Below, in pieces: positions 1 to 64,000 of a stretch of DNA of 64,000 nt. The notes beneath the pieces are model-generated. The model saw nothing but the letters and a program-made list of their open reading frames with translations, did not search any database and was not told the origin of the DNA. Numbering within the stretch: position 1 is the stretch's first letter; each line of letters starts with the position of its first letter. The stretch comes from Pseudoclavibacter chungangensis (GTDB lineage Bacteria; Actinomycetota; Actinomycetes; Actinomycetales; Microbacteriaceae), in assembly GCF_013410545.1 (NCBI RefSeq), contig NZ_JACCFV010000001.1, positions 3,410,001 to 3,474,000 on the forward strand, in the 5' to 3' direction. Made by a program: the position numbers and the translations under genes.

Positions 1-828
1 CGCGTCGTCGGGCAGCACGAGCGTGTCCCGCACGTGCACGATGCCCGAGATGCGCTCGCCGTCGTGCACGAGGATGCGCAGGTGCGTCGATTCGCGTGAG
101 GCACGCTGCACGTCCGCGACGGTCGCCGAGGCCGACACCTGCACGGGGACGGAACCCGCGGGCACGAGGTCCGCCACCGTGAGGCGTTCGAGCTGCAGCG
201 CACCTTTCAACTGCGCCGTGAAGCGCACGTCGAGCGCCCCCACGTTCGCCGAGTGCTCGACGAGGTGCCGCAGGTCGTCGGTCGTCTGGCCCGTCGCGAC
301 CTCGTTGCGCGGCGTGACGCCCACGAGACGCAGGCACCAGTTCGCCGCCTTGTTGAGCGCGAGAAGCAGCGGCCTCGTGAACCACATGAAGATGCGCATC
401 GGCACGGCGAGCAGCGTCGCCGAGCTCTCGGGATTCGCGATCGCCCACGACTTCGGCGCCATCTCGCCGACGACGAGGTGCAGGAACGTCACGACGAACA
501 GCGCGAGCACGAACGACACGACGTCGGCCGGTACGGTCGGCACCCCCATCGCCTCGAGCGGCAGGAGCAGCCAGTGGTGCACGGCGGGCTTCGTGATCGC
601 GCCGAGCGCGAGCGTGCACGCCGTGATGCCGAGCTGGGATCCCGCGAGCAGCACGGTCAGCTCGGCGGAGCTGCGCAGTGCGGCACGCGCCGCACGGCTC
701 GTGGCCGCGGCCTCCTCCAAGCGGTGACGCTTCGCCGCGAGCAGCGCGAACTCGACGGCGACGAAGAACGCGCTCAGCACGATGAGCAGGGCCGTGATCG
801 GCAGCACGATGATCGGATCGTAGGTCAC
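1..828 (-). CDS. CNNM/CBS domain membrane protein (HlyC/CorC family), 3' end beyond window
   Basis: Read on the minus strand from a GTG at 828 that overlaps the TGA stop of the upstream homologue in the GTGA arrangement. The N-terminus begins VTYDPIIVLPITALLIVLSA, a first membrane segment, followed by further hydrophobic stretches typical of the CNNM (DUF21) domain, including the conserved SQLGITACTLALG and GEMAPKSWAI signatures. The reading frame then enters a CBS domain near the window edge (RISGIVHVRDT) and runs off at base 1. The family comprises inner-membrane proteins linked to divalent-cation (Mg/Co) efflux or homeostasis. It forms a tandem pair with the next gene and is presumably co-translated with it. 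The C-terminal part cannot be judged. Confidence 0.85.
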   Translation of the reverse strand, partial: MTYDPIIVLPITALLIVLSAFFVAVEFALLAAKRHRLEEAAATSRAARAALRSSAELTVLLAGSQLGITACTLALGAITKPAVHHWLLLPLEAMGVPTVPADVVSFVLALFVVTFLHLVVGEMAPKSWAIANPESSATLLAVPMRIFMWFTRPLLLALNKAANWCLRLVGVTPRNEVATGQTTDDLRHLVEHSANVGALDVRFTAQLKGALQLERLTVADLVPAGSVPVQVSASATVADVQRASRESTHLRILVHDGERISGIVHVRDTLVLPDDA

Positions 829-2264
829 GCGCGTTCCTCCGTCGGTGCCGCCACGGGATAGGGCTCGGCCTCGTCGCGCGCGTTCTCGGCGCCGTCCGTG
901 TCCTCGTCGTCCTCGTCGCGCGTCTCGATGTGCACCCGCACGAGCGCGGGCACGTGCCGGTCGACCTCGAGCACCCGAAGGGTCATGACGCGCTCGACCG
1001 GATCACCCGGCTCGGCGAGATCGGCCGGGTCGAGCGGCAGCGCGACCTCGACCTCCTGCCCCGTCGTCGGCAGGTCACCGATCTCGGCGATCGCGAGGCC
1101 CGCGAGCGTCTCGTAGTCACCGCGCGGCAGGTCGTACCCGAGCACCCGCTCGGCCTCGTCGAGGTGCAGCGTGCCGGGGATGTTCCAGTCCCCGTCCGGC
1201 TGCTGCACGGGCACGAGCTCGCCGTCCGGGTCGTGCTCGTCGCGCAACTCGCCGACGAGCTCCTCAGCGAGGTCCTCGAGCGTGAGGACGCCCGCGAACC
1301 CGCCGTACTCGTCGACGACGCACGCGAGCTCGGCACCCTTCTCGCGCAATCGCGCGAGCGCGTCCGGCAACGCCGTCGTCGCGGCGAGGAACACGGCGGG
1401 CCGCATGATCTCCGTAACGGGGCGATCCTGCGCCTCGGGCGGCGTGCCGAGCACGTCGAGCAACTGGACGACGCCGGTCACGTCACCCTGCTCGTCGAGG
1501 ATCGGGTACCTGGTGTGGCCCGTGCTCATGAGCTCGCGAACCGTCGCGACGCTCGTCGTCCCGGGCACCGTGTCGACGTGCGGAGCGGGGATCATCGCGT
1601 GCTCGGCGTCGTGCTCGGGGAAGTCGATGATGCGGTCGAGCAGCACCGAGAGATCGGCCGGGAGCGTGCCCGTCACCTGCGAGTCGGCGACGATGTGCTC
1701 GAGGTCGAGGCGGCTCGCCGCGTGCTCGACGTCATGCACGGGCTCGATCCGCACGGTGCGCAGCAGGAGGTTCGAGGCACGGTCGAAGACCGCGATGAGC
1801 CATCCGAAGCACGCGAGGTAGATGTTCGTGGAGCGCGCGAGCCACAGCGCGACGCCCTCGGGACGTGCGATCGCGAGGTTCTTCGGGAACAGCTCGCCGA
1901 ACAGCATCTGCACGATCGTCGAGAAGACGAGCGCGATGACCGTCCCGATCGCGATGCCGACGCCGGCGGGCAGGACGTCGCCGGTGGCCTCACCGATCGC
2001 CTCGCCGATGAGCGGTTCGGCGACGAAACCGACCAGCAGCCCCGTGATCGTGATGCCCAGCTGGGCGCCCGAGAGCATGAAGGACGTGCGGTTCGTCACC
2101 TTGAGGGCACGCTTCGCGGCCGCGTCACCAGCGGCGGCGCGGGCGTTGAGCCGCGAGCGATCGACCGCCATGTAGGCGAACTCCTGCGCGACGAAATAAC
2201 CGGTGAGAGCGGTGATGACGAGCACCACGACGACACCGATGAGGAGCGAGACGATCCAGGACAC
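825..2264 (-). CDS. CNNM/CBS/CorC_HlyC domain membrane protein
   Basis: A 479-residue protein of the hemolysin C/CorC family. Residues about 1-190 hold the CNNM transmembrane domain (segments near 5-27, 60-85 and 95-125, with the LSGAQLGITITGLLVGF and LFGELFPKNLAIARPEGV signatures). Residues about 215-340 hold two CBS domains, and the C-terminal region (about 355-450) matches the CorC_HlyC transporter-associated domain (LAGLAIAEIGDLPTTG). An acidic tail ends the protein. The length is normal for the family. The name hemolysin is historical; the expected role is membrane cation homeostasis. The stop overlaps the start of the downstream paralogue by 4 nt, so the pair is one operon. Confidence 0.9.
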   Translation of the reverse strand: MSWIVSLLIGVVVVLVITALTGYFVAQEFAYMAVDRSRLNARAAAGDAAAKRALKVTNRTSFMLSGAQLGITITGLLVGFVAEPLIGEAIGEATGDVLPAGVGIAIGTVIALVFSTIVQMLFGELFPKNLAIARPEGVALWLARSTNIYLACFGWLIAVFDRASNLLLRTVRIEPVHDVEHAASRLDLEHIVADSQVTGTLPADLSVLLDRIIDFPEHDAEHAMIPAPHVDTVPGTTSVATVRELMSTGHTRYPILDEQGDVTGVVQLLDVLGTPPEAQDRPVTEIMRPAVFLAATTALPDALARLREKGAELACVVDEYGGFAGVLTLEDLAEELVGELRDEHDPDGELVPVQQPDGDWNIPGTLHLDEAERVLGYDLPRGDYETLAGLAIAEIGDLPTTGQEVEVALPLDPADLAEPGDPVERVMTLRVLEVDRHVPALVRVHIETRDEDDEDTDGAENARDEAEPYPVAAPTEERA

Positions 2265-2418
2265 TTACTTCCCCCTCTCCGAGCGCGATGCGGACGGAGG
2301 GGGGTCGGTACTTCCAGGTGCCATGTGCGGCGGTCACCCTTTCAGGAGCTCGGGGTATGGAATGGAACGGAACTCTACCGGAAACGGGTGACGCGGCGAC
2401 CCCGAATCCGCTTCGGGC

Positions 2419-3246
2419 TCAGGAGCGATCGACGTCGGGGGTGGCTGCCGCACCTCCGCCGTCGCCGGGCGTCGTCTCGGGCCGCTTGTCGAGCGAGGGG
2501 CCGGAGGCCGTTGCGCCGCGATCGGTGAGCTGCATCGCGACGCGCTCCTCGAGCCGCTCGACCGCGCCGTCGGAGAGCACGATGAGCCCTTCGAGCTCCT
2601 GACGCGCGCGACGGTAGGCGAGGTTGCGCTCGGCTCGCGTCGCGCTCTGATCGAGCGCGACCTGCAGCAACTGCCGGGCGGTGTCGAGTCGCCGCCGCTC
2701 GGCGGGCGTGAACGCGGCGTCACGAAGTCGGCGGGCCTCCTGCTCCGCCGTCTCGAACGCGATCGCGAAGTCGTGCACCGCGTCGCGGTAGGCCTCGAAG
2801 TCGGCGTCGTCCATGCGCACCTGCGCCGAGTCGGGGCGCAGCTCGTCGGCGCGCCGCTTCGCCCGGTGGAACGCGGAGGTGAGCGGTTGGCGCACATCGG
2901 TCATGGCGGGGAACGCGATGACCTTCGCGACGTCGAGCTCGTAGTCGAGCCATCGCCGCGTGATCTCGTCGTGCTCGGCGAACAGGCGCGTGAGCCGCTG
3001 CGCGCGCGTCGCGTTCGACGCGCGAGCCGGCGCCGCGGGCGGTGCTGCCGCCGCGGCCGGTGCAGCGGCGGCGATCTGCTGTCCCTGGGGCTGTGCGGCC
3101 AGGCCACGCTTCGCGGCGAGCAGTTCGAGCCGGCGGCGGTGACGCGCGTCGGCACCGCGGTTCCACGCCTTGAGGGCGCCACCCGCCATGCCTGCGAGGG
3201 GGAACACGAGCCACCAGAAGCCCCCCACGACGTGCCAGAACTCCAT
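2419..3246 (-). CDS. membrane-anchored coiled-coil protein of unknown function
   Basis: A 275-residue protein beginning MEFWHVVGGFWWLVFPLAG, a single N-terminal transmembrane anchor, then a basic segment (ARHRRRLELLAAKRG), an Ala/Pro linker (about 57-77), and a long charged helical region rich in Arg/Glu (about 80-250) likely to form coiled coil. No enzymatic motif is visible. Similar anchor-plus-helical proteins are common in Microbacteriaceae and are usually annotated hypothetical. It lies 154 bp upstream of the CNNM pair on the same strand and could be in the same transcription unit, but nothing in the sequence ties the functions together. Confidence 0.75.
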   Translation of the reverse strand: MEFWHVVGGFWWLVFPLAGMAGGALKAWNRGADARHRRRLELLAAKRGLAAQPQGQQIAAAAPAAAAAPPAAPARASNATRAQRLTRLFAEHDEITRRWLDYELDVAKVIAFPAMTDVRQPLTSAFHRAKRRADELRPDSAQVRMDDADFEAYRDAVHDFAIAFETAEQEARRLRDAAFTPAERRRLDTARQLLQVALDQSATRAERNLAYRRARQELEGLIVLSDGAVERLEERVAMQLTDRGATASGPSLDKRPETTPGDGGGAAATPDVDRS

Positions 3247-3274
3247 GCGGTCAGCCTAGGCGGCGAAATCGGGC

Positions 3275-3309
3275 CGCGCCCGACGGTTCGGTGCGAACCG
3301 TCGGGCGCG
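3275..3309 (-). terminator. intrinsic-type hairpin after the iron-binding lipoprotein gene
   Basis: A perfect 16-bp stem (CGCGCCCGACGGTTCG and its complement) with a GTG loop sits 15 bp past the stop of the minus-strand binding-protein gene. There is no clear U tract, as is common for actinobacterial terminators. Confidence 0.65.
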
Positions 3310-3323
3310 TCCAGTGGCCGCGA

Positions 3324-4367
3324 TCAGCCGAGCGCCTCGACACCGAACTCGGCGAGGCGGTCAACGGCCCACGGCACGCTCAGGTCGCTCTGGACTCCGA
3401 GTGCCCACGCGAACGCGTTCAGGCCGGTCTCGGGGTCGGCCTCGTCGATCACGGCGCGACCGTCGGCGATCGCGGGCACCTGCTGCACGAGCGGGGCGTC
3501 GAGGAAGTAGCTCACGTCGTCCTTCCCCACGGTGTTGATGAGCAGGAAGTCCGCGTCGATGCGCGACACGAGCTCGTCGCTCACGGTGCCGTCGGCGGGG
3601 TCGAACTGCGAGGCGGCCTCGGGGAGGACGAAGCCGAGCGACTCGAAGAGCGCAGCCATGTCGGTTCCCGGCATGCTGCCGTACTCGGCGCCGTACTCGG
3701 GGCCGTACACGGTGACCTGCGCCGCGGTGCGTCCCTCGAACTGCGGGTGCGGGGCCTTCGCCGCCGCGACGCGCTCCTCGGCCGCCCGCACGAGCGAATC
3801 GGCCGAGGCCGACAGATCGAGCGGCTCGCCGACCGCCCGCGTGAGCTCCTGCCAGCTGAGCGTCTCGATCGGCGCGTAGAGCACGGGCGCGATCGCGCTC
3901 AGCCGGTCGAAGTACTCCTGATCGAACGTGTCGTACGAGCCGAGCGACACGATGAGGTCAGGTGCGGACGCCGCGACCTGCTCGGCCGACACCTCGGATC
4001 CCTCGGAGGAGTCCCACAGCGTCTCGACCGAGGCGACGACGGCGGGATCGAGCCACGCGTTGCGTTCGAGCGTCGAGGGCGCGAACACGGGCGTCACGCC
4101 GAGCGCGATGAGGGCGTCAGAATCGTAGGTCGCCGCGGTCACGACCGCGACGCGCTCCGGGCGGTCCTCGAGCACCGTGTCACCGAACGGGCTCGGCAGT
4201 GTGAGCGGATACTGCGTCGCCCCCTCCGCCGCCGGCAGGGTCGATTCGGCACTCGTCTCGCTCGTGTCGCCGCCTGTCGAGCAGCCGACGAGCCCGAGCA
4301 GCGCGACCGCGCCCACCGCGAGCACGCGGAGGGTGGCGGTCATCCGGTTCGGGGCGTGGTGGAACAT
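3324..4367 (-). CDS. iron-siderophore ABC transporter substrate-binding lipoprotein (FecB/FepB-like)
   Basis: A 347-residue periplasmic-binding-type lipoprotein. The N-terminus has a signal peptide ending in the lipobox LLGLVGCS, followed by a Ser/Thr/Glu-rich linker. The mature part contains the features of the class III (FhuD/FepB/BtuF) fold: PERVAVVTAATYDSDALIALGV near the start, a Phe/Trp-rich central helix, and a C-terminal lobe. The expected role is capture of ferric siderophore outside the membrane for an ABC importer. No permease or ATPase genes are adjacent, so it is an orphan binding protein here. An IdeR/DtxR-like operator lies about 82 bp upstream of the ATG, which supports iron-repressed expression. 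Confidence 0.88.
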   Translation of the reverse strand: MFHHAPNRMTATLRVLAVGAVALLGLVGCSTGGDTSETSAESTLPAAEGATQYPLTLPSPFGDTVLEDRPERVAVVTAATYDSDALIALGVTPVFAPSTLERNAWLDPAVVASVETLWDSSEGSEVSAEQVAASAPDLIVSLGSYDTFDQEYFDRLSAIAPVLYAPIETLSWQELTRAVGEPLDLSASADSLVRAAEERVAAAKAPHPQFEGRTAAQVTVYGPEYGAEYGSMPGTDMAALFESLGFVLPEAASQFDPADGTVSDELVSRIDADFLLINTVGKDDVSYFLDAPLVQQVPAIADGRAVIDEADPETGLNAFAWALGVQSDLSVPWAVDRLAEFGVEALG

Positions 4368-4448
4368 GGCGGAGCCTTCCTCTCGGGGCCGCGCGCGGGC
4401 GTCTCGGCGCGCGAAGCGGCGGAGTCCGACCCCGCCGACCGCATTCCA

Positions 4449-4466
4449 GGTTAGGGTTGGCTAACC
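4449..4466. promoter_or_regulatory. DtxR/IdeR-type iron box
   Basis: The sequence GGTTAGGGTTGGCTAACC is a perfect 6-bp inverted repeat (GGTTAG-N6-CTAACC). It matches the DtxR/IdeR consensus TTAGGTTAGGCTAACCTAA at 14 of 19 positions from base 4451. It lies upstream of the siderophore-binding lipoprotein on the minus strand. Confidence 0.75.
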
Positions 4467-4475
4467 CGTTCGGAG

Positions 4476-4515
4476 TTCGCCGTTCCCGACACCGGATTCG
4501 CCGTTCCCGACACCG
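4476..4515. repeat. 19-bp direct repeat, two copies
   Basis: TTCGCCGTTCCCGACACCG occurs at 4476-4494 and again at 4497-4515, a 21-bp period, directly upstream of the AraC remnant. It may be a duplication scar or a binding-site pair; nothing else identifies it. Confidence 0.7.
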
Positions 4516-4542
4516 ATCGATCTCGCATTGGAGCAGGATGAC

Positions 4543-4680
4543 CGCGCCCTCACCGTCGTTCGCGGGGTTGCGTTCGGACGCGTGTTCCGAGCGCACTACG
4601 GCACGACACCGAGCGCGTTCGCGGCGAGCCACGAGACGCGCACGGACTTCACCTCGTCCCTCGACGCGGCGGCGAGCGAC
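4543..4680 (+). pseudogene. C-terminal remnant of an AraC-family regulator
   Basis: One plus-strand frame at 4567-4626 encodes VAFGRVFRAHYGTTPSAFAA, which fits the end of the AraC/XylS DNA-binding domain (consensus F-x-R-x-F-x-x-x-F/Y-G-x-T-P-S-x-F). The residues upstream in this frame do not resemble the rest of an AraC domain, and there is no room for the usual 250-300 residue protein. This is therefore read as the tail of a deleted regulator gene. The position next to a siderophore-binding protein is typical for iron-related AraC regulators. Downstream the frame runs into low-complexity Val-Gly-Ala repeats. Confidence 0.5.
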
Positions 4681-4704
4681 CCGACGCTCGCACCCGTCGC
4701 GCCG

Positions 4705-4812
4705 GTCGGCGCGGTCGGCGCGGTCGGCGCGGTCGGCGCGGTCGGCGCGGTCGGCGCGGTCGGCGCGGTCGGCGCGGTCAACGCGGTTGACGCGGTCGGC
4801 GCGGTCGGCGAC
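4705..4812. repeat. 9-bp tandem repeat array (GTCGGCGCG), about 12 units
   Basis: Units run continuously from 4705. The first eight are identical, units 9 and 10 are degenerate (GTCAACGCG, GTTGACGCG), then the consensus returns. The period is a multiple of three so no frame is disrupted; on the plus strand it would encode Val-Gly-Ala, on the minus strand repeated Ala-Pro-Thr or Ala-Asp-Arg. It lies just after the AraC remnant, between genes. Confidence 0.9.
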
Positions 4813-4981
4813 GCGGAACCCGCCAACGTTCCCACGACGGACGACGGGCCCGACCCCCGCATACACCCCGACCGAAGCGACCGGGCCAACCGCACCCACC
4901 GAACCGACCGGCAGACCCACCGGCACCGCCTCGAGAAGCGCATCGCCTGAGCGACAGCTCCACGCGACTGCCCCCGACACC

Positions 4982-5038
4982 ATCCAGCCGGGTTGTTGCT
5001 ACCGAGCCCGGGGCCGGGTAGCAACAACCCGGCTGGAT
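4982..5038. repeat. long palindromic repeat, copy 1
   Basis: Perfect 22-bp inverted arms at 4982-5003 and 5017-5038 (core GCCGGGTTGTTGCTACC) around a GC-rich centre. The same core arms recur at 37852-37910. The element lies between a leftward gene (3324-4367) and a rightward gene (5162-5860), so it is in a divergent intergenic region rather than behind a gene end. Confidence 0.9.
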
Positions 5039-5161
5039 TGGCGGGCACATCCCGCGCTCATCCCGTGCTCGTCCCGCGGTTCATCGCACCATTCCGTCTC
5101 GTCCCGGTGCCGAGCAGAGACCGCGGTACCGGGTGACGGGCGAACGTCGTATGTTCGGAGC

Positions 5162-5860
5162 ATGCCCGTGAGCCCCGACAGTCGACGTCGTCTCTCCGAG
5201 CGCGTCGCCGACGATCTCCAGCTCGAGATCGTTCGCGACGGGTTCCGCGCCGGCACGCGGCTTCCGACCGAACCGGTACTCATGGAGCGCTTCTCGGTGA
5301 GTCGCACCGTCATCCGTGAGGCCGCCCAACTGCTGCTGCAGCGGGGACTCGTGACCGTGTCACCCGGCCGCGGCATGCTCGTGGCCGAGTACGACGGCGC
5401 TCAGATCGCCGAACAGTTCGAGCTGCTCATGCAGGCGAGCGGCGGCAGCTCCGCACAACTCGTCGCCGTCCGGACGGCGCTCCTCGTGGAGGCGGCGACC
5501 GAGGCCGCGCGCAATGCCACCGGGCAGGCCATCGGCGCGCTCGACGCCGCCCTCGCAGAGCGTCGCGCGGCGATCGACGAGGGTGCCGTCGACGATCGTG
5601 CGATGTTCGAGTCGGAGCTGCGCTTCCTGGATCTCGTCGTCGACGCGAGCGGCAACCTCGTCCTCCGGATCATGACCACGCCGCTCACGACGTTCGTGCG
5701 CAGGCACGCGCCGCAGCGTCCTCGCGCCGCGCCCGACACCGAGCTCACGCTTCGCGAGCACGGCGCACTCCTCGACGCGCTGCGTCGCCGGGACACCTAT
5801 GACGCCAGGCGTGCGGCCGCCGTCCACCTCGCCCGCGTGTTCGACCACCTGCAGGCCTGA
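5162..5860 (+). CDS. GntR-family transcriptional regulator (FadR-type)
   Basis: The ATG at 5162 gives a 232-residue protein. Residues about 7-75 form the GntR winged helix-turn-helix: LSERVADDLQLEIVRDGFRA, then GTRLPTEPVLMERFSVSRTV, then REAAQLLLQRGLVTVSPGRG. The remaining C-terminal 140 residues are helical and fit an FCD effector domain (ELRFLDLVVDASGN; HGALLDALRRRD), as in FadR-type regulators of sugar-acid or organic-acid genes. The frame is open further upstream but the added sequence would be the repeat and palindrome region. The flanking genes give no clue to the ligand. Confidence 0.85.
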   Translation: MPVSPDSRRRLSERVADDLQLEIVRDGFRAGTRLPTEPVLMERFSVSRTVIREAAQLLLQRGLVTVSPGRGMLVAEYDGAQIAEQFELLMQASGGSSAQLVAVRTALLVEAATEAARNATGQAIGALDAALAERRAAIDEGAVDDRAMFESELRFLDLVVDASGNLVLRIMTTPLTTFVRRHAPQRPRAAPDTELTLREHGALLDALRRRDTYDARRAAAVHLARVFDHLQA

Positions 5861-6017
5861 CCGAACCCGAGGGTGATCGCACCTCGTCAGGGGTGGATCA
5901 CGGCCCACTGCCTCCCTCGCTCCACCCGCGCACGAACACCGCCCGGTCGACGCCCCCAGCAGATCACCCGGAACACGGGGCTGCCCGCCACGCGCACCCC
6001 GCCGTTATCGTCACGCC

Positions 6018-6542
6018 ATGTCTCTCGCCCGCTCGACAGCGACCGTCGCCTCGATCACCCTGCTCGCACTCGGACTCACGGCCTGCCACGGCTCCCGGTC
6101 CCCGGAGGACACGGAATCGACCGTCGGGATCTCGAGCGTCGCGCCGCTGGCCACGGAGCCTGCCCAGGCCGACCCCGTCGAATCGTCCGAGGGCTCCGAA
6201 ACCTCCGCAGGGATTCCCGAGATGGCGCGGGTGCAGACGGACACCGATCTCATTCCCTCGCACATCATGTTCCCCACCGCGCCGGACATCACGGCGGACG
6301 ATTCACGCCTCGTCGGCGTCGATTCGGCCGGGAACTCGTGGTACGTCGCGCAACACGAGCTCGGCGGCACGTTCTGCCTCGTGCTCGGCGCCGTGGCCTC
6401 CGGCGCGTGGGTCGTCAGTTGCGGTGCGGCACCCGCCGTCACCGCCACGGACGGCACGGTCACCGGTACCTACGACCTGGACGACACCGGCGGCCGCAGG
6501 GGCGAACGTCTCGGCGAACACCTCACGGTCACGGGACTCTGA
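6018..6542 (+). CDS. small lipoprotein of unknown function
   Basis: A 174-residue secreted lipoprotein. The N-terminus (MSLARSTATVASITLLALG) is a signal peptide ending in the lipobox LGLTAC with Cys at about residue 23. An acidic Ser/Glu-rich linker follows (about 25-70), then a compact domain (about 85-170) containing SRLVGVDSAGNSWYVAQHEL and GGTFCLVLGA. The domain has a conserved-looking Cys pair but no recognised enzymatic motif. Similar lipoproteins are common in Microbacteriaceae. It stands alone, 157 bp after the GntR gene. Confidence 0.75.
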   Translation: MSLARSTATVASITLLALGLTACHGSRSPEDTESTVGISSVAPLATEPAQADPVESSEGSETSAGIPEMARVQTDTDLIPSHIMFPTAPDITADDSRLVGVDSAGNSWYVAQHELGGTFCLVLGAVASGAWVVSCGAAPAVTATDGTVTGTYDLDDTGGRRGERLGEHLTVTGL

Positions 6543-6620
6543 CGCTCGTCGCCGCGCGGCGTGCGCGCCACGGTCGAGTCGGTGCAGGCCGAGTGGGGGT
6601 ACGTCGTGCGCACGTGCACG

Positions 6621-6655
6621 CACCGAGCACCGAGCACCGAGCACCGAGCACCGAG
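6621..6655. repeat. 7-bp tandem repeat CACCGAG, five units
   Basis: Five exact CACCGAG units run from 6621 to 6655 in the convergent intergenic region between the lipoprotein gene and the acetyltransferase gene. No function is evident. Confidence 0.85.
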
Positions 6656-6750
6656 CCGATCGGCCGGGATCCTGCGGCGACAGCCCTCGTCTCGCTCGGA
6701 CCGGCCGGTGAATGCGCCCACGGTCCGCCGGGCACGTCGAGGGCGAGGCC

Positions 6751-7227
6751 TCAGTCGTCCGCGATGAGCCGCTTCCCGAGCACGAGGACGTCCGATTCCT
6801 CGTAGCCGAGCTCGGCATAGAGCGACGCGACGTCGCGGTTCTCGCGGCGCACCATGAGCTGCACCTTCGGGCACCCGAGCGCCTCGAGTCGGCGCTCGGC
6901 CGCGGCGACGAGCTCGCGCCCGATGCCACGGCCCCGGAGTTCGGGCGTGACCGCGAGGTAGTAGAGCCAGCCGCGATGACCATCGGTGCCGGCCATCACC
7001 GAGCCGATCACCGTGTCCCGCCGGGTGCGTGCGCGGCCCGCACTCGGCGGCGCGTCGTCCCCGTCAGTCCGTTCGATTGCGACGAGGAACAGCTCGGGCT
7101 GCACGTCGAGCTTCCGCGCGATGTCGCGCCGCGGGTCGTTCCAGGGGCGCACGAGTCCGGACTCGGTCCAGAGGTCGACGACCGCGTCCGCGTCGTCGGG
7201 CCGGAACGCACGCACCTCGATCGTCAT
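6751..7227 (-). CDS. GNAT-family N-acetyltransferase (YpeA-like)
   Basis: A 158-residue single-domain GNAT protein. MTIEVRAFRPDDADAVVDLW is the typical beta1-alpha1 start. The acetyl-CoA binding motif A is LAVTPELRGRGIGRELVAAA (Q/R-x-x-G-x-G/A form), followed by ERRLEALGCPKVQLMVRREN and the C-terminal LYAELGYEESDV. The layout and length match the YpeA subfamily of acetyltransferases, whose substrate is not known. The gene converges on the lipoprotein gene and is upstream-adjacent to the MATE exporter on the other strand. Confidence 0.88.
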   Translation of the reverse strand: MTIEVRAFRPDDADAVVDLWTESGLVRPWNDPRRDIARKLDVQPELFLVAIERTDGDDAPPSAGRARTRRDTVIGSVMAGTDGHRGWLYYLAVTPELRGRGIGRELVAAAERRLEALGCPKVQLMVRRENRDVASLYAELGYEESDVLVLGKRLIADD

Positions 7228-7319
7228 GCCGTCATCCGATCACACCGCGGGCGATCGCGGGGACGACTCGTCCGTCGGCCACCGCGTCGGACATAGGGGG
7301 TGGGTGCACACCCCGGCAT

Positions 7320-7415
7320 TCATGCGTTCGCGTACGCGTGCCCGCGGCAGGTCGCGCACACGGAACTCGGGCACTCGAACTCACCGGCCCCGGACTCCGC
7401 GCACACGAGCGACAC
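7320..7415 (-). CDS. possible 31-residue cysteine-rich peptide
   Basis: A minus-strand frame from a GTG at 7415 to a TGA at 7320 encodes a short peptide with four Cys (VCAESGAGEFECPSS, then VCATCRGHAYANA), resembling half a zinc ribbon with a CxxC-x2-H end. A GAGG lies too close to the GTG for a good ribosome site; the next GTG has better spacing. The composition differs from surrounding shadow frames, but the evidence is thin. Confidence 0.25.
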   Translation of the reverse strand: MSLVCAESGAGEFECPSSVCATCRGHAYANA

Positions 7416-7444
7416 CGCCTCGTGCTTCGCGAGAGGATGGTGCG

Positions 7445-9133
7445 GTGACCGAACCCGCTTCCGATCCGTGCGATCCGCGCGATCCGACGATGCCCGACGG
7501 CGCGGGACTCGCGGGCGACGCCGCCACACGATCGGTGCGGCGGGATGCCGAGGAGCAGCACGTCGACGGCGGGGCGACGGGCACCAGCGCCGTCGACGGC
7601 GGGGCGAGCGGCGTCAGCGCCACCGACCATGAGAGAACGGGCGTCAGCGCCACCGACGCGGAGACGGGTCGCAAGCGAACGCCCGATGCTCACCGGAACG
7701 AGCTCGGCGACGACGGACAGCCGGACGAACCCGCGAGACCGGCCGATGCGGATCAGCGCACGCCACCGCCCCCGCCGCTCGACCACCGGCCCGCGGCGGG
7801 TTCGCGCGAGGAGCGCCGCAGCCTCGATCGTTCGATCCTCGCGCTCGCGGTACCCGCGCTCGGCGCGCTCATCGCGGAACCGCTGTTCGTGCTCACCGAC
7901 ACGGCACTCGTCGGGCACCTCGGCCCCGACGTGCTCGCGGGCCTCGGCATCGCCTCCACCGTGCTGCAGACGGTCATCGGCCTCATGGTCTTCCTCGCCT
8001 ACACGACGACGCCGATCGTCGCGCGCCTGCTCGGTTCGGGCGATCGTCGCGGCGCGATCCACGCGGGGATCGAGGGCATGTGGCTCGGGCTCGGTGCGGG
8101 TGTGCTCATCGCGGTCGCGGGCGTGCCCCTCACACCCCTGGTCGTGTCGTGGTTCACGACGGACCCCGCCGTCGCCGCGGCAGCCGTCACCTACCTGGCC
8201 GTGAGTCTCGCCGGCATCCCGGCGATGCTGCTCGTCATCGCCGCGACCGGCCTCTTCCGTGGCCTGCAGGACACCCGCACCCCGCTCGTCGTCGCGATCG
8301 GCGGCTTCACGGCGAACGCTCTCCTGAATGCGCTCCTCATCTACGGTCTCGGACTGGGCATCGGCGGATCGGCGCTCGGCACGGTGCTCGCGCAGTGGGG
8401 CATGGCGGTCGTGCTCGCGTGGATCGCCGTGCGGGCGGCCCGCCGCGAGCGCGTCTCGCTCCGACCTGGTGTCCGGGGTCGTGGCGCGACGTTGCGTGCC
8501 TCCGGCTGGATGATCCTGCGCACGGTCACGCTCCGCGCCGCGATCGTTTCGGTCGTGTGGACGTGCGCGCAGCTCGGCGCGTCCGAGACGGCGGCGCTCC
8601 AAGTACAGTTCGCGATCTACAACCTCGTCGTGTTCGCGCTCGATGCGCTCGCGATCGCGGGCCAGGCACTCGTCGGCCACGGGCTCGGCGCGGGCGACAC
8701 CGCCCGCGTCCGCCGGGTGCTGCGACGGCTCGTCCTGTGGGGGCTCGGTTTCAGTGCGCTGCTCGGGGTGGCCCTGCTCGCGGGCTCGCCCGTCATCGGG
8801 CGCGTGTTCACGAACGATCCGGCCGTGCTCGCGCTCGTCCCGGGCGGCATCGTCGCGCTCGCCCTCACGATGCCCGTCGCTGCCTACACGTTCGTGCTCG
8901 ACGGCGTCCTCATCGGCGCGGGCGACGCGCGTTACCTGGCGCTCGTCGGGGTCGCGAACCTCGTGGTGCTCCTCGCGCTGCTCGCCGTCATCCGGCTCGT
9001 GGAGCCGAGCGGTTGGGTCGCGATGCTCGTGCTGTGGCTCGCGCTCGCGGGCGGCTTCAACGGGAGCCGGGCCGTGACGCTGTGGCTCCGGCAGCGCGGC
9101 ACGGCGTGGATGGTCACGGGCGCGACGCGCTGA
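7445..9133 (+). CDS. MATE-family efflux transporter (DinF-type)
   Basis: The GTG at 7445, preceded by AGAGGA, gives 562 residues. Residues about 1-128 are a low-complexity, acidic, Pro-rich cytoplasmic extension with internal repeats (GVSATD twice, GGA-TG/SG). From about 130 the MATE core begins (LDRSILALAVPALGALIAEP, LTDTALVGHLG) and continues with about twelve membrane segments in two halves. MATE proteins export cationic compounds by H+ or Na+ antiport; DinF-type members are common in actinobacteria. The core length (about 430) is normal; the long extension is unusual, and a start nearer the core cannot be excluded. Confidence 0.88.
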   Translation: MTEPASDPCDPRDPTMPDGAGLAGDAATRSVRRDAEEQHVDGGATGTSAVDGGASGVSATDHERTGVSATDAETGRKRTPDAHRNELGDDGQPDEPARPADADQRTPPPPPLDHRPAAGSREERRSLDRSILALAVPALGALIAEPLFVLTDTALVGHLGPDVLAGLGIASTVLQTVIGLMVFLAYTTTPIVARLLGSGDRRGAIHAGIEGMWLGLGAGVLIAVAGVPLTPLVVSWFTTDPAVAAAAVTYLAVSLAGIPAMLLVIAATGLFRGLQDTRTPLVVAIGGFTANALLNALLIYGLGLGIGGSALGTVLAQWGMAVVLAWIAVRAARRERVSLRPGVRGRGATLRASGWMILRTVTLRAAIVSVVWTCAQLGASETAALQVQFAIYNLVVFALDALAIAGQALVGHGLGAGDTARVRRVLRRLVLWGLGFSALLGVALLAGSPVIGRVFTNDPAVLALVPGGIVALALTMPVAAYTFVLDGVLIGAGDARYLALVGVANLVVLLALLAVIRLVEPSGWVAMLVLWLALAGGFNGSRAVTLWLRQRGTAWMVTGATR

Positions 9134-9317
9134 GACTCGCGAGTGCGCGGCGTTCGACGGCGCGCAGGCGGTCGTGACGGATGATGCCGCTCCCGATCCG
9201 GATCACGCCCCAGTAGAGCGCGAAGCGTCGTCGCGCTCGCTCGTCGGTCGGCTCGCACAGCGTCACCGTCTCGACGAACGTGCGGTGCTCGTCGAGTTCG
9301 TGCAGGCGCCACTCCAT
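9114..9317 (-). pseudogene. C-terminal remnant of an SRPBCC-like protein
   Basis: The minus frame encodes [20 protein letters not shown], then [20 protein letters not shown] and HDRLRAVERRA. This resembles the last strand and long C-terminal helix of START/SRPBCC (polyketide-cyclase-like) proteins, whose usual length is about 140-160 residues. The expected N-terminal half is not readable upstream, because nucS begins on the other strand at 9487. The 3' end overlaps the MATE gene by 20 bp. It may be a truncated gene; a short real protein starting at 9461 is the alternative. Confidence 0.45.
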
Positions 9318-9486
9318 GCCGGAGGTGACTCGACGTGGCTCGCGGAAAACGCGCGCGGCGACGGGGCCGGTCACATCCTCGTTTCCCGACGAGCCGAGGC
9401 ACCGAGCGGTCTTACCGCCGAGCGTCTCGCGGACACCCGCACGCCGCGCGAACCGCACCACGCGCCGGAGCGTTTACCCTCATGGG

Positions 9487-10182
9487 GTGAGACTCGTCAT
9501 CGCCCGCTGCAGCGTGGATTACACCGGCCGTCTGACCGCGCACCTCCCCGAGGCGACGCGGCTGCTCATGCGCAAGGCGGACGGCTCGCTGCTCGTCCAC
9601 TCCGACGGCGGCAGCTACAAGCCGCTCAACTGGATGAGCCCGCCGTGCTCGTTCCAGACGGTCGAGCCCGACGACGAGCAGTCGGCCGCCGGGGTGAAGG
9701 AACTCTGGCGGGTGACGCAGCAGAAGACCGGTGACACGCTCACGGTCCGCATCTTCGAGGTCCTGAGCGACACGGCGCACGACCTCGGCATCGATCCGGG
9801 GCTCGACAAGGACGGCGTCGAGGCGCACCTCCAGGTGCTGCTCGCCGAACAGATCGAGCTCCTCGGCGACGGGCACACGCTCGTCCGGCGCGAGTACCAG
9901 ACGCCGATCGGCCCGGTCGACATCCTCGCCCGCGACGCGAGCGGTGCGGCGGTCGCCGTCGAGATCAAGCGGCGCGGCGAGATCGCTGGCGTCGAGCAGT
10001 TGACCCGCTACCTCGACCTCATGAACCGCGATCCGCTCCTCGCGCCCGTGCAGGGCGTGTTCGCGGCGCAGGAGATCAAGCCGCAGGCGCGCACGCTCGC
10101 CGAGGACCGCGGCATCCGCTGCGTCGTACTCGACTACGCGGAGATGAAGGGCATCGAGTCGGGACGGCCGCGGCTGTTCTGA
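9487..10182 (+). CDS. nucS: mismatch-specific endonuclease NucS (EndoMS)
   Basis: The GTG at 9487 ([20 protein letters not shown]) gives 231 residues, the normal size. The N-terminal domain (1-115) is the DNA-binding/dimerisation part. The C-terminal RecB-like nuclease domain has the catalytic set in GPVDILARD (Asp145) and [10 protein letters not shown] (Glu159, Lys161), plus the downstream [11 protein letters not shown] helix. The protein ends RPRLF, the short C-terminal motif by which NucS contacts the beta clamp. NucS replaces MutS/MutL mismatch repair in most actinobacteria, cutting both strands at mismatches. No partner gene is adjacent. Confidence 0.95.
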
Positions 10183-10478
10183 TCCCCCCGTCGTTCTGAG
10201 CTGCCGCGCCCGCCACGATCGCCCGGGAACGTGCGGCGCGATCGTCCGCGGGCACGGGGCAGGGGCGGCCACGGCGACCCGTCACGATCACCCGCGGGCA
10301 CCCGGCCGGAAGAGCCGCGGACGCGCACCACGGCCGTCCGCGAGCAGCCGGCGGGGTCGGTTGCGGGCACGCGCCAGGATCGGCCACCGACACCCGTTTG
10401 CCGCCTGTCGGCGACACGTTCGGGAACACGCTCGCTCTCGCTTCCGCCGAGGCCAGACGCCCGCGTTCCGAACACGGT
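10183..10478. other. intergenic region after nucS, nothing coding seen
   Basis: About 300 bp between the convergent ends of nucS and the alanine symporter gene. Only GC-rich shadow frames are present; the sole recognisable element is the hairpin at its right end. Confidence 0.6.
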
Positions 10479-10512
10479 GCGGCCCGGACGATCTGGTGAT
10501 CGTCCGGGCCGC
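10479..10512 (-). terminator. hairpin terminator of the alanine symporter gene
   Basis: A perfect 15-bp stem (GCGGCCCGGACGATC with its complement) closes a TGGT loop, 17 bp beyond the symporter stop on the minus strand. It lacks a U tract and could act on both converging transcripts. Confidence 0.7.
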
Positions 10513-10528
10513 CTCGGAGTTCGCTCGG

Positions 10529-12061
10529 CTATCCCCTGCGTTTCGCTCCCTGCTTGATCGAGGGGTGCGTGCCGGTGATCGTGCCGACCTCGTCGTCGAG
10601 CCGCTGCTCCTCGGCACGCCACGCCTGGTAGCCGGGCTCGTGGGCAAGGCCCTCGTCGATCTCGGCCTGTGTGGCGGTGAGCTTCGGATCGAACGTCAGG
10701 TACGCCTTCGTCTCGCGCGCGATGAGACCCGAGAGGATGAGAATGCCGATGAGGTTCGGGATGACCATGAGGCCGTTCGCGATGTCCGAGAACGTCCAGA
10801 CGACCGAGAGCGGGATCGTCGCACCGATGAACGACATGACGACCCACACGAGCCGGAACGGCAGGATCGACCGTGTACCGAGTGCGCGTTCGATCGCTCG
10901 TTCGCCGTAGTACGACCACCCCCAGAGCGTCGTCGAGGCGAACAGCACGAGACAGATCGCGACGAGGATGCCGCCGAGATTGCTCTGTTCCGTGCCGAGG
11001 CCGATGTTGAATGCCGTCGAGGTGAGGTTCACGCCCGTCAGCGCTTCGCCGTTCGCGTCGACCTGTTCGTACGCACGCGTGACGGTGATGACGAGACCCG
11101 TGAGGGTGACGAGGATGAGCGTGTCGATGAAGGTCTGCGTCATCGACACGAGCCCCTGTCGGGTCGGGTGGGTCGTCTGGGCGGCGCCTGCGGCGATGGC
11201 CGCCGAGCCCATGCCCGACTCGTTCGAGAACAGACCGCGGGCGAGGCCGAACTGGATCGCGGCGATCACGAGGGCACCCGTGAAGCCGCCCGCTGCCGCC
11301 GTGCCAGTGAACGCGCCGGAGAAGATCGTGACGAACGCCTCGCCGAGGCCGCCGAAGTTCGCGACGAGGATCCACACCTGCACCGCGATGTAGAGGACGA
11401 TCATGACCGGCACGATGCCCGCGGCGACGGTCGAGATCGACTTCACGCCGCCGATGAGGACGAAGAACGTGACGACGGCGACGACGAGCCCGGTGACCCA
11501 CGGCTCGACGCCGAAGTTCATCTCGGCCGTCTCGCTCATCGAGTTCGCCTGCACCATGTTGCCGATGCCGAAGGAGGCGACGATCGCGGCGATCGTGAAG
11601 AACCAGCCGAGCAGCGCCCCGATCGGGCCCTTGATGCCCTTCTGCAGGTAGTACTGCGGCCCACCGTTGCGCCCGCCCTTCTTGTCGATCGTGCGGAAGC
11701 GCACGGCGAGGAAGGACTCGCTGTACTTGAGGGACATGCCGAACAGGCCGCTGACCCACATCCAGAAGATGGCGCCGGGGCCACCGAGGGCGACCGCGGT
11801 GGCGACACCGGCGATGTTTCCGGTGCCGACGGTCGCGGCGAGGGCCGTCGCGAGGGCCTTGTACTGCGACACGTCACCGCTCGACCCTTCGTCGGATCGG
11901 CGGATGAGGCCGAGGCTCAGGCCCGGGCCGAGGCCGCGCAGCTGCACGAACCCCAACCGGAAGGTCATGTAGATGCCGGTGCCGAGCAGGAGGGGGATCA
12001 GTACGAACGGCCCCCAGATGACGCCCGCGATGGCGTCGAGAATCGACTCGAAGGTTTCCAT
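10529..12061 (-). CDS. alsT: sodium:alanine/glycine symporter (AGCS family, AlsT-like)
   Basis: A 510-residue integral membrane protein. It opens METFESILDAIAGVIWGPFV and shows the AGCS signature motifs: ALAATVGTGNIAGVATAVAL in the second helix region, GGPGAIFWMWVSGLFGMSLK, and the KGGRNGGPQYYLQKG loop. About eleven membrane segments follow and the C-terminus is a charged cytoplasmic tail. The family imports D/L-alanine or glycine with Na+. Length and motif order are normal. It is monocistronic, with a hairpin terminator after it. Confidence 0.93.
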   Translation of the reverse strand: METFESILDAIAGVIWGPFVLIPLLLGTGIYMTFRLGFVQLRGLGPGLSLGLIRRSDEGSSGDVSQYKALATALAATVGTGNIAGVATAVALGGPGAIFWMWVSGLFGMSLKYSESFLAVRFRTIDKKGGRNGGPQYYLQKGIKGPIGALLGWFFTIAAIVASFGIGNMVQANSMSETAEMNFGVEPWVTGLVVAVVTFFVLIGGVKSISTVAAGIVPVMIVLYIAVQVWILVANFGGLGEAFVTIFSGAFTGTAAAGGFTGALVIAAIQFGLARGLFSNESGMGSAAIAAGAAQTTHPTRQGLVSMTQTFIDTLILVTLTGLVITVTRAYEQVDANGEALTGVNLTSTAFNIGLGTEQSNLGGILVAICLVLFASTTLWGWSYYGERAIERALGTRSILPFRLVWVVMSFIGATIPLSVVWTFSDIANGLMVIPNLIGILILSGLIARETKAYLTFDPKLTATQAEIDEGLAHEPGYQAWRAEEQRLDDEVGTITGTHPSIKQGAKRRG

Positions 12062-12533
12062 TTCACCCTAGCTTTCGTGTAAATCGTCCCGTTACGTATC
12101 GCCTGCCCTCGTCGCTGAGTGCGGCGACGACCCTGGGCGGTTCCGCCTGGACGAAGCGCCGTCGAGTCAATCGCCGGGCGGGGGCCGAAGCCCACCACCC
12201 GCACGTGCGGACCAGGGTACTGACGATCGGAACGGGTCGCGACCGGGTGGTGTCCCCGGGCGCCGCGCCCGCGTACGGTGCCGTCCGCGCTCGGCGTTCG
12301 CGCCGTCACGGCCCGAACCGGGTGTCGCGGCCAGGACGACCTTCGAGCCCGCCCGGCGCGACACGTCGCTCGAGCCCACCCCGCGCTGTGAACGGCGTGG
12401 CGACATTCCGTCGCCGGAACGCAATCGTGCCGCCTCAGCGTCGCAGCGCCCGGATCATCGGGACCTCACGCGGCCGAACGTCGGGCGACGCCGATGCTCG
12501 CCGGACGGGTCGGCGACACCGCTCGCGTTCGGG
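12062..12533. other. intergenic region upstream of alsT, no gene seen
   Basis: A 472-bp stretch between the alsT start and the stop of the LysR gene, both on the minus strand. No frame has protein-like composition. It must carry the alsT promoter; a relatively AT-rich segment at about 12062-12105 is the best location, but no clear -35/-10 pair was identified. Confidence 0.5.
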
Positions 12534-13481
12534 TTACCCGAGCAGCACGACGTCGAACTCCTGGACGACCGCTCGCACCTCGTCGAGGTAGCGCTGCGCG
12601 AGCTCGCCGAGCGGCATGGCGGTGTGGGCGATCCAGCCGATCTCGATGCGTTCATCGACCGCGAGCGGAACAGCGACGATCTCCGGGTCCAGGTCATCGC
12701 TGATGATGCCCGTCGAGATCGTGTACCCGCCGAGACCGATCATGAGGTTGAAGATCGTCGCGCGATCCGAGACGCGGATCTCCTGCGCGCTCGAGAGCGT
12801 CGAGAGGATTTCCTCGGAGAAGTAGAAAGAGTTGTTCGTCCCCTGGTCGAAGGTGAGCCGCGGGAGACCGGCGAGGTCGTCGAGCGTCACCTGCGTCTTC
12901 GACGACAGTGGGTTGTTGCGGGCGACGAAGACGTGCGGTGCCGCGAAGAACAGCGGGTAGAAGGCGAGCCCCGAGTCGCGAAGCAGCTTGTCGATCACGT
13001 GCCGGTTGAAGTCGCTGCGGTACAGGATCCCGAGCTCGCTGCGCAGCGTCCGCACGTCCTCGATGATGTCCCACGTTCGCGTCTCGCGGAGCGACAACTC
13101 GTACTCCGACGCCGCGCTGAATCTCACCATCCGGACGAACGCGTCGACCGCGAAGGAGTAGTGCTGGGTCGACACGCCGAGCAGTCTCCGGGACGGTGGT
13201 CCGTCCAGGTAGCGCTGCTCGAGCAGTGCCAGTTGCTCGATGACCTGGCGGGCGTAGCCGAGGAACTCGATCCCGTCCGCGGTGAGTGTGACCCCCCGCG
13301 ACGATCGAATCAGCAACGCCCGACCGAGCCGCGCCTCGAGGTCCTTCATCGCGGCGGACATGGTCGGTTGGGAGACGTGAAGCAGGTCGGCGGCGGCGCT
13401 GATCGACCCCTCCGCTGCGACCTCAATGAAGGACTGCAGCTGCTGGAGCGTCACGCCGGTCGATCGCTTGGACATAGACAC
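12534..13481 (-). CDS. LysR-family transcriptional regulator of the mes genes
   Basis: A 315-residue LTTR. Residues 10-70 hold the winged helix (TLQQLQSFIEVAAEGSISAA, then ADLLHVSQPTMSAAMKDLEA, then RLGRALLIRSSRGVTLT). The C-terminal about 220 residues form the periplasmic-binding-like effector domain (ELSLRETRTWDIIEDV; LGGYTISTGIISDDL). The start is GTG at 13481 or ATG at 13475. It is transcribed away from mesX-mesD, the standard arrangement for an LTTR controlling its neighbour, and an LTTR-type ATAG-N7-CTAT box overlaps its start. Control of methionine synthesis is inferred from position only. Confidence 0.88.
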   Translation of the reverse strand: MSMSKRSTGVTLQQLQSFIEVAAEGSISAAADLLHVSQPTMSAAMKDLEARLGRALLIRSSRGVTLTADGIEFLGYARQVIEQLALLEQRYLDGPPSRRLLGVSTQHYSFAVDAFVRMVRFSAASEYELSLRETRTWDIIEDVRTLRSELGILYRSDFNRHVIDKLLRDSGLAFYPLFFAAPHVFVARNNPLSSKTQVTLDDLAGLPRLTFDQGTNNSFYFSEEILSTLSSAQEIRVSDRATIFNLMIGLGGYTISTGIISDDLDPEIVAVPLAVDERIEIGWIAHTAMPLGELAQRYLDEVRAVVQEFDVVLLG

Positions 13482-13488
13482 ACCCTAT
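13474..13488. promoter_or_regulatory. candidate LysR operator (ATAG-N7-CTAT)
   Basis: A perfect inverted repeat ATAG-ACACACC-CTAT, which has the T-N11-A form of LTTR boxes. It lies in the divergent region and overlaps the regulator start codon, so it could serve both autoregulation and mesX control. Confidence 0.55.
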
Positions 13489-13541
13489 AGCCAGTGGTCA
13501 TGTCTCCGGATTACCTGATAACCGTTGCTCACGAGGATGAT

Positions 13542-13589
13542 GGGGGCTCAGACATCCGAACGGCCTGCAGGGCCAACGAGCCCCCGGAG
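13542..13589 (+). promoter_or_regulatory. 5'-leader stem-loop that can mask the mesX ribosome site
   Basis: GGGGGCTC at 13542-13549 is complementary to GAGCCCCC at 13578-13585. The 28-nt interval contains a small GGCC-TGCAG-GGCC hairpin at 13562-13574. The distal arm abuts the GGAG at 13586-13589 that precedes the mesX ATG by 9 nt. Pairing would place the ribosome site at the base of the stem. It does not match a SAM riboswitch that could be recognised by eye. Confidence 0.4.
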
Positions 13590-13598
13590 TGGCACCAC

Positions 13599-14591
13599 AT
13601 GGCGAACGACATCACGTTCCGAATCTCCACAACTCGCTTCGACGAGGACTACTCCCCCTCGGAGATCTCGAGGGCGACCACGAACTTCGCCAACCTGGCG
13701 CGGGGCGAAGACCGGCAGCAGAACCTGCGCAACGTCCTCACGATGATCGATGGTCGCTTCAACGACCTGGCTCGCTGGGACAACCGGGACGGCAACCGCT
13801 ACACGCTCGAGATCGACATCGTCTCGGTCGATCTCGAGTTCGGCGCTCCGGGCGACGGTCACACGTTCCCGATGCTGGAGGTGCTCGACCTCCACATCGT
13901 CGACACGCGGACCGGCGCTCGACTTCCGGGCATCGTCGGCAACAACTTCTCGTCCTACCTGCGCGACTACGACTTCAGCGTGCTGCTGCCCGCGGTCAAC
14001 GACGGCGCCGCGTCGTTCACCGTCCCCGAGGACTTCGGTGATCTGCACGGCAAACTGTTCCGGCATTTCCTGGATTCCGCGGCATACCGGGAGCGTTTCG
14101 CGCTCCCGCCCGTCATCTGCATCAGTGTCTCGACGACCAAGAGCTACGAGCGGACCGAGAACGTGCACCCGGTCCTCGGCGTCGAGTACCGCCAGGACGA
14201 CGGCTCGCTGACCGATCGGTACTTCGGTGAGATGGGCCTTCAGGTGCGCTATTTCCTGCCTCCCGGGAGTGCGGCACCGCTCGCGTTCTACTTCCGCGGC
14301 GACCTGCTCAACGACTACACGAACCTGCAGCTCATCGGCACGATCAGCACGATGGAGGCCTTCCAGAAGATCTACCGCCCCGAGATCTACAATGCGAACG
14401 CGGCCGCTGCGGCCACGTTCCGACCGAGCCTGGACAACCCGGACTTCTCGCGTCCCCAGGTCGACTACGACCGCGAGGAGCGCTCACGTCTGGCGCTGAT
14501 GCAGGGGACGTACACCGCGGAGCACTTCGTCGAACCCCACGGTGACGAACTCGCGCGGTGGGCCGCCGACTACTCCGTTCTCGCCCACTGA
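13599..14591 (+). CDS. mesX: MesX, DUF1852 accessory protein of methionine synthase MesD
   Basis: A DUF1852 protein of 330 residues from the ATG at 13599 (MANDITFRISTTRFDEDYSP). This start is preferred over the in-frame GTG at 13494 because it matches the usual family N-terminus and length and has GGAG 9 nt upstream. Family hallmarks visible are TTNFANLARGEDRQQNLRNV, LTMIDGRFNDLARWDNRDGN and RYTLEIDIVSVDLE. DUF1852 proteins are the obligate partner (MesX) of the folate-independent methionine synthase MesD in bacteria studied genetically. The gene is followed 20 bp later by the mesD homologue, confirming the pair. Confidence 0.88.
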   Translation: MANDITFRISTTRFDEDYSPSEISRATTNFANLARGEDRQQNLRNVLTMIDGRFNDLARWDNRDGNRYTLEIDIVSVDLEFGAPGDGHTFPMLEVLDLHIVDTRTGARLPGIVGNNFSSYLRDYDFSVLLPAVNDGAASFTVPEDFGDLHGKLFRHFLDSAAYRERFALPPVICISVSTTKSYERTENVHPVLGVEYRQDDGSLTDRYFGEMGLQVRYFLPPGSAAPLAFYFRGDLLNDYTNLQLIGTISTMEAFQKIYRPEIYNANAAAAATFRPSLDNPDFSRPQVDYDREERSRLALMQGTYTAEHFVEPHGDELARWAADYSVLAH

Positions 14592-14611
14592 CCCGCAAGG
14601 ATCCATCCGCC

Positions 14612-15646
14612 ATGAAGACCCTTCTGCCCACCGCACTCGTCGGTAGCCTCCCGAAGCCCGCGTGGCTCGCGCAGCCCGAAACCCTGTGGTCTCCGTGGGC
14701 GCTCGAGGGCGATGCGCTCGTCGAGGGCAAACAGGACGCCCTGCGCTGTGCGGTCCACGAGCAGCGCCGACGCGGCATCGACATCGTCAGCGACGGTGAG
14801 CAGACCCGCCAACACTTCGTGACGACCTTCATCGAGCACTTGAGCGGTGTCGACTTCGAGCGTCGCGAGACGGTGCGCATCCGTGATCGCTATGACGCCA
14901 GCGTGCCCACGGTGGTCGGGGCGGTCGAGCGCGTGAAGCCCGTGTTCGTCGAGGACGCGACGTTCCTCAGGCAGCAGACGGACCTGCCGATCAAGTGGGC
15001 CCTCCCCGGTCCGATGACGATGATCGACACGCTCGCGGATCACCACTACAAGAGCCGCGAGAAGCTGGCGTGGGAGTTCGCCACGATCCTCAACCGGGAG
15101 GCGAAGGAGCTGGAGGCCGCAGGCGTCGACATCATCCAGTTCGACGAGCCGGCGTTCAACGTCTTCTTCGACGAGGTGCGCGACTGGGGAATGGCCACCC
15201 TGGAACGAGCGGTCGAGGGCCTACGGGCCGAGACCGTCGTGCACATCTGCTACGGCTACGGCATCAAGGCGAACACCGATTGGAAGGCGACGCTCGGTTC
15301 GGAGTGGCGTCAGTACGAGCAGTCGTTCCCACTGCTGCAGCGGTCGTCCATCGACATCATCTCGTTGGAGTCGCACAATTCACGGATCCCCCTCGACGTC
15401 GTCGAACTCGTCCGCGGGAAGAAGGTGATGCTCGGTGCGATCGATGTCGCGAACAACACCATCGAGCGCCCCGAGGAGGTGGCCGACACGCTCCGCAAGG
15501 CGCTGCGGTTCGTCGATGCGGACAAGCTCATCCCGAGCTCGAACTGCGGTATGGCCCCGCTGCCACGGGACGTGGCGCTGGCGAAGATGAGCGCGTTGAG
15601 CGCCGGTGCCGAGATCATCCGGACAGAGGTCGCTATGGCGGTGTAG
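14612..15646 (+). CDS. mesD: MesD, folate-independent methionine synthase (MetE C-terminal homologue)
   Basis: The ATG at 14612 (MKTLLPTALVGSLPKPAWLA) gives 344 residues, equal to the catalytic C-terminal half of MetE. The zinc and homocysteine ligands are present: His211 and Cys213 in HICYGYG, Glu253 in SLESHNS, and Cys312 in SSNCGMAPLP. The substrate-binding IQFDEPAF and SDGEQTR motifs are also there. The N-terminal folate half of MetE is missing, as expected for core methionine synthases. The combination with MesX next door assigns it to the MesD group, which needs oxygen; the physiological methyl donor is not known. Confidence 0.87.
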   Translation: MKTLLPTALVGSLPKPAWLAQPETLWSPWALEGDALVEGKQDALRCAVHEQRRRGIDIVSDGEQTRQHFVTTFIEHLSGVDFERRETVRIRDRYDASVPTVVGAVERVKPVFVEDATFLRQQTDLPIKWALPGPMTMIDTLADHHYKSREKLAWEFATILNREAKELEAAGVDIIQFDEPAFNVFFDEVRDWGMATLERAVEGLRAETVVHICYGYGIKANTDWKATLGSEWRQYEQSFPLLQRSSIDIISLESHNSRIPLDVVELVRGKKVMLGAIDVANNTIERPEEVADTLRKALRFVDADKLIPSSNCGMAPLPRDVALAKMSALSAGAEIIRTEVAMAV

Positions 15647-15849
15647 GCCACGCCGGACTGTGGCGCGGCACAGTCCCGCGGCGACGAGCGTACCGGAGCG
15701 ACTTCGAGGGGTTTCGGAGCCCTTCGGTCCTCAGGTGCGGGTGAGCGACCAAGCCCCCTGGTGAGGAGCACTCCGAGAAGGTGGTTGTCGCGGTTGTGGA
15801 AGACGCAGGCGCCTCCTCGGGCGAGTTCGATGATTCCCTTGAATCTCCT

Positions 15850-17060
15850 ATGTTTGTCAAGTCGTCGCAAGCTGGGCTCGGGCTGCGGTGTTGAGGCGTC
15901 GGTAGATCTCGCGGGCGAGGTATCGCTTGAGGCAGCGGCGGATCTCGCGCAGGGTGCGTCCCTCGGCGGTGCGGCGCTCGACGTAGGCGCGGGTTCTCGG
16001 GTCCATGCGCATGCGGGTCACGACGGCCATGTGGAGGGCGCGGTTCAAGCGTCGGTCACCGCCGCGGTTGATGCGGTGCCGGACGGTGTTGCCCGAGGAT
16101 GCGGGGATCGGGCTGGCGCCGGCGAGACTGGCAAACGCGGCCTCGGACCTGATCCGGCCCAGGTGCGACCAGGAGGTCAACGCGACAGCGGCGGTCACCG
16201 GTCCGATCCCCGGCTGGTCCAGAAGCGTGCTGGCGGGGCTTTGGCGGACGAGGTCGGTGATCCGCTTGGTGATGTCCTTGAGCTCAGTGTCGAGCGTGGC
16301 GACGCGCTTGGCGAGACGGGTGGCTTCGCCTCGGGCTGTCGCGGTGGCGAGGTCTTCGTCGCGTGTTCGCCATGCGGCGATCGTGACGATCTGCGCCTGG
16401 GTGAGTGGCCGGCGGGCATCGATGCCGAGATCGACGACGCGCAGCAACGCCGTGAGCGCGTTAATCGTCGCAGTGCGCTCAGTGCTCATGTGGTCTCGGG
16501 AGGCCAGGAGCATCTTGACGGCGGCGCGGATACCGTCGTCAGCGCGTGGTTCGCGCAGCTGGCTGTCCTGGAGCGGGAGTGCTGCGGCAGCGATGCGGCG
16601 GGCGTCCAACGGGTCCGACTTGCCGATGCCGCGGTTGGCGCGGGCGTTCATGCGCGGGGCCTCGACGACCGTGTAGCCAGCATCCGATGCGGCGCGCGCC
16701 AGACGTGCCCCGTAGGTTCCGGTGCCCTCGATCGCCCAGAGCACGCCGACGCCACCACCGGTGCGTCGTCCGGCCCAGGACACTGCGCGTGACAGACCTG
16801 CTGTGGTGGCCGGGAACTGGGCTTCGTCGTGTTGGGCAGGCCAGGATCGAGACGGCGTGGTTGCGGGCGTGAGTATCCACGCCGATGACGAACGGACAGG
16901 TATGCGCGACGATAGCCATGGCGATCGACGCTCCTCTCTTCGAATGGACAGGGTCACGGTCACCGAGCGGCCGACGCCGATCCGGGAAGAGGTCACTCCG
17001 GGGCGAATCTGTGATGGGCCACGACCCGCAAGGTCGGGCAGTCTCCTGATGAGGTCACCG
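15850..17060 (-). mobile_element. IS110-family insertion sequence, inactive copy (ends approximate)
   Basis: The element comprises the frameshifted transposase gene (15857-16919) plus, by analogy with IS110 elements, a non-coding 5' flank to about 17060 (a hairpin CGACCCGCAAGGTCG lies at about 17022-17036). IS110 elements have no long terminal inverted repeats and make no obvious target duplication, so the exact ends cannot be set from one copy. Confidence 0.65.
15857..16919 (-). pseudogene. IS110-family transposase, frameshifted
   Basis: The reading starts at the ATG at 16919 (MAIVAHTCPFVIGVDTHARN), which carries the first acidic residue of the DEDD RuvC-like domain. At about 16829-16838 the frame shifts: ten bases separate the ILA codon from DEAQFPATTAGLSRAV, which continues in another frame to the stop at 15857. 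The downstream part has the remaining acidic residues (AIEGTGTYGARL; GKSDPLDARR) and the C-terminal Tnp_20 domain with the serine region PASSGNTVRHRINRGGDRR. Total size, about 350-360 codons if repaired, is normal for IS110. An intact protein cannot be made without frameshifting. Confidence 0.85.
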
Positions 17061-17545
17061 AGGTGGGCCGGACGGCGTCGACCGCGCCGACCGGAGCGGA
17101 CAATTCAACGGAAAGACACCGCGAGCGGGCCAATTGCTTCGAGAGCCACACCCCGGCCGACACGACCGACATCCATCCTGACCAGCCAGTCCCAGACCAG
17201 CCGAACCCAGACTCACAGACGGCTTCGGTGTCGGCGTTGAATGATCGGCCGATGCTCAAGGAGGCGGGGAACGCGCTCCGGACATGCCGGAGCGATTCAA
17301 TCAGCGGCGGCGCCCCAAGCGATGCTGGCCGCGGTCCGACGCCTCGACAGGGCACTGAAATAACGTGCCTCAGACGTCCTCGCATTCCACGACCGAACCG
17401 CGACGTCGAACGGACCCGCAGCGGAGATCAACGCGCGACTGCGGATCATAGCAACGGCGAAGCGAGCCGGTCGATGGCGATCGAGGCATGCTTCGCGTTC
17501 ATCGCCCGCGACAAATACGGGTCGAGAACCACACGGGCTTCGTCC
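17061..17545. other. non-coding, lower-GC stretch between IS110 and the methyltransferase gene
   Basis: About 485 bp with less GC than its surroundings and no protein-like frame on either strand. It is probably acquired DNA or decayed sequence belonging to the restriction-modification island. Confidence 0.5.
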
Positions 17546-18862
17546 TCAGCTAATCTTCGAGCGGAGCCGTTCACTTGCAAATGCCCGGTGTCGGGAGTGA
17601 TCTCCCTGCCCACGGAATGCGCGCCACTCCCCTAGACGATAGGCCGGGTAGCTTCCGCGGCTGCGTTCCTCGATCTCGAAGTCCCGCCGGAGATACTCGA
17701 TCCGCCGCTTGATCTCGTTGTCACTGAGTGCCCCCCCGACCGCCTTCCGCAGCGCAGGGAGCGAGACGAACCCTTCGCGGTCGCGGAGCACTCGATACAC
17801 CTCGTCGCGATACTGGCTGAGCGTGCCGTGGTCATCGCTCGACGATCGGTTCTCCTTACGGAGAGCAGACGCGATCGCGAGCCCGACGGCACGGGCGACA
17901 GGTGGCGGGAACGCGTTGCCGATCTGCCGGTACGTCGCCGTCTTCCGGCCGCGGCCGTCACCGAAGTCCCACTCGTAGCCCGGTCCGGCCCAGCCCTGGA
18001 TGCGCGCGACCATCTCGTTCGTTAGCCTCGGCACGAGGTCGCGCGGGGCGTCGGGCCCCGGCGCTGCATCGGCGATTCCGAGGCCGTCAACCCCGATCGC
18101 CAGCCACTCGCGCTTCGCACGGGTCGGGCCAAGGTCGGGGCCGCCGTGCTTCTTCGAGCCGCCCACGATCGTGGGCGCCACTCGATTGGCGCGCTTTGCC
18201 CAGGCATCTGCGCCCGCCCAACCATTCACCGCCATCAACTCGTAGAGGGCGGACCCCACGGTCTGCACCGCGGGCGTCGGCTCTGGCCACGAGAAGTAGG
18301 GCGCAAACTCCTCGCGAAGGGCCACAAGAATGAAACGAGGCCGGAGCTGCGGCACGCCGAAGTCTTTGGCCTCCAACAGTCTCCAATCCGCGCGGTACCC
18401 AAGCTCAGCGAACCGGTCAAGTACTGCCTGGCGATAGCCGGCGAATCGAGGCATGGACAGACCTCTAACGTTCTCGAGGAGCACTGCGTCGGGCTGCATG
18501 CGCCCCGCAGCATCGACTGCCCACGCGAACAGATCGCGCTCATCGGATGTGCCCAGCTGCTTGCCTGCGATGGAGAACGGCGGACATGGAACTCCACCAG
18601 CCAGGAGCGAGACGCGTCGGTAGTCCTCCGGATCCCAAACCGATTGGTCCGCGACGTCACCGACGACGATCGCGGGCCGCTGAATGCCCTCCTGCGAAGC
18701 GAGCCGGGTCAAGTTCCGGTCGAGCGTCTCAGCGGCGGCCCGGTCGAGCTCGACCGCGAGAACGTGCCGGAAGCCAGCGCGATGGAGCCCAAGACTCTGA
18801 CCGCCCGCACCGGCGCAGATCTCCACTACTGTCAGCGCGGGGCTACCTGATTTCCCATCCAT
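17546..18862 (-). CDS. DNA (cytosine-5) methyltransferase, NaeI-type modification enzyme
   Basis: The ATG at 18862 with GAGG upstream gives 438 residues. C5-methyltransferase motifs appear in order: motif I EICAGAGGQSLGLHRAGF (13-30), motif IV GGVPCPPFS with catalytic Cys93, motif VI ENVRG (130), motif VIII QLRPRF (172), and motif X GNAFPPPVA (about 313). A variable target-recognition region lies between VIII and IX. The C-terminal about 90 residues (RDEVYRVLRDREGFVSLPAL onward) look like an added winged-helix domain. It lies 72 bp downstream of the restriction gene on the same strand and should protect the host by methylating the same site. Confidence 0.93.
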   Translation of the reverse strand: MDGKSGSPALTVVEICAGAGGQSLGLHRAGFRHVLAVELDRAAAETLDRNLTRLASQEGIQRPAIVVGDVADQSVWDPEDYRRVSLLAGGVPCPPFSIAGKQLGTSDERDLFAWAVDAAGRMQPDAVLLENVRGLSMPRFAGYRQAVLDRFAELGYRADWRLLEAKDFGVPQLRPRFILVALREEFAPYFSWPEPTPAVQTVGSALYELMAVNGWAGADAWAKRANRVAPTIVGGSKKHGGPDLGPTRAKREWLAIGVDGLGIADAAPGPDAPRDLVPRLTNEMVARIQGWAGPGYEWDFGDGRGRKTATYRQIGNAFPPPVARAVGLAIASALRKENRSSSDDHGTLSQYRDEVYRVLRDREGFVSLPALRKAVGGALSDNEIKRRIEYLRRDFEIEERSRGSYPAYRLGEWRAFRGQGDHSRHRAFASERLRSKIS

Positions 18863-18934
18863 GATGGCCTCATTCTGACAGGGCCCCCTGACACTGCGGA
18901 GACTCATGACGACAATGTGCAGAGCTTCCCTGCG

Positions 18935-19936
18935 TCACAGGGTGCCCTGACGCGCGCCATACCAAAGCGGGTCAAACGGTGCGCAGTCGTCAGGTGCCGC
19001 CGACCTCAGCAATAGGCCTGACGGACCACGCGCTACGGGGCCGCCCCATCCAGCTTGTGTCGGCGCGACGTGCCCCGCGACGTACTCCGTCCTCCGAGGT
19101 ACCGGTAGCCCGAGGTCACGCGCAGCGTCCCGCTGCCAATCGTATGCCCCACCAAGGATAACGATCCCTTCAGACGCCAACGGATCCCGCGAGCCACTTT
19201 GCCCTCCTCGCACTCGCCTCGTCACATCGAGCTGGGCCGCGACTGTCGCTACCGCCGCACGGCCGACCACCCGCCCGGCGGTCCGACGAAACAGCTCCGA
19301 CACACGCGCGGTCCCTGCCCCAGCGCTGAAGACCGCCTCCACGTCCAACGCGGGCATTTGCAGCAGAGTGTTCGGGGGAAGCGACGCATCCTTCTGCAGC
19401 CACACGATGGTCTCCCTCCCGGCCGCTGAAAGCGTCCGCTTGCCGTCCCTGTTCGGACGGGCATTGAGGAGCTGCTCAGACGCACGCACGACGCCAACCG
19501 AGAAGGTCGACCTTTCGTCATTCGCGGTTACCACCATGCAAAGCTCTCCGACGGCTTCGGGCGGGAGCATCCAACCGCCGGAGGTCTGGCTGTACTTCGC
19601 GTCAACCTCGTGACCGGCGATGCGGTAGTCGAGCTTGTCGCCGTCGCCGAACGCAAACTCACGCTGGAGGTTGATCTCCACCAGAGTGCCGAAGTGCGTT
19701 TTCTCGGTCTTGAAGAGTTGGTCCCACTGGTATCGCCGAGTGCGCACCCCGTCATACAACTGATCGAAGGTGTCGCGGAGCACTTGCCCGGTGATAGTGC
19801 CGTCCGGGTCCAGCCGCTCTATCTCGCACACCACGCGGTCGCGGGCGTCGTCTTCGGGCAGTGGGGTAGACGGGGGCAGCACATCGAGGACGTTACCGAC
19901 ATCGGACCGGCAGCTTTCTGGGTGCGCCGCAGACAA
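18935..19936 (-). CDS. type II (IIE) restriction endonuclease, NaeI family
   Basis: A 333-residue protein matching the NaeI family in length (NaeI has 317) and motifs. The catalytic set is present with a constant +17 offset to NaeI numbering: Glu87 (TLVEINL), Asp103 (DKLDYR), Asp112 and Lys114 (VDAK). The segment LYDGVR at 60-65 is the ligase-like KxDGxR motif in which NaeI has Leu43 instead of the ligase lysine; Leu is kept here. The C-terminal half contains the second, CAP-like DNA-binding domain (ELFRRTAGRVVGRAAVATVA). NaeI cuts GCCGGC and needs two sites; GCCGGC is the predicted target here. The start is a TTG. Confidence 0.9.
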   Translation of the reverse strand: MSAAHPESCRSDVGNVLDVLPPSTPLPEDDARDRVVCEIERLDPDGTITGQVLRDTFDQLYDGVRTRRYQWDQLFKTEKTHFGTLVEINLQREFAFGDGDKLDYRIAGHEVDAKYSQTSGGWMLPPEAVGELCMVVTANDERSTFSVGVVRASEQLLNARPNRDGKRTLSAAGRETIVWLQKDASLPPNTLLQMPALDVEAVFSAGAGTARVSELFRRTAGRVVGRAAVATVAAQLDVTRRVRGGQSGSRDPLASEGIVILGGAYDWQRDAARDLGLPVPRRTEYVAGHVAPTQAGWGGPVARGPSGLLLRSAAPDDCAPFDPLWYGARQGTL

Positions 19937-20112
19937 CTACCCCACGGCGCCAAGATCTCTTGGAGCGTGCAGCTTCTCCGCAGCCCGGACCGGAGACATC
20001 GAGCCGGAGACGTTCCGCCCGAGGCTGTTGACCGCGTCATCCGGGGTGGAGCCCGCCAATGACGTCGCGCTGTGCGCACGCCCCTCCACGCATCGAGCGG
20101 CTGCGGAACTCC

Positions 20113-20586
20113 CTACAGATCCACCCGCGACGCGAGGAACCGCAGGTACTTCGGGTCCTCATCCGCGAAGAGGCCGGGGCCTTCGAGGAGGAACCCGCTC
20201 ATGAGCCCATCGCCCGCGCCCGCTTCGTCGCCGAGCTCGAGGGCCGCCTGACCGAGCCGCATCCACACGTGCGCGTCGTCGAGCACGCCGAGCATGAGCA
20301 CCGCGTTCATGTGCTCCAGCGCCCCGCGGTGGTCGCCGAGCCGGAACAGCGCATCGCCCAGGCGCGCGTGGAACCCCGGGGCAGACGCGAACTCGCCGAC
20401 CTCCACGATCCGTTCCAGGCCCTTGCGCCACACGCGCACCGCGCCCGGAAGATCCCGCCTGTCGGCGAGTCGATCAGCCTTGATCGCCAGCCGCTGCAGG
20501 CGGCGATCCGTCGGCGCCGCCACCGTGCGTACGCCCTGTATGCCACCGGACGCCCCGGGCTTTCCCCGTCCGCGCGCATCCGTCAT
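20113..20586 (-). CDS. tetratricopeptide-repeat protein
   Basis: The ATG at 20586 (MTDARGRGKPGASGGIQGVR) gives 157 residues. After a basic, Gly-rich N-terminus, about three TPR-like helical pairs follow (LADRRDLPGAVRVWRKGLER; HARLGDALFRLGDHRGALEH; HVWMRLGQAALELGDEAGAG). The end GLFADEDPKYLRFLASRV is a typical C-terminal signature of a family of short bacterial TPR proteins. Such proteins act as protein-binding adaptors; some serve as immunity proteins, but no toxin gene is adjacent. Its upstream edge is the divergent promoter region shared with the HAD gene. Confidence 0.8.
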   Translation of the reverse strand: MTDARGRGKPGASGGIQGVRTVAAPTDRRLQRLAIKADRLADRRDLPGAVRVWRKGLERIVEVGEFASAPGFHARLGDALFRLGDHRGALEHMNAVLMLGVLDDAHVWMRLGQAALELGDEAGAGDGLMSGFLLEGPGLFADEDPKYLRFLASRVDL

Positions 20587-20780
20587 CCGACCCCCTGACG
20601 ACTCCGCGAGAGCGCCCCCACGCCTCGCTGAGTGCGCGACCATACGTGAGGACCCTGGACATCTCCACACCGTCCGACCGTTCGCGCCGCGCCCGTCGCC
20701 GGGTCGTCCCCACGGTCACGCGGCCTCGTCCGCCGTCGCATCCTCGCCACACGCGTCCCGCGACCGTAGGCTGCTGTGCG

Positions 20781-21548
20781 ATGAGCACCCTCGAAACCGG
20801 CGCGAACGACCTCGTCGACGACCACCCCGGCCAGCCGTCCGCCACCCCGACCGCGACGCCCGTAGACCTTCCCCACGGCACCGGCACGCCGCCGTTCACG
20901 GCCGTGCTCTGGGACCTCGACGGCACCATCGCCGACTCCGCGCCCGGCATCACCCGCTCCCTCGCGCGCATGTTCGAGAGTTTCGGACTCCCGGTGCCTA
21001 GCCCAGCCGAACTCGTCAGCTACGTCGGACCGCCCATCCTCGACTCGTTCCGGCTCCACGGCCTCGACCGCCACCCCGGCCTCGACGCCGCCGTCGACCG
21101 CTACCGCGAGTTCTACCGCGCCGACGGCGAACTCGCCGACGAACTGTTCCCGGGCGTCGCCGAGATCATCACGGCACTCCACGCCGCCGGGATCCCCCAA
21201 TCGACCGCGACGAGCAAGCCCGAGGGTGCCGCCACCCGCATCCTCACCCACTTCGGCATCGCCGACCGCCTCGACTTCATCACCGGTGCGGGCGGCGACG
21301 AGACCCGCGGCACCAAACGCGAGGTCGTCGCCGAGGCACTCGGCCGGCTCCGTTCCATCGGCGCCGACCTCTCGAACGTCGTCCTCGTCGGCGACCGCTT
21401 CTACGACGTCGAGGGGGCCACAGCCAACGGCGTCCCGACGATCTACACGACCTGGGGCTACGGCCGGATCGGCGAGGAGGTCGGCGCCGTCGCCGTCGCG
21501 AACACGCCGGAACAACTCCGCACGCTCCTCGGCCTGCCCGCCGCCTGA
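20781..21548 (+). CDS. HAD-family phosphatase (phosphoglycolate phosphatase-like)
   Basis: The ATG at 20781 gives 255 residues. The HAD motifs are all visible: motif I VLWDLDGTIADSAPGI (nucleophile Asp44, DLDGT), motif II STATSKPEGA, motif III lysine within RGTKREVVAEAL, and motif IV LVGDRFYDVEGATANGV. A helical cap lies between I and II, as in Gph/PGPase-type enzymes. The first about 35 residues are a Thr/Pro-rich extension not needed for the fold. The likely reaction is removal of phosphate from a small phospho-metabolite such as 2-phosphoglycolate. The downstream gene starts 20 bp later, suggesting an operon. Confidence 0.9.
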   Translation: MSTLETGANDLVDDHPGQPSATPTATPVDLPHGTGTPPFTAVLWDLDGTIADSAPGITRSLARMFESFGLPVPSPAELVSYVGPPILDSFRLHGLDRHPGLDAAVDRYREFYRADGELADELFPGVAEIITALHAAGIPQSTATSKPEGAATRILTHFGIADRLDFITGAGGDETRGTKREVVAEALGRLRSIGADLSNVVLVGDRFYDVEGATANGVPTIYTTWGYGRIGEEVGAVAVANTPEQLRTLLGLPAA

Positions 21549-21568
21549 CGCGCACGACGACCCACGAC

Positions 21569-22015
21569 ATGCGCATCTGGAGCCTCCACCCCGCCTACCT
21601 CGACCGCCAGGGCCTCATCGCCATGTGGCGCGAATCCCTGCTCGCCGTCAAGGTGCTACGCGGCGGCACGAAGGGCTACCGCAACCACCCCCAATTGCAG
21701 CGCTGGCGTGCCCAGCCCGACCCCCTCGAGGCACTCGGCGCGCACCTCACCTTCCTCGTCGAAGAAGCCGAGGCGCGCGGCTACAACTTCGACCGCACGA
21801 AACTCCCCGACGCCCCGGTGACCCCACCACCGCTCGTGCCCGTCACCGACGGGCAGCTCGCCTACGAACGCGAACACCTCGCGCGCAAGCTCACGGTCCG
21901 CACCCCCGAGCTGCTCGACCGGCTCGACCCGCCCGAGGCGCTCCGCGCGAACCCCGCGCTCGTCGTCGTGCCGGGGCCCATCGAGTCCTGGGAGGTCGTG
22001 CACCCGGCGACCTGA
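21569..22015 (+). CDS. pyrimidine-dimer DNA glycosylase/endonuclease V family protein
   Basis: A 148-residue protein of the T4 DenV-like family (PF03013). MRIWSLHPAYLDRQGLIAMW contains the conserved region around the start that includes the family's N-terminal His/Asp elements; GGTKGYRNHPQLQRW follows, another hallmark. Family members with biochemistry excise UV-induced pyrimidine dimers; many bacterial homologues are annotated only as DUF1722-adjacent or pyrimidine dimer glycosylase. The N-terminal catalytic residue differs slightly between subgroups and was not checked by alignment. It is probably cotranscribed with the upstream HAD gene. Confidence 0.8.
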   Translation: MRIWSLHPAYLDRQGLIAMWRESLLAVKVLRGGTKGYRNHPQLQRWRAQPDPLEALGAHLTFLVEEAEARGYNFDRTKLPDAPVTPPPLVPVTDGQLAYEREHLARKLTVRTPELLDRLDPPEALRANPALVVVPGPIESWEVVHPAT

Positions 22016-22264
22016 CCGCGCGCCCGGCCACCGGCACCCGCAAACCGGTTCACGCGGGCACCGGTGCCACGGGTCACCGAGCGGCATCACCGGCACCGAT
22101 GCCGTGACGGCACAGGCACGGCCACGGTCACGGCATTCCACGCGGATGCCGGCCATCCACGACGACCCGCTCCGCACGACGACTCGGTCCGCATCCGCCC
22201 CGCGACGCCGACCGGGGACGGGACCCGCGCGCCCAGCCCACGTCCGGTGACAAGCCTCTGGCGG

Positions 22265-22723
22265 TCAGCCCTCGTCCGAGGCCGCGAGTCCCGTCAGCAG
22301 CACGACCGCCGCATCCCACGCCTGCGCCGCGGCATCGAGCTGGATGCGCCGCCCCTCCTCGTCGAGGTCGAGGCGCGAGACACCGTCCTCCGTCACACGG
22401 ATGCGCGTGCGCCCCGGGACGACCTCCGCGAGCTCGAACCGCACCCGCGTCTGCGCACCCGCCACGGGCTCGGCATCGGGCAACGTCCCCGTCCGGTAGG
22501 TGAGGCGCCGCGGCGCATCGACCTCGTCGACGATCGACAGGTACCGCCCGTGCTCGTCCCAGCGGTGCTCGATCCGGCCACCCGGCCGGGCATCGACGAT
22601 CGCGCCGTCGAACGCCCACCACGCGCGCACGTGACGCGGCTCCACGAGATACGACCAGGCGCGCGCGATGGGCGCATCGACCTCGAACTCGAATCGGACG
22701 CCGTCGTGCGGCTCGCCACCCAT
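22265..22723 (-). CDS. SRPBCC/AHSA1-like domain protein
   Basis: From the ATG at 22723 with GGAAGG ten bases upstream it has 152 residues (MGGEPHDGVRFEFEVDAPIA). The START-like fold is suggested by the N-terminal ARAWSYLVEPRHVRAWWAFD, typical of the AHSA1/polyketide-cyclase group, then alternating strands and a final helix (LDAAAQAWDAAVVLLTGL). In-frame starts at 22768 or 22801 would lengthen it by 15 or 26 residues. Such proteins bind hydrophobic ligands or, in operons with ArsR regulators, act in stress response; no such partner is next to it. Confidence 0.82.
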   Translation of the reverse strand: MGGEPHDGVRFEFEVDAPIARAWSYLVEPRHVRAWWAFDGAIVDARPGGRIEHRWDEHGRYLSIVDEVDAPRRLTYRTGTLPDAEPVAGAQTRVRFELAEVVPGRTRIRVTEDGVSRLDLDEEGRRIQLDAAAQAWDAAVVLLTGLAASDEG

Positions 22724-22992
22724 GCCGGAACCGCCTTCCGCCTCACCGAACCGGAACACCTCCAGCATGCCCGAGCGCGACGCGACGCGCGACGCCGACA
22801 ATGCCTCACGGACGCGAAATCACCGATCGGCGCCCACGAGGGGGCCGTGTCCGCGACGCCGTCCGGGGGCACATCGAGCCGCGAGCCGACGCGCCCCCAT
22901 GCGCCCCGACGCCCGGCACCGGACGAGTCGCCCGACGCGCGCAACCGGCGCATCGGCCACGGCGACGGCAACGGGTCACACCACCGCTCGCG

Positions 22993-24237
22993 TCAGGATC
23001 CGACCCCGAGCGCGCTCAGCACGAGCAACAGCACGCACACCGCGACGATCGTGCCCGCGATCGCCCACATGAGCACGTTGAACCAGCGCGCCGAGACCCA
23101 CCGCCCCATGACCTCGCGTCGCGTCGCGAGCCACACGAGCGGGACGAGTGCGAACGGGATCCCGAACGACAGGACGGCCTGCGACAGCACGAGCAGCCCC
23201 GTCACGTCCGGCACGACGGCAAGCAGCGCGACGGCCGGCAGGATGACGACGACCCGGCGCCACACGATCGGCAGGTTCCACGGCACGAGCCCGTCCATGA
23301 CCGACGACCCCGCGTGCCCGCCCACCGCGGTCGACGCGAACCCCGAGATGACGAGCCCGACAGCGAAGAGCGCCGCGACCCACGGGCCGATGCCCTCCGC
23401 GAGCGCCGCGTGGATGCCGTCGAAGGTGCCCGCCTGCGGGCTCGCACGCATCGCCGACGCGGCGAGCACGAGCATCGACACGTTGATCGAGCCCGCGAGC
23501 GCCATCGCGAGTCCGACATCGACGCGCGTCGCGCGCAGCAGGTGCGGCACCTCGTCGTCCGTGGTCCGTCCGTGCCGATCGCGCGACAGGGTCGAGTGCA
23601 GGTAAATGACGTGCGGCATGACCGTCGCGCCGAGCATCGCGACCGCGAGGTACACGGTGTCGACACCGGCGAACCGCGGCACGAGCCCGTCGAGGACCTC
23701 GCTCACGACGGGCGGCCGCACGATGAGCCCGGCGACGAACCCGATCGGGATCGCGAGCAGCATGACGAGGATGATGCGCTCGAACACGCGCTGCCCGAAC
23801 CGCGAGTGCACACCGAGCAGCACGAGCGACACGACGCCCGTGATGACACCACCGACGACGAGCGGGATCCCGAACAGCAGGTGCAGGCCCACCGCCCCGC
23901 CGATGACCTCGGCGATGTCCGTCGCGATCACCACGAGCGTCGCCTGCAGCCAGTACAGGATCCGGCCCGTGCGGCCGAGCCGCTCACCGACGAGCTCGGC
24001 GAGCGACCGACCCGTCACGAAGCCGACCTTCGCGGACAGGTACTGCACCGCGCACGCCATGAGCGTCACGAGCACGAGCGCCCACAGCAGGAGATAGCCG
24101 TAGTCGGCGCCCGCCGAGAAGTTCGCCGCGAAGTTCCCCGGATCCACGTAGGCGACGGCCGCGACGAACGCCGGCCCGAGCAGCCCCACGAGCCCCCGGC
24201 GCCGCGGGGGGTTCGTCGACGCCTCGACGCGCGTCAT
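22993..24237 (-). CDS. mntH: Nramp-family divalent metal (Mn2+/Fe2+) transporter
   Basis: A 414-residue protein with eleven predicted membrane helices. The metal-binding motif DPGNF lies at 32-36 (VAYVDPGNFAANFSAG) in TM1, and the TM6 motif is MPHVIYLHS (about residue 218). The conserved VIATDIAEVIGGAVGLHLLF segment precedes it. This is a proton-coupled importer of Mn2+, also carrying Fe2+. The length is normal. No MntR or Fur-type operator was recognised upstream. It is flanked by unrelated genes. Confidence 0.94.
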   Translation of the reverse strand: MTRVEASTNPPRRRGLVGLLGPAFVAAVAYVDPGNFAANFSAGADYGYLLLWALVLVTLMACAVQYLSAKVGFVTGRSLAELVGERLGRTGRILYWLQATLVVIATDIAEVIGGAVGLHLLFGIPLVVGGVITGVVSLVLLGVHSRFGQRVFERIILVMLLAIPIGFVAGLIVRPPVVSEVLDGLVPRFAGVDTVYLAVAMLGATVMPHVIYLHSTLSRDRHGRTTDDEVPHLLRATRVDVGLAMALAGSINVSMLVLAASAMRASPQAGTFDGIHAALAEGIGPWVAALFAVGLVISGFASTAVGGHAGSSVMDGLVPWNLPIVWRRVVVILPAVALLAVVPDVTGLLVLSQAVLSFGIPFALVPLVWLATRREVMGRWVSARWFNVLMWAIAGTIVAVCVLLLVLSALGVGS

Positions 24238-24426
24238 GCCTGCCTCCGGTGCATCGCTCCGATCCTATTCCCGCGCGGATCGACCGCCGCACCACGCACG
24301 TCACACCGCGCCGCTCGACCGTGCCCCACCGGCGGCGAGCCGCGCACGCGGCACGCGGCCGTGACGTCACGATCCGTTCAGCGACGACCCACCGAGATCG
24401 ACGCCGACCCGCCTAGGATGACAGGC

Positions 24427-24906
24427 ATGAGAGCCTCGAGTCCCTTCACCATCGACCGGTGGGACCCGAACGGCCACGCCGTCGAGATCTCGACCGGCAC
24501 GCCGCTCGCTGGTGCCTACATCGTCCGCAGCTTCACGGGCGGCGACATCGAGGGCCGCAGCGAGGTGCTCTTCGCCGGGGCGTTCTCCGAGGAGCACGGC
24601 TCGGGCACCTACGTCGCGATCGACTCGTTCGAGGGATCCGTCCTCGGCCGCGCGGGGGCCTTCAGCTTCTGGCACACGAACACGATGACGCGCGGTCGCA
24701 GCGGACGCGGCGACGGCATCCTGCGCATCGTGCCCGACTCCGGCACGGGGCAACTCGAGGGCATCCGCGGGACGGGCGAGATCATCGCGTCCGGCGACGA
24801 GCACACGCTCGTGCTCGACATCGAGTTCTCGGACGACGAGACCGGCTTCGACGCCGACGTCGTCACCGAGATCGCCGGCGAGGTCGAGGGCCGCGCGGAC
24901 GCGTGA
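24427..24906 (+). CDS. DUF3224 family protein
   Basis: The ATG at 24427 gives 159 residues. The DUF3224 hallmarks are present: SGTYVAIDSFEGSVLGRAGA, then FSFWHTNTMTRGRSG, and ILRIVPDSGTGQLEGIRGTG, describing an allene-oxide-cyclase-like beta barrel. No function is established for the family. There is no signal peptide, so it is cytoplasmic. The gene stands between mntH and an ATPase gene on the plus strand with a 55-bp gap to the latter. Confidence 0.85.
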   Translation: MRASSPFTIDRWDPNGHAVEISTGTPLAGAYIVRSFTGGDIEGRSEVLFAGAFSEEHGSGTYVAIDSFEGSVLGRAGAFSFWHTNTMTRGRSGRGDGILRIVPDSGTGQLEGIRGTGEIIASGDEHTLVLDIEFSDDETGFDADVVTEIAGEVEGRADA

Positions 24907-24961
24907 CCGGTTCTCCGCCGATCCGCGAGCGGCCCGACCCCACACGGCCCTCGACCGCCGC

Positions 24962-26131
24962 ATGAGCGCGCCGCGGAATCCGTTCACGCCGAGCTTCGGC
25001 GGCACCCCACCGTTGCTCGTCGGGCGTGAGACCGAGATCGCCGACTTCGAGCGCGCCCTCGACGACGGGCCGGGTGCACTCGGGCGCGCGACGCTCATCA
25101 CGGGTCTGCGCGGCGTCGGCAAGACGGTCATGCTCAACGCGCTCGAGGACGTCGCGCGGCAGGCGGGCTGGCTCGTGGTCGCCGAGACGGCGACGCGCGG
25201 GCTCGCCGATCGCATCGAACGCGACGCCCTCCCCCGCCTGCTCGCCGAACACGACCCCGAGGCCGAGCACCGCCGGGTCGCCGGCGTCACCCTCCCGATG
25301 GGAGCCGGCGGCCTCTCGACGACCGTCGACGCCCGCTACCGGCCATCGGGCACACTGCGCTCACTGCTCGAACGGCTCGGGGCCGTGCTCTCGGAGCGCG
25401 GCTCGGGTGTGCTCATCACGATCGACGAGGTCCACCGGCGCGAGATCGAGGACCTGCGCATCGTCACGACGGCCGTGCAGCACGCGGTGCGCGAGGGCCT
25501 CGACGTCGCGTTCATCGGCGCCGGACTGAAGCCCAACATCAACGGCCTGCGCGGCGACGCGCTCCTCACGTTCCTGCGCCGCTCGCACGTGCTCGAGCTC
25601 GGCCAGCTCCACTACGCCGCGTGCGTGCGCGCACTCGACGAGCCGGTGCGCGACGCGGGACGACGCTTCGCCCCCGATGCGCTCGAACTCGCGGCGCAGG
25701 GCACCCAGGGCTACCCGTTCCTCGTACAGTTCATCGGGGCGCAGTCGTGGATCGCGGCGGGAGACCGCGAGGTCATCGAACGCGCCGACGCCCGCGCCGC
25801 GATCGCGCGCGCCCGCATCGCGATGGCCCAGTACATCTACGAACCCACGCTCGCGGCGCTCTCCGACGTCGACCGCTCGTTCCTGCAGGCGATGTCGGAG
25901 GACGACGGTCCGTCACGCATCGAGGACCTGCGTGCCCGGCTCGACGCGACGTCGGGGTTCGTCGGCGTCTATCGCAAGCGCCTGCTCGACGACGGCCTCA
26001 TCGCGCCCGCGGGCTACGGCCGCGTGCAGTACACGACGCCCTATCTGCGCGAGTACCTGCGCTCCGAGGGTGCGGCCGCGCCCGACGCGTCGCCGATCGA
26101 ACGCGGCTTCGGGCCCGAGCCGGGGCACTGA
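24962..26131 (+). CDS. AAA/STAND-like ATPase with C-terminal winged-helix region
   Basis: A 389-residue protein. The Walker A is ITGLRGVGKTVML (about 48-56) after the sensor-like LLVGRETEIADFERALDDG, and the Walker B is GVLITIDEVHR (about 155-165). The middle has an Arg/Leu-rich lid, and the C-terminal about 90 residues (FLQAMSEDDGPSRIEDLRAR; YRKRLLDDGLIAPAGYGRV) form a winged-helix-like module that may bind DNA. It resembles the archaeal-type ATPase group within AAA/Orc-Cdc6-like NTPases. Substrate and partner are unknown. No toxin or nuclease is fused or adjacent. Confidence 0.82.
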   Translation: MSAPRNPFTPSFGGTPPLLVGRETEIADFERALDDGPGALGRATLITGLRGVGKTVMLNALEDVARQAGWLVVAETATRGLADRIERDALPRLLAEHDPEAEHRRVAGVTLPMGAGGLSTTVDARYRPSGTLRSLLERLGAVLSERGSGVLITIDEVHRREIEDLRIVTTAVQHAVREGLDVAFIGAGLKPNINGLRGDALLTFLRRSHVLELGQLHYAACVRALDEPVRDAGRRFAPDALELAAQGTQGYPFLVQFIGAQSWIAAGDREVIERADARAAIARARIAMAQYIYEPTLAALSDVDRSFLQAMSEDDGPSRIEDLRARLDATSGFVGVYRKRLLDDGLIAPAGYGRVQYTTPYLREYLRSEGAAAPDASPIERGFGPEPGH

Positions 26132-26168
26132 ACCCGCGCACGCCCTGCAGCCGCGCTCCGAGCGATAC

Positions 26169-26726
26169 TCAGAGGGAGCCGATGAAAATCCACACGAACC
26201 AGATGGATGCCGTGCACGACGCGATGGACAGTCCGGCACCGAGTCCCGCCCGGATGTATGCACCACGTGACAGGCCGACGCCACTGAACGTGAAGATCGC
26301 GAGGCACAGGCTGAGCGGGGCACACACCAACATGCCGATCACGCCCACAAGAACCGTGATCGCCATGACCAGGCCGTAATCGACCTCGCTCTCGGTCTCG
26401 GCGATGAGCGCGAGCTGCACGAACGCCATCAGGCCCCACGCGAAGCCGCCGAGGACGATCGTCGCCCACGACGCGAACGCACGGAATCGGTCCGCGCGAG
26501 TCCGTTCGATCGGACGCGACGACGCATCCGTCCCATCGCCCGCTCGCGGTACGCCGTTCGTGCCGAGATCCGGAATCCCCGTCGACATCGCCGAGCGATC
26601 GTCTTCCGTCCGACGAGCGGAATCGCCGAGAGAAACCGTCTCCGCGTCATTCGTCCCGGACGGTGCCCGGGGAACCCCGAACACCGCCTCTGACTCCCGG
26701 TCCGGTTGTCCCTCCGCGCGCTCCAT
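26169..26726 (-). CDS. membrane protein of unknown function
   Basis: A 185-residue protein with a hydrophilic, Ser/Arg-rich N-terminal 80 residues and three C-terminal membrane segments (about 86-107, 118-140 and 152-182; for example MAITVLVGVIGMLVCAPLSL). No motif was recognised. It starts 9 bp after the stop of the CitE-like gene on the same strand, which implies co-transcription with it and perhaps with serA. Confidence 0.7.
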   Translation of the reverse strand: MERAEGQPDRESEAVFGVPRAPSGTNDAETVSLGDSARRTEDDRSAMSTGIPDLGTNGVPRAGDGTDASSRPIERTRADRFRAFASWATIVLGGFAWGLMAFVQLALIAETESEVDYGLVMAITVLVGVIGMLVCAPLSLCLAIFTFSGVGLSRGAYIRAGLGAGLSIASCTASIWFVWIFIGSL

Positions 26727-26735
26727 GTCGCCCCG

Positions 26736-27605
26736 TCAGTCCTCCACGACGAGACCGAAGGCGTCAGCGAGTCGCAGGATCTTCCGCGCCCGTCCCAGGC
26801 GCGGAAGGTCTGAACCGTCGCGCACGACGCCACCCGCGGCCTCGAAGTCGGCGAGGAAGCCCTTCGCCCACAGGATGTCGCTCGTCTGCGGGCAGATGAC
26901 CTCGTTCACGACGGCGGTCTGCTCGAGCCGGAGGCAGAGCTTACCGGTCATGCCGTACTCGAGCGTCCACTCCGACTGCTCGCGCAGGATACGCAGACTC
27001 TCCTCCGTCGTCGGGCCGTCGATTGGGCCCGGCAAGCCGGCCGCGCGCGACGAGACCGTCAGCCGCGCACGGGCGTAGGCCATCGCCTCACGCGTCGCCC
27101 ACATGCCCGTGTCGCGACGGAAGTCGCCCGAACCGAACGCGAGTCGGAACGCGCCCTGCGCCATACCGATCTCGGTCGCCCGCTCCAGGCCGAGGGCCGA
27201 CTCGATGAGCGGCACGACGGGCGTCCTCGCACCGAGACGGTGGAACGTGTTGACGACGTCCTCGGGCTTCTCGGTCTTCGCGAGGACGACGCCCTCGAGA
27301 CCCACGGCGTCCGCGAGCTCGTCGACGTCCGCACCCCAGAAATCGCTCGAGGTGTCGTTGATGCGCACCCAGGCCGAGTTGCCGGCGGTCGAGAGCCAGT
27401 CGATGACCCCGCGGCGCGCCTCGTCCTTCTGCGACGGGTCGACCGCGTCCTCGATGTCGAGGATGACGACGTCCGCGCGGGACTGCGCCGCCGCGTCGAA
27501 GCGCTCCGGCTTCGAGCCGGGCACGAGCAGCCACGAGCGGGCGTCCTCGGCGGGGACGACGTGCTCCTCGTCGATCCGGGGGCGGGGGCTTGCGGGTGCG
27601 GTCAT
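26736..27605 (-). CDS. HpcH/HpaI aldolase, citrate lyase beta-subunit-like (CitE-like)
   Basis: The ATG at 27605, preceded by GAGGAG, gives 289 residues. CitE/malyl-CoA lyase features: SWLLVPGSKPERFDAAAQSR near the start, VVILDIEDAVDPSQKDEAR with Mg-binding Glu/Asp, AWVRINDTSSD, VVPLIESALGLERATEIG, and the FGSGDFRRDTG loop. Enzymes of this group split or form (S)-malyl-CoA, citramalyl-CoA or citryl-CoA. The absence of other citrate-lyase subunits argues for a stand-alone lyase or thioesterase. The gene is 59 bp downstream of serA, so it is probably cotranscribed. Confidence 0.87.
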   Translation of the reverse strand: MTAPASPRPRIDEEHVVPAEDARSWLLVPGSKPERFDAAAQSRADVVILDIEDAVDPSQKDEARRGVIDWLSTAGNSAWVRINDTSSDFWGADVDELADAVGLEGVVLAKTEKPEDVVNTFHRLGARTPVVPLIESALGLERATEIGMAQGAFRLAFGSGDFRRDTGMWATREAMAYARARLTVSSRAAGLPGPIDGPTTEESLRILREQSEWTLEYGMTGKLCLRLEQTAVVNEVICPQTSDILWAKGFLADFEAAGGVVRDGSDLPRLGRARKILRLADAFGLVVED

Positions 27606-27664
27606 TCGCTCCTCATTCGTGGTGCTGGTCCGGCGGTGTCGGCCGCGGTCGTGTGTGGGCGTGC

Positions 27665-28876
27665 TCAGGCGTGGACGCCGTCGATGGTGGAAAGGCGCAC
27701 CGTCTCCGGCATGCGCAGGATGGTCTGATAGACCTCGTCGGTGAGTCCGTGCGCGTCGGTCACGGCGTAGCCGATGTCGCCGCGCGTCACGAGCTGTTGA
27801 CGGTCGATGTTCACGTCGTTCTCGCCGAACACCGAGTTGACCTTCGCGAGCACACCCGGCACGTTGTGGTGCCAGTGCAGCAGGCGCGTGCCACCGATGT
27901 TCGGGTCGAGCTGTGCCTGCGGCGCATTGACGCTCAGCGAGGTCGACCCGCTGCGCACGAAGTCGATGAGCTTCCCCGCGACGAAGTGCCCGATGTCCTC
28001 CTGCGCCTCCTCGGTCGAACCGCCGACGTGCGGCGTGAGGATCACGTTGGGGATGTTCTGCAGCACCGACTCGAACGGGTCGCCCGCCTTCTTCGGCTCG
28101 TCGGGGAAGACGTCGACCGCGGCGCCCGCGATGTGGCCGGAGTGCAGCGCGTCGGCGAGCGCGTCGTAGTCGACGAGGAACCCGCGGCTGAGGTTGAGGA
28201 ACAGCGAACGCGGACGCATGCGCTCGAACTGCTCGCGGCCGAACATGCCGGCGTTCCCGCCACGCCCGTCGACGTGCAGTGTCACCGTCTCGACCTTGTC
28301 GAGCAGCTCTTCGAGCGATTCGCAGCGCTTCGCGTTCCCGAGCGCGAGTCGGTCGACGATGTCGTAGAAGTACACGCGCATACCGAGCTGCTCGGCGAGC
28401 ACCGAGAGCTGGGAGCCGATGTTCCCGTAACCGACGATGCCGAGCGAGCGGCCACGCACCTCGTGGGCCCCGGTCGCCGACTTCTGCCAGACGCCCGCAT
28501 GGAGTGCACTGTTCTTCTCGGTGAGGCGTCGCGCCATGACGAGGATCTCGGCGATCGCGAGCTCGACGACACTGCGCGTGTTCGAATAGGGCGCGTTGAA
28601 GCACGCGACGGCGCGCTCGGCGGCCGTGGTGAGGTCGATCTGGTTCGTCCCGATGCAGAACGCGCCGACCGAGAGCAGCTGGGGGTTCGCGGCGAGCACC
28701 TCGGCCGTCACGCGCGTCTTGGAGCGGATGCCCAACAGCTCCACACCCTCGAGCGCCGACGACAGCTCGCCCGGGTCGAGTGCGCCCTTCCGCGTCTCGA
28801 CCTCGATCCCGCGTGCGGTGAGCATTCGTTCGGCGTTGGGGTGGATGTTCTCGAGCAGGAGCGCTTTCACACGCAC
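27665..28876 (-). CDS. serA: D-3-phosphoglycerate dehydrogenase
   Basis: A 403-residue enzyme of the E. coli SerA length class. The NAD-binding motif is GIVGYGNIGSQ (about 148-160), preceded by substrate-binding residues NAPYSNTRSVVELAI. The catalytic Arg is in FLNLSRGFLVD, and the acid/base His in NVILTPHVGGSTEEAQ. The C-terminal about 70 residues form an ACT regulatory domain (HNVPGVLAKVNSVFGENDVN). It oxidises 3-phosphoglycerate to phosphohydroxypyruvate, the first serine-biosynthesis step, and is probably feedback-inhibited by serine. It heads a leftward cluster with the CitE-like gene. Confidence 0.94.
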   Translation of the reverse strand: MRVKALLLENIHPNAERMLTARGIEVETRKGALDPGELSSALEGVELLGIRSKTRVTAEVLAANPQLLSVGAFCIGTNQIDLTTAAERAVACFNAPYSNTRSVVELAIAEILVMARRLTEKNSALHAGVWQKSATGAHEVRGRSLGIVGYGNIGSQLSVLAEQLGMRVYFYDIVDRLALGNAKRCESLEELLDKVETVTLHVDGRGGNAGMFGREQFERMRPRSLFLNLSRGFLVDYDALADALHSGHIAGAAVDVFPDEPKKAGDPFESVLQNIPNVILTPHVGGSTEEAQEDIGHFVAGKLIDFVRSGSTSLSVNAPQAQLDPNIGGTRLLHWHHNVPGVLAKVNSVFGENDVNIDRQQLVTRGDIGYAVTDAHGLTDEVYQTILRMPETVRLSTIDGVHA

Positions 28877-28931
28877 GAGTCTAGATCCCGCGCGCGAACC
28901 GCGTCGTCGACCACCGGTTGCTCATCGACGT

Positions 28932-30332
28932 TCAGCGGAAGATCGCCGTCTGCACCATCGACAGGATGAGTGCCGTGACCTGCAGAACCGCGATGAACGC
29001 CCCGGCCGCACCGGCACCGAACGCGATGAGGTTCGTGCGTTCGGTGCGGAGGAACCCGACCACGCCGAGGAACGACGCGATGAGCGCGACCACGGCGACG
29101 AGGAAGTCGAGCATCCACGTCGCCGTCAGGTACGCGGTCGGGCTCACGGTCGAGAGCGCCGTGGTGAGGACGCCGGACGCGATGCCGAACGCCGCGAGCA
29201 CGACGAGCGCGATCGCTGCGGCGAGCACGACGCGGTCCTTCGTGATGGCGAACGGCTCGGTCGCGCCGGTGGCACGCGTGAGTCGCGCGAAGCCACCGGC
29301 CGATTGCGGCTGCACGCCGCCGACGGTGCCGACGGGAGGGGCGGCCGTGGCAGGCTCGCGCATCGGGCCCGCGCCTGGTGCCCCGTCGACTCGATCCGGC
29401 GCGACCCGATCCGGCGCGACCCGGTCCGGCGCCGGTTCGGCGGCCGTCGGTGCGACGGACGAGGCCGGCGCGCCCCACAGCGGAAGACTGCCGTACGGTT
29501 CCGCGGGTGCGGCCGGCTGCGGCGACTGCGGTGCAGCCGCCGCATGCTGCGCGGGTTCGGGCGCCGCGTTCGGGGTCGACTCGAACTGCGGTGTCGCGTA
29601 GCCGTGCTCCGGTGCGTACACGGGAGCGATGTGCGATTCGACTCGCGCACCACGGCGCGCGCCCCACAGCCGTGGCGCGGGAGCCGTGGGCTGCACCGAA
29701 CGCTCGGCGGCGCTCGCCGCCTGCGCGATGTGCGTCACCGTCGCGCCGGCCTCGCGTCCGCCACGGCCACGCCCCCCGGGCTGCCTGCTCACCGACACGA
29801 CGACACCGTTCGGTCCCACCTGGGTGCGTCCGCGAGCGTCGTTCCGCTGCGCCCCGGTGCTGGGCCAGGGCGCAGCACCCGCTGTGTAGCCGTTCGGTTC
29901 GTCGCGGCGTGCGCGGTCCGTGGCGGGAGCGTCGCGTCGCTCGTGCGGCAGAGGCCCGGCCGTCGCGGTCGGACCCGTCGACGGCCAGGGGGCCGGGTGC
30001 GTCGGCCACGCGGGAGGTGCACTCGCGGTCGGCCCGATCGGCGTCGGGCCGGCGGGTGCGACGGTCGATCCGACGAGCGGAACCATGCCGCTCGCGGTGG
30101 ACTCGGCCTCGCGCATCTTCGGGGACGATGCCGGGTAGGCGGCGACCGGGAGCGCCGTTCCGGCGGTGTCGGCGGCGCCGTACGCCATCGAGGTCCCTGC
30201 GGGCAGTGGCATCGTCGGCGGCACGGGCGCGGGCGAGCCGCGATCACTTCCGCCGAGGGCACGCCGCGGCGGGCGGCTCGCAGCCCCCCACCCGACCGCA
30301 GATGCGCGGTCCACAACGTCGGTCACAGTCAC
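28932..30332 (-). CDS. Pro/Ala-rich protein with C-terminal membrane domain
   Basis: A 466-residue protein. The first about 330 residues are disordered, rich in Pro/Ala/Thr, with a three-fold APDRV repeat. The last 130 residues carry three to four membrane segments (VVLAAAIALVVLAAFGIASG, MLDFLVAVVALIASFLGVVG and others). No motif assigns a function. The GTG start at 30332 follows a G9 tract with only 3 nt spacing, and another GTG six bases later has better spacing. It lies 55 bp upstream of serA on the same strand. Confidence 0.72.
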   Translation of the reverse strand: MTVTDVVDRASAVGWGAASRPPRRALGGSDRGSPAPVPPTMPLPAGTSMAYGAADTAGTALPVAAYPASSPKMREAESTASGMVPLVGSTVAPAGPTPIGPTASAPPAWPTHPAPWPSTGPTATAGPLPHERRDAPATDRARRDEPNGYTAGAAPWPSTGAQRNDARGRTQVGPNGVVVSVSRQPGGRGRGGREAGATVTHIAQAASAAERSVQPTAPAPRLWGARRGARVESHIAPVYAPEHGYATPQFESTPNAAPEPAQHAAAAPQSPQPAAPAEPYGSLPLWGAPASSVAPTAAEPAPDRVAPDRVAPDRVDGAPGAGPMREPATAAPPVGTVGGVQPQSAGGFARLTRATGATEPFAITKDRVVLAAAIALVVLAAFGIASGVLTTALSTVSPTAYLTATWMLDFLVAVVALIASFLGVVGFLRTERTNLIAFGAGAAGAFIAVLQVTALILSMVQTAIFR

Positions 30333-30335
30333 GTG

Positions 30336-30344
30336 CCCCCCCCC
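30336..30344 (-). repeat. G9 homopolymer in the ribosome-site position
   Basis: A run of nine C on the plus strand (nine G on the minus) immediately precedes the start codon of the 28932-30332 gene. It is the only Shine-Dalgarno-like element there. Such runs are prone to slippage, which would alter spacing. Confidence 0.6.
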
Positions 30345-30613
30345 GGGTTGTTCGTAACGTCGTCCTGAAACGCTACCAAGCGAACGAGGTGCCGCGCCTC
30401 CATCGGACGCAGGGTATTCGGGTCCGAACCGTGGATTGCTCGGGATCCGGACGGCCTCGCGAGCACGTTCCGTCGGCGTGTTCGACGGCGGAAGTGGGCC
30501 GCACGGGGCACGGCCCGGGGCTTCACGGCGCTACCGCCTACGCTGACGGAGACGCCGCGCGACGGATCCGGCCGCCCCCGTGGCCACGCCCGGCTCGGGA
30601 CGGGAGGAACACG

Positions 30614-30904
30614 ATGTACGTACGGATCGTCGGCGATGCTTCGAGCGTCGAGGACCTCGAGAACCTGCGCGCACTCGACGTGCGCGCCGACGGTGCACCG
30701 CGATCGCAGATCGCCGCGGCACTCGCTCACGCCGGACTCGGCACCCTCGACGGGGATCACGCGTGGTTGTCGATCCCCGCGCTCAAGGCGGCCGGCGCCG
30801 ACCGCGGCGCCGAATGGGATCGGGATTTCGACGCGATGATCGCCTACGCGGCATCGCGTGGGTGGACGAGCGAGGACGGCACGGTGCGCGCCCACCTCAC
30901 CTAG
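30614..30904 (+). CDS. small conserved-looking protein of unknown function
   Basis: The ATG at 30614 follows GGGAGGA with good spacing and gives 96 residues. MYVRIVGDASSVEDLENLRA is followed by a helical body and WDRDFDAMIAYAASRGWTSE, with no membrane segment. The reading has protein-like composition with a strong ribosome site, unlike overlapping frames. The stop overlaps the end of the convergent DUF488 gene by 4 bp. No family was recognised. Confidence 0.72.
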   Translation: MYVRIVGDASSVEDLENLRALDVRADGAPRSQIAAALAHAGLGTLDGDHAWLSIPALKAAGADRGAEWDRDFDAMIAYAASRGWTSEDGTVRAHLT

Positions 30905-31320
30905 GTCCGCCGACCCGCCGCGTCCTCCGACAGGTGCTCGAGGACCACGTCCCGCAGCACGACCGCATGATTCACATGTGGGTCGTGTGCCGCATAGACG
31001 AGTGTCACCACCGGGTGTTCCCGCACGACGGCCAGGAGCTCATCGAGCGCGGGGTTCGTGGCGAGTTCGGCACGGTACCGGTGCGCGAACTCGTCGAACC
31101 GGTCGGGATCGTGCCCCCACCACGTCCGCAGCTCGGGGGACGGCGCGACGTGCGGGAGTCGGAGGTCGATGTCGGCACGCTCCTTCGACAGGCCGCGTGG
31201 CCAGAGCCGATCCACGAGCACCCGGAATCCGTCGGCGGGTGCCGGATCGGCGTAGGCCCGCTTGAGCAGGATCGCGTCGTCGTGTCGCGTCGGGGATGTG
31301 CCGTTGTCGTCGTCCGCCAT
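30901..31320 (-). CDS. DUF488 family protein (YeaO-like)
   Basis: A 139-residue protein with the DUF488 signature: LVDRLWPRGLSKERADIDLR near the start, PELRTWWGHDPDRFDEFAHR in the middle, and VVTLVYAAHDPHVNHAVVL at the end. The family is widespread and uncharacterised. The start at 31320 (MADDDNGTSPTRHDDAILLK) is followed by the core at about residue 17. No functional link to its neighbours is visible. Confidence 0.88.
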   Translation of the reverse strand: MADDDNGTSPTRHDDAILLKRAYADPAPADGFRVLVDRLWPRGLSKERADIDLRLPHVAPSPELRTWWGHDPDRFDEFAHRYRAELATNPALDELLAVVREHPVVTLVYAAHDPHVNHAVVLRDVVLEHLSEDAAGRRT

Positions 31321-31463
31321 CTCGCGTTCTCCTTCGCTCGTCTTGCGGTTTCACTCGTCGTTCGATCGGTTCGTTCCGTCGGCACCGGGCGCCGTTCCCC
31401 CGATCGGACCACCGGCCCACGATCGGACCACCGGCGCCGTTTCGTCGACCATCGGCCGGACCG

Positions 31464-32123
31464 CTAGCGCGGTGGTCCGCCGGAGGCATCGGGCGGCCCG
31501 CCCCACCTCGCCACGTCCCCCGCCGCCACGGCCGCCATGCGTCGTTCCCGATTGACCCGAACGAGACGGACGATCCCCACGACAACGAGCACGAGGCCGA
31601 AGATGCCGACCACGATCGAGGCGCCGACCCCGACGAGCACCGGCACCACGAGCGAGGCGCCGATAGACGACGGGTGTGCGTAGACCATCGTCGCCGGCGG
31701 TCCGAGGCACTCGAAGCGGTAGTCGCCGTCCAGCGGCGCACGGAGTTCGGCCACCCGCTCGTAGCGCATCCCGTTCACCTCCGTCGAGCTCGAGCCGCGG
31801 AGGGCGACGACGGGGACGTCGGCCTCGTCCGGCCCCGTCACGCTGCACGACACGTCCGAGCTGCCGTACCCACCGGCCAGATAGATCGACGCCGTGGAAC
31901 CTGCGCGCAGCGGCACCGTGCCCGTCGGCGCGACGGGAACGAGCTCGTCCTCGACCGAGCCGGTCGACACGGCCGTCCACACGAGACCGGCGATGAGGCT
32001 CCCCGGTGCGACGAGCACGACGAGCACGATTCCGATGACGAGCACGGCGACGGCACCGGCGCGCCCGCGCTGCGTCGCGGGGCGCTTGACGGGGACGCCC
32101 TGCGGTTCGGCGGCGATGGTCAC
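31464..32123 (-). CDS. membrane protein with extracytoplasmic beta domain
   Basis: The GTG at 32123 with GGGGAGGAA upstream gives 219 residues. A first membrane segment (AVAVLVIGIVLVVLVAPGSL) is followed by about 100 residues of beta-rich sequence (TASIYLAGGYGSSDVSCSVT; DYRFECLGPPATMVYAHPSS) that should lie outside, then a second segment (LVGVGASIVVGIFGLVLVVV) and a short cytoplasmic tail. Two Cys in the outer domain could form a disulfide. No homologous family was recognised by eye. Confidence 0.75.
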   Translation of the reverse strand: MTIAAEPQGVPVKRPATQRGRAGAVAVLVIGIVLVVLVAPGSLIAGLVWTAVSTGSVEDELVPVAPTGTVPLRAGSTASIYLAGGYGSSDVSCSVTGPDEADVPVVALRGSSSTEVNGMRYERVAELRAPLDGDYRFECLGPPATMVYAHPSSIGASLVVPVLVGVGASIVVGIFGLVLVVVGIVRLVRVNRERRMAAVAAGDVARWGGPPDASGGPPR

Positions 32124-32238
32124 GGTTCCTCCCCGGCGTTGTCGGCGATCGCGATGGTAGTTCGCACAGCTGGGAAGCATCGTGATGTGCAGCCGGTCGT
32201 CACCGGGACGGCAGCGGTTCCGTCGTCCGACCGCGTGC

Positions 32239-32529
32239 TCATGCCGACGCACCCCCGGCGCCGGACGAACCACACCGCCAGCACCGGTCGCTGCCGCGTT
32301 CCGGAACGGCGCCGCAGTGCGGACACAGCATGGCGAGCCAGCAGGCCGCGTCACCGCCGATCGGTTCCGACGCGACGTCGAGGGCCGCCCCTGCGGACGC
32401 GGTCACGTCGGCGCCCGTGCCGTCGGCGGTGCCGTCATCGACCGGCACGTCGCACGGCACGGCGTCGCGCCCCGCGTCGCTCGCGCCCGTGTCGTCGGCC
32501 GCATCGCCGTCCGTGGCGGGCACGTGCAT
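32239..32529 (-). CDS. small protein with C-terminal zinc ribbon
   Basis: The ATG at 32529 (with AGGAGG close upstream) gives 96 residues. The C-terminus LCPHCGAVPERGSDRCWRCGS has two CxxC knuckles, a typical single zinc ribbon. The rest is acidic and low in complexity. A start at 32541 is also possible. It lies just upstream of the preceding membrane-protein gene on the same strand. Confidence 0.5.
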   Translation of the reverse strand: MHVPATDGDAADDTGASDAGRDAVPCDVPVDDGTADGTGADVTASAGAALDVASEPIGGDAACWLAMLCPHCGAVPERGSDRCWRCGSSGAGGASA

Positions 32530-32738
32530 CGACCTCCTCATGATCGCTCGGCCGTCGCGAGGCGGCCGCCCCCCTGCGTGCGGCCTCGTGCCGACGACCT
32601 CGCGCCGACGGTGAGCGTGGCGACGTGGGCGTGGCGACGTGGAGCGCAGCGCATCGGTCCCGGCATCGTAGACCGCGCGGCGTACACGCCCCGGCGAGCG
32701 TGGCCCCGCGAGCGGTCCGCCCCGTGGACGGACGGCAC

Positions 32739-33095
32739 TCACTCGCTCGCGACGGCCTCGCGGACGAGTTCGACGGCGGATGCCCCGTCGATCCCGAGTT
32801 CACCGAGTCGCCGCACGTACGCCCTCGCCGCGCGTCGCGCCGCACGCTCGGGATCCTCGACCACGTCACGCACGTACGACCCCTGACGTCCGCGCGTCTC
32901 GATCACGCCCTCCGCCTCGAGCGTGCGATAGGCCTTCGCGACCGTGCCCGGCGCGACGCCGAGTGTCGTCGCGAGCGCGCGAACCGTCGGCAGACGCTCT
33001 CCGGCCACGTGCCCGGCTCCTGCGATGCGCTCCACCTCCGCGACAATCTGTGCGAAGGCGGGCACGTCGCTCGCCTCGTCGACGCGAATGTCCAT
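32739..33095 (-). CDS. GntR-family regulator, YtrA type
   Basis: A 118-residue protein that is almost only a winged helix: VPAFAQIVAEVERIAGAGHV, LPTVRALATTLGVAPGTVAK, YRTLEAEGVIETRGRQGSYV, then a short helical tail that serves for dimerisation in the YtrA subgroup. YtrA-type regulators usually repress adjacent ABC transporter genes; none is here, so the target is probably itself or the membrane-protein genes to its left. Confidence 0.88.
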   Translation of the reverse strand: MDIRVDEASDVPAFAQIVAEVERIAGAGHVAGERLPTVRALATTLGVAPGTVAKAYRTLEAEGVIETRGRQGSYVRDVVEDPERAARRAARAYVRRLGELGIDGASAVELVREAVASE

Positions 33096-33229
33096 GTGTG
33101 CCCCCCGTCGTGGTCTCGACCCGACCGGACCACGATGCCACGGTCACCCCCGTGCCCTCCGCATGCACGCGGGAACCACACGACATCCCGTGGCCGCGGG
33201 CGCGCCGGACGACGTCGATGCGGGAAGGG

Positions 33230-34132
33230 TCAGTTCTCGCAGGCGACCCCGTCGTTGTCGCGATCGAGACCCGAGCGGTAGCCGGGCTCGCCGCGGTGGA
33301 GCGGTGCGGCGCCGCTCGCCTTCGCATCGGCACAGCTCGAGTAGTACACGCTGGCCGGGGGCGCGGCCTCGTCCTCCGTCTGTTCCTCGGGCTGCGACGG
33401 CTCCGGAGCGACGGGGACCTCCGGTTGCGGAGCGGGTTCGTCCTCGACGGGATCGGCGATCGGCGCGGGGACGGGGGCCTCGGTCGTGGGAGGCGCCGTC
33501 TCGACGGGGGGCGCCGTGGTGGCGAGCTGCTCGGCGACCTCGCTGACGGTGGGGACGGGCGCCGCGATCGGCGCGGGGGCCGAGGTCGTGGGGGCCATCG
33601 CGACGCCGGCGATCAGGACCGCGAGACTCGCGCCGCCGATCGCGAGCGACGCGATTCCGGTCCGTCCCAGCAGGCGTCGCTCGCCACCGCGCCCGGCGGC
33701 CAGCGCGCGAACGGCGCCGATCAGGAAGCGCACGACGAACGTGCCGATCGCACCGAGGAAGAGCAGGAGACCGAAGAGGGTCGCCGAGATCGAGCCACCG
33801 ACGAGGGCCAGCAGGAGGACCACGGCGGCGCACCCCAGGACGACGAACAGGGGCGTCCGCGAGCGCACGGTCGGAGCGACCGGGGCGGGGGAACGAGCGA
33901 AGTCGAGCCCGGCCAAACCGTCCATCGAGCCGTTCGGAACCGACCACGGGGCGTCGATCCGTTGCGACGCGTCAGCGGACATCGATGCCGCAGTGAATTC
34001 CGGCGGCCGCCCGAACTGCGGCGCGAACGCGGAGCGGTACCGCTCGTCCGTCGGGCTGTCCTGCGACAGTCGTGGGTCGGTCCGGTTCCACGGGGAATCG
34101 ATCGGGGTCGTCGCGTCGTCGTCGGGTCGCAT
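33230..34132 (-). CDS. membrane protein with extracellular excalibur domain
   Basis: The ATG at 34132 (MRPDDDATTPIDSPWNRTDP) gives 300 residues. A hydrophilic N-terminal about 85 residues precedes three membrane segments (for example LFVVLGCAAVVLLLALVGGS and GIASLAIGGASLAVLIAGVA). A Pro/Glu/Thr-rich linker follows, then the C-terminal excalibur domain YYSSCADAKASGAAPLHRGE with the calcium-site-like DRDNDGVACE. Excalibur domains are extracellular calcium-binding modules of actinobacterial surface proteins. Confidence 0.86.
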   Translation of the reverse strand: MRPDDDATTPIDSPWNRTDPRLSQDSPTDERYRSAFAPQFGRPPEFTAASMSADASQRIDAPWSVPNGSMDGLAGLDFARSPAPVAPTVRSRTPLFVVLGCAAVVLLLALVGGSISATLFGLLLFLGAIGTFVVRFLIGAVRALAAGRGGERRLLGRTGIASLAIGGASLAVLIAGVAMAPTTSAPAPIAAPVPTVSEVAEQLATTAPPVETAPPTTEAPVPAPIADPVEDEPAPQPEVPVAPEPSQPEEQTEDEAAPPASVYYSSCADAKASGAAPLHRGEPGYRSGLDRDNDGVACEN

Positions 34133-34386
34133 GGGGGTCCTCGGGGGCAGGGCACGACGGTCGACCGTGCGCCGTCGCGCAGCGGCACGGCGTTCGACGA
34201 CCGTCGACTCGGTGAAGACGACGCCGCGGGGTCGGCGTCGGCGGAGCATCGCCGGACGAGCCGACGCGGACACGCCCGACGGTGAGCGGGCGAGGTCTGG
34301 GGGACGCCTCGATCATGGCACCCGGAGCCACGCCTCGCCAGCCCCACCGATCGGCGGCACACGAACGTGCGACGGGCCGACGCCAC

Positions 34387-34415
34387 TTGACACCCGTCGC
34401 GGGCCACCGCAGGAT
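34387..34415 (+). promoter_or_regulatory. candidate promoter of the ABC-F gene
   Basis: TTGACA at 34387-34392 is followed 17 bp later by CAGGAT at 34410-34415. The spacing is ideal and the -35 box is a perfect consensus, though the -10 lacks the first T. The predicted start point is about 34422, at the AUG of a three-codon ORF. Confidence 0.5.
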
Positions 34416-34422
34416 TGTGCGC

Positions 34423-34434
34423 ATGTTCCTGTGA
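34423..34434 (+). CDS. three-codon leader ORF (Met-Phe-Leu)
   Basis: ATG TTC CTG TGA begins at the predicted transcription start and ends about 90 bp before the ABC-F start. Short leader peptides upstream of ABC-F resistance genes sense ribosome stalling in other bacteria. The intervening sequence has GC-rich complementary segments such as GGTCACC/GGTGGCC. Confidence 0.35.
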   Translation: MFL

Positions 34435-34524
34435 ACTCGACCTCTCCCGCGTCCGCGGCCCGGTCACCCTCTCGTGGTGGCCCTCGGTGCCCGGCGGGAA
34501 CTCGATCGAACGAACAGGAACCCC

Positions 34525-36264
34525 ATGCCGTCGCACGGCGCACTCTCGACGCAACGACACTTCCGCATCGACGGACTCTCATACGCCTATCCGGCCGACC
34601 CCACCCGACGCGTCCTGCGCGACGTGCACCTGACCGTCTCGCCGGGCGAACGGATCGGACTCATCGGCGAGAACGGCGCGGGCAAGTCGACCCTCGTGCG
34701 GCTCGTCGCCGGTGAGCTCGAGCCGCTCGGCGGCGATCTCGTCCGCCCCGCATCCCTCGGTGTTCTGCTGCAGGAGCACGAGGAGCCCGAGGGAACGACG
34801 CTCGGCGATGTCGTCGAGCACGCCATCGCGCCCGTGCGCGCGCTCGTCACCCGGCTCGAGTCGAGCGCCGCGGCACTCGCGGAGCATCCGGACGACGAGG
34901 CGGTCGCCACCGCCTACGACGACGCGCTCGCCGCAGTGGAACGCGACGATCCGTGGAGCGTCGACGCGCGCGTCGCGACGGTGCTCGCCTCGCTCGGGCT
35001 CGGCGACGTCCCGCTCGATCGCCCGCTCGCGAGCCTCTCCGGGGGCACACGGCGGCGCGTGCACCTCGCCGTGACGCTGCTCGGACGTCCGGACGCACTG
35101 CTCCTCGACGAGCCGACGAACCATCTCGACGATGCCGCCGTGGACTTCCTCGTCGCCGAGTTGACGGCGTGGCCGGGCTCCGTGCTCGTCGCGAGCCACG
35201 ACCGGTGGTTCCTCGACGAGGCGATGACGGGGCTCGTCGACCTCGATCGGGCGCTCGATCCGCACGGTGCCGGCGGTGACCGGCAGGGCACGGCCTCGTC
35301 GGGTGGCTTCAGTGCGTATCTCGTCGAGCGCGAGCGTGCTCGGCGCCGGTGGGCCGAGCGCTACGCGGCGCAGGAGGAGGAGCGCGCCGAGATCGAGGCC
35401 GCCATCGGCGTCCGCGAGTCGGACATCTTCCACCGCTCGACGTCGAAGTCGGAGGGGCGGATCACGGCGAAGTTCTACGCCGATCGCGCCGCCAAGACGC
35501 AGGGCGGTCGCGTGCACGCCGCCCGGGCACGGCTCGCCGCACTCGAACGCGAACAGATCGACCCCCCTCCCGTGCCGCTGCGCTTCGGCCCGCTCGACGC
35601 GGGCGCGGCGAGTTCGGACGAGGTCGTGGTGCGTGCCGAGGGGGTCGGTGTCGACGGGCGCCTGTCACCCCTCGACCTGACGCTCGGAGCGGGCGAGCAC
35701 CTCCTCGTCACCGGGCCGAACGGGGCGGGCAAGTCGACGCTGCTCGCGCTCCTCGGCGACCGACTCGCACCGGACACGGGCACGCTCGAGCTCGTGCACG
35801 GCGTCACCGTTCGCCGGCTCGAACAACACGACGCATGGAGCGACCTCACACGCAGCGCGGGCGACGAGTTCGACCTCGCCACCCGTGGGGCGACGCCGGG
35901 TCCCGCGACGACCGGGCTGCTCGAGCCCCGTGATCTCGGCCGTCCGGTCGGCGAGCTCTCGCCCGGCCAGCGACGACGGCTCGCGATCGCGATCACGCTC
36001 GCGGAGCCGCCGGACGTCCTCCTTCTCGACGAGCCCACCAACCACCTCGCGCTCGCGCTCGTGGACGACCTCGAGCGCGCCCTCGCCGGCTGGCCGGGAA
36101 CCCTCGTCATCGCGAGCCACGACCGCTGGTTGCGCAGACGATGGGCGGGCCGCCGACTCCACCTGGCTCCGGCTCGGCGACCAGGATCCATCGGTCGTCG
36201 TCTTCCACCCAACACGGAGGTGTCGTCCACCTCGTCCGAACCCGCCACGACGACCATCGTGTGA
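34525..36264 (+). CDS. ABC-F family ATPase (ribosome-protection type)
   Basis: The ATG at 34525, with AGGAA upstream, gives 579 residues. Two ABC ATPase domains in one chain and no membrane part define ABC-F: Walker A1 GENGAGKS (48-55), signature LSGGTRRR (171-178), Walker B1 LLLDEPTNHLD (about 193-203); Walker A2 GPNGAGKS, signature LSPGQRRR, Walker B2 LLLDEPTNHLA. The interdomain linker (ERERARRRWAERYAAQEEER onward) is long and charged, the part that reaches the peptidyl-transferase centre. Members act on the ribosome as translation factors or confer resistance to 50S antibiotics. Which of these applies cannot be decided. Confidence 0.9.
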   Translation: MPSHGALSTQRHFRIDGLSYAYPADPTRRVLRDVHLTVSPGERIGLIGENGAGKSTLVRLVAGELEPLGGDLVRPASLGVLLQEHEEPEGTTLGDVVEHAIAPVRALVTRLESSAAALAEHPDDEAVATAYDDALAAVERDDPWSVDARVATVLASLGLGDVPLDRPLASLSGGTRRRVHLAVTLLGRPDALLLDEPTNHLDDAAVDFLVAELTAWPGSVLVASHDRWFLDEAMTGLVDLDRALDPHGAGGDRQGTASSGGFSAYLVERERARRRWAERYAAQEEERAEIEAAIGVRESDIFHRSTSKSEGRITAKFYADRAAKTQGGRVHAARARLAALEREQIDPPPVPLRFGPLDAGAASSDEVVVRAEGVGVDGRLSPLDLTLGAGEHLLVTGPNGAGKSTLLALLGDRLAPDTGTLELVHGVTVRRLEQHDAWSDLTRSAGDEFDLATRGATPGPATTGLLEPRDLGRPVGELSPGQRRRLAIAITLAEPPDVLLLDEPTNHLALALVDDLERALAGWPGTLVIASHDRWLRRRWAGRRLHLAPARRPGSIGRRLPPNTEVSSTSSEPATTTIV

Positions 36265-36305
36265 CACACGGGCGTGCGGTCCGCGCGCGAACAGGGAGGT
36301 TCGGG

Positions 36306-36419
36306 ATGCACGTGTTCATCGAATCCGTCATGGCCACGGTGGTGGGGCTCAATGCCCTACTGCTCGTCGCGACGATCGTCGTGATGTCGCGCACGGCAGA
36401 CCACCAGAACGCGGGCTGA
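36306..36419 (+). CDS. 37-residue single-pass membrane protein
   Basis: The ATG at 36306 has an AGGGAGG ribosome site six bases upstream. The peptide (MHVFIESVMATVVGLNALLL, then VATIVVMSRTADHQNAG) has one membrane helix of about 22 residues and a short polar tail. It starts 41 bp after the ABC-F gene on the same strand, so it may be cotranscribed with it. The strong ribosome site and hydrophobicity make it a credible small protein. Confidence 0.6.
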   Translation: MHVFIESVMATVVGLNALLLVATIVVMSRTADHQNAG

Positions 36420-36547
36420 GGCGACGGATCGGCACCGATCCGAGCACGGTCGCGCACACCGTGGGAGCGAGCGCCCGACGGTTCGGACGCGCGGGCGCTC
36501 GCGAGCGCGCACGTCGTCCTGCCCGGGCGTGTCGGATATCCCCAGCC

Positions 36548-36580
36548 TGTGGACAACACGGTGGATAACGTTGTGGACGC
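36548..36580. other. DnaA-box-like triplet with 12-bp period
   Basis: TGTGGACAA (36548), GGTGGATAA (36560) and TGTGGACGC (36572) recur at exact 12-bp steps. The first is the reverse complement of TTGTCCACA, the DnaA box favoured in high-GC actinobacteria; the second has one mismatch to TGTGGATAA; the third has two to the first. The neighbouring cell-division cluster is normally close to oriC. Confidence 0.45.
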
Positions 36581-36801
36581 AGCGAACGCTCAGGATCTTC
36601 GCGCGCTCGCCGTGACGGTGATGCAACTCCGGGGACGGCGTGCGCGCGGCCCGCGGTCGGAGACGGGGACGGGGACGGGGACGGGGACGGGGACGGGACG
36701 ACGGTCTCGAGCTGACCACGGCGGTATATCGACCACCTTCGTCCGGGTCGGGGAACGGAACTCGCGGTCCGTGCCGGACGGGACGCGGACCCCCGGTCGG
36801 G
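36581..36801. repeat. intergenic region with GGGGAC tandem repeat
   Basis: Five GGGGAC units run from 36665 to 36694, with partial units on both sides. The rest of the 382-bp gap 36420-36801 holds no gene apart from the DnaA-box-like sites; a plus-strand frame through 36549-36660 is protein-like only over about 30 codons. Confidence 0.75.
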
Positions 36802-37377
36802 TCAGTCCCCGGGTGGGAGCGCGGGCCCGTCGGTGGCTGCCCCATCGTCCGGGTCGATGTTCGGCACCGTGCCGTCCTTGCGGTCCCCCACGAGCAGTAC
36901 GCGGGCGAACCCCAGATCGGGCACGTCGGCGGGCCGGTCGCGGAGCGCGGGGAAGGGCGGGTTGCGAAGGCTCGTCTGCAGCACGTCGCGGACCTCGTCC
37001 GCGGTGAGGACGCCGTCGGCCCCGACGGCGCGGACGCGTGCGGCGAAGGCGTCGGAGTAGTCGAACCCGGCGAGGATCCCGAGGTCGCGGCCCCTCGTCG
37101 ACTCGGTCGCCTCGCGGTCACGGAGACGGTCGATCACGAGTTCGACGCCGTCACCGTCCACGTCGATCGCCCATGCCCGGTACTGGCCCTCGGTGATGTC
37201 GCCGCGTTCGACCTCGACGACACGCTGCACCGTCTCGCGGCCCGGCAGTTCGCCGTCGAGGTAGGCGCTCGCGAGGAGCTCGACGATCATCCGCCGGTCG
37301 TCCTCGGCGAGGGGGCTGAGGAGGTCGGGGAAATAGAGTCGCCAGTACTCGTCGAAGGACAGCGCGGCCGTGGTCAT
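36802..37377 (-). CDS. protein with VbhA-like N-terminal segment, orphan
   Basis: A 191-residue soluble protein starting MTTAALSFDEYWRLYFPDLL. Residues about 28-72 (RRMIVELLASAYLDGELPGR, then ETVQRVVEVERGDITEGQYR) resemble the antitoxin VbhA helix pattern, including an S-x-x-x-[E/D]-G element (SAYLDG), where Fic-inhibiting antitoxins carry S/T-x-x-x-E-G/N. Here the Glu is an Asp. The rest (a helical body then a disordered acidic tail DPDDGAATDGPALPPGD) is unrecognised. No Fic-domain gene is in the window, so this may be an unrelated regulator or a remnant pair. Confidence 0.65.
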   Translation of the reverse strand: MTTAALSFDEYWRLYFPDLLSPLAEDDRRMIVELLASAYLDGELPGRETVQRVVEVERGDITEGQYRAWAIDVDGDGVELVIDRLRDREATESTRGRDLGILAGFDYSDAFAARVRAVGADGVLTADEVRDVLQTSLRNPPFPALRDRPADVPDLGFARVLLVGDRKDGTVPNIDPDDGAATDGPALPPGD

Positions 37378-37470
37378 GCGTCAAGCTCACCGCGTGCAAC
37401 TGGGAACGCGCCGGTTGCCGCGCCACACGCGGTCATCGGGGCGCGGGGCAGTGCGTGAGCCGGGGGCGAA

Positions 37471-37506
37471 GAAAAGCCCCCGTTCCCGGAACCGGGAACG
37501 GGGGCT
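37471..37506 (-). terminator. Rho-independent terminator of tRNA-Leu
   Basis: A perfect 15-bp stem (37475-37489 with 37492-37506) and a minimal loop is followed, on the minus strand, by TTTTC. It lies 11 bp past the CCA end of the tRNA gene. Confidence 0.88.
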
Positions 37507-37516
37507 GCTCTCTGCG

Positions 37517-37603
37517 TGGTGCGCGAGGGGGGAGTTGAACCCCCACGCCCTTTCGGGCACACGGACCTGAACCGTGCGCGTCTGCCTATTCCGCCACTCG
37601 CGC
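37517..37603 (-). tRNA. leuT: tRNA-Leu (CAG)
   Basis: Class II tRNA read on the minus strand. The acceptor stem GCGCGAG pairs with CTCGCGC, followed by A and an encoded CCA (37517-37519). The anticodon loop is CACGGTTCAGGTCCGTG with anticodon CAG. A long variable arm (TGCCCGAAAGGGCG) and the T arm GGGGGTTCAACTCCCCC are present. The gene sits directly before fhaA as in other actinobacteria, and is followed by a strong terminator. Confidence 0.95.
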
Positions 37604-37657
37604 GCTAACCCGGAGACTCTATCAGACTCCGACCACCCCGCTCGACCACGCCCACGG

Positions 37658-37695
37658 CCCGACCACGCCCGCCACGCCCGACCACGCCCGCCACG
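37658..37695. repeat. 19-bp tandem direct repeat, two copies
   Basis: CCCGACCACGCCCGCCACG is repeated exactly at 37658-37676 and 37677-37695 within a longer low-complexity run. Confidence 0.85.
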
Positions 37696-37851
37696 CGACA
37701 ACGGCCCTCCCTTCGAACACCGCCTCCCCTTGGCCAAAACCCTGCCCTCGACCACGCCCACCCCGCTCGACCACGACCCTCCCTCATGACACCCGCCCGA
37801 CTCGTGACGCATCGCCGCGAACGCGTCCGGTCATACCCTCCGGACGCCGCA

Positions 37852-37910
37852 CATCAAGCCGGGTTGTTGCTACCGGGCCTGAGGCCCGGTAGCAACAACC
37901 CGGCTTGATG
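37852..37910. repeat. long palindromic repeat, copy 2
   Basis: A perfect 28-bp stem (37852-37879 with 37883-37910) around a TGA loop. The arm shares the core AGCCGGGTTGTTGCTACC with copy 1 at 4982-5038. It too lies between two divergent genes, so it is unlikely to be a simple terminator. Confidence 0.92.
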
Positions 37911-38239
37911 CTGGATGGGTGGCAGGGGGGCGATGTCCGGACCGTGCTCGGCCGCGTGGTCCCAGCGCGCTCGCCGGCGTTCTCCGGCGCGCGTCCGTGC
38001 CGTGCGCCGAGCGGCGTCCTTCGGCACCGGCGCGCGGTTCGCGTGGACCGACGCGCCTTCCTGAATATGGGTTTCGTCGCCGTAGCGGCTACCATGACGT
38101 GACCCTTTTCCGAGGCCGTGTCCGTCGTCACCCACGCGGACGCCGTCTCGAGACGGACGTGAGCGACAGCCCCGAACGACCCTGCCGGAGGATCGGGGAT
38201 CACGCCGTACCGACCGACCACGCGAGACCCGGGAGTCAT

Positions 38240-38953
38240 GTGGGAATCCTCGACAAATTCGAGCGAGGTCTCGAACGCCTGTTCAACGGTGCGTTCGCCA
38301 AGACCTTCCGCTCCGGCTTGCAGCCGGTCGAGATCAGTGCAGCCCTCAAGCGCGCCCTGGACACCAAGGCACAGGTCGTCTCGCGCGAGCGCATCCTCGT
38401 CCCGAACCGGTTCCACGTGAACCTCAGCCCGGCCGACTACGAGCGCATGACCGGCCTCGGTACGAGCCTCACCGACGAGCTCCTCCGTGTCGTCGAGCAG
38501 CACGCGGCCAGCCAGCACTACCAGTTCGCGGGCGGCCTCAGCATCAAACTCCTCGAGGACGACTCGCTCGCCGAGGGGCAGCTCGACATCGACGCGCGCA
38601 GCGTGCAGGGGCAGGTCGCCTGGACGCCGGTGCTCGACTTCGACGGCGAACGCGTCCACCTCCGCACCGGCTCGACGATCATCGGACGCGGCTCCGACGC
38701 CGACATCACGATCAGCGACTCGGGTGCCTCCCGCAAGCACGCGGAGATCGTGTGGGACGGCAAACGTGCAGGCGTCCGCGACCTCGGCTCGACCAACGGC
38801 ACGAAGCTCAACGGGCGCAACATCTCGCGCGCCGCGCTCGAACCCGACTCGGTCATCGAGATCGGCCGTCACGCCTTCACCTTCCGAGTCGTCCCGCAGG
38901 CGCCGCCGAGCGACGAGACCGGATACCTTCCCACCCAGCGAGGTCGCGTGTGA
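38240..38953 (+). CDS. fhaA: FHA domain protein FhaA (DUF3662 + FHA)
   Basis: The GTG at 38240 with GGGAG upstream gives 237 residues. Residues 1-120 are the DUF3662 domain (VGILDKFERGLERLFNGAFA; FRSGLQPVEISAALKRALD), and residues about 150-220 the FHA domain (TGSTIIGRGSDADITISDSG, ASRKHAEIVWDG, DLGSTNGTKLNG) that binds phosphothreonine. It is a reader of PknA/PknB phosphorylation and, in mycobacteria, is linked to control of peptidoglycan synthesis. The disordered linker seen in mycobacterial FhaA is short here. Its stop overlaps the fhaB start by 4 bp. Confidence 0.93.
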   Translation: MGILDKFERGLERLFNGAFAKTFRSGLQPVEISAALKRALDTKAQVVSRERILVPNRFHVNLSPADYERMTGLGTSLTDELLRVVEQHAASQHYQFAGGLSIKLLEDDSLAEGQLDIDARSVQGQVAWTPVLDFDGERVHLRTGSTIIGRGSDADITISDSGASRKHAEIVWDGKRAGVRDLGSTNGTKLNGRNISRAALEPDSVIEIGRHAFTFRVVPQAPPSDETGYLPTQRGRV

Positions 38954-39495
38954 CCAGTGAACTGACGCTCCTCGTTCTGCGGCTCGGCTTCCTCGCCGTG
39001 CTGTGGATCTTCGTCTTCTCCATCATCTATGCGCTGCGCAGCGACCTGTTCGGGACGCGCGCGAGCGAGTACCAGCGCCGCATGGAGCAGCAGTCGCTGC
39101 AGCAGACCTTCGGCGCCGCCGACCAGGCGCCGACCGCGACGCCGCCGCACGGCAACCAGCCCGCCGCCGCGCCCGCACCTCGCCGCACGGCAACCGCCAC
39201 GAGCCCCCGCACGGTCCACCTCGTCGTCACCTCGGGTCCGCGCCGCGGCCTCGAGATCCCGCTCGCGAACGAGCCGCTCACGATCGGGCGCGCGCGGGAC
39301 AGCGGACTCGTGATCCAGGACGACTACACCTCGACCCACCACGCACGCCTCGTGCGCTGGGACGACGACTGGGTGATCGAGGACCAGAACTCCACGAACG
39401 GCACCTACGTCGACGGCGAGCGCATCACCGGCTCGACGCGCATCGGCCGCGGCACCCCCGTCCGCATCGGAACGACCACCTTCGAGCTCCGCTGA
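38950..39495 (+). CDS. fhaB: membrane-anchored FHA domain protein FhaB
   Basis: The GTG at 38950 overlaps the fhaA stop (GTGA). The 181-residue protein has an N-terminal membrane helix (LTLLVLRLGFLAVLWIFVFS), a Pro/Ala-rich linker (about 55-85), and a C-terminal FHA domain (EPLTIGRARDSGLVIQDDYT; STHHARLVRWDDDWVIEDQN; STNGTYVDGERIT). FhaB (FipA-interacting in mycobacteria) recruits phosphorylated partners at the division and growth site. It is the second gene of the kinase operon. Confidence 0.93.
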   Translation: MTSELTLLVLRLGFLAVLWIFVFSIIYALRSDLFGTRASEYQRRMEQQSLQQTFGAADQAPTATPPHGNQPAAAPAPRRTATATSPRTVHLVVTSGPRRGLEIPLANEPLTIGRARDSGLVIQDDYTSTHHARLVRWDDDWVIEDQNSTNGTYVDGERITGSTRIGRGTPVRIGTTTFELR

Positions 39496-39496
39496 C

Positions 39497-40750
39497 ATGA
39501 CCATCATCGCGCGCGCGAGCGCCGTCTCCCACGTCGGCCGGGTCCGCTCCAACAACCAGGACTCCGCCTTCGTCGGCGAACACGTCTTCCTCGTCGCCGA
39601 CGGTATGGGCGGACACGCCGGCGGCGACGTCGCGAGCGCGATCGTCGCGAAGTACGTCGCCGAGAACGACGTCGCGTTCCCGACGACCGACGACGCCGAG
39701 AACGGCCTCGCGCGCCTCCTCGTCGAGGGCAACCGGCAGATCGCCGATGCCGTCGACGAACACCCCGAACTGCGCGGCATGGGCACGACGAGCGATGCGA
39801 TCTCCCTCGTCGGCGACAAGCTCGTCCTCGCACACATCGGCGATTCGCGCGTCTACCGGTTCCACGAGTCCGAGCTCACGCAGGAGACCGTCGACCACAC
39901 GTTCGTCCAGCGGCTCGTCGACGCGGGGCGGATCACACCCGAGGAGGCACTCGTCCACCCGCGGCGCTCGGTGCTCATGCGCGTGCTCGGCGACGTCGAG
40001 ACGGAGCCGGAGATCGACACGTTCGTGACGGACGCCGTCATCGGTGACCGATGGCTGCTCTGCTCCGACGGCCTGTCGAGCTACGTCGACGAATCGCGCA
40101 TCGCCGCGACACTCCGCAACTCCGTCAGCCTCTCGAGCCGTGAGGTGGCCGACGAGCTCGTGCAGCTCGCACTCGACAACGGCGCACCCGACAACGTGAC
40201 GGTCGTCGTGCTCGAGATCGGTGACACGCAGCTCGAACCGCTGGAACCGAAACTCGTCGGTTCCGCCGCGAACCCGCTCCGCTACGCGTCCAAGCGGCAG
40301 CGCCGCCAGTCACAGCTCATCCCGAACCTCCTGCACCCCCTGCGTCGAGCCGGTTCGCGCCCGGAGGACGAGGAGTTCGTCCCCCCGACCGACGAGTTCC
40401 TCGATCGCCTCATCGCGGACGACCGCAAGCGGCGTCGAGTCCGTCAGGTGAGCTGGCTCGTCGGCATCCTCCTCTTCGTGAGCGCACTCGCGGGCGCCGG
40501 CGCCCTGTCCTACGCGTGGACCCAGGAGCAGTACTTTGTCGCCGAGAGCGACGGCTACGTGGCGATCTACCAGGGCGTCCAGCAGCCCCTCGGCCCCATC
40601 GAGCTGAGCCACGTCGTCGAGGTCACCGACATCCCCGTGAATCACATCGCTGACTACCAGCGCGGGCAGGTCGAGGTGGGCATCACCGCCACGAGCCTCG
40701 AGGACGCCCGCGACGTCGTGGAACGGTTGCGAAGTGCCGTCGACGCCTGA
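39497..40750 (+). CDS. pstP: PP2C-type Ser/Thr protein phosphatase
   Basis: A 417-residue protein. The PPM catalytic domain (about 5-240) has the metal and core motifs RSNNQDSAF, VADGMGGHAGG (about 34-44), LAHIGDSRVYR, LCSDGLSSYVD and GAPDNVTVVVLEI. A charged linker leads to one membrane helix (WLVGILLFVSALAGAGALSY, about 320-340) and an extracellular domain of about 80 residues. It removes phosphate from PknA/PknB and their targets. The stop overlaps the rodA start by 17 bp. Confidence 0.95.
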   Translation: MTIIARASAVSHVGRVRSNNQDSAFVGEHVFLVADGMGGHAGGDVASAIVAKYVAENDVAFPTTDDAENGLARLLVEGNRQIADAVDEHPELRGMGTTSDAISLVGDKLVLAHIGDSRVYRFHESELTQETVDHTFVQRLVDAGRITPEEALVHPRRSVLMRVLGDVETEPEIDTFVTDAVIGDRWLLCSDGLSSYVDESRIAATLRNSVSLSSREVADELVQLALDNGAPDNVTVVVLEIGDTQLEPLEPKLVGSAANPLRYASKRQRRQSQLIPNLLHPLRRAGSRPEDEEFVPPTDEFLDRLIADDRKRRRVRQVSWLVGILLFVSALAGAGALSYAWTQEQYFVAESDGYVAIYQGVQQPLGPIELSHVVEVTDIPVNHIADYQRGQVEVGITATSLEDARDVVERLRSAVDA

Positions 40751-42131
40751 CCTCGCCGCCGCACCCGACACGCGCGTCCGCGTGCCGGGTGGTCGGCGAC
40801 GCTCCACGCAGGGGCTGCGCAATCTCGAGCTCGCGCTGCTCGTCTTCGCCGTCGCGATCTTCTTCGCGGCGATCCTCCTCGTGCAGCTCGGCGCGTCCGG
40901 CGGCTTCGACTTCAACGTCATCACGATGCCCGCGATCATCGCGGCGCTCACGTTCTGCGTACACATCGTCCTGCGCTTCATCGCGCCGCAGGCCGACCCG
41001 TTCATCCTGCCCATCGCAATGACCCTCAACGGCATCGGCATCAGCATGCTGTACCGCCTCGACCTCGCGCACGTCGCCGCAGGTGAGGAGTCCGGTTTCG
41101 CGAGTGCCCAGATGATCTACACGGCCGTCGGGGTCGTCATGGCGATCATCGTGCTGTTCCTGCTCAAGAACCACCGCGTCCTGCTGCGGTTCATGTACAT
41201 CAGCATGGCGCTCGCGATCCTCCTCCTGCTGCTGCCGCTCGTTCCGGGCCTCGGCGACCACGACGCGGCCGCTCGCGTGTGGATCAGCATCGGCCCGTTC
41301 AACTTCCAGCCCGGCGAGATCGCGAAGATCGCGCTCGCCGTGTTCTTCGCCGGCTACCTCGTGACCGCCCGCGAGACGCTCTCGGTCGTCGGCACGAAGT
41401 TCCTCGGCATCCAGTTCCCCCGCCTGCGCGACCTCGCGCCGATCATGGTCGTATGGGCCGTGTGCATGGGCGTGCTCGTGTTCCAGCGCGACCTGGGCAC
41501 GTCGATGCTCTACTTCGGCCTGTTCCTCGTCATGATGTTCGTCGCGACGGGGCGCATCAGCTGGATCGTCATCGGGCTCGTCCTCGTCGCGATCGGTGGC
41601 GTGCTCGCGTACAACTTCATGGGCTACGTCAACTTCCGCGTCCACGCGTGGCTCGATCCGTTCGACCCCGAGATGATCGATGCGAGCGGCGGCAGCTACC
41701 AGTTGCTGCAGAGCCTCTACGGTCTCGCGAACGGCGGGCTCATCGGGCAGGGACTCGGCCAGGGGCGCCCGCTCATCACGCCCGTCGCGGAGAGCGACTT
41801 CATCATCTCCGCCCTCGGTGAGGAGCTCGGGCTCGCGGGCCTGTTCGTCATCTTCAGCCTCTATCTCATCCTCGTCGCGCGCGGCTTCCGCATCGGCCAC
41901 CAGGGCATCGACGATTTCGGGCGACTGCTCGCGATGGGCCTCTCGTTCACGATCGCCTGGCAGGTGTTCATCGTCGTGGGTGGCGTGACCCGCGTCATCC
42001 CGCTCACGGGACTCACGACGCCCTTCCTCGCGGCGGGCGGATCGAGCCTCCTCGCGAACTGGATCATCGTCGCGATCCTGCTCCGATTGAGCGACACCGT
42101 CCGCCAGACCCCGGTGGAGGACCGCGAATGA
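40734..42131 (+). CDS. rodA: SEDS-family peptidoglycan glycosyltransferase RodA/FtsW
   Basis: The GTG at 40734 gives 465 residues with about ten to twelve membrane helices. SEDS hallmarks are DAAARVWISIGPFNFQPGEI (conserved region before the active-site loop), VFQRDLGTSMLYFGLF, and the C-terminal GEELGLAGLFVIF with GGSSLLANW. It polymerises glycan strands from lipid II together with the class B PBP encoded next. An N-terminal basic segment precedes the first helix. The start lies inside the pstP gene, showing tight operon packing. Confidence 0.94.
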   Translation: MPSTPDLAAAPDTRVRVPGGRRRSTQGLRNLELALLVFAVAIFFAAILLVQLGASGGFDFNVITMPAIIAALTFCVHIVLRFIAPQADPFILPIAMTLNGIGISMLYRLDLAHVAAGEESGFASAQMIYTAVGVVMAIIVLFLLKNHRVLLRFMYISMALAILLLLLPLVPGLGDHDAAARVWISIGPFNFQPGEIAKIALAVFFAGYLVTARETLSVVGTKFLGIQFPRLRDLAPIMVVWAVCMGVLVFQRDLGTSMLYFGLFLVMMFVATGRISWIVIGLVLVAIGGVLAYNFMGYVNFRVHAWLDPFDPEMIDASGGSYQLLQSLYGLANGGLIGQGLGQGRPLITPVAESDFIISALGEELGLAGLFVIFSLYLILVARGFRIGHQGIDDFGRLLAMGLSFTIAWQVFIVVGGVTRVIPLTGLTTPFLAAGGSSLLANWIIVAILLRLSDTVRQTPVEDRE

Positions 42132-43588
42132 ACCGAAACATCCGAATCGTCGGCGTCGCCGTGCTGGGCATGTTCCTGGCGCTGTTCATCTCGACGACGA
42201 CCATTCAGGTCTTCCAGGTGAACAACCTCGCGAACGGCCCCGAGAACCGCCGTTCGCAGCTCGCCGACTACGAGATCGAGCGCGGCCCCATCCTCATCGA
42301 CGGCACGCCCATCGCCTCGTCGAACCCGGTCAACAACATGTACCGCTATCAGCGAAGCTACGCGAACGGCCCGCTCTACTCGGCCGTCACGGGGTACTAC
42401 ACGTACACGCAGGGGTCGACGGGCATCGAGGACGCGATGAACGCCGAGCTGTCGGGCAAGAGCGATTCGCAGTTCTTCGCCGGCCTCAACCGACTCTTCA
42501 CGGGACAGACCCCCGCGGGCGCCGCGGTGGAGCTCACGATCAACGCGAACGCCCAGCAGGTGGCCTACGACGCACTCGGCGACCTTCGCGGTTCGGTCGT
42601 CGCGTTCGACCCGGCGACGGGCGCCATCATCGCGATGGTTTCGACGCCCGGTTACGACCCCAACGGATTGTCCGGGCCCGACCAGGAGCAGGTGCTGGAC
42701 ACCTACAACCAGCTCCTCGCCGACCCGAACGGGCCGTTGCAGAACCGCGCGATCGGTGGCGACATGAACCCGCCGGGGTCGGTCTTCAAGCTCGTGATCG
42801 CCGCGGCGGCGCTCGAGGAGGGCATCGCGACCCCCGACTCGCCCCTCGAGAACCCGGCGACGTGGACCCTTCCCGGCTCGACGGCGGTCGTGAACAACCC
42901 GAGTCACGGGAGCCCGTGCGGGTCCGGTGAGACGACGAACCTGCGCATCGCGATCGAGCAGTCGTGCAACATCCCGTTCGCCCAGCTCGCGGTGCAGCTC
43001 GGTGACGACAAGATCCGCGCGATGGCCGAGAAGCTCGGTTTCGGGCACGAGTTCAAGGTGCCCATGACGGCGAGCGCGAGCATCTACCCTGACGGGCCCC
43101 TGGACGATGCACAGACGGGGCTCACGGGCTTCGGGCAGTTCGATGTGCGCGCCACCCCGCTGCAGATGGCCCTCGTCTCGGGCGCGATCGCGAACGGCGG
43201 CGTCGTCATGAACCCGACGCTCGTCGAGAGCGTGCTCACACCGGACCTGCGCGAGCTGCAGGGCCAGCAGGTCTCGGAGTTCGGCCGCGCGTTCAGCGCG
43301 GAGACGGCGTCCGCACTCGAATCGATGATGATCGGATCCGTGAGCAGTGGCGTCGCGAGTAATGCAAGAATTGACGGCGTCGACGTGGCAGGAAAGACCG
43401 GCACGGCCGAGAACGGTGACGACGAGCCATACTCGCTCTGGTTCACCGGATTCGTCGCCACGGACACGACGCACATCGCCGTGGCGGTCGTCCTCGAGGA
43501 CGGCGGGGGCATGGGGCAGTCGGGTACCGGGAACGGGTCTGCCGCGACGATTGGACAGCAAGTGATGAAGGCGGTGCTTGACGGATGA
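42128..43588 (+). CDS. pbpA: class B penicillin-binding protein (transpeptidase)
   Basis: A 486-residue protein with an N-terminal membrane anchor ([20 protein letters not shown]) and an extracytoplasmic transpeptidase domain. The active-site motifs are S218-V-F-K221 (PPGSVFK), S279-C-N281, and K423-T-G425. The pedestal domain before 135 is short, as in PbpA of actinobacteria. It cross-links peptidoglycan together with RodA. The start overlaps the rodA stop (ATGA), and the stop overlaps the pknA start by 4 bp. Confidence 0.95.
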
Positions 43589-45393
43589 GGCCAGCTCCAG
43601 GGGTTTCGTTTGGAGATCGGTACAAGCTCTCCTCCCGCATCGCCATCGGCGGCATGGGAGAGGTGTGGCAGGCGACCGATCAGGTGATCGGCCGGACGGT
43701 CGCGATCAAGATCCTCAAAGACGAATACATGGGTGATCCCGGCTTCCTCGAGCGCTTCCGCGCCGAGGCCCGGCACGCCGCGCTCGTCAACCACGAGGGC
43801 ATCGCGAACGTCTACGACTACGGCGAGGAGAACGGCTCCGCCTACCTCGTCATGGAGCTCGTGCCCGGCGAGGCGCTCTCGAACATCCTGGAGCGTGAGC
43901 GTGTCCTGCCCGCGCCGAAGGTCATGGACATCGTCGCGCAGACGGCGTCCGCGCTGCAGGCCGCCCACAACGCGGGTCTCGTGCACCGGGACATCAAGCC
44001 CGGCAACCTGCTCATCACCCCCGACGGGCGCGTGAAGATCACCGACTTCGGTATCGCGCGCATCGCAGACCAGGTGCCACTCACCGCGACCGGGCAGGTC
44101 ATGGGGACGGTCCAGTACCTGTCGCCCGAACAGGCGTCGGGTCACCCCGCCTCCCCGTCGACGGACATCTACTCGCTCGGCATCGTCGCGTACGAGTGCC
44201 TCTCGGGTCGTCGCCCGTTCACGGGCGAGTCGCAGGTCGCGATCGCGATGGCGCACATCAACGACGAGCCGCCGGAGCTGCCCGTCACGGTGCCGGAGCC
44301 CGTCCGGAATCTCGTGATGTGTGCGCTCGCGAAGAACCCCGACGAGCGCCCGTCGACCATCGAGGCGATGGGCCGTGCAGCCCGCGCGCTTCGCGACGGT
44401 GACGTCGCGAAGGCCGCGCACTTCGTGCCCGCCGTCGCCGGCGGCGAGGTGCCCGACGCGACGGCGCCGCTCGACCGCACCCAGCTGCTGAACGACGACG
44501 CCCGCACGACGGTGCTCGGCGCGGCGCCGGGGCGACCCGACACGCAGGCCACGACCGCGTACGCGGACCCCACGGGCTTCGACACCCTCATCGACACCCC
44601 GAAGGACGACGACGCGCTCGTCGAACGCCCCGAGCAACGCGCGGACACGGAGAAGAAGAAGGTCCCCGTCTGGGTGTGGGTGCTCATCGCATCCATCGCC
44701 GTCGTCGCCATCGCGGCGGCGATCATCTGGGCGGTCATCCGCGGCGGGACGCCGGCGGCGACGACCGCGGCCACGACCGCGACGCCCACCCAGACGCAGA
44801 CGCAGACGCCGACCGCGACGACGATCACGATCTCCGAGGGCCAGTACATCGGCCTCACCTACGAAGAGGCCTCGTCGAAGTTGTCCGCACTCGGCCTCGT
44901 CCCCGAACGCTCCGTCGGTGCCGCGGCGCCGAGCCAGGACCAGGTGAACACCGTCTCGGCGGTGAACCCGACCGGCACGCTGTCGCCCGGAGCGACCGTC
45001 ACCGTCACGGTCTACGACGAGATCGCGAGCCCGGACGCGCCCACGAGCGCACCGTCGATCACGGTGAACCAGAACGGGACGCAGGCGAACGTGAGCTGGC
45101 CGTCCTACCAGTGCCCGCCCGGCCAGGCGCTCTCGCACTATGTCGTCCACGTCTCGGGCGGCTCGTCCAACAACGGCACCGAGGTGACCGGGACGAGCAT
45201 CTCCGTCGCGATCGACCAGGGCTCCACGGCGTTGACCGTCTCGTACGAGGCGGTGTGCGGGAACACGAGCAGCGGCAGCTCGCCGGAGACCACGGTGGAC
45301 GTGCACCAGACGCCCGCCACGAGTCCCCCCCAGCCGTCGAACACCGAAGAGCAGGGCAGCGGGAGCGGCGAGGGTCGGACCGTCCACGACTGA
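43585..45393 (+). CDS. pknA: Ser/Thr protein kinase PknA-like with one PASTA and a fibronectin-like domain
   Basis: A 602-residue protein. The kinase domain (about 10-270) has Gly-rich IAIGGMGEV, Lys42, HRDIKPGN (134-141) and DFG154-156. A Thr-rich juxtamembrane linker leads to a membrane helix (361-385, [20 protein letters not shown]). Outside are one PASTA domain (about 416-478, [20 protein letters not shown]) and a C-terminal domain of about 100 residues with fibronectin III-like strands and two Cys ([31 protein letters not shown]). PknA of mycobacteria lacks extracellular domains, so this version may sense a ligand. The position in the operon makes the identity clear. Confidence 0.92.
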
Positions 45394-45519
45394 TCGCCAC
45401 TCGGTGCGGACCGAGGGTCAGGCTTTCCCACATCCGCTCGGCACGGAACGGTTAGTATCGGAAGCTGAACGGTTGTCCCGCCCGCGGTGACATGCGAACG
45501 GGAGTGAGGAGCGCGCAGG

Positions 45520-47268
45520 TTGATCCAAGGTGAGCGCACCCTGGCCGGTCGGTACGAGATCGGTCGCCGGGTCGGGCGTGGCGGCATGGCCGAGGTGTAC
45601 CTCGGCACCGACGAACGGCTCGGTCGTCGTGTCGCAGTCAAGTTGCTCTCCACGTCGCTCGCCGGCGAGCCGGACTTCCGGTCGCGGTTTCGCCAGGAGG
45701 CGCAGGCCGCGGCGCGCATGACGCACCCCACGATCGTCCGCGTGTTCGATGCCGGTGAAGACACCTTCATCCGCGCCGACGGACACGAGCTCATCGTCCC
45801 GTACATCGTCATGGAGTACATCGAAGGCGAACAACTCCGCGACATCATGATGGATGCGCCGCTCCCGATCGACAAGGTCGTGAGCTACATGTCGGGCATC
45901 CTCACCGCGCTCGAGTACTCGCACCGCGCGGGCGTGGTGCACCGCGACATCAAGCCGGGGAACATCAAGATCACGCCCGAGGGCACGGTCAAGGTGATGG
46001 ACTTCGGTATCGCACGTGCGATCTCCGACACGGCGGGCACGATCGCCCAGACCACGGCGATCCTCGGCACCGCCTCGTACTTCTCGCCCGAGCAGGCGAA
46101 GGGCGAGCAGGTGGACGGGCGAAGCGACCTGTATTCGGCCGGCATCGTGCTCTACGAGATGCTCACGGGGAAGGTGCCGTTCCAGGGCGACTCCGCCGTG
46201 GCCGTCGCGTACCAGCACGTGACCGAGAAGCCGGTCCCGCCGAGCCAGATCAATCCGGATGTGTCGCCGGCCATGGACGCGGTCGTACTGCGAGCGCTCG
46301 CGAAGAACCGGGACGCGCGCTTCCAGTCGGCCTCCGAGTTCCGACGCGACCTCGAACTCGCCGCACAGGGCACGATGCCGGCCTTCGCGACGGCCGACGA
46401 CCCGAGCGACGACACGCAGCTCTTCGGTGCGGCGCCCACGTCCGTCGACCAGACGGAGTCGGCCTTCGCCGCACTGTCCGAGACCGACGACCGCGCGCCC
46501 CAGGTGCAGCGGCGCCCGCCCGCGATGTGGATCTGGGGGTCCGCCGCGCTGCTCGTCGTCATCGTGATCGCGGTCATCATCTGGGTCGGGAATCTCGGTG
46601 GCGTCGATCCGCTCCCGGCGACGAGTTCGGACATGCCCGATGTCGTCGGGCAGACGTGGGAGGAGGCCGAGGCGGCGATCCGTCTCGCCGAGCTCGAACC
46701 CACGCGTCAGACGGAGACGAGCGACACGGTCCCCGAGGGCGTCGTCATCTCGACGACCCCGGAGGCGGGCCTCACCGTGACGAAGGGCACGACCGTCACG
46801 GTCCTGGTCTCGTCGGGCCCGTCGGCCATCCCCATGCCGAACATCGACGGGATGACCGAGGATCAGGCGCGCACGGCGCTCGAGAACGCCGGGCTCTCGC
46901 TCGGGACGATCACCTCGCAGGACTCCGCCACGGCACCCGCCGGGACGATCATCAAGTCGGATCCCCCGAGCGGTTCGCAGGTCGCACCTGGGACGTCGAT
47001 CAACATCGTCGTCTCGTCGGGGAACGTGACCCTCGATGATCTCCGCGGGATGCCGCTCAGCCAGGCACAGGACAAGCTCCGCACGCTCGGGCTGCAGGCG
47101 ATCGTCGTGGAGGACCCGAACTGTCCCGCCGACGACGACCAGACGGTCGTGAACATGTCGGAGGCCGCGGGCTCGGTCCCCCAGCACTCGACGGTCACGA
47201 TCACGTACTGCAGCGGTGCCCCGAAGACGCCCGAGACGACGGCACCGCCCTCGCCGCCCCACACCTGA
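45520..47268 (+). CDS. pknB: Ser/Thr protein kinase PknB with three PASTA domains
   Basis: The TTG at 45520 gives 582 residues. The kinase domain (about 10-275) has GRGGMAEVY, Lys41, HRDIKPGN (141-148), DFG161-163 and the activation-loop Thr pair in AQTTAILGT. After a linker there is a membrane helix (about 344-365, MWIWGSAALLVVIVIAVIIW). Three PASTA repeats follow (MPDVVGQTWEEAEAAIRLAE; MPNIDGMTEDQARTALENAG; LDDLRGMPLSQAQDKLRTLG). They bind muropeptides or lipid II, coupling wall status to kinase activity. A 126-bp gap separates it from pknA, with TAGTAT at about 45452 as a possible internal -10. Confidence 0.94.
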   Translation: MIQGERTLAGRYEIGRRVGRGGMAEVYLGTDERLGRRVAVKLLSTSLAGEPDFRSRFRQEAQAAARMTHPTIVRVFDAGEDTFIRADGHELIVPYIVMEYIEGEQLRDIMMDAPLPIDKVVSYMSGILTALEYSHRAGVVHRDIKPGNIKITPEGTVKVMDFGIARAISDTAGTIAQTTAILGTASYFSPEQAKGEQVDGRSDLYSAGIVLYEMLTGKVPFQGDSAVAVAYQHVTEKPVPPSQINPDVSPAMDAVVLRALAKNRDARFQSASEFRRDLELAAQGTMPAFATADDPSDDTQLFGAAPTSVDQTESAFAALSETDDRAPQVQRRPPAMWIWGSAALLVVIVIAVIIWVGNLGGVDPLPATSSDMPDVVGQTWEEAEAAIRLAELEPTRQTETSDTVPEGVVISTTPEAGLTVTKGTTVTVLVSSGPSAIPMPNIDGMTEDQARTALENAGLSLGTITSQDSATAPAGTIIKSDPPSGSQVAPGTSINIVVSSGNVTLDDLRGMPLSQAQDKLRTLGLQAIVVEDPNCPADDDQTVVNMSEAAGSVPQHSTVTITYCSGAPKTPETTAPPSPPHT

Positions 47269-47293
47269 CGCACTCGGTGCGGTGACCCGGAGT

Positions 47294-47310
47294 CCGTCAC
47301 CTCGTGACGG
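47294..47310 (+). terminator. short hairpin after pknB
   Basis: CCGTCAC-CTC-GTGACGG followed by TCTTC, 26 bp past the pknB stop; a modest but T-containing terminator candidate. Confidence 0.4.
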
Positions 47311-47604
47311 TCTTCGGACGGGACACTCGTGTGTTCCGGTCGTCGCCCGTCGACCCAGCGGGCGAGCCGGGCGGGCACCCCTCCAACCTGACGCGCGAGA
47401 GTGACTTGATGCGTGGGTGACGGCGTGCAAGCGTTCCCACCGTCTACCGTCTCCACCCGCTGCGGTATCGGCGCGAGCCCGTCGCCGCCGACGTCCCTGC
47501 CGAGCGACGGGCTTCCGTCACGCCGGCGGTCGGCTGACGACGGTCGGAGGTCGGCTGATGGCGGTCGCCGTCACAGCCGCACGGAGCCCGGCACGCGGTG
47601 ACGG
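47311..47604. other. intergenic remainder between pknB and the sortase pair, no gene seen
   Basis: About 300 bp with imperfect GGTCGGCTGA repeats near 47528-47570 and no protein-like frame. In many actinobacteria an anthranilate/aminodeoxychorismate synthase component II gene follows pknB; none is here. Confidence 0.6.
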
Positions 47605-47787
47605 TTACGAGATGCCGAGGAGCCCCATACCGACGGTCACGTCGCTCTCCTGCTCGAGGAGCGAATCGACCCACGGGAACACCCAGTACACGAGCCCGTA
47701 CAGGATCGCGGCGACGAGCACGAGCACGATGAGCAACTTCACGGGCCACGGGCCCGGCAGGACCCGCCAGAGGGCGCCGTACATCAA
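47605..47787 (-). CDS. small single-pass membrane protein downstream of the sortase
   Basis: A 60-residue protein. MMYGALWRVLPGPWPVKLLI opens a membrane helix (VKLLIVLVLVAAILYGLVYW), followed by a short amphipathic stretch ending DVTVGMGLLGIS. Its start overlaps the stop of the class E sortase gene by 4 bp, so the two are translationally coupled. Small proteins of this kind occur next to class E sortases in Microbacteriaceae; function unknown. Confidence 0.8.
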   Translation of the reverse strand: MMYGALWRVLPGPWPVKLLIVLVLVAAILYGLVYWVFPWVDSLLEQESDVTVGMGLLGIS

Positions 47788-48761
47788 CCGCCCCCGTTCG
47801 CGACCGCCTGGGCGATCTGTTCGGGCGGGCCGTCCGCGCGTGCGGTGAAGTGCGCGAACGTCGCGTAGGCGATGATGCGCTCGGCGGTCGACCAGAACGG
47901 ATTGCAGCTCATGAGCGTGAGGATCCGATCGGTTCCGAGCCCGGCGGGTGGCGTCGGTACCGCGGGCGCGTCCGCGGACTGCTCGTCCTCGTTGAGGCCG
48001 AGCGTCCCCCCGCTCTCCTCGCCCGTCGGGACGCGTGGGATCGGATTGAGGACGTCGATCTGCGTCGGCGCCACGTACTCGCCGGAACGATACGTGTAGG
48101 TGTACCAGCCGTCCTTCGTCCCGATGATGATCTCGTCGCCCAGTTGCAGCTCGTGGATGTGCTGCATCGACGCACCGTACGCGAGCCGGTGGCCGGCGAT
48201 GGCGAAGTTGCCTACGGCACCCGGCATCTGCGTGTCCTCGTAGTGCCCGACGTTCTGGTTGAGCACCTCGTGGTAGCCGGTGCCCTCGGCGATCGGACGA
48301 CTGTAGTCGGCACCCCAGGCGGGCACGTACAGCACGGCGAATCGTTCGTTCGTGACCGTCGGCGCGATGCCGACCGGGATCCCGATCTCGGGGTCGACCG
48401 TCGACTCGGGCGCTGAGCTCTCGGCGTCGTCACGGGAGAACGACTCCTCGACACTCGCACCGACGGAGTTCTGTTCGTTGCCGACGATGAGGTCGTTAAG
48501 CCAGTACTTCCAGCCGACGAACATGAGCAGGACGAGCCCCATCGTCAGGAGGAGTTCACCCGCGACCCCGACGGCGGTCACCTTGGGGCGAGGCTTCGCG
48601 CGCGCGTGCCGGATGGAGCGTCGGCTCGGCAGTGCGGGCGCCGGCTCGGCCGCCCGCGGCTCGTACCCGTCGGACGGCGATGCGTCGCCGCCGAGCAGCG
48701 TCGGCAGACCGTCGACGTCGTCGGAGCCGTCGGCGCCGGAAGGGGTGCGGGAAGAGGGCAT
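47784..48761 (-). CDS. class E sortase
   Basis: The ATG at 48761 gives 325 residues. After an Arg/Pro-rich cytoplasmic N-terminus, one membrane helix (ELLLTMGLVLLMFVGWKYWL, about 68-90) anchors the protein. The extracellular sortase domain has the catalytic His in NFAIAGHRLAYG, the catalytic Cys in LTLMSCNPFWST, and the Arg in AERIIAYA. Class E (SrtE-type) enzymes of actinobacteria attach LAxTG-type proteins to the wall. A long acidic insert (GEESGGTLGLNEDEQSADAP) lies before the Cys. Its ATG is at the predicted transcription start, so the mRNA may be leaderless. Confidence 0.9.
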   Translation of the reverse strand: MPSSRTPSGADGSDDVDGLPTLLGGDASPSDGYEPRAAEPAPALPSRRSIRHARAKPRPKVTAVGVAGELLLTMGLVLLMFVGWKYWLNDLIVGNEQNSVGASVEESFSRDDAESSAPESTVDPEIGIPVGIAPTVTNERFAVLYVPAWGADYSRPIAEGTGYHEVLNQNVGHYEDTQMPGAVGNFAIAGHRLAYGASMQHIHELQLGDEIIIGTKDGWYTYTYRSGEYVAPTQIDVLNPIPRVPTGEESGGTLGLNEDEQSADAPAVPTPPAGLGTDRILTLMSCNPFWSTAERIIAYATFAHFTARADGPPEQIAQAVANGGG

Positions 48762-48768
48762 GCTATCG

Positions 48769-48782
48769 ATTCTAGATAGAAT
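48769..48782. promoter_or_regulatory. mirror-symmetric divergent -10 pair for sortase and crgA
   Basis: The perfect inverted repeat ATTCTA-GA-TAGAAT supplies a TAGAAT -10 box on each strand: minus 48774-48769 for the sortase and plus 48777-48782 for crgA. Each is followed by exactly 7 nt and then the ATG (48761 and 48790), so both transcripts should begin at or within 1-2 nt of the start codon. Confidence 0.7.
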
Positions 48783-48789
48783 GATCGAC

Positions 48790-49764
48790 ATGCCCACTGA
48801 GAAGCCTTCGCGCGCCCGGAAGACGTCGCGCGATCGCGCGAACGCCGATCGCGCCCGCACGAGTCCCGACCCGATCGAGGAGGACATCGAGGACCTCGAC
48901 GACGCGGTGGTGGACGAGGACGACGACCTGGACCCGGACGACGACCTCGACGAGGACGACGACCTGGACCCAGACGACGACCTCGACGAGGACGACGACC
49001 TGGACGAAGACGACCTCGACGAGGACGACGATCTCGACGAGGACGAAGACGACCTGGCCGACGACGACCTGGCCGAGGACGACCTGGCCGAGGACGACGA
49101 CGAGGACCTCGACCCGGACGACGACGAGGACGACTTCGACGAAGGAGACCTCGAGGACGAGGACGAGGACGATCTCGAGGACGAGGACCTCGACGAGTAC
49201 GACGACTACGACGACCTCGATGAGGACGATCGCGCCGAGAGCGCGACGCCGGCCTCGAAGCGATCCGACTCGCGGAACGCGAAGAACGACCGACGCGCGA
49301 CCGCCACCTCGAAGTCCGCCAAGGGCGGCCGGGCATCGGTCGGCACGGGCAAGGGGTCGAAGCGCAAGCTGACCGAGGCGGAGCGCAAGGCGCTCGAGCG
49401 CGAGCGCGCCCGCGAGAAGGCACGCGCCGCTCGCGCGGCAGCCAAGGGGGCCGCCAACGCGAAGGGCGGCGCCGCCGTCAAGACACCGGCCGGCAGCAAG
49501 AAGAACACGTCATCGCAGGCGTCGGCAGCGGCCTCCGCGGCGGCCGCGGCCGAGAAGCGTCAGCGCCGGGCACGTCCCGAGAACGCGAACCCGGTGTGGT
49601 TCAAGCCGCTCATGTTCGGGTTCCTCATCATCGGGTTCCTCTGGATCATCGTCTTCTACCTCTCCACGGGCGAGTTCCCCATCAAGGAGCTCGGCAACTG
49701 GAACATCCTCGTGGGCTTCGGCATCGCCTTCGTCGGGTTCCTCATGACGACGAACTGGAAATAG
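48790..49764 (+). CDS. crgA: CrgA cell-division protein with very long acidic and basic N-terminal extensions
   Basis: The ATG at 48790 gives 324 residues. The C-terminal 62 residues (RPENANPVWFKPLMFGFLII, FLWIIVFYLSTGEFPIKELG, NWNILVGFGIAFVGFLMTTN) are the CrgA domain with two membrane helices; CrgA proteins are usually only 80-100 residues. Here residues 30-148 are almost entirely Asp, Glu and Leu in repeats such as DDDLDEDDD, and residues 155-262 form a Lys/Arg/Ala-rich helical linker (RKLTEAERKALERERAREKA). CrgA stabilises the divisome and interacts with FtsZ, FtsQ and PBPs; the extension would lie in the cytoplasm. Confidence 0.88.
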   Translation: MPTEKPSRARKTSRDRANADRARTSPDPIEEDIEDLDDAVVDEDDDLDPDDDLDEDDDLDPDDDLDEDDDLDEDDLDEDDDLDEDEDDLADDDLAEDDLAEDDDEDLDPDDDEDDFDEGDLEDEDEDDLEDEDLDEYDDYDDLDEDDRAESATPASKRSDSRNAKNDRRATATSKSAKGGRASVGTGKGSKRKLTEAERKALERERAREKARAARAAAKGAANAKGGAAVKTPAGSKKNTSSQASAAASAAAAAEKRQRRARPENANPVWFKPLMFGFLIIGFLWIIVFYLSTGEFPIKELGNWNILVGFGIAFVGFLMTTNWK

Positions 49765-49843
49765 CCGCAACGCCGAGCACGTCGGCGTTCGTCGCCGAAT
49801 GACACGCGTGTGATTCTCCACCGATGTGGAGAACCTGTGGAAA

Positions 49844-49880
49844 GAACGAGCCGCGCGACCGATGGTCGCGCGGCTCGTTC
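49844..49880. terminator. hairpin between convergent crgA and rhomboid genes
   Basis: A perfect 17-bp stem (GAACGAGCCGCGCGACC with its complement) around a GAT loop. On the minus strand it is followed by TTTCC. It lies between two converging genes and probably serves both. Confidence 0.75.
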
Positions 49881-49947
49881 GTGTTCGCGTGCGGTGCGAG
49901 GCGTCGAACCGTCACCGCCGGGCGGCCCGCTTCGTCTCATCGCCCCC

Positions 49948-50793
49948 TCACGTCAGCTGGACGACAGCCACCGAGACGAGGGCACAGACGAGTCCGAGCA
50001 CACCGACCCCGACCCCGCCGCGGATCCGCTTGCCGAGCGAATCGGCCCGGTCCCGGCCGAGCAGCCAACCGGCCGCGAGCCCCACGAGCAGGCCCCCGAT
50101 GTGCGCCTGCCAGGCGATCCCGGGGACGACGAATCCGAGGACGATGTTCATACCCACGAGCACGAGCAACGATGTCGTGTTCATGCGCATCTCGCGCATG
50201 ACCGTGAAGTAGGCGCCGAAGAGCCCGAAGACGGCGCCCGAGGCACCGATGACCGCCGTGTCGGGCGCGATGATCGTCACGAGCATCGATCCGCCGAGCG
50301 CTGCCGCGACCCACAGCAGCAGGAATCGCCACCAGCCGTAGGCGGGCTCGAGCACGCGGCCGAAGAGCCAGAGCGTCAACATGTTGAAGCCGACGTGGAA
50401 GATCGACCCGTGCACGAGGGTCGCCGTGAACAACCGCCACGGCTCGAAGTGTTCGGGCGTCAGGAACGCGGAGGTGTAGGCGAGGGGCTGGGCGAGGTCG
50501 ACGCCGGGGATCAGGCCGACGAGCCACAGGAGTGCCGTGACGGCGATGATCGAGTAGGTGACGACCGGTGCCCCGGCCCCCAGCCGGGCACGGAGTCGAC
50601 GGACGGGACTCCGCTTCGGAACAGCGCCCCGCGCGGCCTTCATGCACTCGGGACAGATCGATCCGACCGGGGCCTGGGTCTGGCACTCGGGGCAGATCGT
50701 GCGACCGCACCGCTGGCAGAGCACGAAGCTCTGCCGGTCCGGGTGCCGGTAGCAGAAGTTGTCGCGGTGATTCGGGTCGAACGGGGCGCTCAT
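49948..50793 (-). CDS. rhomboid-family intramembrane serine protease with B-box zinc finger
   Basis: A 281-residue protein. Residues 10-52 hold a zinc-binding region (NFCYRHPDRQSFVLCQRCGR, TICPECQTQAPVGSICPECM) with paired Cys/His. Six membrane helices follow. The rhomboid active site is Ser185 in IGASGAVFG and His231 in WQAHIGGLL, with the HVGFN loop at 133-137. Rhomboids cleave membrane-protein helices; the native substrate is unknown. It is transcribed with ppiA upstream (8-bp gap), the order seen near crgA in several actinobacteria. Confidence 0.93.
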   Translation of the reverse strand: MSAPFDPNHRDNFCYRHPDRQSFVLCQRCGRTICPECQTQAPVGSICPECMKAARGAVPKRSPVRRLRARLGAGAPVVTYSIIAVTALLWLVGLIPGVDLAQPLAYTSAFLTPEHFEPWRLFTATLVHGSIFHVGFNMLTLWLFGRVLEPAYGWWRFLLLWVAAALGGSMLVTIIAPDTAVIGASGAVFGLFGAYFTVMREMRMNTTSLLVLVGMNIVLGFVVPGIAWQAHIGGLLVGLAAGWLLGRDRADSLGKRIRGGVGVGVLGLVCALVSVAVVQLT

Positions 50794-50800
50794 CGTCCGA

Positions 50801-51340
50801 TCAGAGCTGCTCGACGGTGAAGCTCTCGATCACGACGTCCTCGGCCGGGCGGTCGCGACCGTCCGTCGGCACCTTCGCGATCTCGTCGACGACGGCCTTC
50901 GAGGCCTCGTCGGCGACGTGACCGAAGATCGTGTGCTTGCCCTGCAGCCAGGGCGTCGGGTCGGTCGTGATGAAGAACTGCGACCCGTTCGTGCCGCGTC
51001 CGAGGTGCTTCCCGGCGTTCGCCATCGCGAGCACGTAGGGCTCCTGGAAGGTGAGCTCGGGGTGGATCTCGTCATCGAACGTGAAGCCCGGACCGCCTGC
51101 ACCGGTGCCCGTCGGGTCGCCGCCCTGCAGCATGAAGCCGGGAATGATGCGGTGGAAGACGACGCCGTCGTAGAAGGGATCGTTGCGCTTCTCGCCCGTC
51201 GCGGGGTCGGTCCACTCGAGCTCACCCGTCGCGAGACCGGTGATCGTCTTCACCGTCTTCGGTGCGTGGTTGCCGTAGAGCTCGAGCTTGATGGGTCCGT
51301 GGTTCGTGGTGATCGTCGCGATCGCTGTGGCTTGGGACAT
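50801..51340 (-). CDS. ppiA: cyclophilin-type peptidyl-prolyl cis-trans isomerase
   Basis: The ATG at 51340 gives 179 residues; GGGAGG lies nine bases before it, better than the ATG at 51349. The cyclophilin motifs FHRIIPGFMLQGGD, NGSQFFITT and GKHTIFGHV are intact. There is no signal peptide, so it is cytoplasmic. It catalyses proline isomerisation during folding and in actinobacteria lies next to the division cluster. Confidence 0.95.
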   Translation of the reverse strand: MSQATAIATITTNHGPIKLELYGNHAPKTVKTITGLATGELEWTDPATGEKRNDPFYDGVVFHRIIPGFMLQGGDPTGTGAGGPGFTFDDEIHPELTFQEPYVLAMANAGKHLGRGTNGSQFFITTDPTPWLQGKHTIFGHVADEASKAVVDEIAKVPTDGRDRPAEDVVIESFTVEQL

Positions 51341-51480
51341 GGGCGTCATCCTCCCACACGGCACCCCGCCGAGTCCGCATACTCCCGTGGCGCGCGGAAT
51401 CGCCGGGCGGAACTCAGCTTCGCCCAGGAATGTTCGTGCCAGTATGGGACACGTCCCGTCGAATGTCCTGGAGGCACCAC

Positions 51481-52083
51481 ATGGCCCTGTCACGCAAGAA
51501 CGAACGGAACCTCAAGCGCCTGCGCAAGGAGGCCGATCGACTGTGGGCCGAGCAGAAGTCCGTGAACGAACACGCCAAGGCACTTCTCGCCTCGGCCGGG
51601 AGCGAAGCCAAGACGCTCCGCGACTCCGAGCTGTACCCGGCCATCCGCCGCAGCTACGACAGCAACGTCCGGCCGAGCCTCGACCGCGGCTTCGCGATCG
51701 CTCGTGACGCCGCCGACGACGCACGCGTCCGTTTCAACGGCCGTGTCATCCCGGCCGTCGCGACCGTCGGCGGTTCGGTCGCCGGTGCGCTCTCGCAGCT
51801 CGCCACCGACGACCGCGACTTCAAGCAGGTCGCGAAGCGCGCGAAGGGTTTCTCGAAGGATCTCGATAAGCGCGCCCGCAAGGCCGCCAAGGAGTACGAC
51901 CGCAAGTACAACTCGGGCGGCATCGGTGTCGGTGGCTGGTTCCTGATCGGTGCCGGCGTCGCCGCGGTCGCCGCGGTGGGCTACGCGCTCTGGCAGACCT
52001 TCCGTGCCGACGACGACCTGTGGATCGCGGACGAGGACCTCGACGCCCCCGTCACGACGGTCACGCCGCACACCGCGGCGTAG
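51481..52083 (+). CDS. single-pass membrane protein at the CwsA position
   Basis: The ATG at 51481 gives 200 residues. An N-terminal charged helical region (MALSRKNERNLKRLRKEADR through about 150) is followed by one membrane helix (GWFLIGAGVAAVAAVGYALW, about 157-177) and an acidic tail (RADDDLWIADEDLDAP). The topology and position beside ppiA are those of CwsA, a mycobacterial membrane protein that binds CrgA and Wag31, but no sequence similarity was established. It is conserved in Microbacteriaceae to judge by its composition. Confidence 0.75.
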   Translation: MALSRKNERNLKRLRKEADRLWAEQKSVNEHAKALLASAGSEAKTLRDSELYPAIRRSYDSNVRPSLDRGFAIARDAADDARVRFNGRVIPAVATVGGSVAGALSQLATDDRDFKQVAKRAKGFSKDLDKRARKAAKEYDRKYNSGGIGVGGWFLIGAGVAAVAAVGYALWQTFRADDDLWIADEDLDAPVTTVTPHTAA

Positions 52084-52101
52084 TCGTCCGCACAGCTCCG
52101 G

Positions 52102-52137
52102 GAACGGGGCGCACCGCGATCGCGGTGCGCCCCGTTC
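52102..52137 (+). terminator. palindromic terminator-like hairpin
   Basis: A perfect 36-bp palindrome (arms GAACGGGGCGCACCGCG and complement) 18 bp after the CwsA-like gene, followed by TCC. The symmetry would make it bidirectional for the NUDIX gene to the right as well. Confidence 0.75.
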
Positions 52138-52290
52138 TCCGTTCGCCCGTCCGATGCGCTCCGGCCGCGCAGATCGTCTCGGGCGCGAGTGGCTCGACTC
52201 GGGCGGAGCGTCACGCCTCGACGAGCGGTCACCGCTCATCGCCCGTCGCAGGCACGGCTCCACGACCGCGTGAGCGCGTGACCGTACGGC

Positions 52291-52761
52291 TCAGTGGCTC
52301 CGACGAACGGCCCGCGCCTGCGGGCGAAGGTGGCCGTTCTCGGGCCGCTGCTCGCGCAATCGCAGTGCGGTGTCGACGAGCGAGACGCGATGCAGGTCGG
52401 CGACCTCGTCGAACGTGAACCAGCGGGCCTCGTCGGTCGACCCGTCGGCCTCCGAGCGCAGCTCCCCGCCGATGATCGACGCCTCGTAGACGATGCGCAC
52501 GGCCTGCATCGGTTCGCGCGTCGGAACGATCCGGTCCGATGCCTTGATGACGGCGGAGTCGATCCCGAGCAGCACGTCGATCGATGCGTGGAAGCCGGTC
52601 TCTTCCCAGATCTCGCGCACGGCCCCCTCGATCGGGTCCTCGCCGGGCTCGACGCCGCCGCCCGGCAGGGTCCAGCCGCTGCGACCGTGCTCGTTCCAGT
52701 GCGCGAGGAGGATCCGCCCGTCCACGACGACGACACCGTAGGCGGCGAGACGAACGCGCAT
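52291..52761 (-). CDS. NUDIX hydrolase
   Basis: A 156-residue single-domain enzyme. The NUDIX box [20 protein letters not shown] with ETGF is complete (GX5EX7REUXEEXGU form, residues about 34-56). It hydrolyses a nucleoside diphosphate linked to another moiety; the substrate is unknown. The C-terminus is Arg-rich. It lies 70 bp downstream of metI on the same strand and might be read through from that operon. Confidence 0.92.
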
Positions 52762-52831
52762 GATCCTCCTCCGACCGGAGTCGGCCCGGCGTGGCTGCCC
52801 ATCGTACGCACGGGCCGATGCGTCGTGCCTG

Positions 52832-53491
52832 TCAGCGGCGCAGCACGCTCTTCGCGATCCAGTTGCCGAGGAACTGCGCGAGCTGGACGATGATGATGAT
52901 GACGACGACCGCGGCCACCATCACCCCGTAGTCGAGCTGACGCCAACCGGTCTGCACCGCATACGTTCCGAGGCCGCCGCCGCCGATCCAGCCGGCGACC
53001 GCCGACATGTCGACGAGAGCGACGAAGGCGTAGGTGTAGCCGAGGATGAGCGGGCCGAGTCCCTCGGGCACGATGACCGACCAGACGATGCGGAAGCGAC
53101 TCGCGCCGACCGCGCGCGCCGCCTCGATCACACCTGGCGACACCGTGACGAGGTTCTGCTCCACGAGGCGGCTGATGCCGAAGATCGCCGCGATCGAGAT
53201 CGCGAAGATGACGGGCGGATTGCCGATGCCGACGCCCATGACCGATCGCGCGAGCGGTTGCAGCAGCACGAGCAGGAGGATGAAGGGCACGGGACGGACG
53301 ACGTTGACGATCACGTTCAGGATCGTGAACACGACCGGATTGTCGTACAGATTGCCCGGCCTGGTGAGGTAGAGCGTCAGCCCGATCACGAGGCCACCGA
53401 AGCCGCCGAAGATCATGCTGAGGATGACGATGTAGAGCGTCTGCCACGTCGCGTCGAGCAACTGCGGGAGGATCGCGTAGAGGTCGAACAT
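52832..53491 (-). CDS. metI: methionine ABC transporter permease
   Basis: A 219-residue permease with five to six membrane helices. [20 protein letters not shown] opens the protein, and the ABC permease EAA-type loop is [20 protein letters not shown]. The last helices are followed by a short basic tail. It forms the membrane channel for methionine import with MetN. Its start codon shares a base with the metN stop (TGATG), implying coupled translation. Confidence 0.93.
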
Positions 53492-54642
53492 CAGCGAGCC
53501 CCTCCGTCTTTCTCGAGCGACACGTCGGCGGCGCCGTCCGTCCCGCCGTCCGTCGTCCCCGGACCGGTGTCGGGGTCGTGCGTGATGGTCGCCTCGACGT
53601 CGTCGGGCACCCGTTCGAGCCGGCTCACCTCGGCGATCTCCTGGACCGCCGCGATGCCGCGCTCGACCGCGTGGGACTCGCCGTCGAGGGCGAAGGTCAG
53701 GTAGCCGAAGGAGTGTCCGCGGATCTCGTTGATGCCGCCGAACACGAGTTGGACACCGAGGTTCTCGGACTGGAGGCGCCGGAAGACCTCCGCCTGCTCG
53801 GTGCCGCCGGAGCGCACCGAGACCGCGATCAGCCGCGACGACGGGTAGCGCTCGCTGAGCTCCCGGATCTCGTGCGGGTTCGGGATGCCCTGCACGACCG
53901 TCGAGACGAATCGTCGCGTCGCGGGCGCCTGGGGGTTGGAGAACACGTCGAACACCTCGCCGCGTTCGACGACGCGGCCCGACTCCATGACCGCGACGTG
54001 CGTCGCGATCGACTTGATGACGTCCATCTCGTGCGTGATGACGATGATGGTGACGCCGAGTTCACGGTTGACCTTCTGCAGGAGCGCGAGCACGTCGCTC
54101 GTGGTCTGCGGGTCGAGCGCACTCGTCGCCTCGTCGGCGAGGAGGATGCGCGGCTGTGTCGCGAGGGCGCGGGCGATGCCCACGCGCTGCTTCTGTCCGC
54201 CCGAGAGCTGATCGGGGTAGTTGCCCGCCTTGTCGGCGAGGCCGACGAAGTCGAGCAGCTCGGCGACGCGCTTCTCGCGGGCCGCCTTCTCCCACTTCGC
54301 GACGCGCAGCGGATAGGCGACGTTGCCGGCCACGGTGCGCGAGTTGAAGAGGTTGAACTGCTGGAAGATCATGCCGATGCCGGATCGGATGGGGCGCAGG
54401 TCCCGCTCCGGGAGTCCGACGAGGTTCACCCCGTCGACCTCGATGACCCCGCTCGTGGCGGGCTCGAGCGCATTGACGAGCCGGACGAGGGTCGACTTGC
54501 CCGCGCCGGAGTAGCCGATCATGCCGTAGATGTCGCCCGCCTGGATGTCGAGGCTGACGCCGTCGACCGCGCGCACGGCGACGCCGTTCCTCGCACTCGA
54601 CGGATACTCCTTGACGACGTCGCGAAGACTGATGAGCGCCAT
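53491..54642 (-). CDS. metN: methionine ABC transporter ATP-binding protein with NIL domain
   Basis: A 383-residue ATPase. Walker A GYSGAGKST (about 43-51), Q-loop GMIFQQFNLF, signature LSGGQKQRVGIARAL, Walker B ILLADEATSALD. The C-terminal part (about 265-345, SSRLIAVSVRSGGTEQAEVF; GGINEIRGHSFGYLTFALDG) is the NIL/C2 domain that binds methionine and inhibits transport when cytoplasmic methionine is high. A Gly/Asp-rich tail ends the protein. It is followed directly by metI. Confidence 0.95.
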   Translation of the reverse strand: MALISLRDVVKEYPSSARNGVAVRAVDGVSLDIQAGDIYGMIGYSGAGKSTLVRLVNALEPATSGVIEVDGVNLVGLPERDLRPIRSGIGMIFQQFNLFNSRTVAGNVAYPLRVAKWEKAAREKRVAELLDFVGLADKAGNYPDQLSGGQKQRVGIARALATQPRILLADEATSALDPQTTSDVLALLQKVNRELGVTIIVITHEMDVIKSIATHVAVMESGRVVERGEVFDVFSNPQAPATRRFVSTVVQGIPNPHEIRELSERYPSSRLIAVSVRSGGTEQAEVFRRLQSENLGVQLVFGGINEIRGHSFGYLTFALDGESHAVERGIAAVQEIAEVSRLERVPDDVEATITHDPDTGPGTTDGGTDGAADVSLEKDGGAR

Positions 54643-54713
54643 GCGGCTCCCCTTGCGTGGTGGTGCGGATTCCGCCTCAGCGTCTCACGACACGATCTCG
54701 GCGATGACGTGGA

Positions 54714-54751
54714 GCGGGGTGGGGGCCCGGCTTCCCGAGCCCCCACCCCGC
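54714..54751 (-). terminator. partial terminator between metQ and metN
   Basis: A 13-bp stem (GCGGGGTGGGGGC with its complement) around a 12-nt loop sits in the 120-bp gap between metQ and metN. Located inside the operon, it would reduce read-through and favour the binding-protein transcript. Confidence 0.65.
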
Positions 54752-54762
54752 CGGTGACGACG

Positions 54763-55668
54763 CTACTTCGTCGCCTTGTAGTCGGACTCGACCGTCGCGA
54801 GCGTCGACTGCAGCTCGGAGGCCGGCGTCTGCAGGAAGACGGCCGTCCCACCGGACTGCTCCTGCACGGCGTCGAGCACGCCCTGGTTCGACTGGAAGAT
54901 CTCGACGAGCTTCAGGTAGGTCGGGTTGTCCTTCTGCTCGGCCGTCGTCGCGAACACGTTGACGTAGGGGAGGGCCTTCGGGTCGGACGGGTCGTCCTGA
55001 GCGATCGCCTGGTCGGCCGTGAAGCCGGCCTGCTCGATGAAGTCGTTGTTGATGATCGCGGCGTCGAGGTCGGGCAGCGAGGCACCGATCTTGTCGGCGT
55101 CGATCGTGACGACCTCGACCTTCGAGGCGGCCTTGTCGACCTCGGCGGCGGTCGAGAACGCGGTGCCGCCGTCCGTCAGCTTCACGAGGCCCTGGGCCTG
55201 CAGGAGCACGAGTCCACGGGCCTGGTTGGTCGTGTCGTTCGGCACGCCGACCTTCGCCCCCGCGGGGATCGAGGCGACATCGGTGTACTTCTGCGAGTAC
55301 AGCCCGAGCGGGTAGATCGCCGTCGCGCCGATCGGCTGCAGGTCGGAACCCGTGTCGACGTTGTACTGCGCGAGGAACGGCAGGTGCTGGAACTGGTTGA
55401 TCTGGATGTCACCGGCGGTCGTCGCGGGGTTGACGGCCGTGTACTCGCCGAAGTCGACGACCTCGATCTTGATGCCCTCGTCGGCCGCTGCGGTCTTGAA
55501 CAGCTCCCACTGCGGGTCGGAGGCCCCGACGACGCCGATCTTGATGACCTCGTCGGCCGCGGCCGAGCCGTCGGTCGCCGCGGGGTCAGTGGAGTTGGAG
55601 CATGCGGAGAGGGCGCCGACGAGCGCGATGGCGCCTGCCGCGGCGAGGGCCCGGGTGAAGCGAGACAT
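54763..55668 (-). CDS. metQ: methionine-binding lipoprotein of the ABC importer
   Basis: The ATG at 55668 (MSRFTRALAAAGAIALVGAL) gives 301 residues. The signal peptide ends in the lipobox LSACSNS (Cys at about 23). The mature protein has the NlpA/MetQ fold: IKIGVVGASDPQWELFKTAA, DIQINQFQHLPFLAQYN, KVGVPNDTTNQARGLVLLQA and AAIINNDFIEQAGF. It captures methionine for MetNI. No SAM-type riboswitch was recognised in the 180 bp upstream. Confidence 0.94.
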   Translation of the reverse strand: MSRFTRALAAAGAIALVGALSACSNSTDPAATDGSAAADEVIKIGVVGASDPQWELFKTAAADEGIKIEVVDFGEYTAVNPATTAGDIQINQFQHLPFLAQYNVDTGSDLQPIGATAIYPLGLYSQKYTDVASIPAGAKVGVPNDTTNQARGLVLLQAQGLVKLTDGGTAFSTAAEVDKAASKVEVVTIDADKIGASLPDLDAAIINNDFIEQAGFTADQAIAQDDPSDPKALPYVNVFATTAEQKDNPTYLKLVEIFQSNQGVLDAVQEQSGGTAVFLQTPASELQSTLATVESDYKATK

Positions 55669-55849
55669 GGGTGGGGTCCTTTCGATCGGGAGCGGCCGAC
55701 CGGGCCGATCCTCGCGAAACAGCGTAGGGAGCGCCGGAACCGACTCCAATCCGAGCCCGTCTCGCGATGACTTTCCGCGTAACAGAACCGTCTGCGGGAA
55801 TGCAGGGTGGCAGATCCGCCGCCGTGCCCCCTCCGACGTGCCCGTGCGG

Positions 55850-56734
55850 TCAAGGCAGGAGCCCGCGTCGCCGTGCCCGGACGACGGCGTCGTGGCGCGT
55901 CGTCGCACCGAGCTTCTGCATCGCGGTACCGAGATAGCTCTTCACGGTCGACTCGGCGAGGCCCAGCGCCGCCGCCGTCTCGCGGTTCGTGCGGCCCAGC
56001 GCGACGTAGCCGAGCACATCCGTCTCGCGCGGCGCGAGCAGCACCGGCTCGGCGTCGGGTGCATCGGCGCCCACACCGCCCGCCTCGCCGGCCGCACCGG
56101 CTCCCGCGAGCGCCGCGAGCCGACCCTCGAGGTGGCGCAGGCGATCGAGCAGCTCCGGATCGGTGACACTGGACGAGATCGAGCGCAGTTCGGCGAAGCT
56201 CGACCGGAGCTCCTCCAATTGCATCGAATCGAGACCATCGGGCCGGCCGGCCGGAAGGACGCCACCCGCGGAACGCCGGACCGTCGCGTCGCGCGCGGCG
56301 AACTCGCGCCCGAGCTCCTGCGCGGCGCGGACGACCGGACCCACCGCGACGCCACCGGTCGACTCGTCGGAGCGTCGCCCCGCGTACAGCACGCTTCGCA
56401 CGACGCCGTCGACCAGGACGGGGACCGCGAGCAGCGTGCGGACGCCCTCCGTGAGCACCTGCCGGTCGTAGTCGTGCGTGATCGCACTCGATGTCCGGTA
56501 GTCGACGGCGATCCGTGGTCGCAGTTCGCTGAGTGCCCGACCGCCGAGACCGCGGTCGGCCACGACGTGCAGATCCCGCAGGCTCATCGTGCGGTGACCC
56601 GCGAGCGCGGTCACGTGGATGCCGCTGTGACTCACGAGCCCACCGAACACGAGCGGGAACGCCGACGAGCGCGCGAGCCGGGAAACGACGCCCTGGAGCA
56701 GTTCGTCGTCCCGTGCGGTGTTCGGCGCGTACAT
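55850..56734 (-). CDS. LuxR-type regulator with GAF sensor domain
   Basis: A 294-residue protein. Residues about 10-150 form a GAF-like sensor domain (FPLVFGGLVSHSGIHVTALA; TLLAVPVLVDGVVRSVLYAG). The C-terminal about 65 residues are a LuxR/GerE helix-turn-helix (LAPRETDVLGYVALGRTNRE; TAAALGLAESTVKSYLGTAM). Its start faces the acyl-CoA synthetase gene across 128 bp, so it is probably the activator of that gene. The inducer is unknown. The protein is missing any phosphoreceiver domain, so it is not a standard response regulator. Confidence 0.9.
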   Translation of the reverse strand: MYAPNTARDDELLQGVVSRLARSSAFPLVFGGLVSHSGIHVTALAGHRTMSLRDLHVVADRGLGGRALSELRPRIAVDYRTSSAITHDYDRQVLTEGVRTLLAVPVLVDGVVRSVLYAGRRSDESTGGVAVGPVVRAAQELGREFAARDATVRRSAGGVLPAGRPDGLDSMQLEELRSSFAELRSISSSVTDPELLDRLRHLEGRLAALAGAGAAGEAGGVGADAPDAEPVLLAPRETDVLGYVALGRTNRETAAALGLAESTVKSYLGTAMQKLGATTRHDAVVRARRRGLLP

Positions 56735-56862
56735 CCCAGTACCAACTTCCGGGGGTAGGTCGAGCCCTCATCGGCTTCGTAGCGTGAACGATAACACCTG
56801 GCAATGGCGCCGGTCGTGCACGACGCCGTGCACCCGTCGCTCCATCGTGGGAGGACGACCAG

Positions 56863-58833
56863 ATGACCGCAACACCGGAATCCGCAGCCGCCGCACCGCC
56901 CGGCAGCACCGAGAACGTGCCCACCGACCGCCTGCGAAACGACCGATACGCCGACGTCTGGCGCCGCAGCATCGAGGACCCGGAGGCGTTCTGGCTCGAG
57001 ACCGCGGACCTCGTCGAATGGACGACGAAGCCCACGAGCGCGATCGAGATCACCGACGGATCCCACTGGCGGTGGTTCCCGGGCGGTGAGCTCAACACCT
57101 CGGTCAACTGCCTCGATCGTCACGTCCGTGCCGGCCGCGGCGACGCCCCCGCCGTGATCTACGACTCCGCCATGACCGGCACGAAGAAGCAGCTGACGTA
57201 CGCCGAGCTCCTCGATCGCGTCGCACGCTTCGCCGGAGCCCTGCGCGACGCGGGCGTCGAGGCCGGCGACCGCGTCGTCATCTACCTGCCCATGATCCCC
57301 GAGGCGATCGTCGCGATGCTCGCATGCGCGAGGATCGGCGCGATCCACTCGGTCGTGTTCGGCGGATTCGCCGCGAGCGAGCTCGCCGTGCGCCTCCGCG
57401 ACGCGACCCCGAAGGTCGTCGTGACGGCGTCCGGTGGGCTCGAACCCGGCCGGACCGTCGAGTACCTGCCCATCGTCGCGCGTGCGCTCGAACTCGGCGG
57501 CGCGAGCGTCGAGACGGTGTTCGTGACGAACCGCCCCCTCGTCCCCGGATCGGCCGCCGACTACGCCGACCACGAGATCCGCTTCATCGACTGGACCGAT
57601 GCCGAGGCGGCGGCCGAACCCGCGGACCCCATGCCCGTGGCCTCCGAGCACCCCGCATACATCCTGTACACCTCCGGCACGACGGGGAATCCGAAGGGCA
57701 TCGTGCGCGACACGGGCGGCCACGCCGTCGCGCTCACACGATCGATGTCGAAGATCTACGGCATCGAGGCGGGCGACGTGTGGTGGTCGGCCTCCGACGT
57801 CGGCTGGGTCGTGGGGCACTCGTACATCGTCTACGGCCCGCTGCTCGCGGGCGCGACGACGATCATCTACGAGGGCAAGCCCGTCGGGACGCCCGATGCG
57901 GGGGCGTTCTGGCGCATCGTCGAGGAGTACGGCGTCAAGGCGCTCTTCACGGCACCGACCGCCGTTCGTGCCGTCCGGCGGGAGGACCCCGCACTCACGC
58001 ACCTCGGCCGCTACGACATCTCGTCGCTCGAAGCCCTGTTCCTCGCGGGTGAGCGGCTCGATCCGGAGACCTACCACTGGGCGAACGACGGCATCCACTG
58101 CCCCGTGATCGACCACTGGTGGCAGACCGAGACGGGCTGGCCGATCTGCGTCAATCCGCGCGGCATCGAATTGCTGCCCGCCAAGCCGGGGTCGACGAGC
58201 GTCCCGTGCCCCGGCGTCGACCTGCGCGTGCTCGACGCCTCGGGCGCCGACGTCACCGACCCGGGCACCGAGGGGAACCTCGCGCTCACCCTGCCCCTCC
58301 CACCCGGCTACCTGCTCGGGGTCTGGGGCGACGAGTCGCGCTTCCGCGATGCGTACCTGAAGGCGTTCCCGGGCTACTACGCGACGGGCGACTCCGGGTA
58401 CGTCGACGAGGACGGGTTCGTGTTCGTCATGGGCCGGACGGACGACGTCATCAACGTCGCCGGCCACCGGCTCTCGACCGGATCGCTCGAGGAGGTGCTC
58501 ACCCTGCACGACGCCGTCGCCGAGGCCGCCGTCGTCGGGGTCGCGGACGCGATCAAGGGGCAGCGGGCCGTCGGGTTCGTCACCCTCAAGCACGGTCACG
58601 AGCGCGACCCCGCCGTGCTGCGGGACGAACTCGTCGCGCTCGTGCGCGAGCACATCGGACCGGTCGCCGCGTTCCGAGAAGTGCACGTGCTCGCCAAACT
58701 GCCGAAGACACGGTCGGGCAAGGTACTGCGCAAGACGATCCGCCAGATCTTCGACGGCGAGGACTACCTCGTGCCCGCGACCATCGAGGACCCCGCGGCG
58801 ATCCACGCGCTCGTGGCGATCGCGCCGCGCTGA
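56863..58833 (+). CDS. prpE: propionyl-CoA/acetyl-CoA synthetase (PrpE-like)
   Basis: A 656-residue enzyme of the acyl-adenylate-forming family. SVNCLDRHVRAGRGDAPAVI and the P-loop-like YTSGTTGNPKGIVRDTGGHA are typical, as are ALFTAPTAVRAVRREDPAL (PrpE-type), ATGDSGYVDEDGFVFVMGRT and the C-terminal GKVLRKTIRQIF, whose lysine is the usual acetylation site. It makes propionyl-CoA (or acetyl-CoA) from the acid, ATP and CoA. With the ActP symporter downstream and the divergent GAF-LuxR regulator, it forms a short-chain acid activation unit. Confidence 0.92.
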   Translation: MTATPESAAAAPPGSTENVPTDRLRNDRYADVWRRSIEDPEAFWLETADLVEWTTKPTSAIEITDGSHWRWFPGGELNTSVNCLDRHVRAGRGDAPAVIYDSAMTGTKKQLTYAELLDRVARFAGALRDAGVEAGDRVVIYLPMIPEAIVAMLACARIGAIHSVVFGGFAASELAVRLRDATPKVVVTASGGLEPGRTVEYLPIVARALELGGASVETVFVTNRPLVPGSAADYADHEIRFIDWTDAEAAAEPADPMPVASEHPAYILYTSGTTGNPKGIVRDTGGHAVALTRSMSKIYGIEAGDVWWSASDVGWVVGHSYIVYGPLLAGATTIIYEGKPVGTPDAGAFWRIVEEYGVKALFTAPTAVRAVRREDPALTHLGRYDISSLEALFLAGERLDPETYHWANDGIHCPVIDHWWQTETGWPICVNPRGIELLPAKPGSTSVPCPGVDLRVLDASGADVTDPGTEGNLALTLPLPPGYLLGVWGDESRFRDAYLKAFPGYYATGDSGYVDEDGFVFVMGRTDDVINVAGHRLSTGSLEEVLTLHDAVAEAAVVGVADAIKGQRAVGFVTLKHGHERDPAVLRDELVALVREHIGPVAAFREVHVLAKLPKTRSGKVLRKTIRQIFDGEDYLVPATIEDPAAIHALVAIAPR

Positions 58834-58880
58834 CCGCCGCGGTGACCCTGAGACTCGACGAGCGACTGGACCGGGCCGCC

Positions 58881-58994
58881 CACCGACCGACCACACCGAC
58901 CGACCGACCACACCGACCGACCGAAGCATCCACCGGACCTACCCGAACCTGCACCCCACGAGGGACAGGCACCACCCACGAGGGACAGACACCA
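58881..58994. repeat. short tandem repeats between prpE and the DUF485 gene
   Basis: A run of ACCGACCGACCACA-type units (58881-58925) and a 19-bp repeat CCACGAGGGACAGGCACCA (58956-58974) nearly repeated at 58976-58994 lie in the prpE-DUF485 gap. Confidence 0.75.
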
Positions 58995-59018
58995 ACGAGG
59001 CAAAGGAGCCCCAACCGC

Positions 59019-59408
59019 ATGTCGAAACTCGATCCGACCGATCACCCCGACCCCACCGAGGTCGACTACCTCGCGTTCCGTGAGCGACCGCTGTTCAAGC
59101 GCCTGCGGACCTCGCAGCGGAAGTTCGTCTTCCCGCTGGCCGTCTTCTTCCTGCTCTGGTACCTCGCGTACGTGCTCCTCGCGGCGTACGCACCCGACTT
59201 CATGGCGACACCCGTCTTCGGGCTCGTCAACATCGGCATCATCCTCGGACTGCTCCAGTTCGTGACGACGTTCGCGATCACGACCTGGTACGTCATGTTC
59301 GCCAACCGCACCCTCGACCCGATGGCGAGCGAACTGCGCCACGACCTCGAATCCATCGAAGCGGGCACCGAGCCCGCCGGAGACCGCTCCGGGGAGGCCC
59401 GCGCATGA
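59019..59408 (+). CDS. DUF485 membrane protein (YjcH-like)
   Basis: The ATG at 59019 gives 129 residues with two membrane helices (KFVFPLAVFFLLWYLAYVLL and GLVNIGIILGLLQFVTTFAI) and the family's FANRTLDPMA end. DUF485 proteins accompany ActP acetate symporters and are encoded upstream of them; the stop overlaps the ActP start by 4 bp (ATGA), as usual. Confidence 0.9.
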   Translation: MSKLDPTDHPDPTEVDYLAFRERPLFKRLRTSQRKFVFPLAVFFLLWYLAYVLLAAYAPDFMATPVFGLVNIGIILGLLQFVTTFAITTWYVMFANRTLDPMASELRHDLESIEAGTEPAGDRSGEARA

Positions 59409-61033
59409 TCGACCTCGCACACGTCCCAACGACACTCGCGGCCGCCGTCGAGACGGTGGAGAACAACCCCGTCCTCAACATCTCGATCTTCGCGGCGTTC
59501 GTCGCGATCACGATGTTCATCGTCGTGCGGGCGAGCCGCAACAACCGCACGGCATCCGACTACTACGCCGGTGGTCGATCGTTCTCGGGCACCCAGAACG
59601 GCTTCGCGATCTCGGGCGACTACCTGTCCGCCGCATCGTTCCTCGGCATCGTCGGCGCGATCGCCGTCAACGGTTACGACGGATTCCTCTATTCGATCGG
59701 CTTCCTCGTCGCCTGGCTCGTCGCGCTGCTGCTCGTCGCGGAGCTCATGCGCAACACGGGCAAGTTCACGATGGCCGACGTGCTGTCGTTCCGGCTCAAG
59801 CAGCGTCCCGTGCGCACGGCCGCGGCGATCACGACCCTCGCGGTGTGCTTCTTCTACCTGCTCGCGCAGATGGCGGGCGCGGGTGGCCTCGTCTCGCTGC
59901 TGCTCGGCATCGAGGACCGCGTCGGGCAGAGCCTCGTGATCGCGGTCGTCGGCGTCCTCATGATCGTCTACGTGCTCGTCGGCGGCATGAAGGGCACGAC
60001 GTGGGTGCAGATCATCAAGGCGTTCCTGCTCATCGGCGCCGCGCTCATCATGAGCGTCTGGGTGCTCGCGATCCACGGATTCGACTTCTCGCAGGTACTC
60101 CAGCACGCGGTCGACGCGTCGGAGAAGGGCGCCGCGGTGCTCGCACCGGGCCTGCAGTACGGCGGCAAGGAGCTCGACTTCATCTCGCTCGGCCTCGCGC
60201 TCGTGCTCGGCACGGCCGGGCTGCCGCACGTGCTCATGCGCTTCTACACCGTGCCGACCGCGAAGGAGGCGCGGAAGTCGGTCGTGTGGGCGATCTGGCT
60301 CATCGGTGGCTTCTACGTGTTCACGCTCGTGCTCGGCTACGGCGCCGCCGCGCTCGTCGGCCCGGACGCGATCAAGGCGGCACCCGGCGGCGTCAACTCG
60401 GCCGCGCCGCTGCTCGCGCTGCAGCTCGGCGGCCCCGTCCTCATGGGCATCGTCTCGGCGGTCGCGTTCGCGACGATCCTCGCGGTCGTCGCGGGACTCG
60501 CGCTCACGGCGTCGGCCTCGTTCGCGCACGACATCTACAACTCCGTCCTGAAGCACGGGAAGGCCGACCAGGCGAGCGAGGTCCGCGTCGGCAAGATCAC
60601 GGTCGTCGTGATCGGTGTCGTCGCGATCATCGGCGGCATCGGCGTGCAGGGGCAGAACATCGCGTTCCTCGTCGCACTCGCCTTCGCGGTCGCGGCATCG
60701 GCGAACCTGCCGACGATCCTCTACTCCCTCTACTGGCGCGGCTTCACGACGCGCGGTGCCGTCTGGAGCATGTACGGCGGCCTCGCGACGACGCTCGTGC
60801 TCATCACGTTCAGCCCCGTCGTGTCGGGAGCCGAGACCTCGCTGCTCGGCGAGGGCATCGACTTCGCCTGGTTCCCGTTCAACAACCCGGGCATCATCTC
60901 GATCCCGGTCGGCTTCCTGCTCGGCTTCCTCGGCTCGGTGACGACCCGTGAGAAGGAGAGTCCCGAGCTGCAGGCCGAGATGGAGGTGCGCGAGTACACC
61001 GGTCACGGTGCGGAGGCCGCGGTCGAGCACTGA
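59405..61033 (+). CDS. actP: cation:acetate symporter (sodium:solute symporter family)
   Basis: A 542-residue SSS transporter with about thirteen membrane helices. The signature TASDYYAGGRSFSGTQNGFA is followed by ISGDYLSAASFLGIVGAIAV and AGLPHVLMRFYTVPTAKEAR; the last helix ends VGFLLGFLGSV. ActP takes up acetate, propionate or pyruvate with Na+ or H+. Together with the DUF485 partner and PrpE it forms an import-and-activate route. Confidence 0.94.
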   Translation: MIDLAHVPTTLAAAVETVENNPVLNISIFAAFVAITMFIVVRASRNNRTASDYYAGGRSFSGTQNGFAISGDYLSAASFLGIVGAIAVNGYDGFLYSIGFLVAWLVALLLVAELMRNTGKFTMADVLSFRLKQRPVRTAAAITTLAVCFFYLLAQMAGAGGLVSLLLGIEDRVGQSLVIAVVGVLMIVYVLVGGMKGTTWVQIIKAFLLIGAALIMSVWVLAIHGFDFSQVLQHAVDASEKGAAVLAPGLQYGGKELDFISLGLALVLGTAGLPHVLMRFYTVPTAKEARKSVVWAIWLIGGFYVFTLVLGYGAAALVGPDAIKAAPGGVNSAAPLLALQLGGPVLMGIVSAVAFATILAVVAGLALTASASFAHDIYNSVLKHGKADQASEVRVGKITVVVIGVVAIIGGIGVQGQNIAFLVALAFAVAASANLPTILYSLYWRGFTTRGAVWSMYGGLATTLVLITFSPVVSGAETSLLGEGIDFAWFPFNNPGIISIPVGFLLGFLGSVTTREKESPELQAEMEVREYTGHGAEAAVEH

Positions 61034-61060
61034 GCCACGATTCGGGGCCGACCCCGAGGC

Positions 61061-61108
61061 CGACGGGCGCGTGGGCGGACGTGAGGACGTCCGGTCACGC
61101 GCCCGTCG
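61061..61108. terminator. hairpin between convergent actP and lldR
   Basis: Outer arms CGACGGGCGCGTG and its complement (13 bp) enclose an inner CGGACGT/ACGTCCG hairpin. It lies between the ends of two converging genes. Confidence 0.7.
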
Positions 61109-61186
61109 CGCACTCGCGACGTACCATCGCGTCCGAGGGCGGCCCCGGCACCGAGCGGCGGGCACCGCCCGATCCGTAGGCGGGCG

Positions 61187-61960
61187 TCAGTCCGTCGCCG
61201 GGACGCCGGTCGTCGCGGCGTCGGGGCCGGGGTCGGGGAGCGCGGTCTGCGAGTACCGGATGTGTTCCGCCGCGAGCTCCCCCGCACGCACGCCCTCGCC
61301 GGCCCGGATCGCGTCGAAGAGCTCACGGTGCTGCCGGCGCAGCTCGGCCGAGACCGTGGGCCAGTCGTCGCTCCGGCGGATCGCGCGGAGGATCGGCGTC
61401 CGCAACGCGCCGCGGATGGCCGCCGTGAGGGAGGCGGCGAGTTCGTTGCCGCCCGCCTCTGCGAGCGCGAGGTGGAAGTCGGTGTCGGCGTCGTTGAACG
61501 CCTCCTGGCTCACCCCGTCGACCTCCATGCGCTCGAGTGCATCGCGCATCGCCTCGACCGCGGCCTCGCCCGCGCGGTCCGCGGCATTCACCGCGCTCGA
61601 AGCCTCGAGGAGCAACCTTGCCTCGATGACGTCCTCGACAGCGAAGTTCGTGAGGGCGACGTGCAGGCGCAGGAGGCGCGTGAGCGCTTCTCGCGGGAGC
61701 GCGTCGACGAAGGTGCCGGCCTCGGCGCCCGCGCCCGTGCGCGAACGGAGGACGCCGTCCCCCTCCAGCACCCGGACGGCCTCACGGACGCCCGCGCGGC
61801 TCACCTGCAGTCGCGCGGCGAGTTCGCGCTCGGGCGGCAACGGATCACCGACACGCAGTGCGCCGGCCATGATCTGCTCCTCGATGGCCTCCATCACGAG
61901 CTCGTGGGCCCGCGCGCGTTTGAGCGGTCGCCACGTCGGGCCACCATCGTCCTCGTGCAT
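61187..61960 (-). CDS. lldR: FadR/GntR-family regulator of lactate genes (LldR-like)
   Basis: A 257-residue protein. Winged helix at about 14-80 (AHELVMEAIEEQIMAGALRV, LPPERELAARLQVSRAGVRE, AVRVLEGDGVLRSRTGAG), then a helical FCD effector domain (about 100-240; EDVIEARLLLEASSAV; DADTDFHLALAEAGGN; QHRELFDAIRAGEG). The metal/ligand residues of FCD domains (Asp in DTDFH, His in FHLAL, His in QHREL and AEHIRY) are present. It is divergent from lldP, and a GGTC-T-GACC site lies at the lldP start point. It should repress the lactate genes until L-lactate is present. Confidence 0.87.
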   Translation of the reverse strand: MHEDDGGPTWRPLKRARAHELVMEAIEEQIMAGALRVGDPLPPERELAARLQVSRAGVREAVRVLEGDGVLRSRTGAGAEAGTFVDALPREALTRLLRLHVALTNFAVEDVIEARLLLEASSAVNAADRAGEAAVEAMRDALERMEVDGVSQEAFNDADTDFHLALAEAGGNELAASLTAAIRGALRTPILRAIRRSDDWPTVSAELRRQHRELFDAIRAGEGVRAGELAAEHIRYSQTALPDPGPDAATTGVPATD

Positions 61961-62001
61961 GCCCCATGCCTACCACCTCGCGAGTCCGACCGGGAGACAC
62001 G

Positions 62002-62030
62002 TTGACGAATTCGACCCCTCGTCGTACCAT
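62002..62030 (+). promoter_or_regulatory. promoter of lldP
   Basis: TTGACG (62002-62007) and TACCAT (62025-62030) are separated by exactly 17 bp, giving a start point near 62037 and a 40-nt leader. Confidence 0.65.
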
Positions 62031-62038
62031 CCATTCAG

Positions 62039-62049
62039 TGGTCTGACCT
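62039..62049 (+). promoter_or_regulatory. candidate LldR operator
   Basis: TGGTCTGACCT, an inverted repeat (GGTC-T-GACC) of the GntR/FadR type, lies immediately after the predicted start point of lldP, where binding would block initiation. Confidence 0.55.
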
Positions 62050-62079
62050 CTGGACAATGACGTTTCGCTTAGGAGTCGC

Positions 62080-63777
62080 ATGCCGACCTATACCCCTGAC
62101 CTCGCCCCGGTGGGTGAGAGTCTGCTCATCTCGGCGCTGCTGGCCCTGCTGCCACTCGCCACGATCTTCGTGACGCTCGGCGTCCTGAAGTGGAAGGCCC
62201 ACTGGGCCGGCCTCACGTCCCTCGGTGTCGCGATCGTCGTCGCGGTCTTCGCCTACGGTATGCCCGTGCACCTCGCCGGGCTCGCCGCGACGCAGGGGCT
62301 CGCCTTCGGCCTGTTCCCGATCATGTGGATCGTGCTCAACGCCATCTGGCTCTACGAGCTCACCGTCCACTCCGGCCGCTTCGAGGACCTGCGCCGCGTG
62401 ATCGACGCGATCAGCGACGACCCCCGGATCCAGGCGATCATCATCGCGTTCGGCTTCGGTGGCCTGCTCGAGGCGCTCGCGGGCTTCGGGGCCCCCGTCG
62501 CGATCACGGGCGTCATGCTCATGGCGGTCGGCTTCCCCGCCATGCGCGCCGCGGTCATCGTCCTCATCGCGAACACCGCACCGGTGGCGTTCGGCGCGAT
62601 CGGCATCCCGATCATCACGGCGGGCAACCTCACGGGCATCGACTACCACGAGATCGGTGCCGTCGTCGGTCACCAGACGCCGCTGCTCGCGGTGTTCGTG
62701 CCGCTCTTCCTCGTGCTGCTCGCCGACGGCAAGCGCGGCGTCCGCGACACGTGGCACATCGCCGCGGCCGTCGGCATCGTGTTCGCCATCGCCCAGTGGG
62801 TCAGTGCGACGTGGCTCTCGGTCGAGCTCACCGACGTCGTCGCCTCGCTCGCGGGCATCGCGGCCGCGGTCGTCATGCTCAAGATCGCGCCGCCACGCGG
62901 CTCGGTCGAGGCCCGCGAGCGCCTGCTCGCACTCGCCGCGAGCGACGAGCACCGCACGGACGCCCCCGGCGGCACGGGCACCGCCCCGGCCACGGGCGCC
63001 GTCGCGACGGCGACCCGCACCGAGCAGCTCACGCCGAAGCGCGTCTTCCTCGCCCTGTTCCCCTACCTGCTCGTCATCGCGGTGTTCTCGCTCGCGAAGC
63101 TCTGGCCGCTGCTGCGCGACGCGCTCGCCGCGACCGACGTGAAGATCCCGTGGCCGTGGCTGCACGGCAACATCCTCAACGAGGCCGGCGAAGCGGTCAC
63201 CTCGACGGTCTACACGTTCACGTGGCTGTCGTCGGCCGGTTCACTGCTCGTGCTGTGCGGCATCGTCGTCGCGATCGTCGACCGCACGCCGCTGCGCGAG
63301 GCCGCCGCGATCTGGTGGCGCATGCTCGTCAAGCTGCGCTTCTCGATCCTCACGGTCGGTGCCGTGCTCGCCCTCGCCTACGTCATGAACCAGTCCGGGC
63401 AGACCATCACGATCGGTGTCTGGATCGCCGGGACGGGCGCCGCCTTCGCGTTCCTCTCCCCGATCCTCGGCTGGCTCGGCACCGCCGTGACGGGCTCCGA
63501 CACGAGCGCCAACGCCCTGTTCGCGACCCTCCAGCAGACGGCCGCCATCCGTGCCGGCCTCGACCCGACGCTCCTCGTCGCAGCGAACACCTCCGGTGGC
63601 GTCGTCGGCAAGATGATCAGCCCGCAGAACCTCACGATCGCCGCGACCGCCGTGGGCCTCGTCGGTCGGGAGTCCGAGCTGTTCCGCAAGGTCATCTGGT
63701 GGAGCGTCGGACTCCTCGCGGCCATGTGTCTGCTGGTCGGCCTTCAGTCGTCCGTGCTGTCCTGGATGCTCCCCTAG
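62080..63777 (+). CDS. lldP: L-lactate permease
   Basis: A 565-residue protein of the LctP family with twelve or more membrane helices. Signatures are AIWLYELTVHSGRFEDLRRV, IIIAFGFGGLLEALAGFGAP, VAITGVMLMAVGFPA, GWLGTAVTGSDTSANALFAT and GGVVGKMISPQNLTIAATAV. It imports L- and D-lactate with protons. The AGGAG ribosome site precedes the ATG at 62080, and the lactate dehydrogenase gene starts 33 bp after the stop. Confidence 0.95.
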   Translation: MPTYTPDLAPVGESLLISALLALLPLATIFVTLGVLKWKAHWAGLTSLGVAIVVAVFAYGMPVHLAGLAATQGLAFGLFPIMWIVLNAIWLYELTVHSGRFEDLRRVIDAISDDPRIQAIIIAFGFGGLLEALAGFGAPVAITGVMLMAVGFPAMRAAVIVLIANTAPVAFGAIGIPIITAGNLTGIDYHEIGAVVGHQTPLLAVFVPLFLVLLADGKRGVRDTWHIAAAVGIVFAIAQWVSATWLSVELTDVVASLAGIAAAVVMLKIAPPRGSVEARERLLALAASDEHRTDAPGGTGTAPATGAVATATRTEQLTPKRVFLALFPYLLVIAVFSLAKLWPLLRDALAATDVKIPWPWLHGNILNEAGEAVTSTVYTFTWLSSAGSLLVLCGIVVAIVDRTPLREAAAIWWRMLVKLRFSILTVGAVLALAYVMNQSGQTITIGVWIAGTGAAFAFLSPILGWLGTAVTGSDTSANALFATLQQTAAIRAGLDPTLLVAANTSGGVVGKMISPQNLTIAATAVGLVGRESELFRKVIWWSVGLLAAMCLLVGLQSSVLSWMLP

Positions 63778-63810
63778 TCGTCTCCTCCCATCGAATCGAA
63801 AGGACACCCC

Positions 63811-64000
63811 TTGTCCCACATCAAGCGGCAGCTCCCGCACCCCAAGGAACTCTTCGCGGCCGTCTCGTTCAAGTTCCCCGAGCTCGACGCCAAGAAGCGC
63901 CGGCTCGAATCGGCCCTCACGATCGACGACCTCCGCCGCATCGCGAAGCGCCGCACGCCGCGCGCCGCGTTCGACTACACCGACGGTGCCGCCGACCGCG
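63811..64000 (+). CDS. lldD: FMN-dependent L-lactate dehydrogenase, cut by window edge
   Basis: A TTG at 63811 with AAAGGA upstream opens a frame that runs to the window end. It reads LSHIKRQLPHPKELFAAVSF and later ALTIDDLRRIAKRRTPRAAF and DYTDGAADR, the start of the alpha-hydroxy-acid oxidase fold (the FDYTDGAA segment is diagnostic). It oxidises L-lactate to pyruvate. Only the first 63 codons are in view. Confidence 0.85.
   Translation, partial: MSHIKRQLPHPKELFAAVSFKFPELDAKKRRLESALTIDDLRRIAKRRTPRAAFDYTDGAADR

Follow-up and report, generated by a model that had tools for sequence, protein, structure and literature searches.

The crgA gene and its translation start

The window (the whole 64,000-nucleotide stretch of DNA analyzed) contains, on the forward strand at 48790..49764, an open frame for 324 amino acids plus a stop. 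Its product has a single match in Pfam, to CrgA (PF06781), which covers residues 246-324 (49525..49764, same strand; E 2.4e-26, 92.2 bits against a cut-off of 24.8) and includes predicted helices; about 245 residues, acidic and then basic, precede the match. Around crgA, Pfam identifies a kinase with PASTA domains (45520-47268) and, on the minus strand, a rhomboid protein (49948-50793); the frame at 47784-48761, in the form submitted to Pfam, is a sortase on the opposite strand.

The acidic tract, residues 30-148 (48877..49233, forward strand), is a predicted coil of tandem repeats with 66 Asp, 22 Glu, and 16 Leu among its 119 residues. The initial annotation called it almost pure acidic; 88/119 residues are Asp or Glu, a proportion of 74%, and a leucine recurs about every 5-6 residues. 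The Lys/Arg/Ala-rich segment that follows, defined by composition (residues 149-266, 49234..49587, forward strand), has 31 Lys or Arg, 34 Ala, and only 10 Asp or Glu in 118 residues, and it includes the sequence TPAGSKK..SS..SAAA, a related form of which is kept in 10/10 members of the genus. The order proposed initially, an acidic tract and then a basic segment ahead of CrgA, is thus borne out by the open frame, the composition, and the Pfam match, although the span then assigned (48790..49240) takes in only the acidic half of a gene that continues to 49764. The peak Asp/Glu fraction per 40 residues, 0.80, is the highest of the 349 frames of at least 100 aa in the window; the second highest, 0.525, is on the opposite strand of crgA itself.

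Codons that could serve as starts are scarce. In-frame ATG, GTG, or TTG occurs only at codons 1, 40, 41, 269, 275, 308, and 319 (rarer CTG codons are also present, one at 194); with none of the three between codons 41 and 269, the CrgA domain could hardly be made without acidic tract. A -10-like box, TAGAAT (48777..48782, forward strand), lies 7 nt before the ATG, and a TANNNT so close to the ATG is the arrangement expected of a leaderless mRNA. The box is found 6-7 nt before the proposed ATG in 19/19 loci, ten of the window genus and nine of the neighboring genus. By script, 159/167 loci were found to have TANNNT 6-8 nt upstream of a candidate start, one locus being able to contribute several candidate ATGs, as compared with 189/9537 ATGs at large; this count was drawn from 172 loci (L011-L182, including the nine of the neighboring genus), five of which have no ATG in range. 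crgA therefore appears, from these sequences, to be leaderless across the Microbacteriaceae, and the upstream ATG is well supported as its start. A start downstream of the tract, which the initial annotation had raised against its own reading, is rejected on the gap in start codons together with the box at all 19 clade loci.

Distribution and variation of the arm

crgA is present in all ten genomes of the window genus. We take this genus to be Pseudoclavibacter because the public P. endophyticus protein P0042 ends like L005, one of its members, and P0046, from Pseudoclavibacter sp. AY1F1, is identical to L009 and L010; the neighboring genus is taken as Gulosibacter because P0033, from Gulosibacter bifidus, is identical to L177. 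P0042 also illustrates how annotation can hide an acidic arm: its 118 residues match the end of the L005 protein after the first residue, but the record starts at a TTG inside the arm, so that 193 preceding residues, and with them the acidic tract, were dropped.

Five of the ten Pseudoclavibacter genomes encode a long acidic CrgA (L001, 324 aa; L005, 311; L002, 216; L003, 200; L006, 178), and in the other five (L004, L007-L010) CrgA has 118 aa and the acidic tract is absent. The initial annotation had asked whether close relatives have the short form and this stretch goes untranslated: the former is true of half the genus, and the tract is in frame in the five long genes as well as in the neighboring genus. 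Of 182 loci (10 of the genus, the 30 best-scoring of 388 matching genomes, 53, and 89), 11 reached at least 0.45 Asp/Glu per 40 residues ahead of the CrgA domain, all of them Pseudoclavibacter (5/10) or Gulosibacter (6/9); these loci represent 83 of 85 genera, two having no match, and most genera by one genome, so scattered cases may be missed. The remaining three Gulosibacter genomes have weakly acidic arms (0.28-0.35).

Several Microbacterium loci (L055, L056, and L069) have, ahead of an ordinary ATG for a protein of 79 aa, frames that read as acidic (0.33-0.40); these were judged chance antisense acidity and excluded from the arm count, and none reaches 0.45. Outside the family, 10 of 51 loci of the order, in three families, have at least 0.40 Asp/Glu, but the 51 were a chosen sample (20 for long open frames, 30 for weak scores) and give no rate. 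In five of these ten (L250, L251, L252, L254, and L282) the acidic stretch is followed by a Lys-rich one and then the CrgA domain, as in the window; their acidity is weaker (0.40-0.47 per 40 residues), their starts are only putative, and three have no ATG in frame before the domain. Separately, many genomes of one genus of another family (g91 of f7; G403, G421, G437, and others) have two CrgA matches.

A tree of FtsZ, which is a single and slowly changing protein and should be read with that caution, placed the two genera in one clade (support 96/94). Its 55 rows came from 60 loci, after removal of four short-form rows that were identical and of G403, where the frame was not found. The short-CrgA form grouped with two acidic species (99/91), and its lack of an acidic tract therefore looks, by sequence, like loss. 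The window genome joined Gulosibacter (88/83) rather than the rest of Pseudoclavibacter in this tree; in a 30-row tree, by contrast, Pseudoclavibacter formed one side of a branch.

The arm is common to the two neighboring genera, and its acidic block changes more than its basic one. Among 30 clade proteins (19 loci and 15 from databases, four nearly identical short forms having been removed), net charge varied more in the acidic part (CV 0.57) than in the basic part (0.32), and the two charges were correlated (rho 0.50, P 0.005, uncorrected for kinship; rho 0.65, likewise uncorrected, for all 34 proteins). In 11 close Gulosibacter-type proteins, a set that excludes the more divergent P0021, 12/92 acidic columns vary and eight have gaps, whereas 7/74 linker columns vary and none is gapped, and only 1/58 varies in the domain. 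Pseudoclavibacter arms span 60 to 266 residues; the acidic block in them ranges from absent to about 120 residues. The expansion and contraction of the tract expected initially is thus supported as length variation between species, with gaps confined to the acidic part in the 11 close proteins.

The DNA of the window tract is itself repetitive: an 18-bp unit is present in 12.4 copies with 71% matches, and within it a 36-bp unit (48913..49005, forward strand; about 2.6 copies, no more than one mismatch in 57 bases) is probably a recent duplication. Seventeen other DNA matches to the tract were found in the same genome among the 40 scored of 760 candidates, and seven of them, as read, reach no more than 0.60 Asp/Glu per 40 residues. 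Another protein of that genome (L330, G000:C1:1351887-1352010), possibly the main sigma factor, has a Lys/Ala-rich and then acidic N-terminal region (0.60 per 40 residues).

This duplication, the gaps in the acidic columns, the very variable length, and the absence of the tract from 5/10 genomes of the genus are all as expected if in-frame duplication of the acidic repeat was simply tolerated: the length and charge of the tract would then count for little, and function would lie in the basic linker and the membrane domain alone. We regard such neutral expansion as possible but rather unlikely, as acidity of at least 0.45 is kept in 11/19 clade genomes despite sequence divergence, and the window and L005 tracts are built from different repeats yet have similar leucine spacing.

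The evenness of that spacing was matched in 0/5000 shuffles for both L001 and L005 and gave 0.03 for L002; it was not significant in the same shuffle test for L003 (0.12) and L176 (0.16). Regular leucines might be contact points within a polyampholyte or acidic scaffold of the kind that the initial annotation had in mind, the blocks of many CrgA molecules driving septal clustering or condensation, or recruiting some other basic partner, and the strong segregation of charge in the arm would suit such a role. However, tandem duplication alone could produce the spacing. Moreover, charge balance between the two blocks is not supported by their net charges in the window protein (-84 and +22), the sum over the whole arm being -62, with -51 in L005. 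We consider a scaffold of this kind improbable.

FtsQ and FtsZ in the same clade

The reading of FtsZ, together with the frame that precedes it, covered 44 genomes of Microbacteriaceae (30 + 14; loci L184-L213, L214-L243, and L307-L321), and FtsQ was found in 42, the exceptions being G012 and G026. In 21 of the 23 other Microbacteriaceae with FtsQ, the protein starts with (M/V)(K/R)RPxG/S and has an arm of 90-186 aa. That start is absent from the 19 clade genomes, bar one match in G009; this KRPxG lies 131 codons up, is probably out-of-frame murC, and was discounted as an arm. In-frame ATG or GTG starts and stops give clade arms of approximately 18-88 aa, and an in-frame stop holds the arm to 39-91 aa in 11/19 genomes. 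The other eight (G002, G003, G004, G007, G009, G108, G217, and G297) have no upstream stop below 92 aa, and longer in-frame starts, up to 138 aa, are possible there. The cytoplasmic arm of FtsQ thus seems, on these frames, to have been shortened in the clade.

FtsZ of the clade has a distinct linker motif, W(S/T)TAE(A/Q)PT, in 18/19 genomes and in 0/25 other Microbacteriaceae; the lone exception within the clade, G007, reads WSTQESPT. A wider form of the pattern matched 0/29 FtsZ tails outside the clade (15 of them from other families, G403 having no frame). Because a Trp is found at a similar place in the linker of many other Microbacteriaceae, the clade motif may be a sharpened old motif.

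It is tempting to join these changes into one history, in which the ancestor of Pseudoclavibacter and Gulosibacter moved an FtsZ- and membrane-binding arm from FtsQ to CrgA, the new arm reads W(S/T)TAE(A/Q)PT, and the acidic tract sets the strength of the contact. As a whole, we think this unlikely. The changes in FtsQ, CrgA, and FtsZ may share one branch, and their co-occurrence therefore counts about once; the FtsQ and FtsZ data are a lead rather than a test. Strict compensation between the FtsQ and CrgA arms is not supported, since FtsQ arms, too, are shortest in the five short-CrgA Pseudoclavibacter genomes.

The FtsZ tails as read end acidic, before their last few residues, and the CrgA arm is expected to be cytoplasmic and is highly negative. 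The acidic tail might on this account act by electrostatic repulsion, holding DNA or the acidic FtsZ tail at a distance from the membrane anchor up to septum closure; but relatives with the short form manage without the tract, and we hold this role to be very improbable.

A candidate role for the arm and its known counterparts

An AlphaFold model built with 27 aligned relatives, of modest confidence (mean pLDDT 56.5, pTM 0.26), has residues 1-195 as coil, followed by an Arg/Ala-rich helix at residues 196-221 (49375..49452, forward strand; pLDDT 66-76 by blocks of ten) and an Ala-rich helix at 241-260 (49510..49569, forward strand; 63-68 by blocks of ten). Two further predicted helices, 271-293 and 304-321, lie within the Pfam domain and are taken as the two C-terminal membrane helices.

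The explanation we favor, at a probability of about 0.45, is that CrgA of this clade has a disordered two-block cytoplasmic arm whose basic helices bind the membrane and FtsZ in competition with the acidic tail. The Arg/Lys/Ala helices beside the first membrane helix would bind acidic lipids and FtsZ, the acidic tail would fold back on them as an intramolecular competitor, and tail length would tune the strength of binding; the clade would have enlarged the arm on CrgA while that on FtsQ shrank. The binding and competition are inferred by analogy, because the layout matches that of M. tuberculosis FtsQ 1-99 and the N-terminal part of CrgA from the same species was mapped to FtsZ. Several observations count against the explanation: the acidic charge is far above the basic, three of the nine Gulosibacter arms are only weakly acidic, five Pseudoclavibacter genomes have no acidic tract, and the structural model is of modest confidence.

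Among the titles and abstract openings listed for open-licence papers on CrgA and on Pseudoclavibacter or Gulosibacter division, an acidic-basic CrgA arm is not reported. The N-terminal part of CrgA, to which FtsZ binding was mapped, is short in the species studied; the arm described here probably tunes attachment of the divisome to the membrane and FtsZ, if the analogy holds, and those of Pseudoclavibacter are a natural length series for charge tuning of the divisome by a disordered arm.

At 324 aa, the window protein exceeds the usual, but not defining, length of ~80-100 residues, and relatives of 147-311 aa were also found. A long CrgA as such is not new: NCBIfam already has models for CrgA with an N-terminal extension, as in the window, of 191 (NF002594) and 157 (NF002593) positions, and the range of 80-100 residues given as normal in the initial annotation was too narrow. 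The window protein scores far below the cut-offs of both (69.6 of 389 and 68.5 of 141, respectively), and NF002594 aligns to residues 160-324, leaving the acidic tract outside the match. The solved CrgA structures 2MMU and 9NM2 both match window residues 265-323, but their chains, of 101-102 residues, are without the long front arm.

M. tuberculosis CrgA is reported to localize to the septum and to interact with FtsZ, FtsQ, and FtsI, its N-terminal part having been mapped to FtsZ (PMC3989709). The closest counterpart of the arm itself is in FtsQ of the same species, residues 1-99 of which comprise an acidic tail, an Arg/Ala-rich helix, and a membrane helix; the Arg/Ala-rich helix binds the acidic N-terminal tail as well as acidic membranes and the GTPase domain of FtsZ (PMC10036325). 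By composition and the modest-confidence model, the window CrgA arm resembles that portion of FtsQ in running from an acidic tail through an Arg/Ala-rich helix to a membrane helix. The two are nevertheless not homologous by Pfam: window CrgA has no POTRA/FtsQ domain, the same genome has a separate FtsQ-like frame upstream of ftsZ, and the acidic part in the window is much longer than that of FtsQ.
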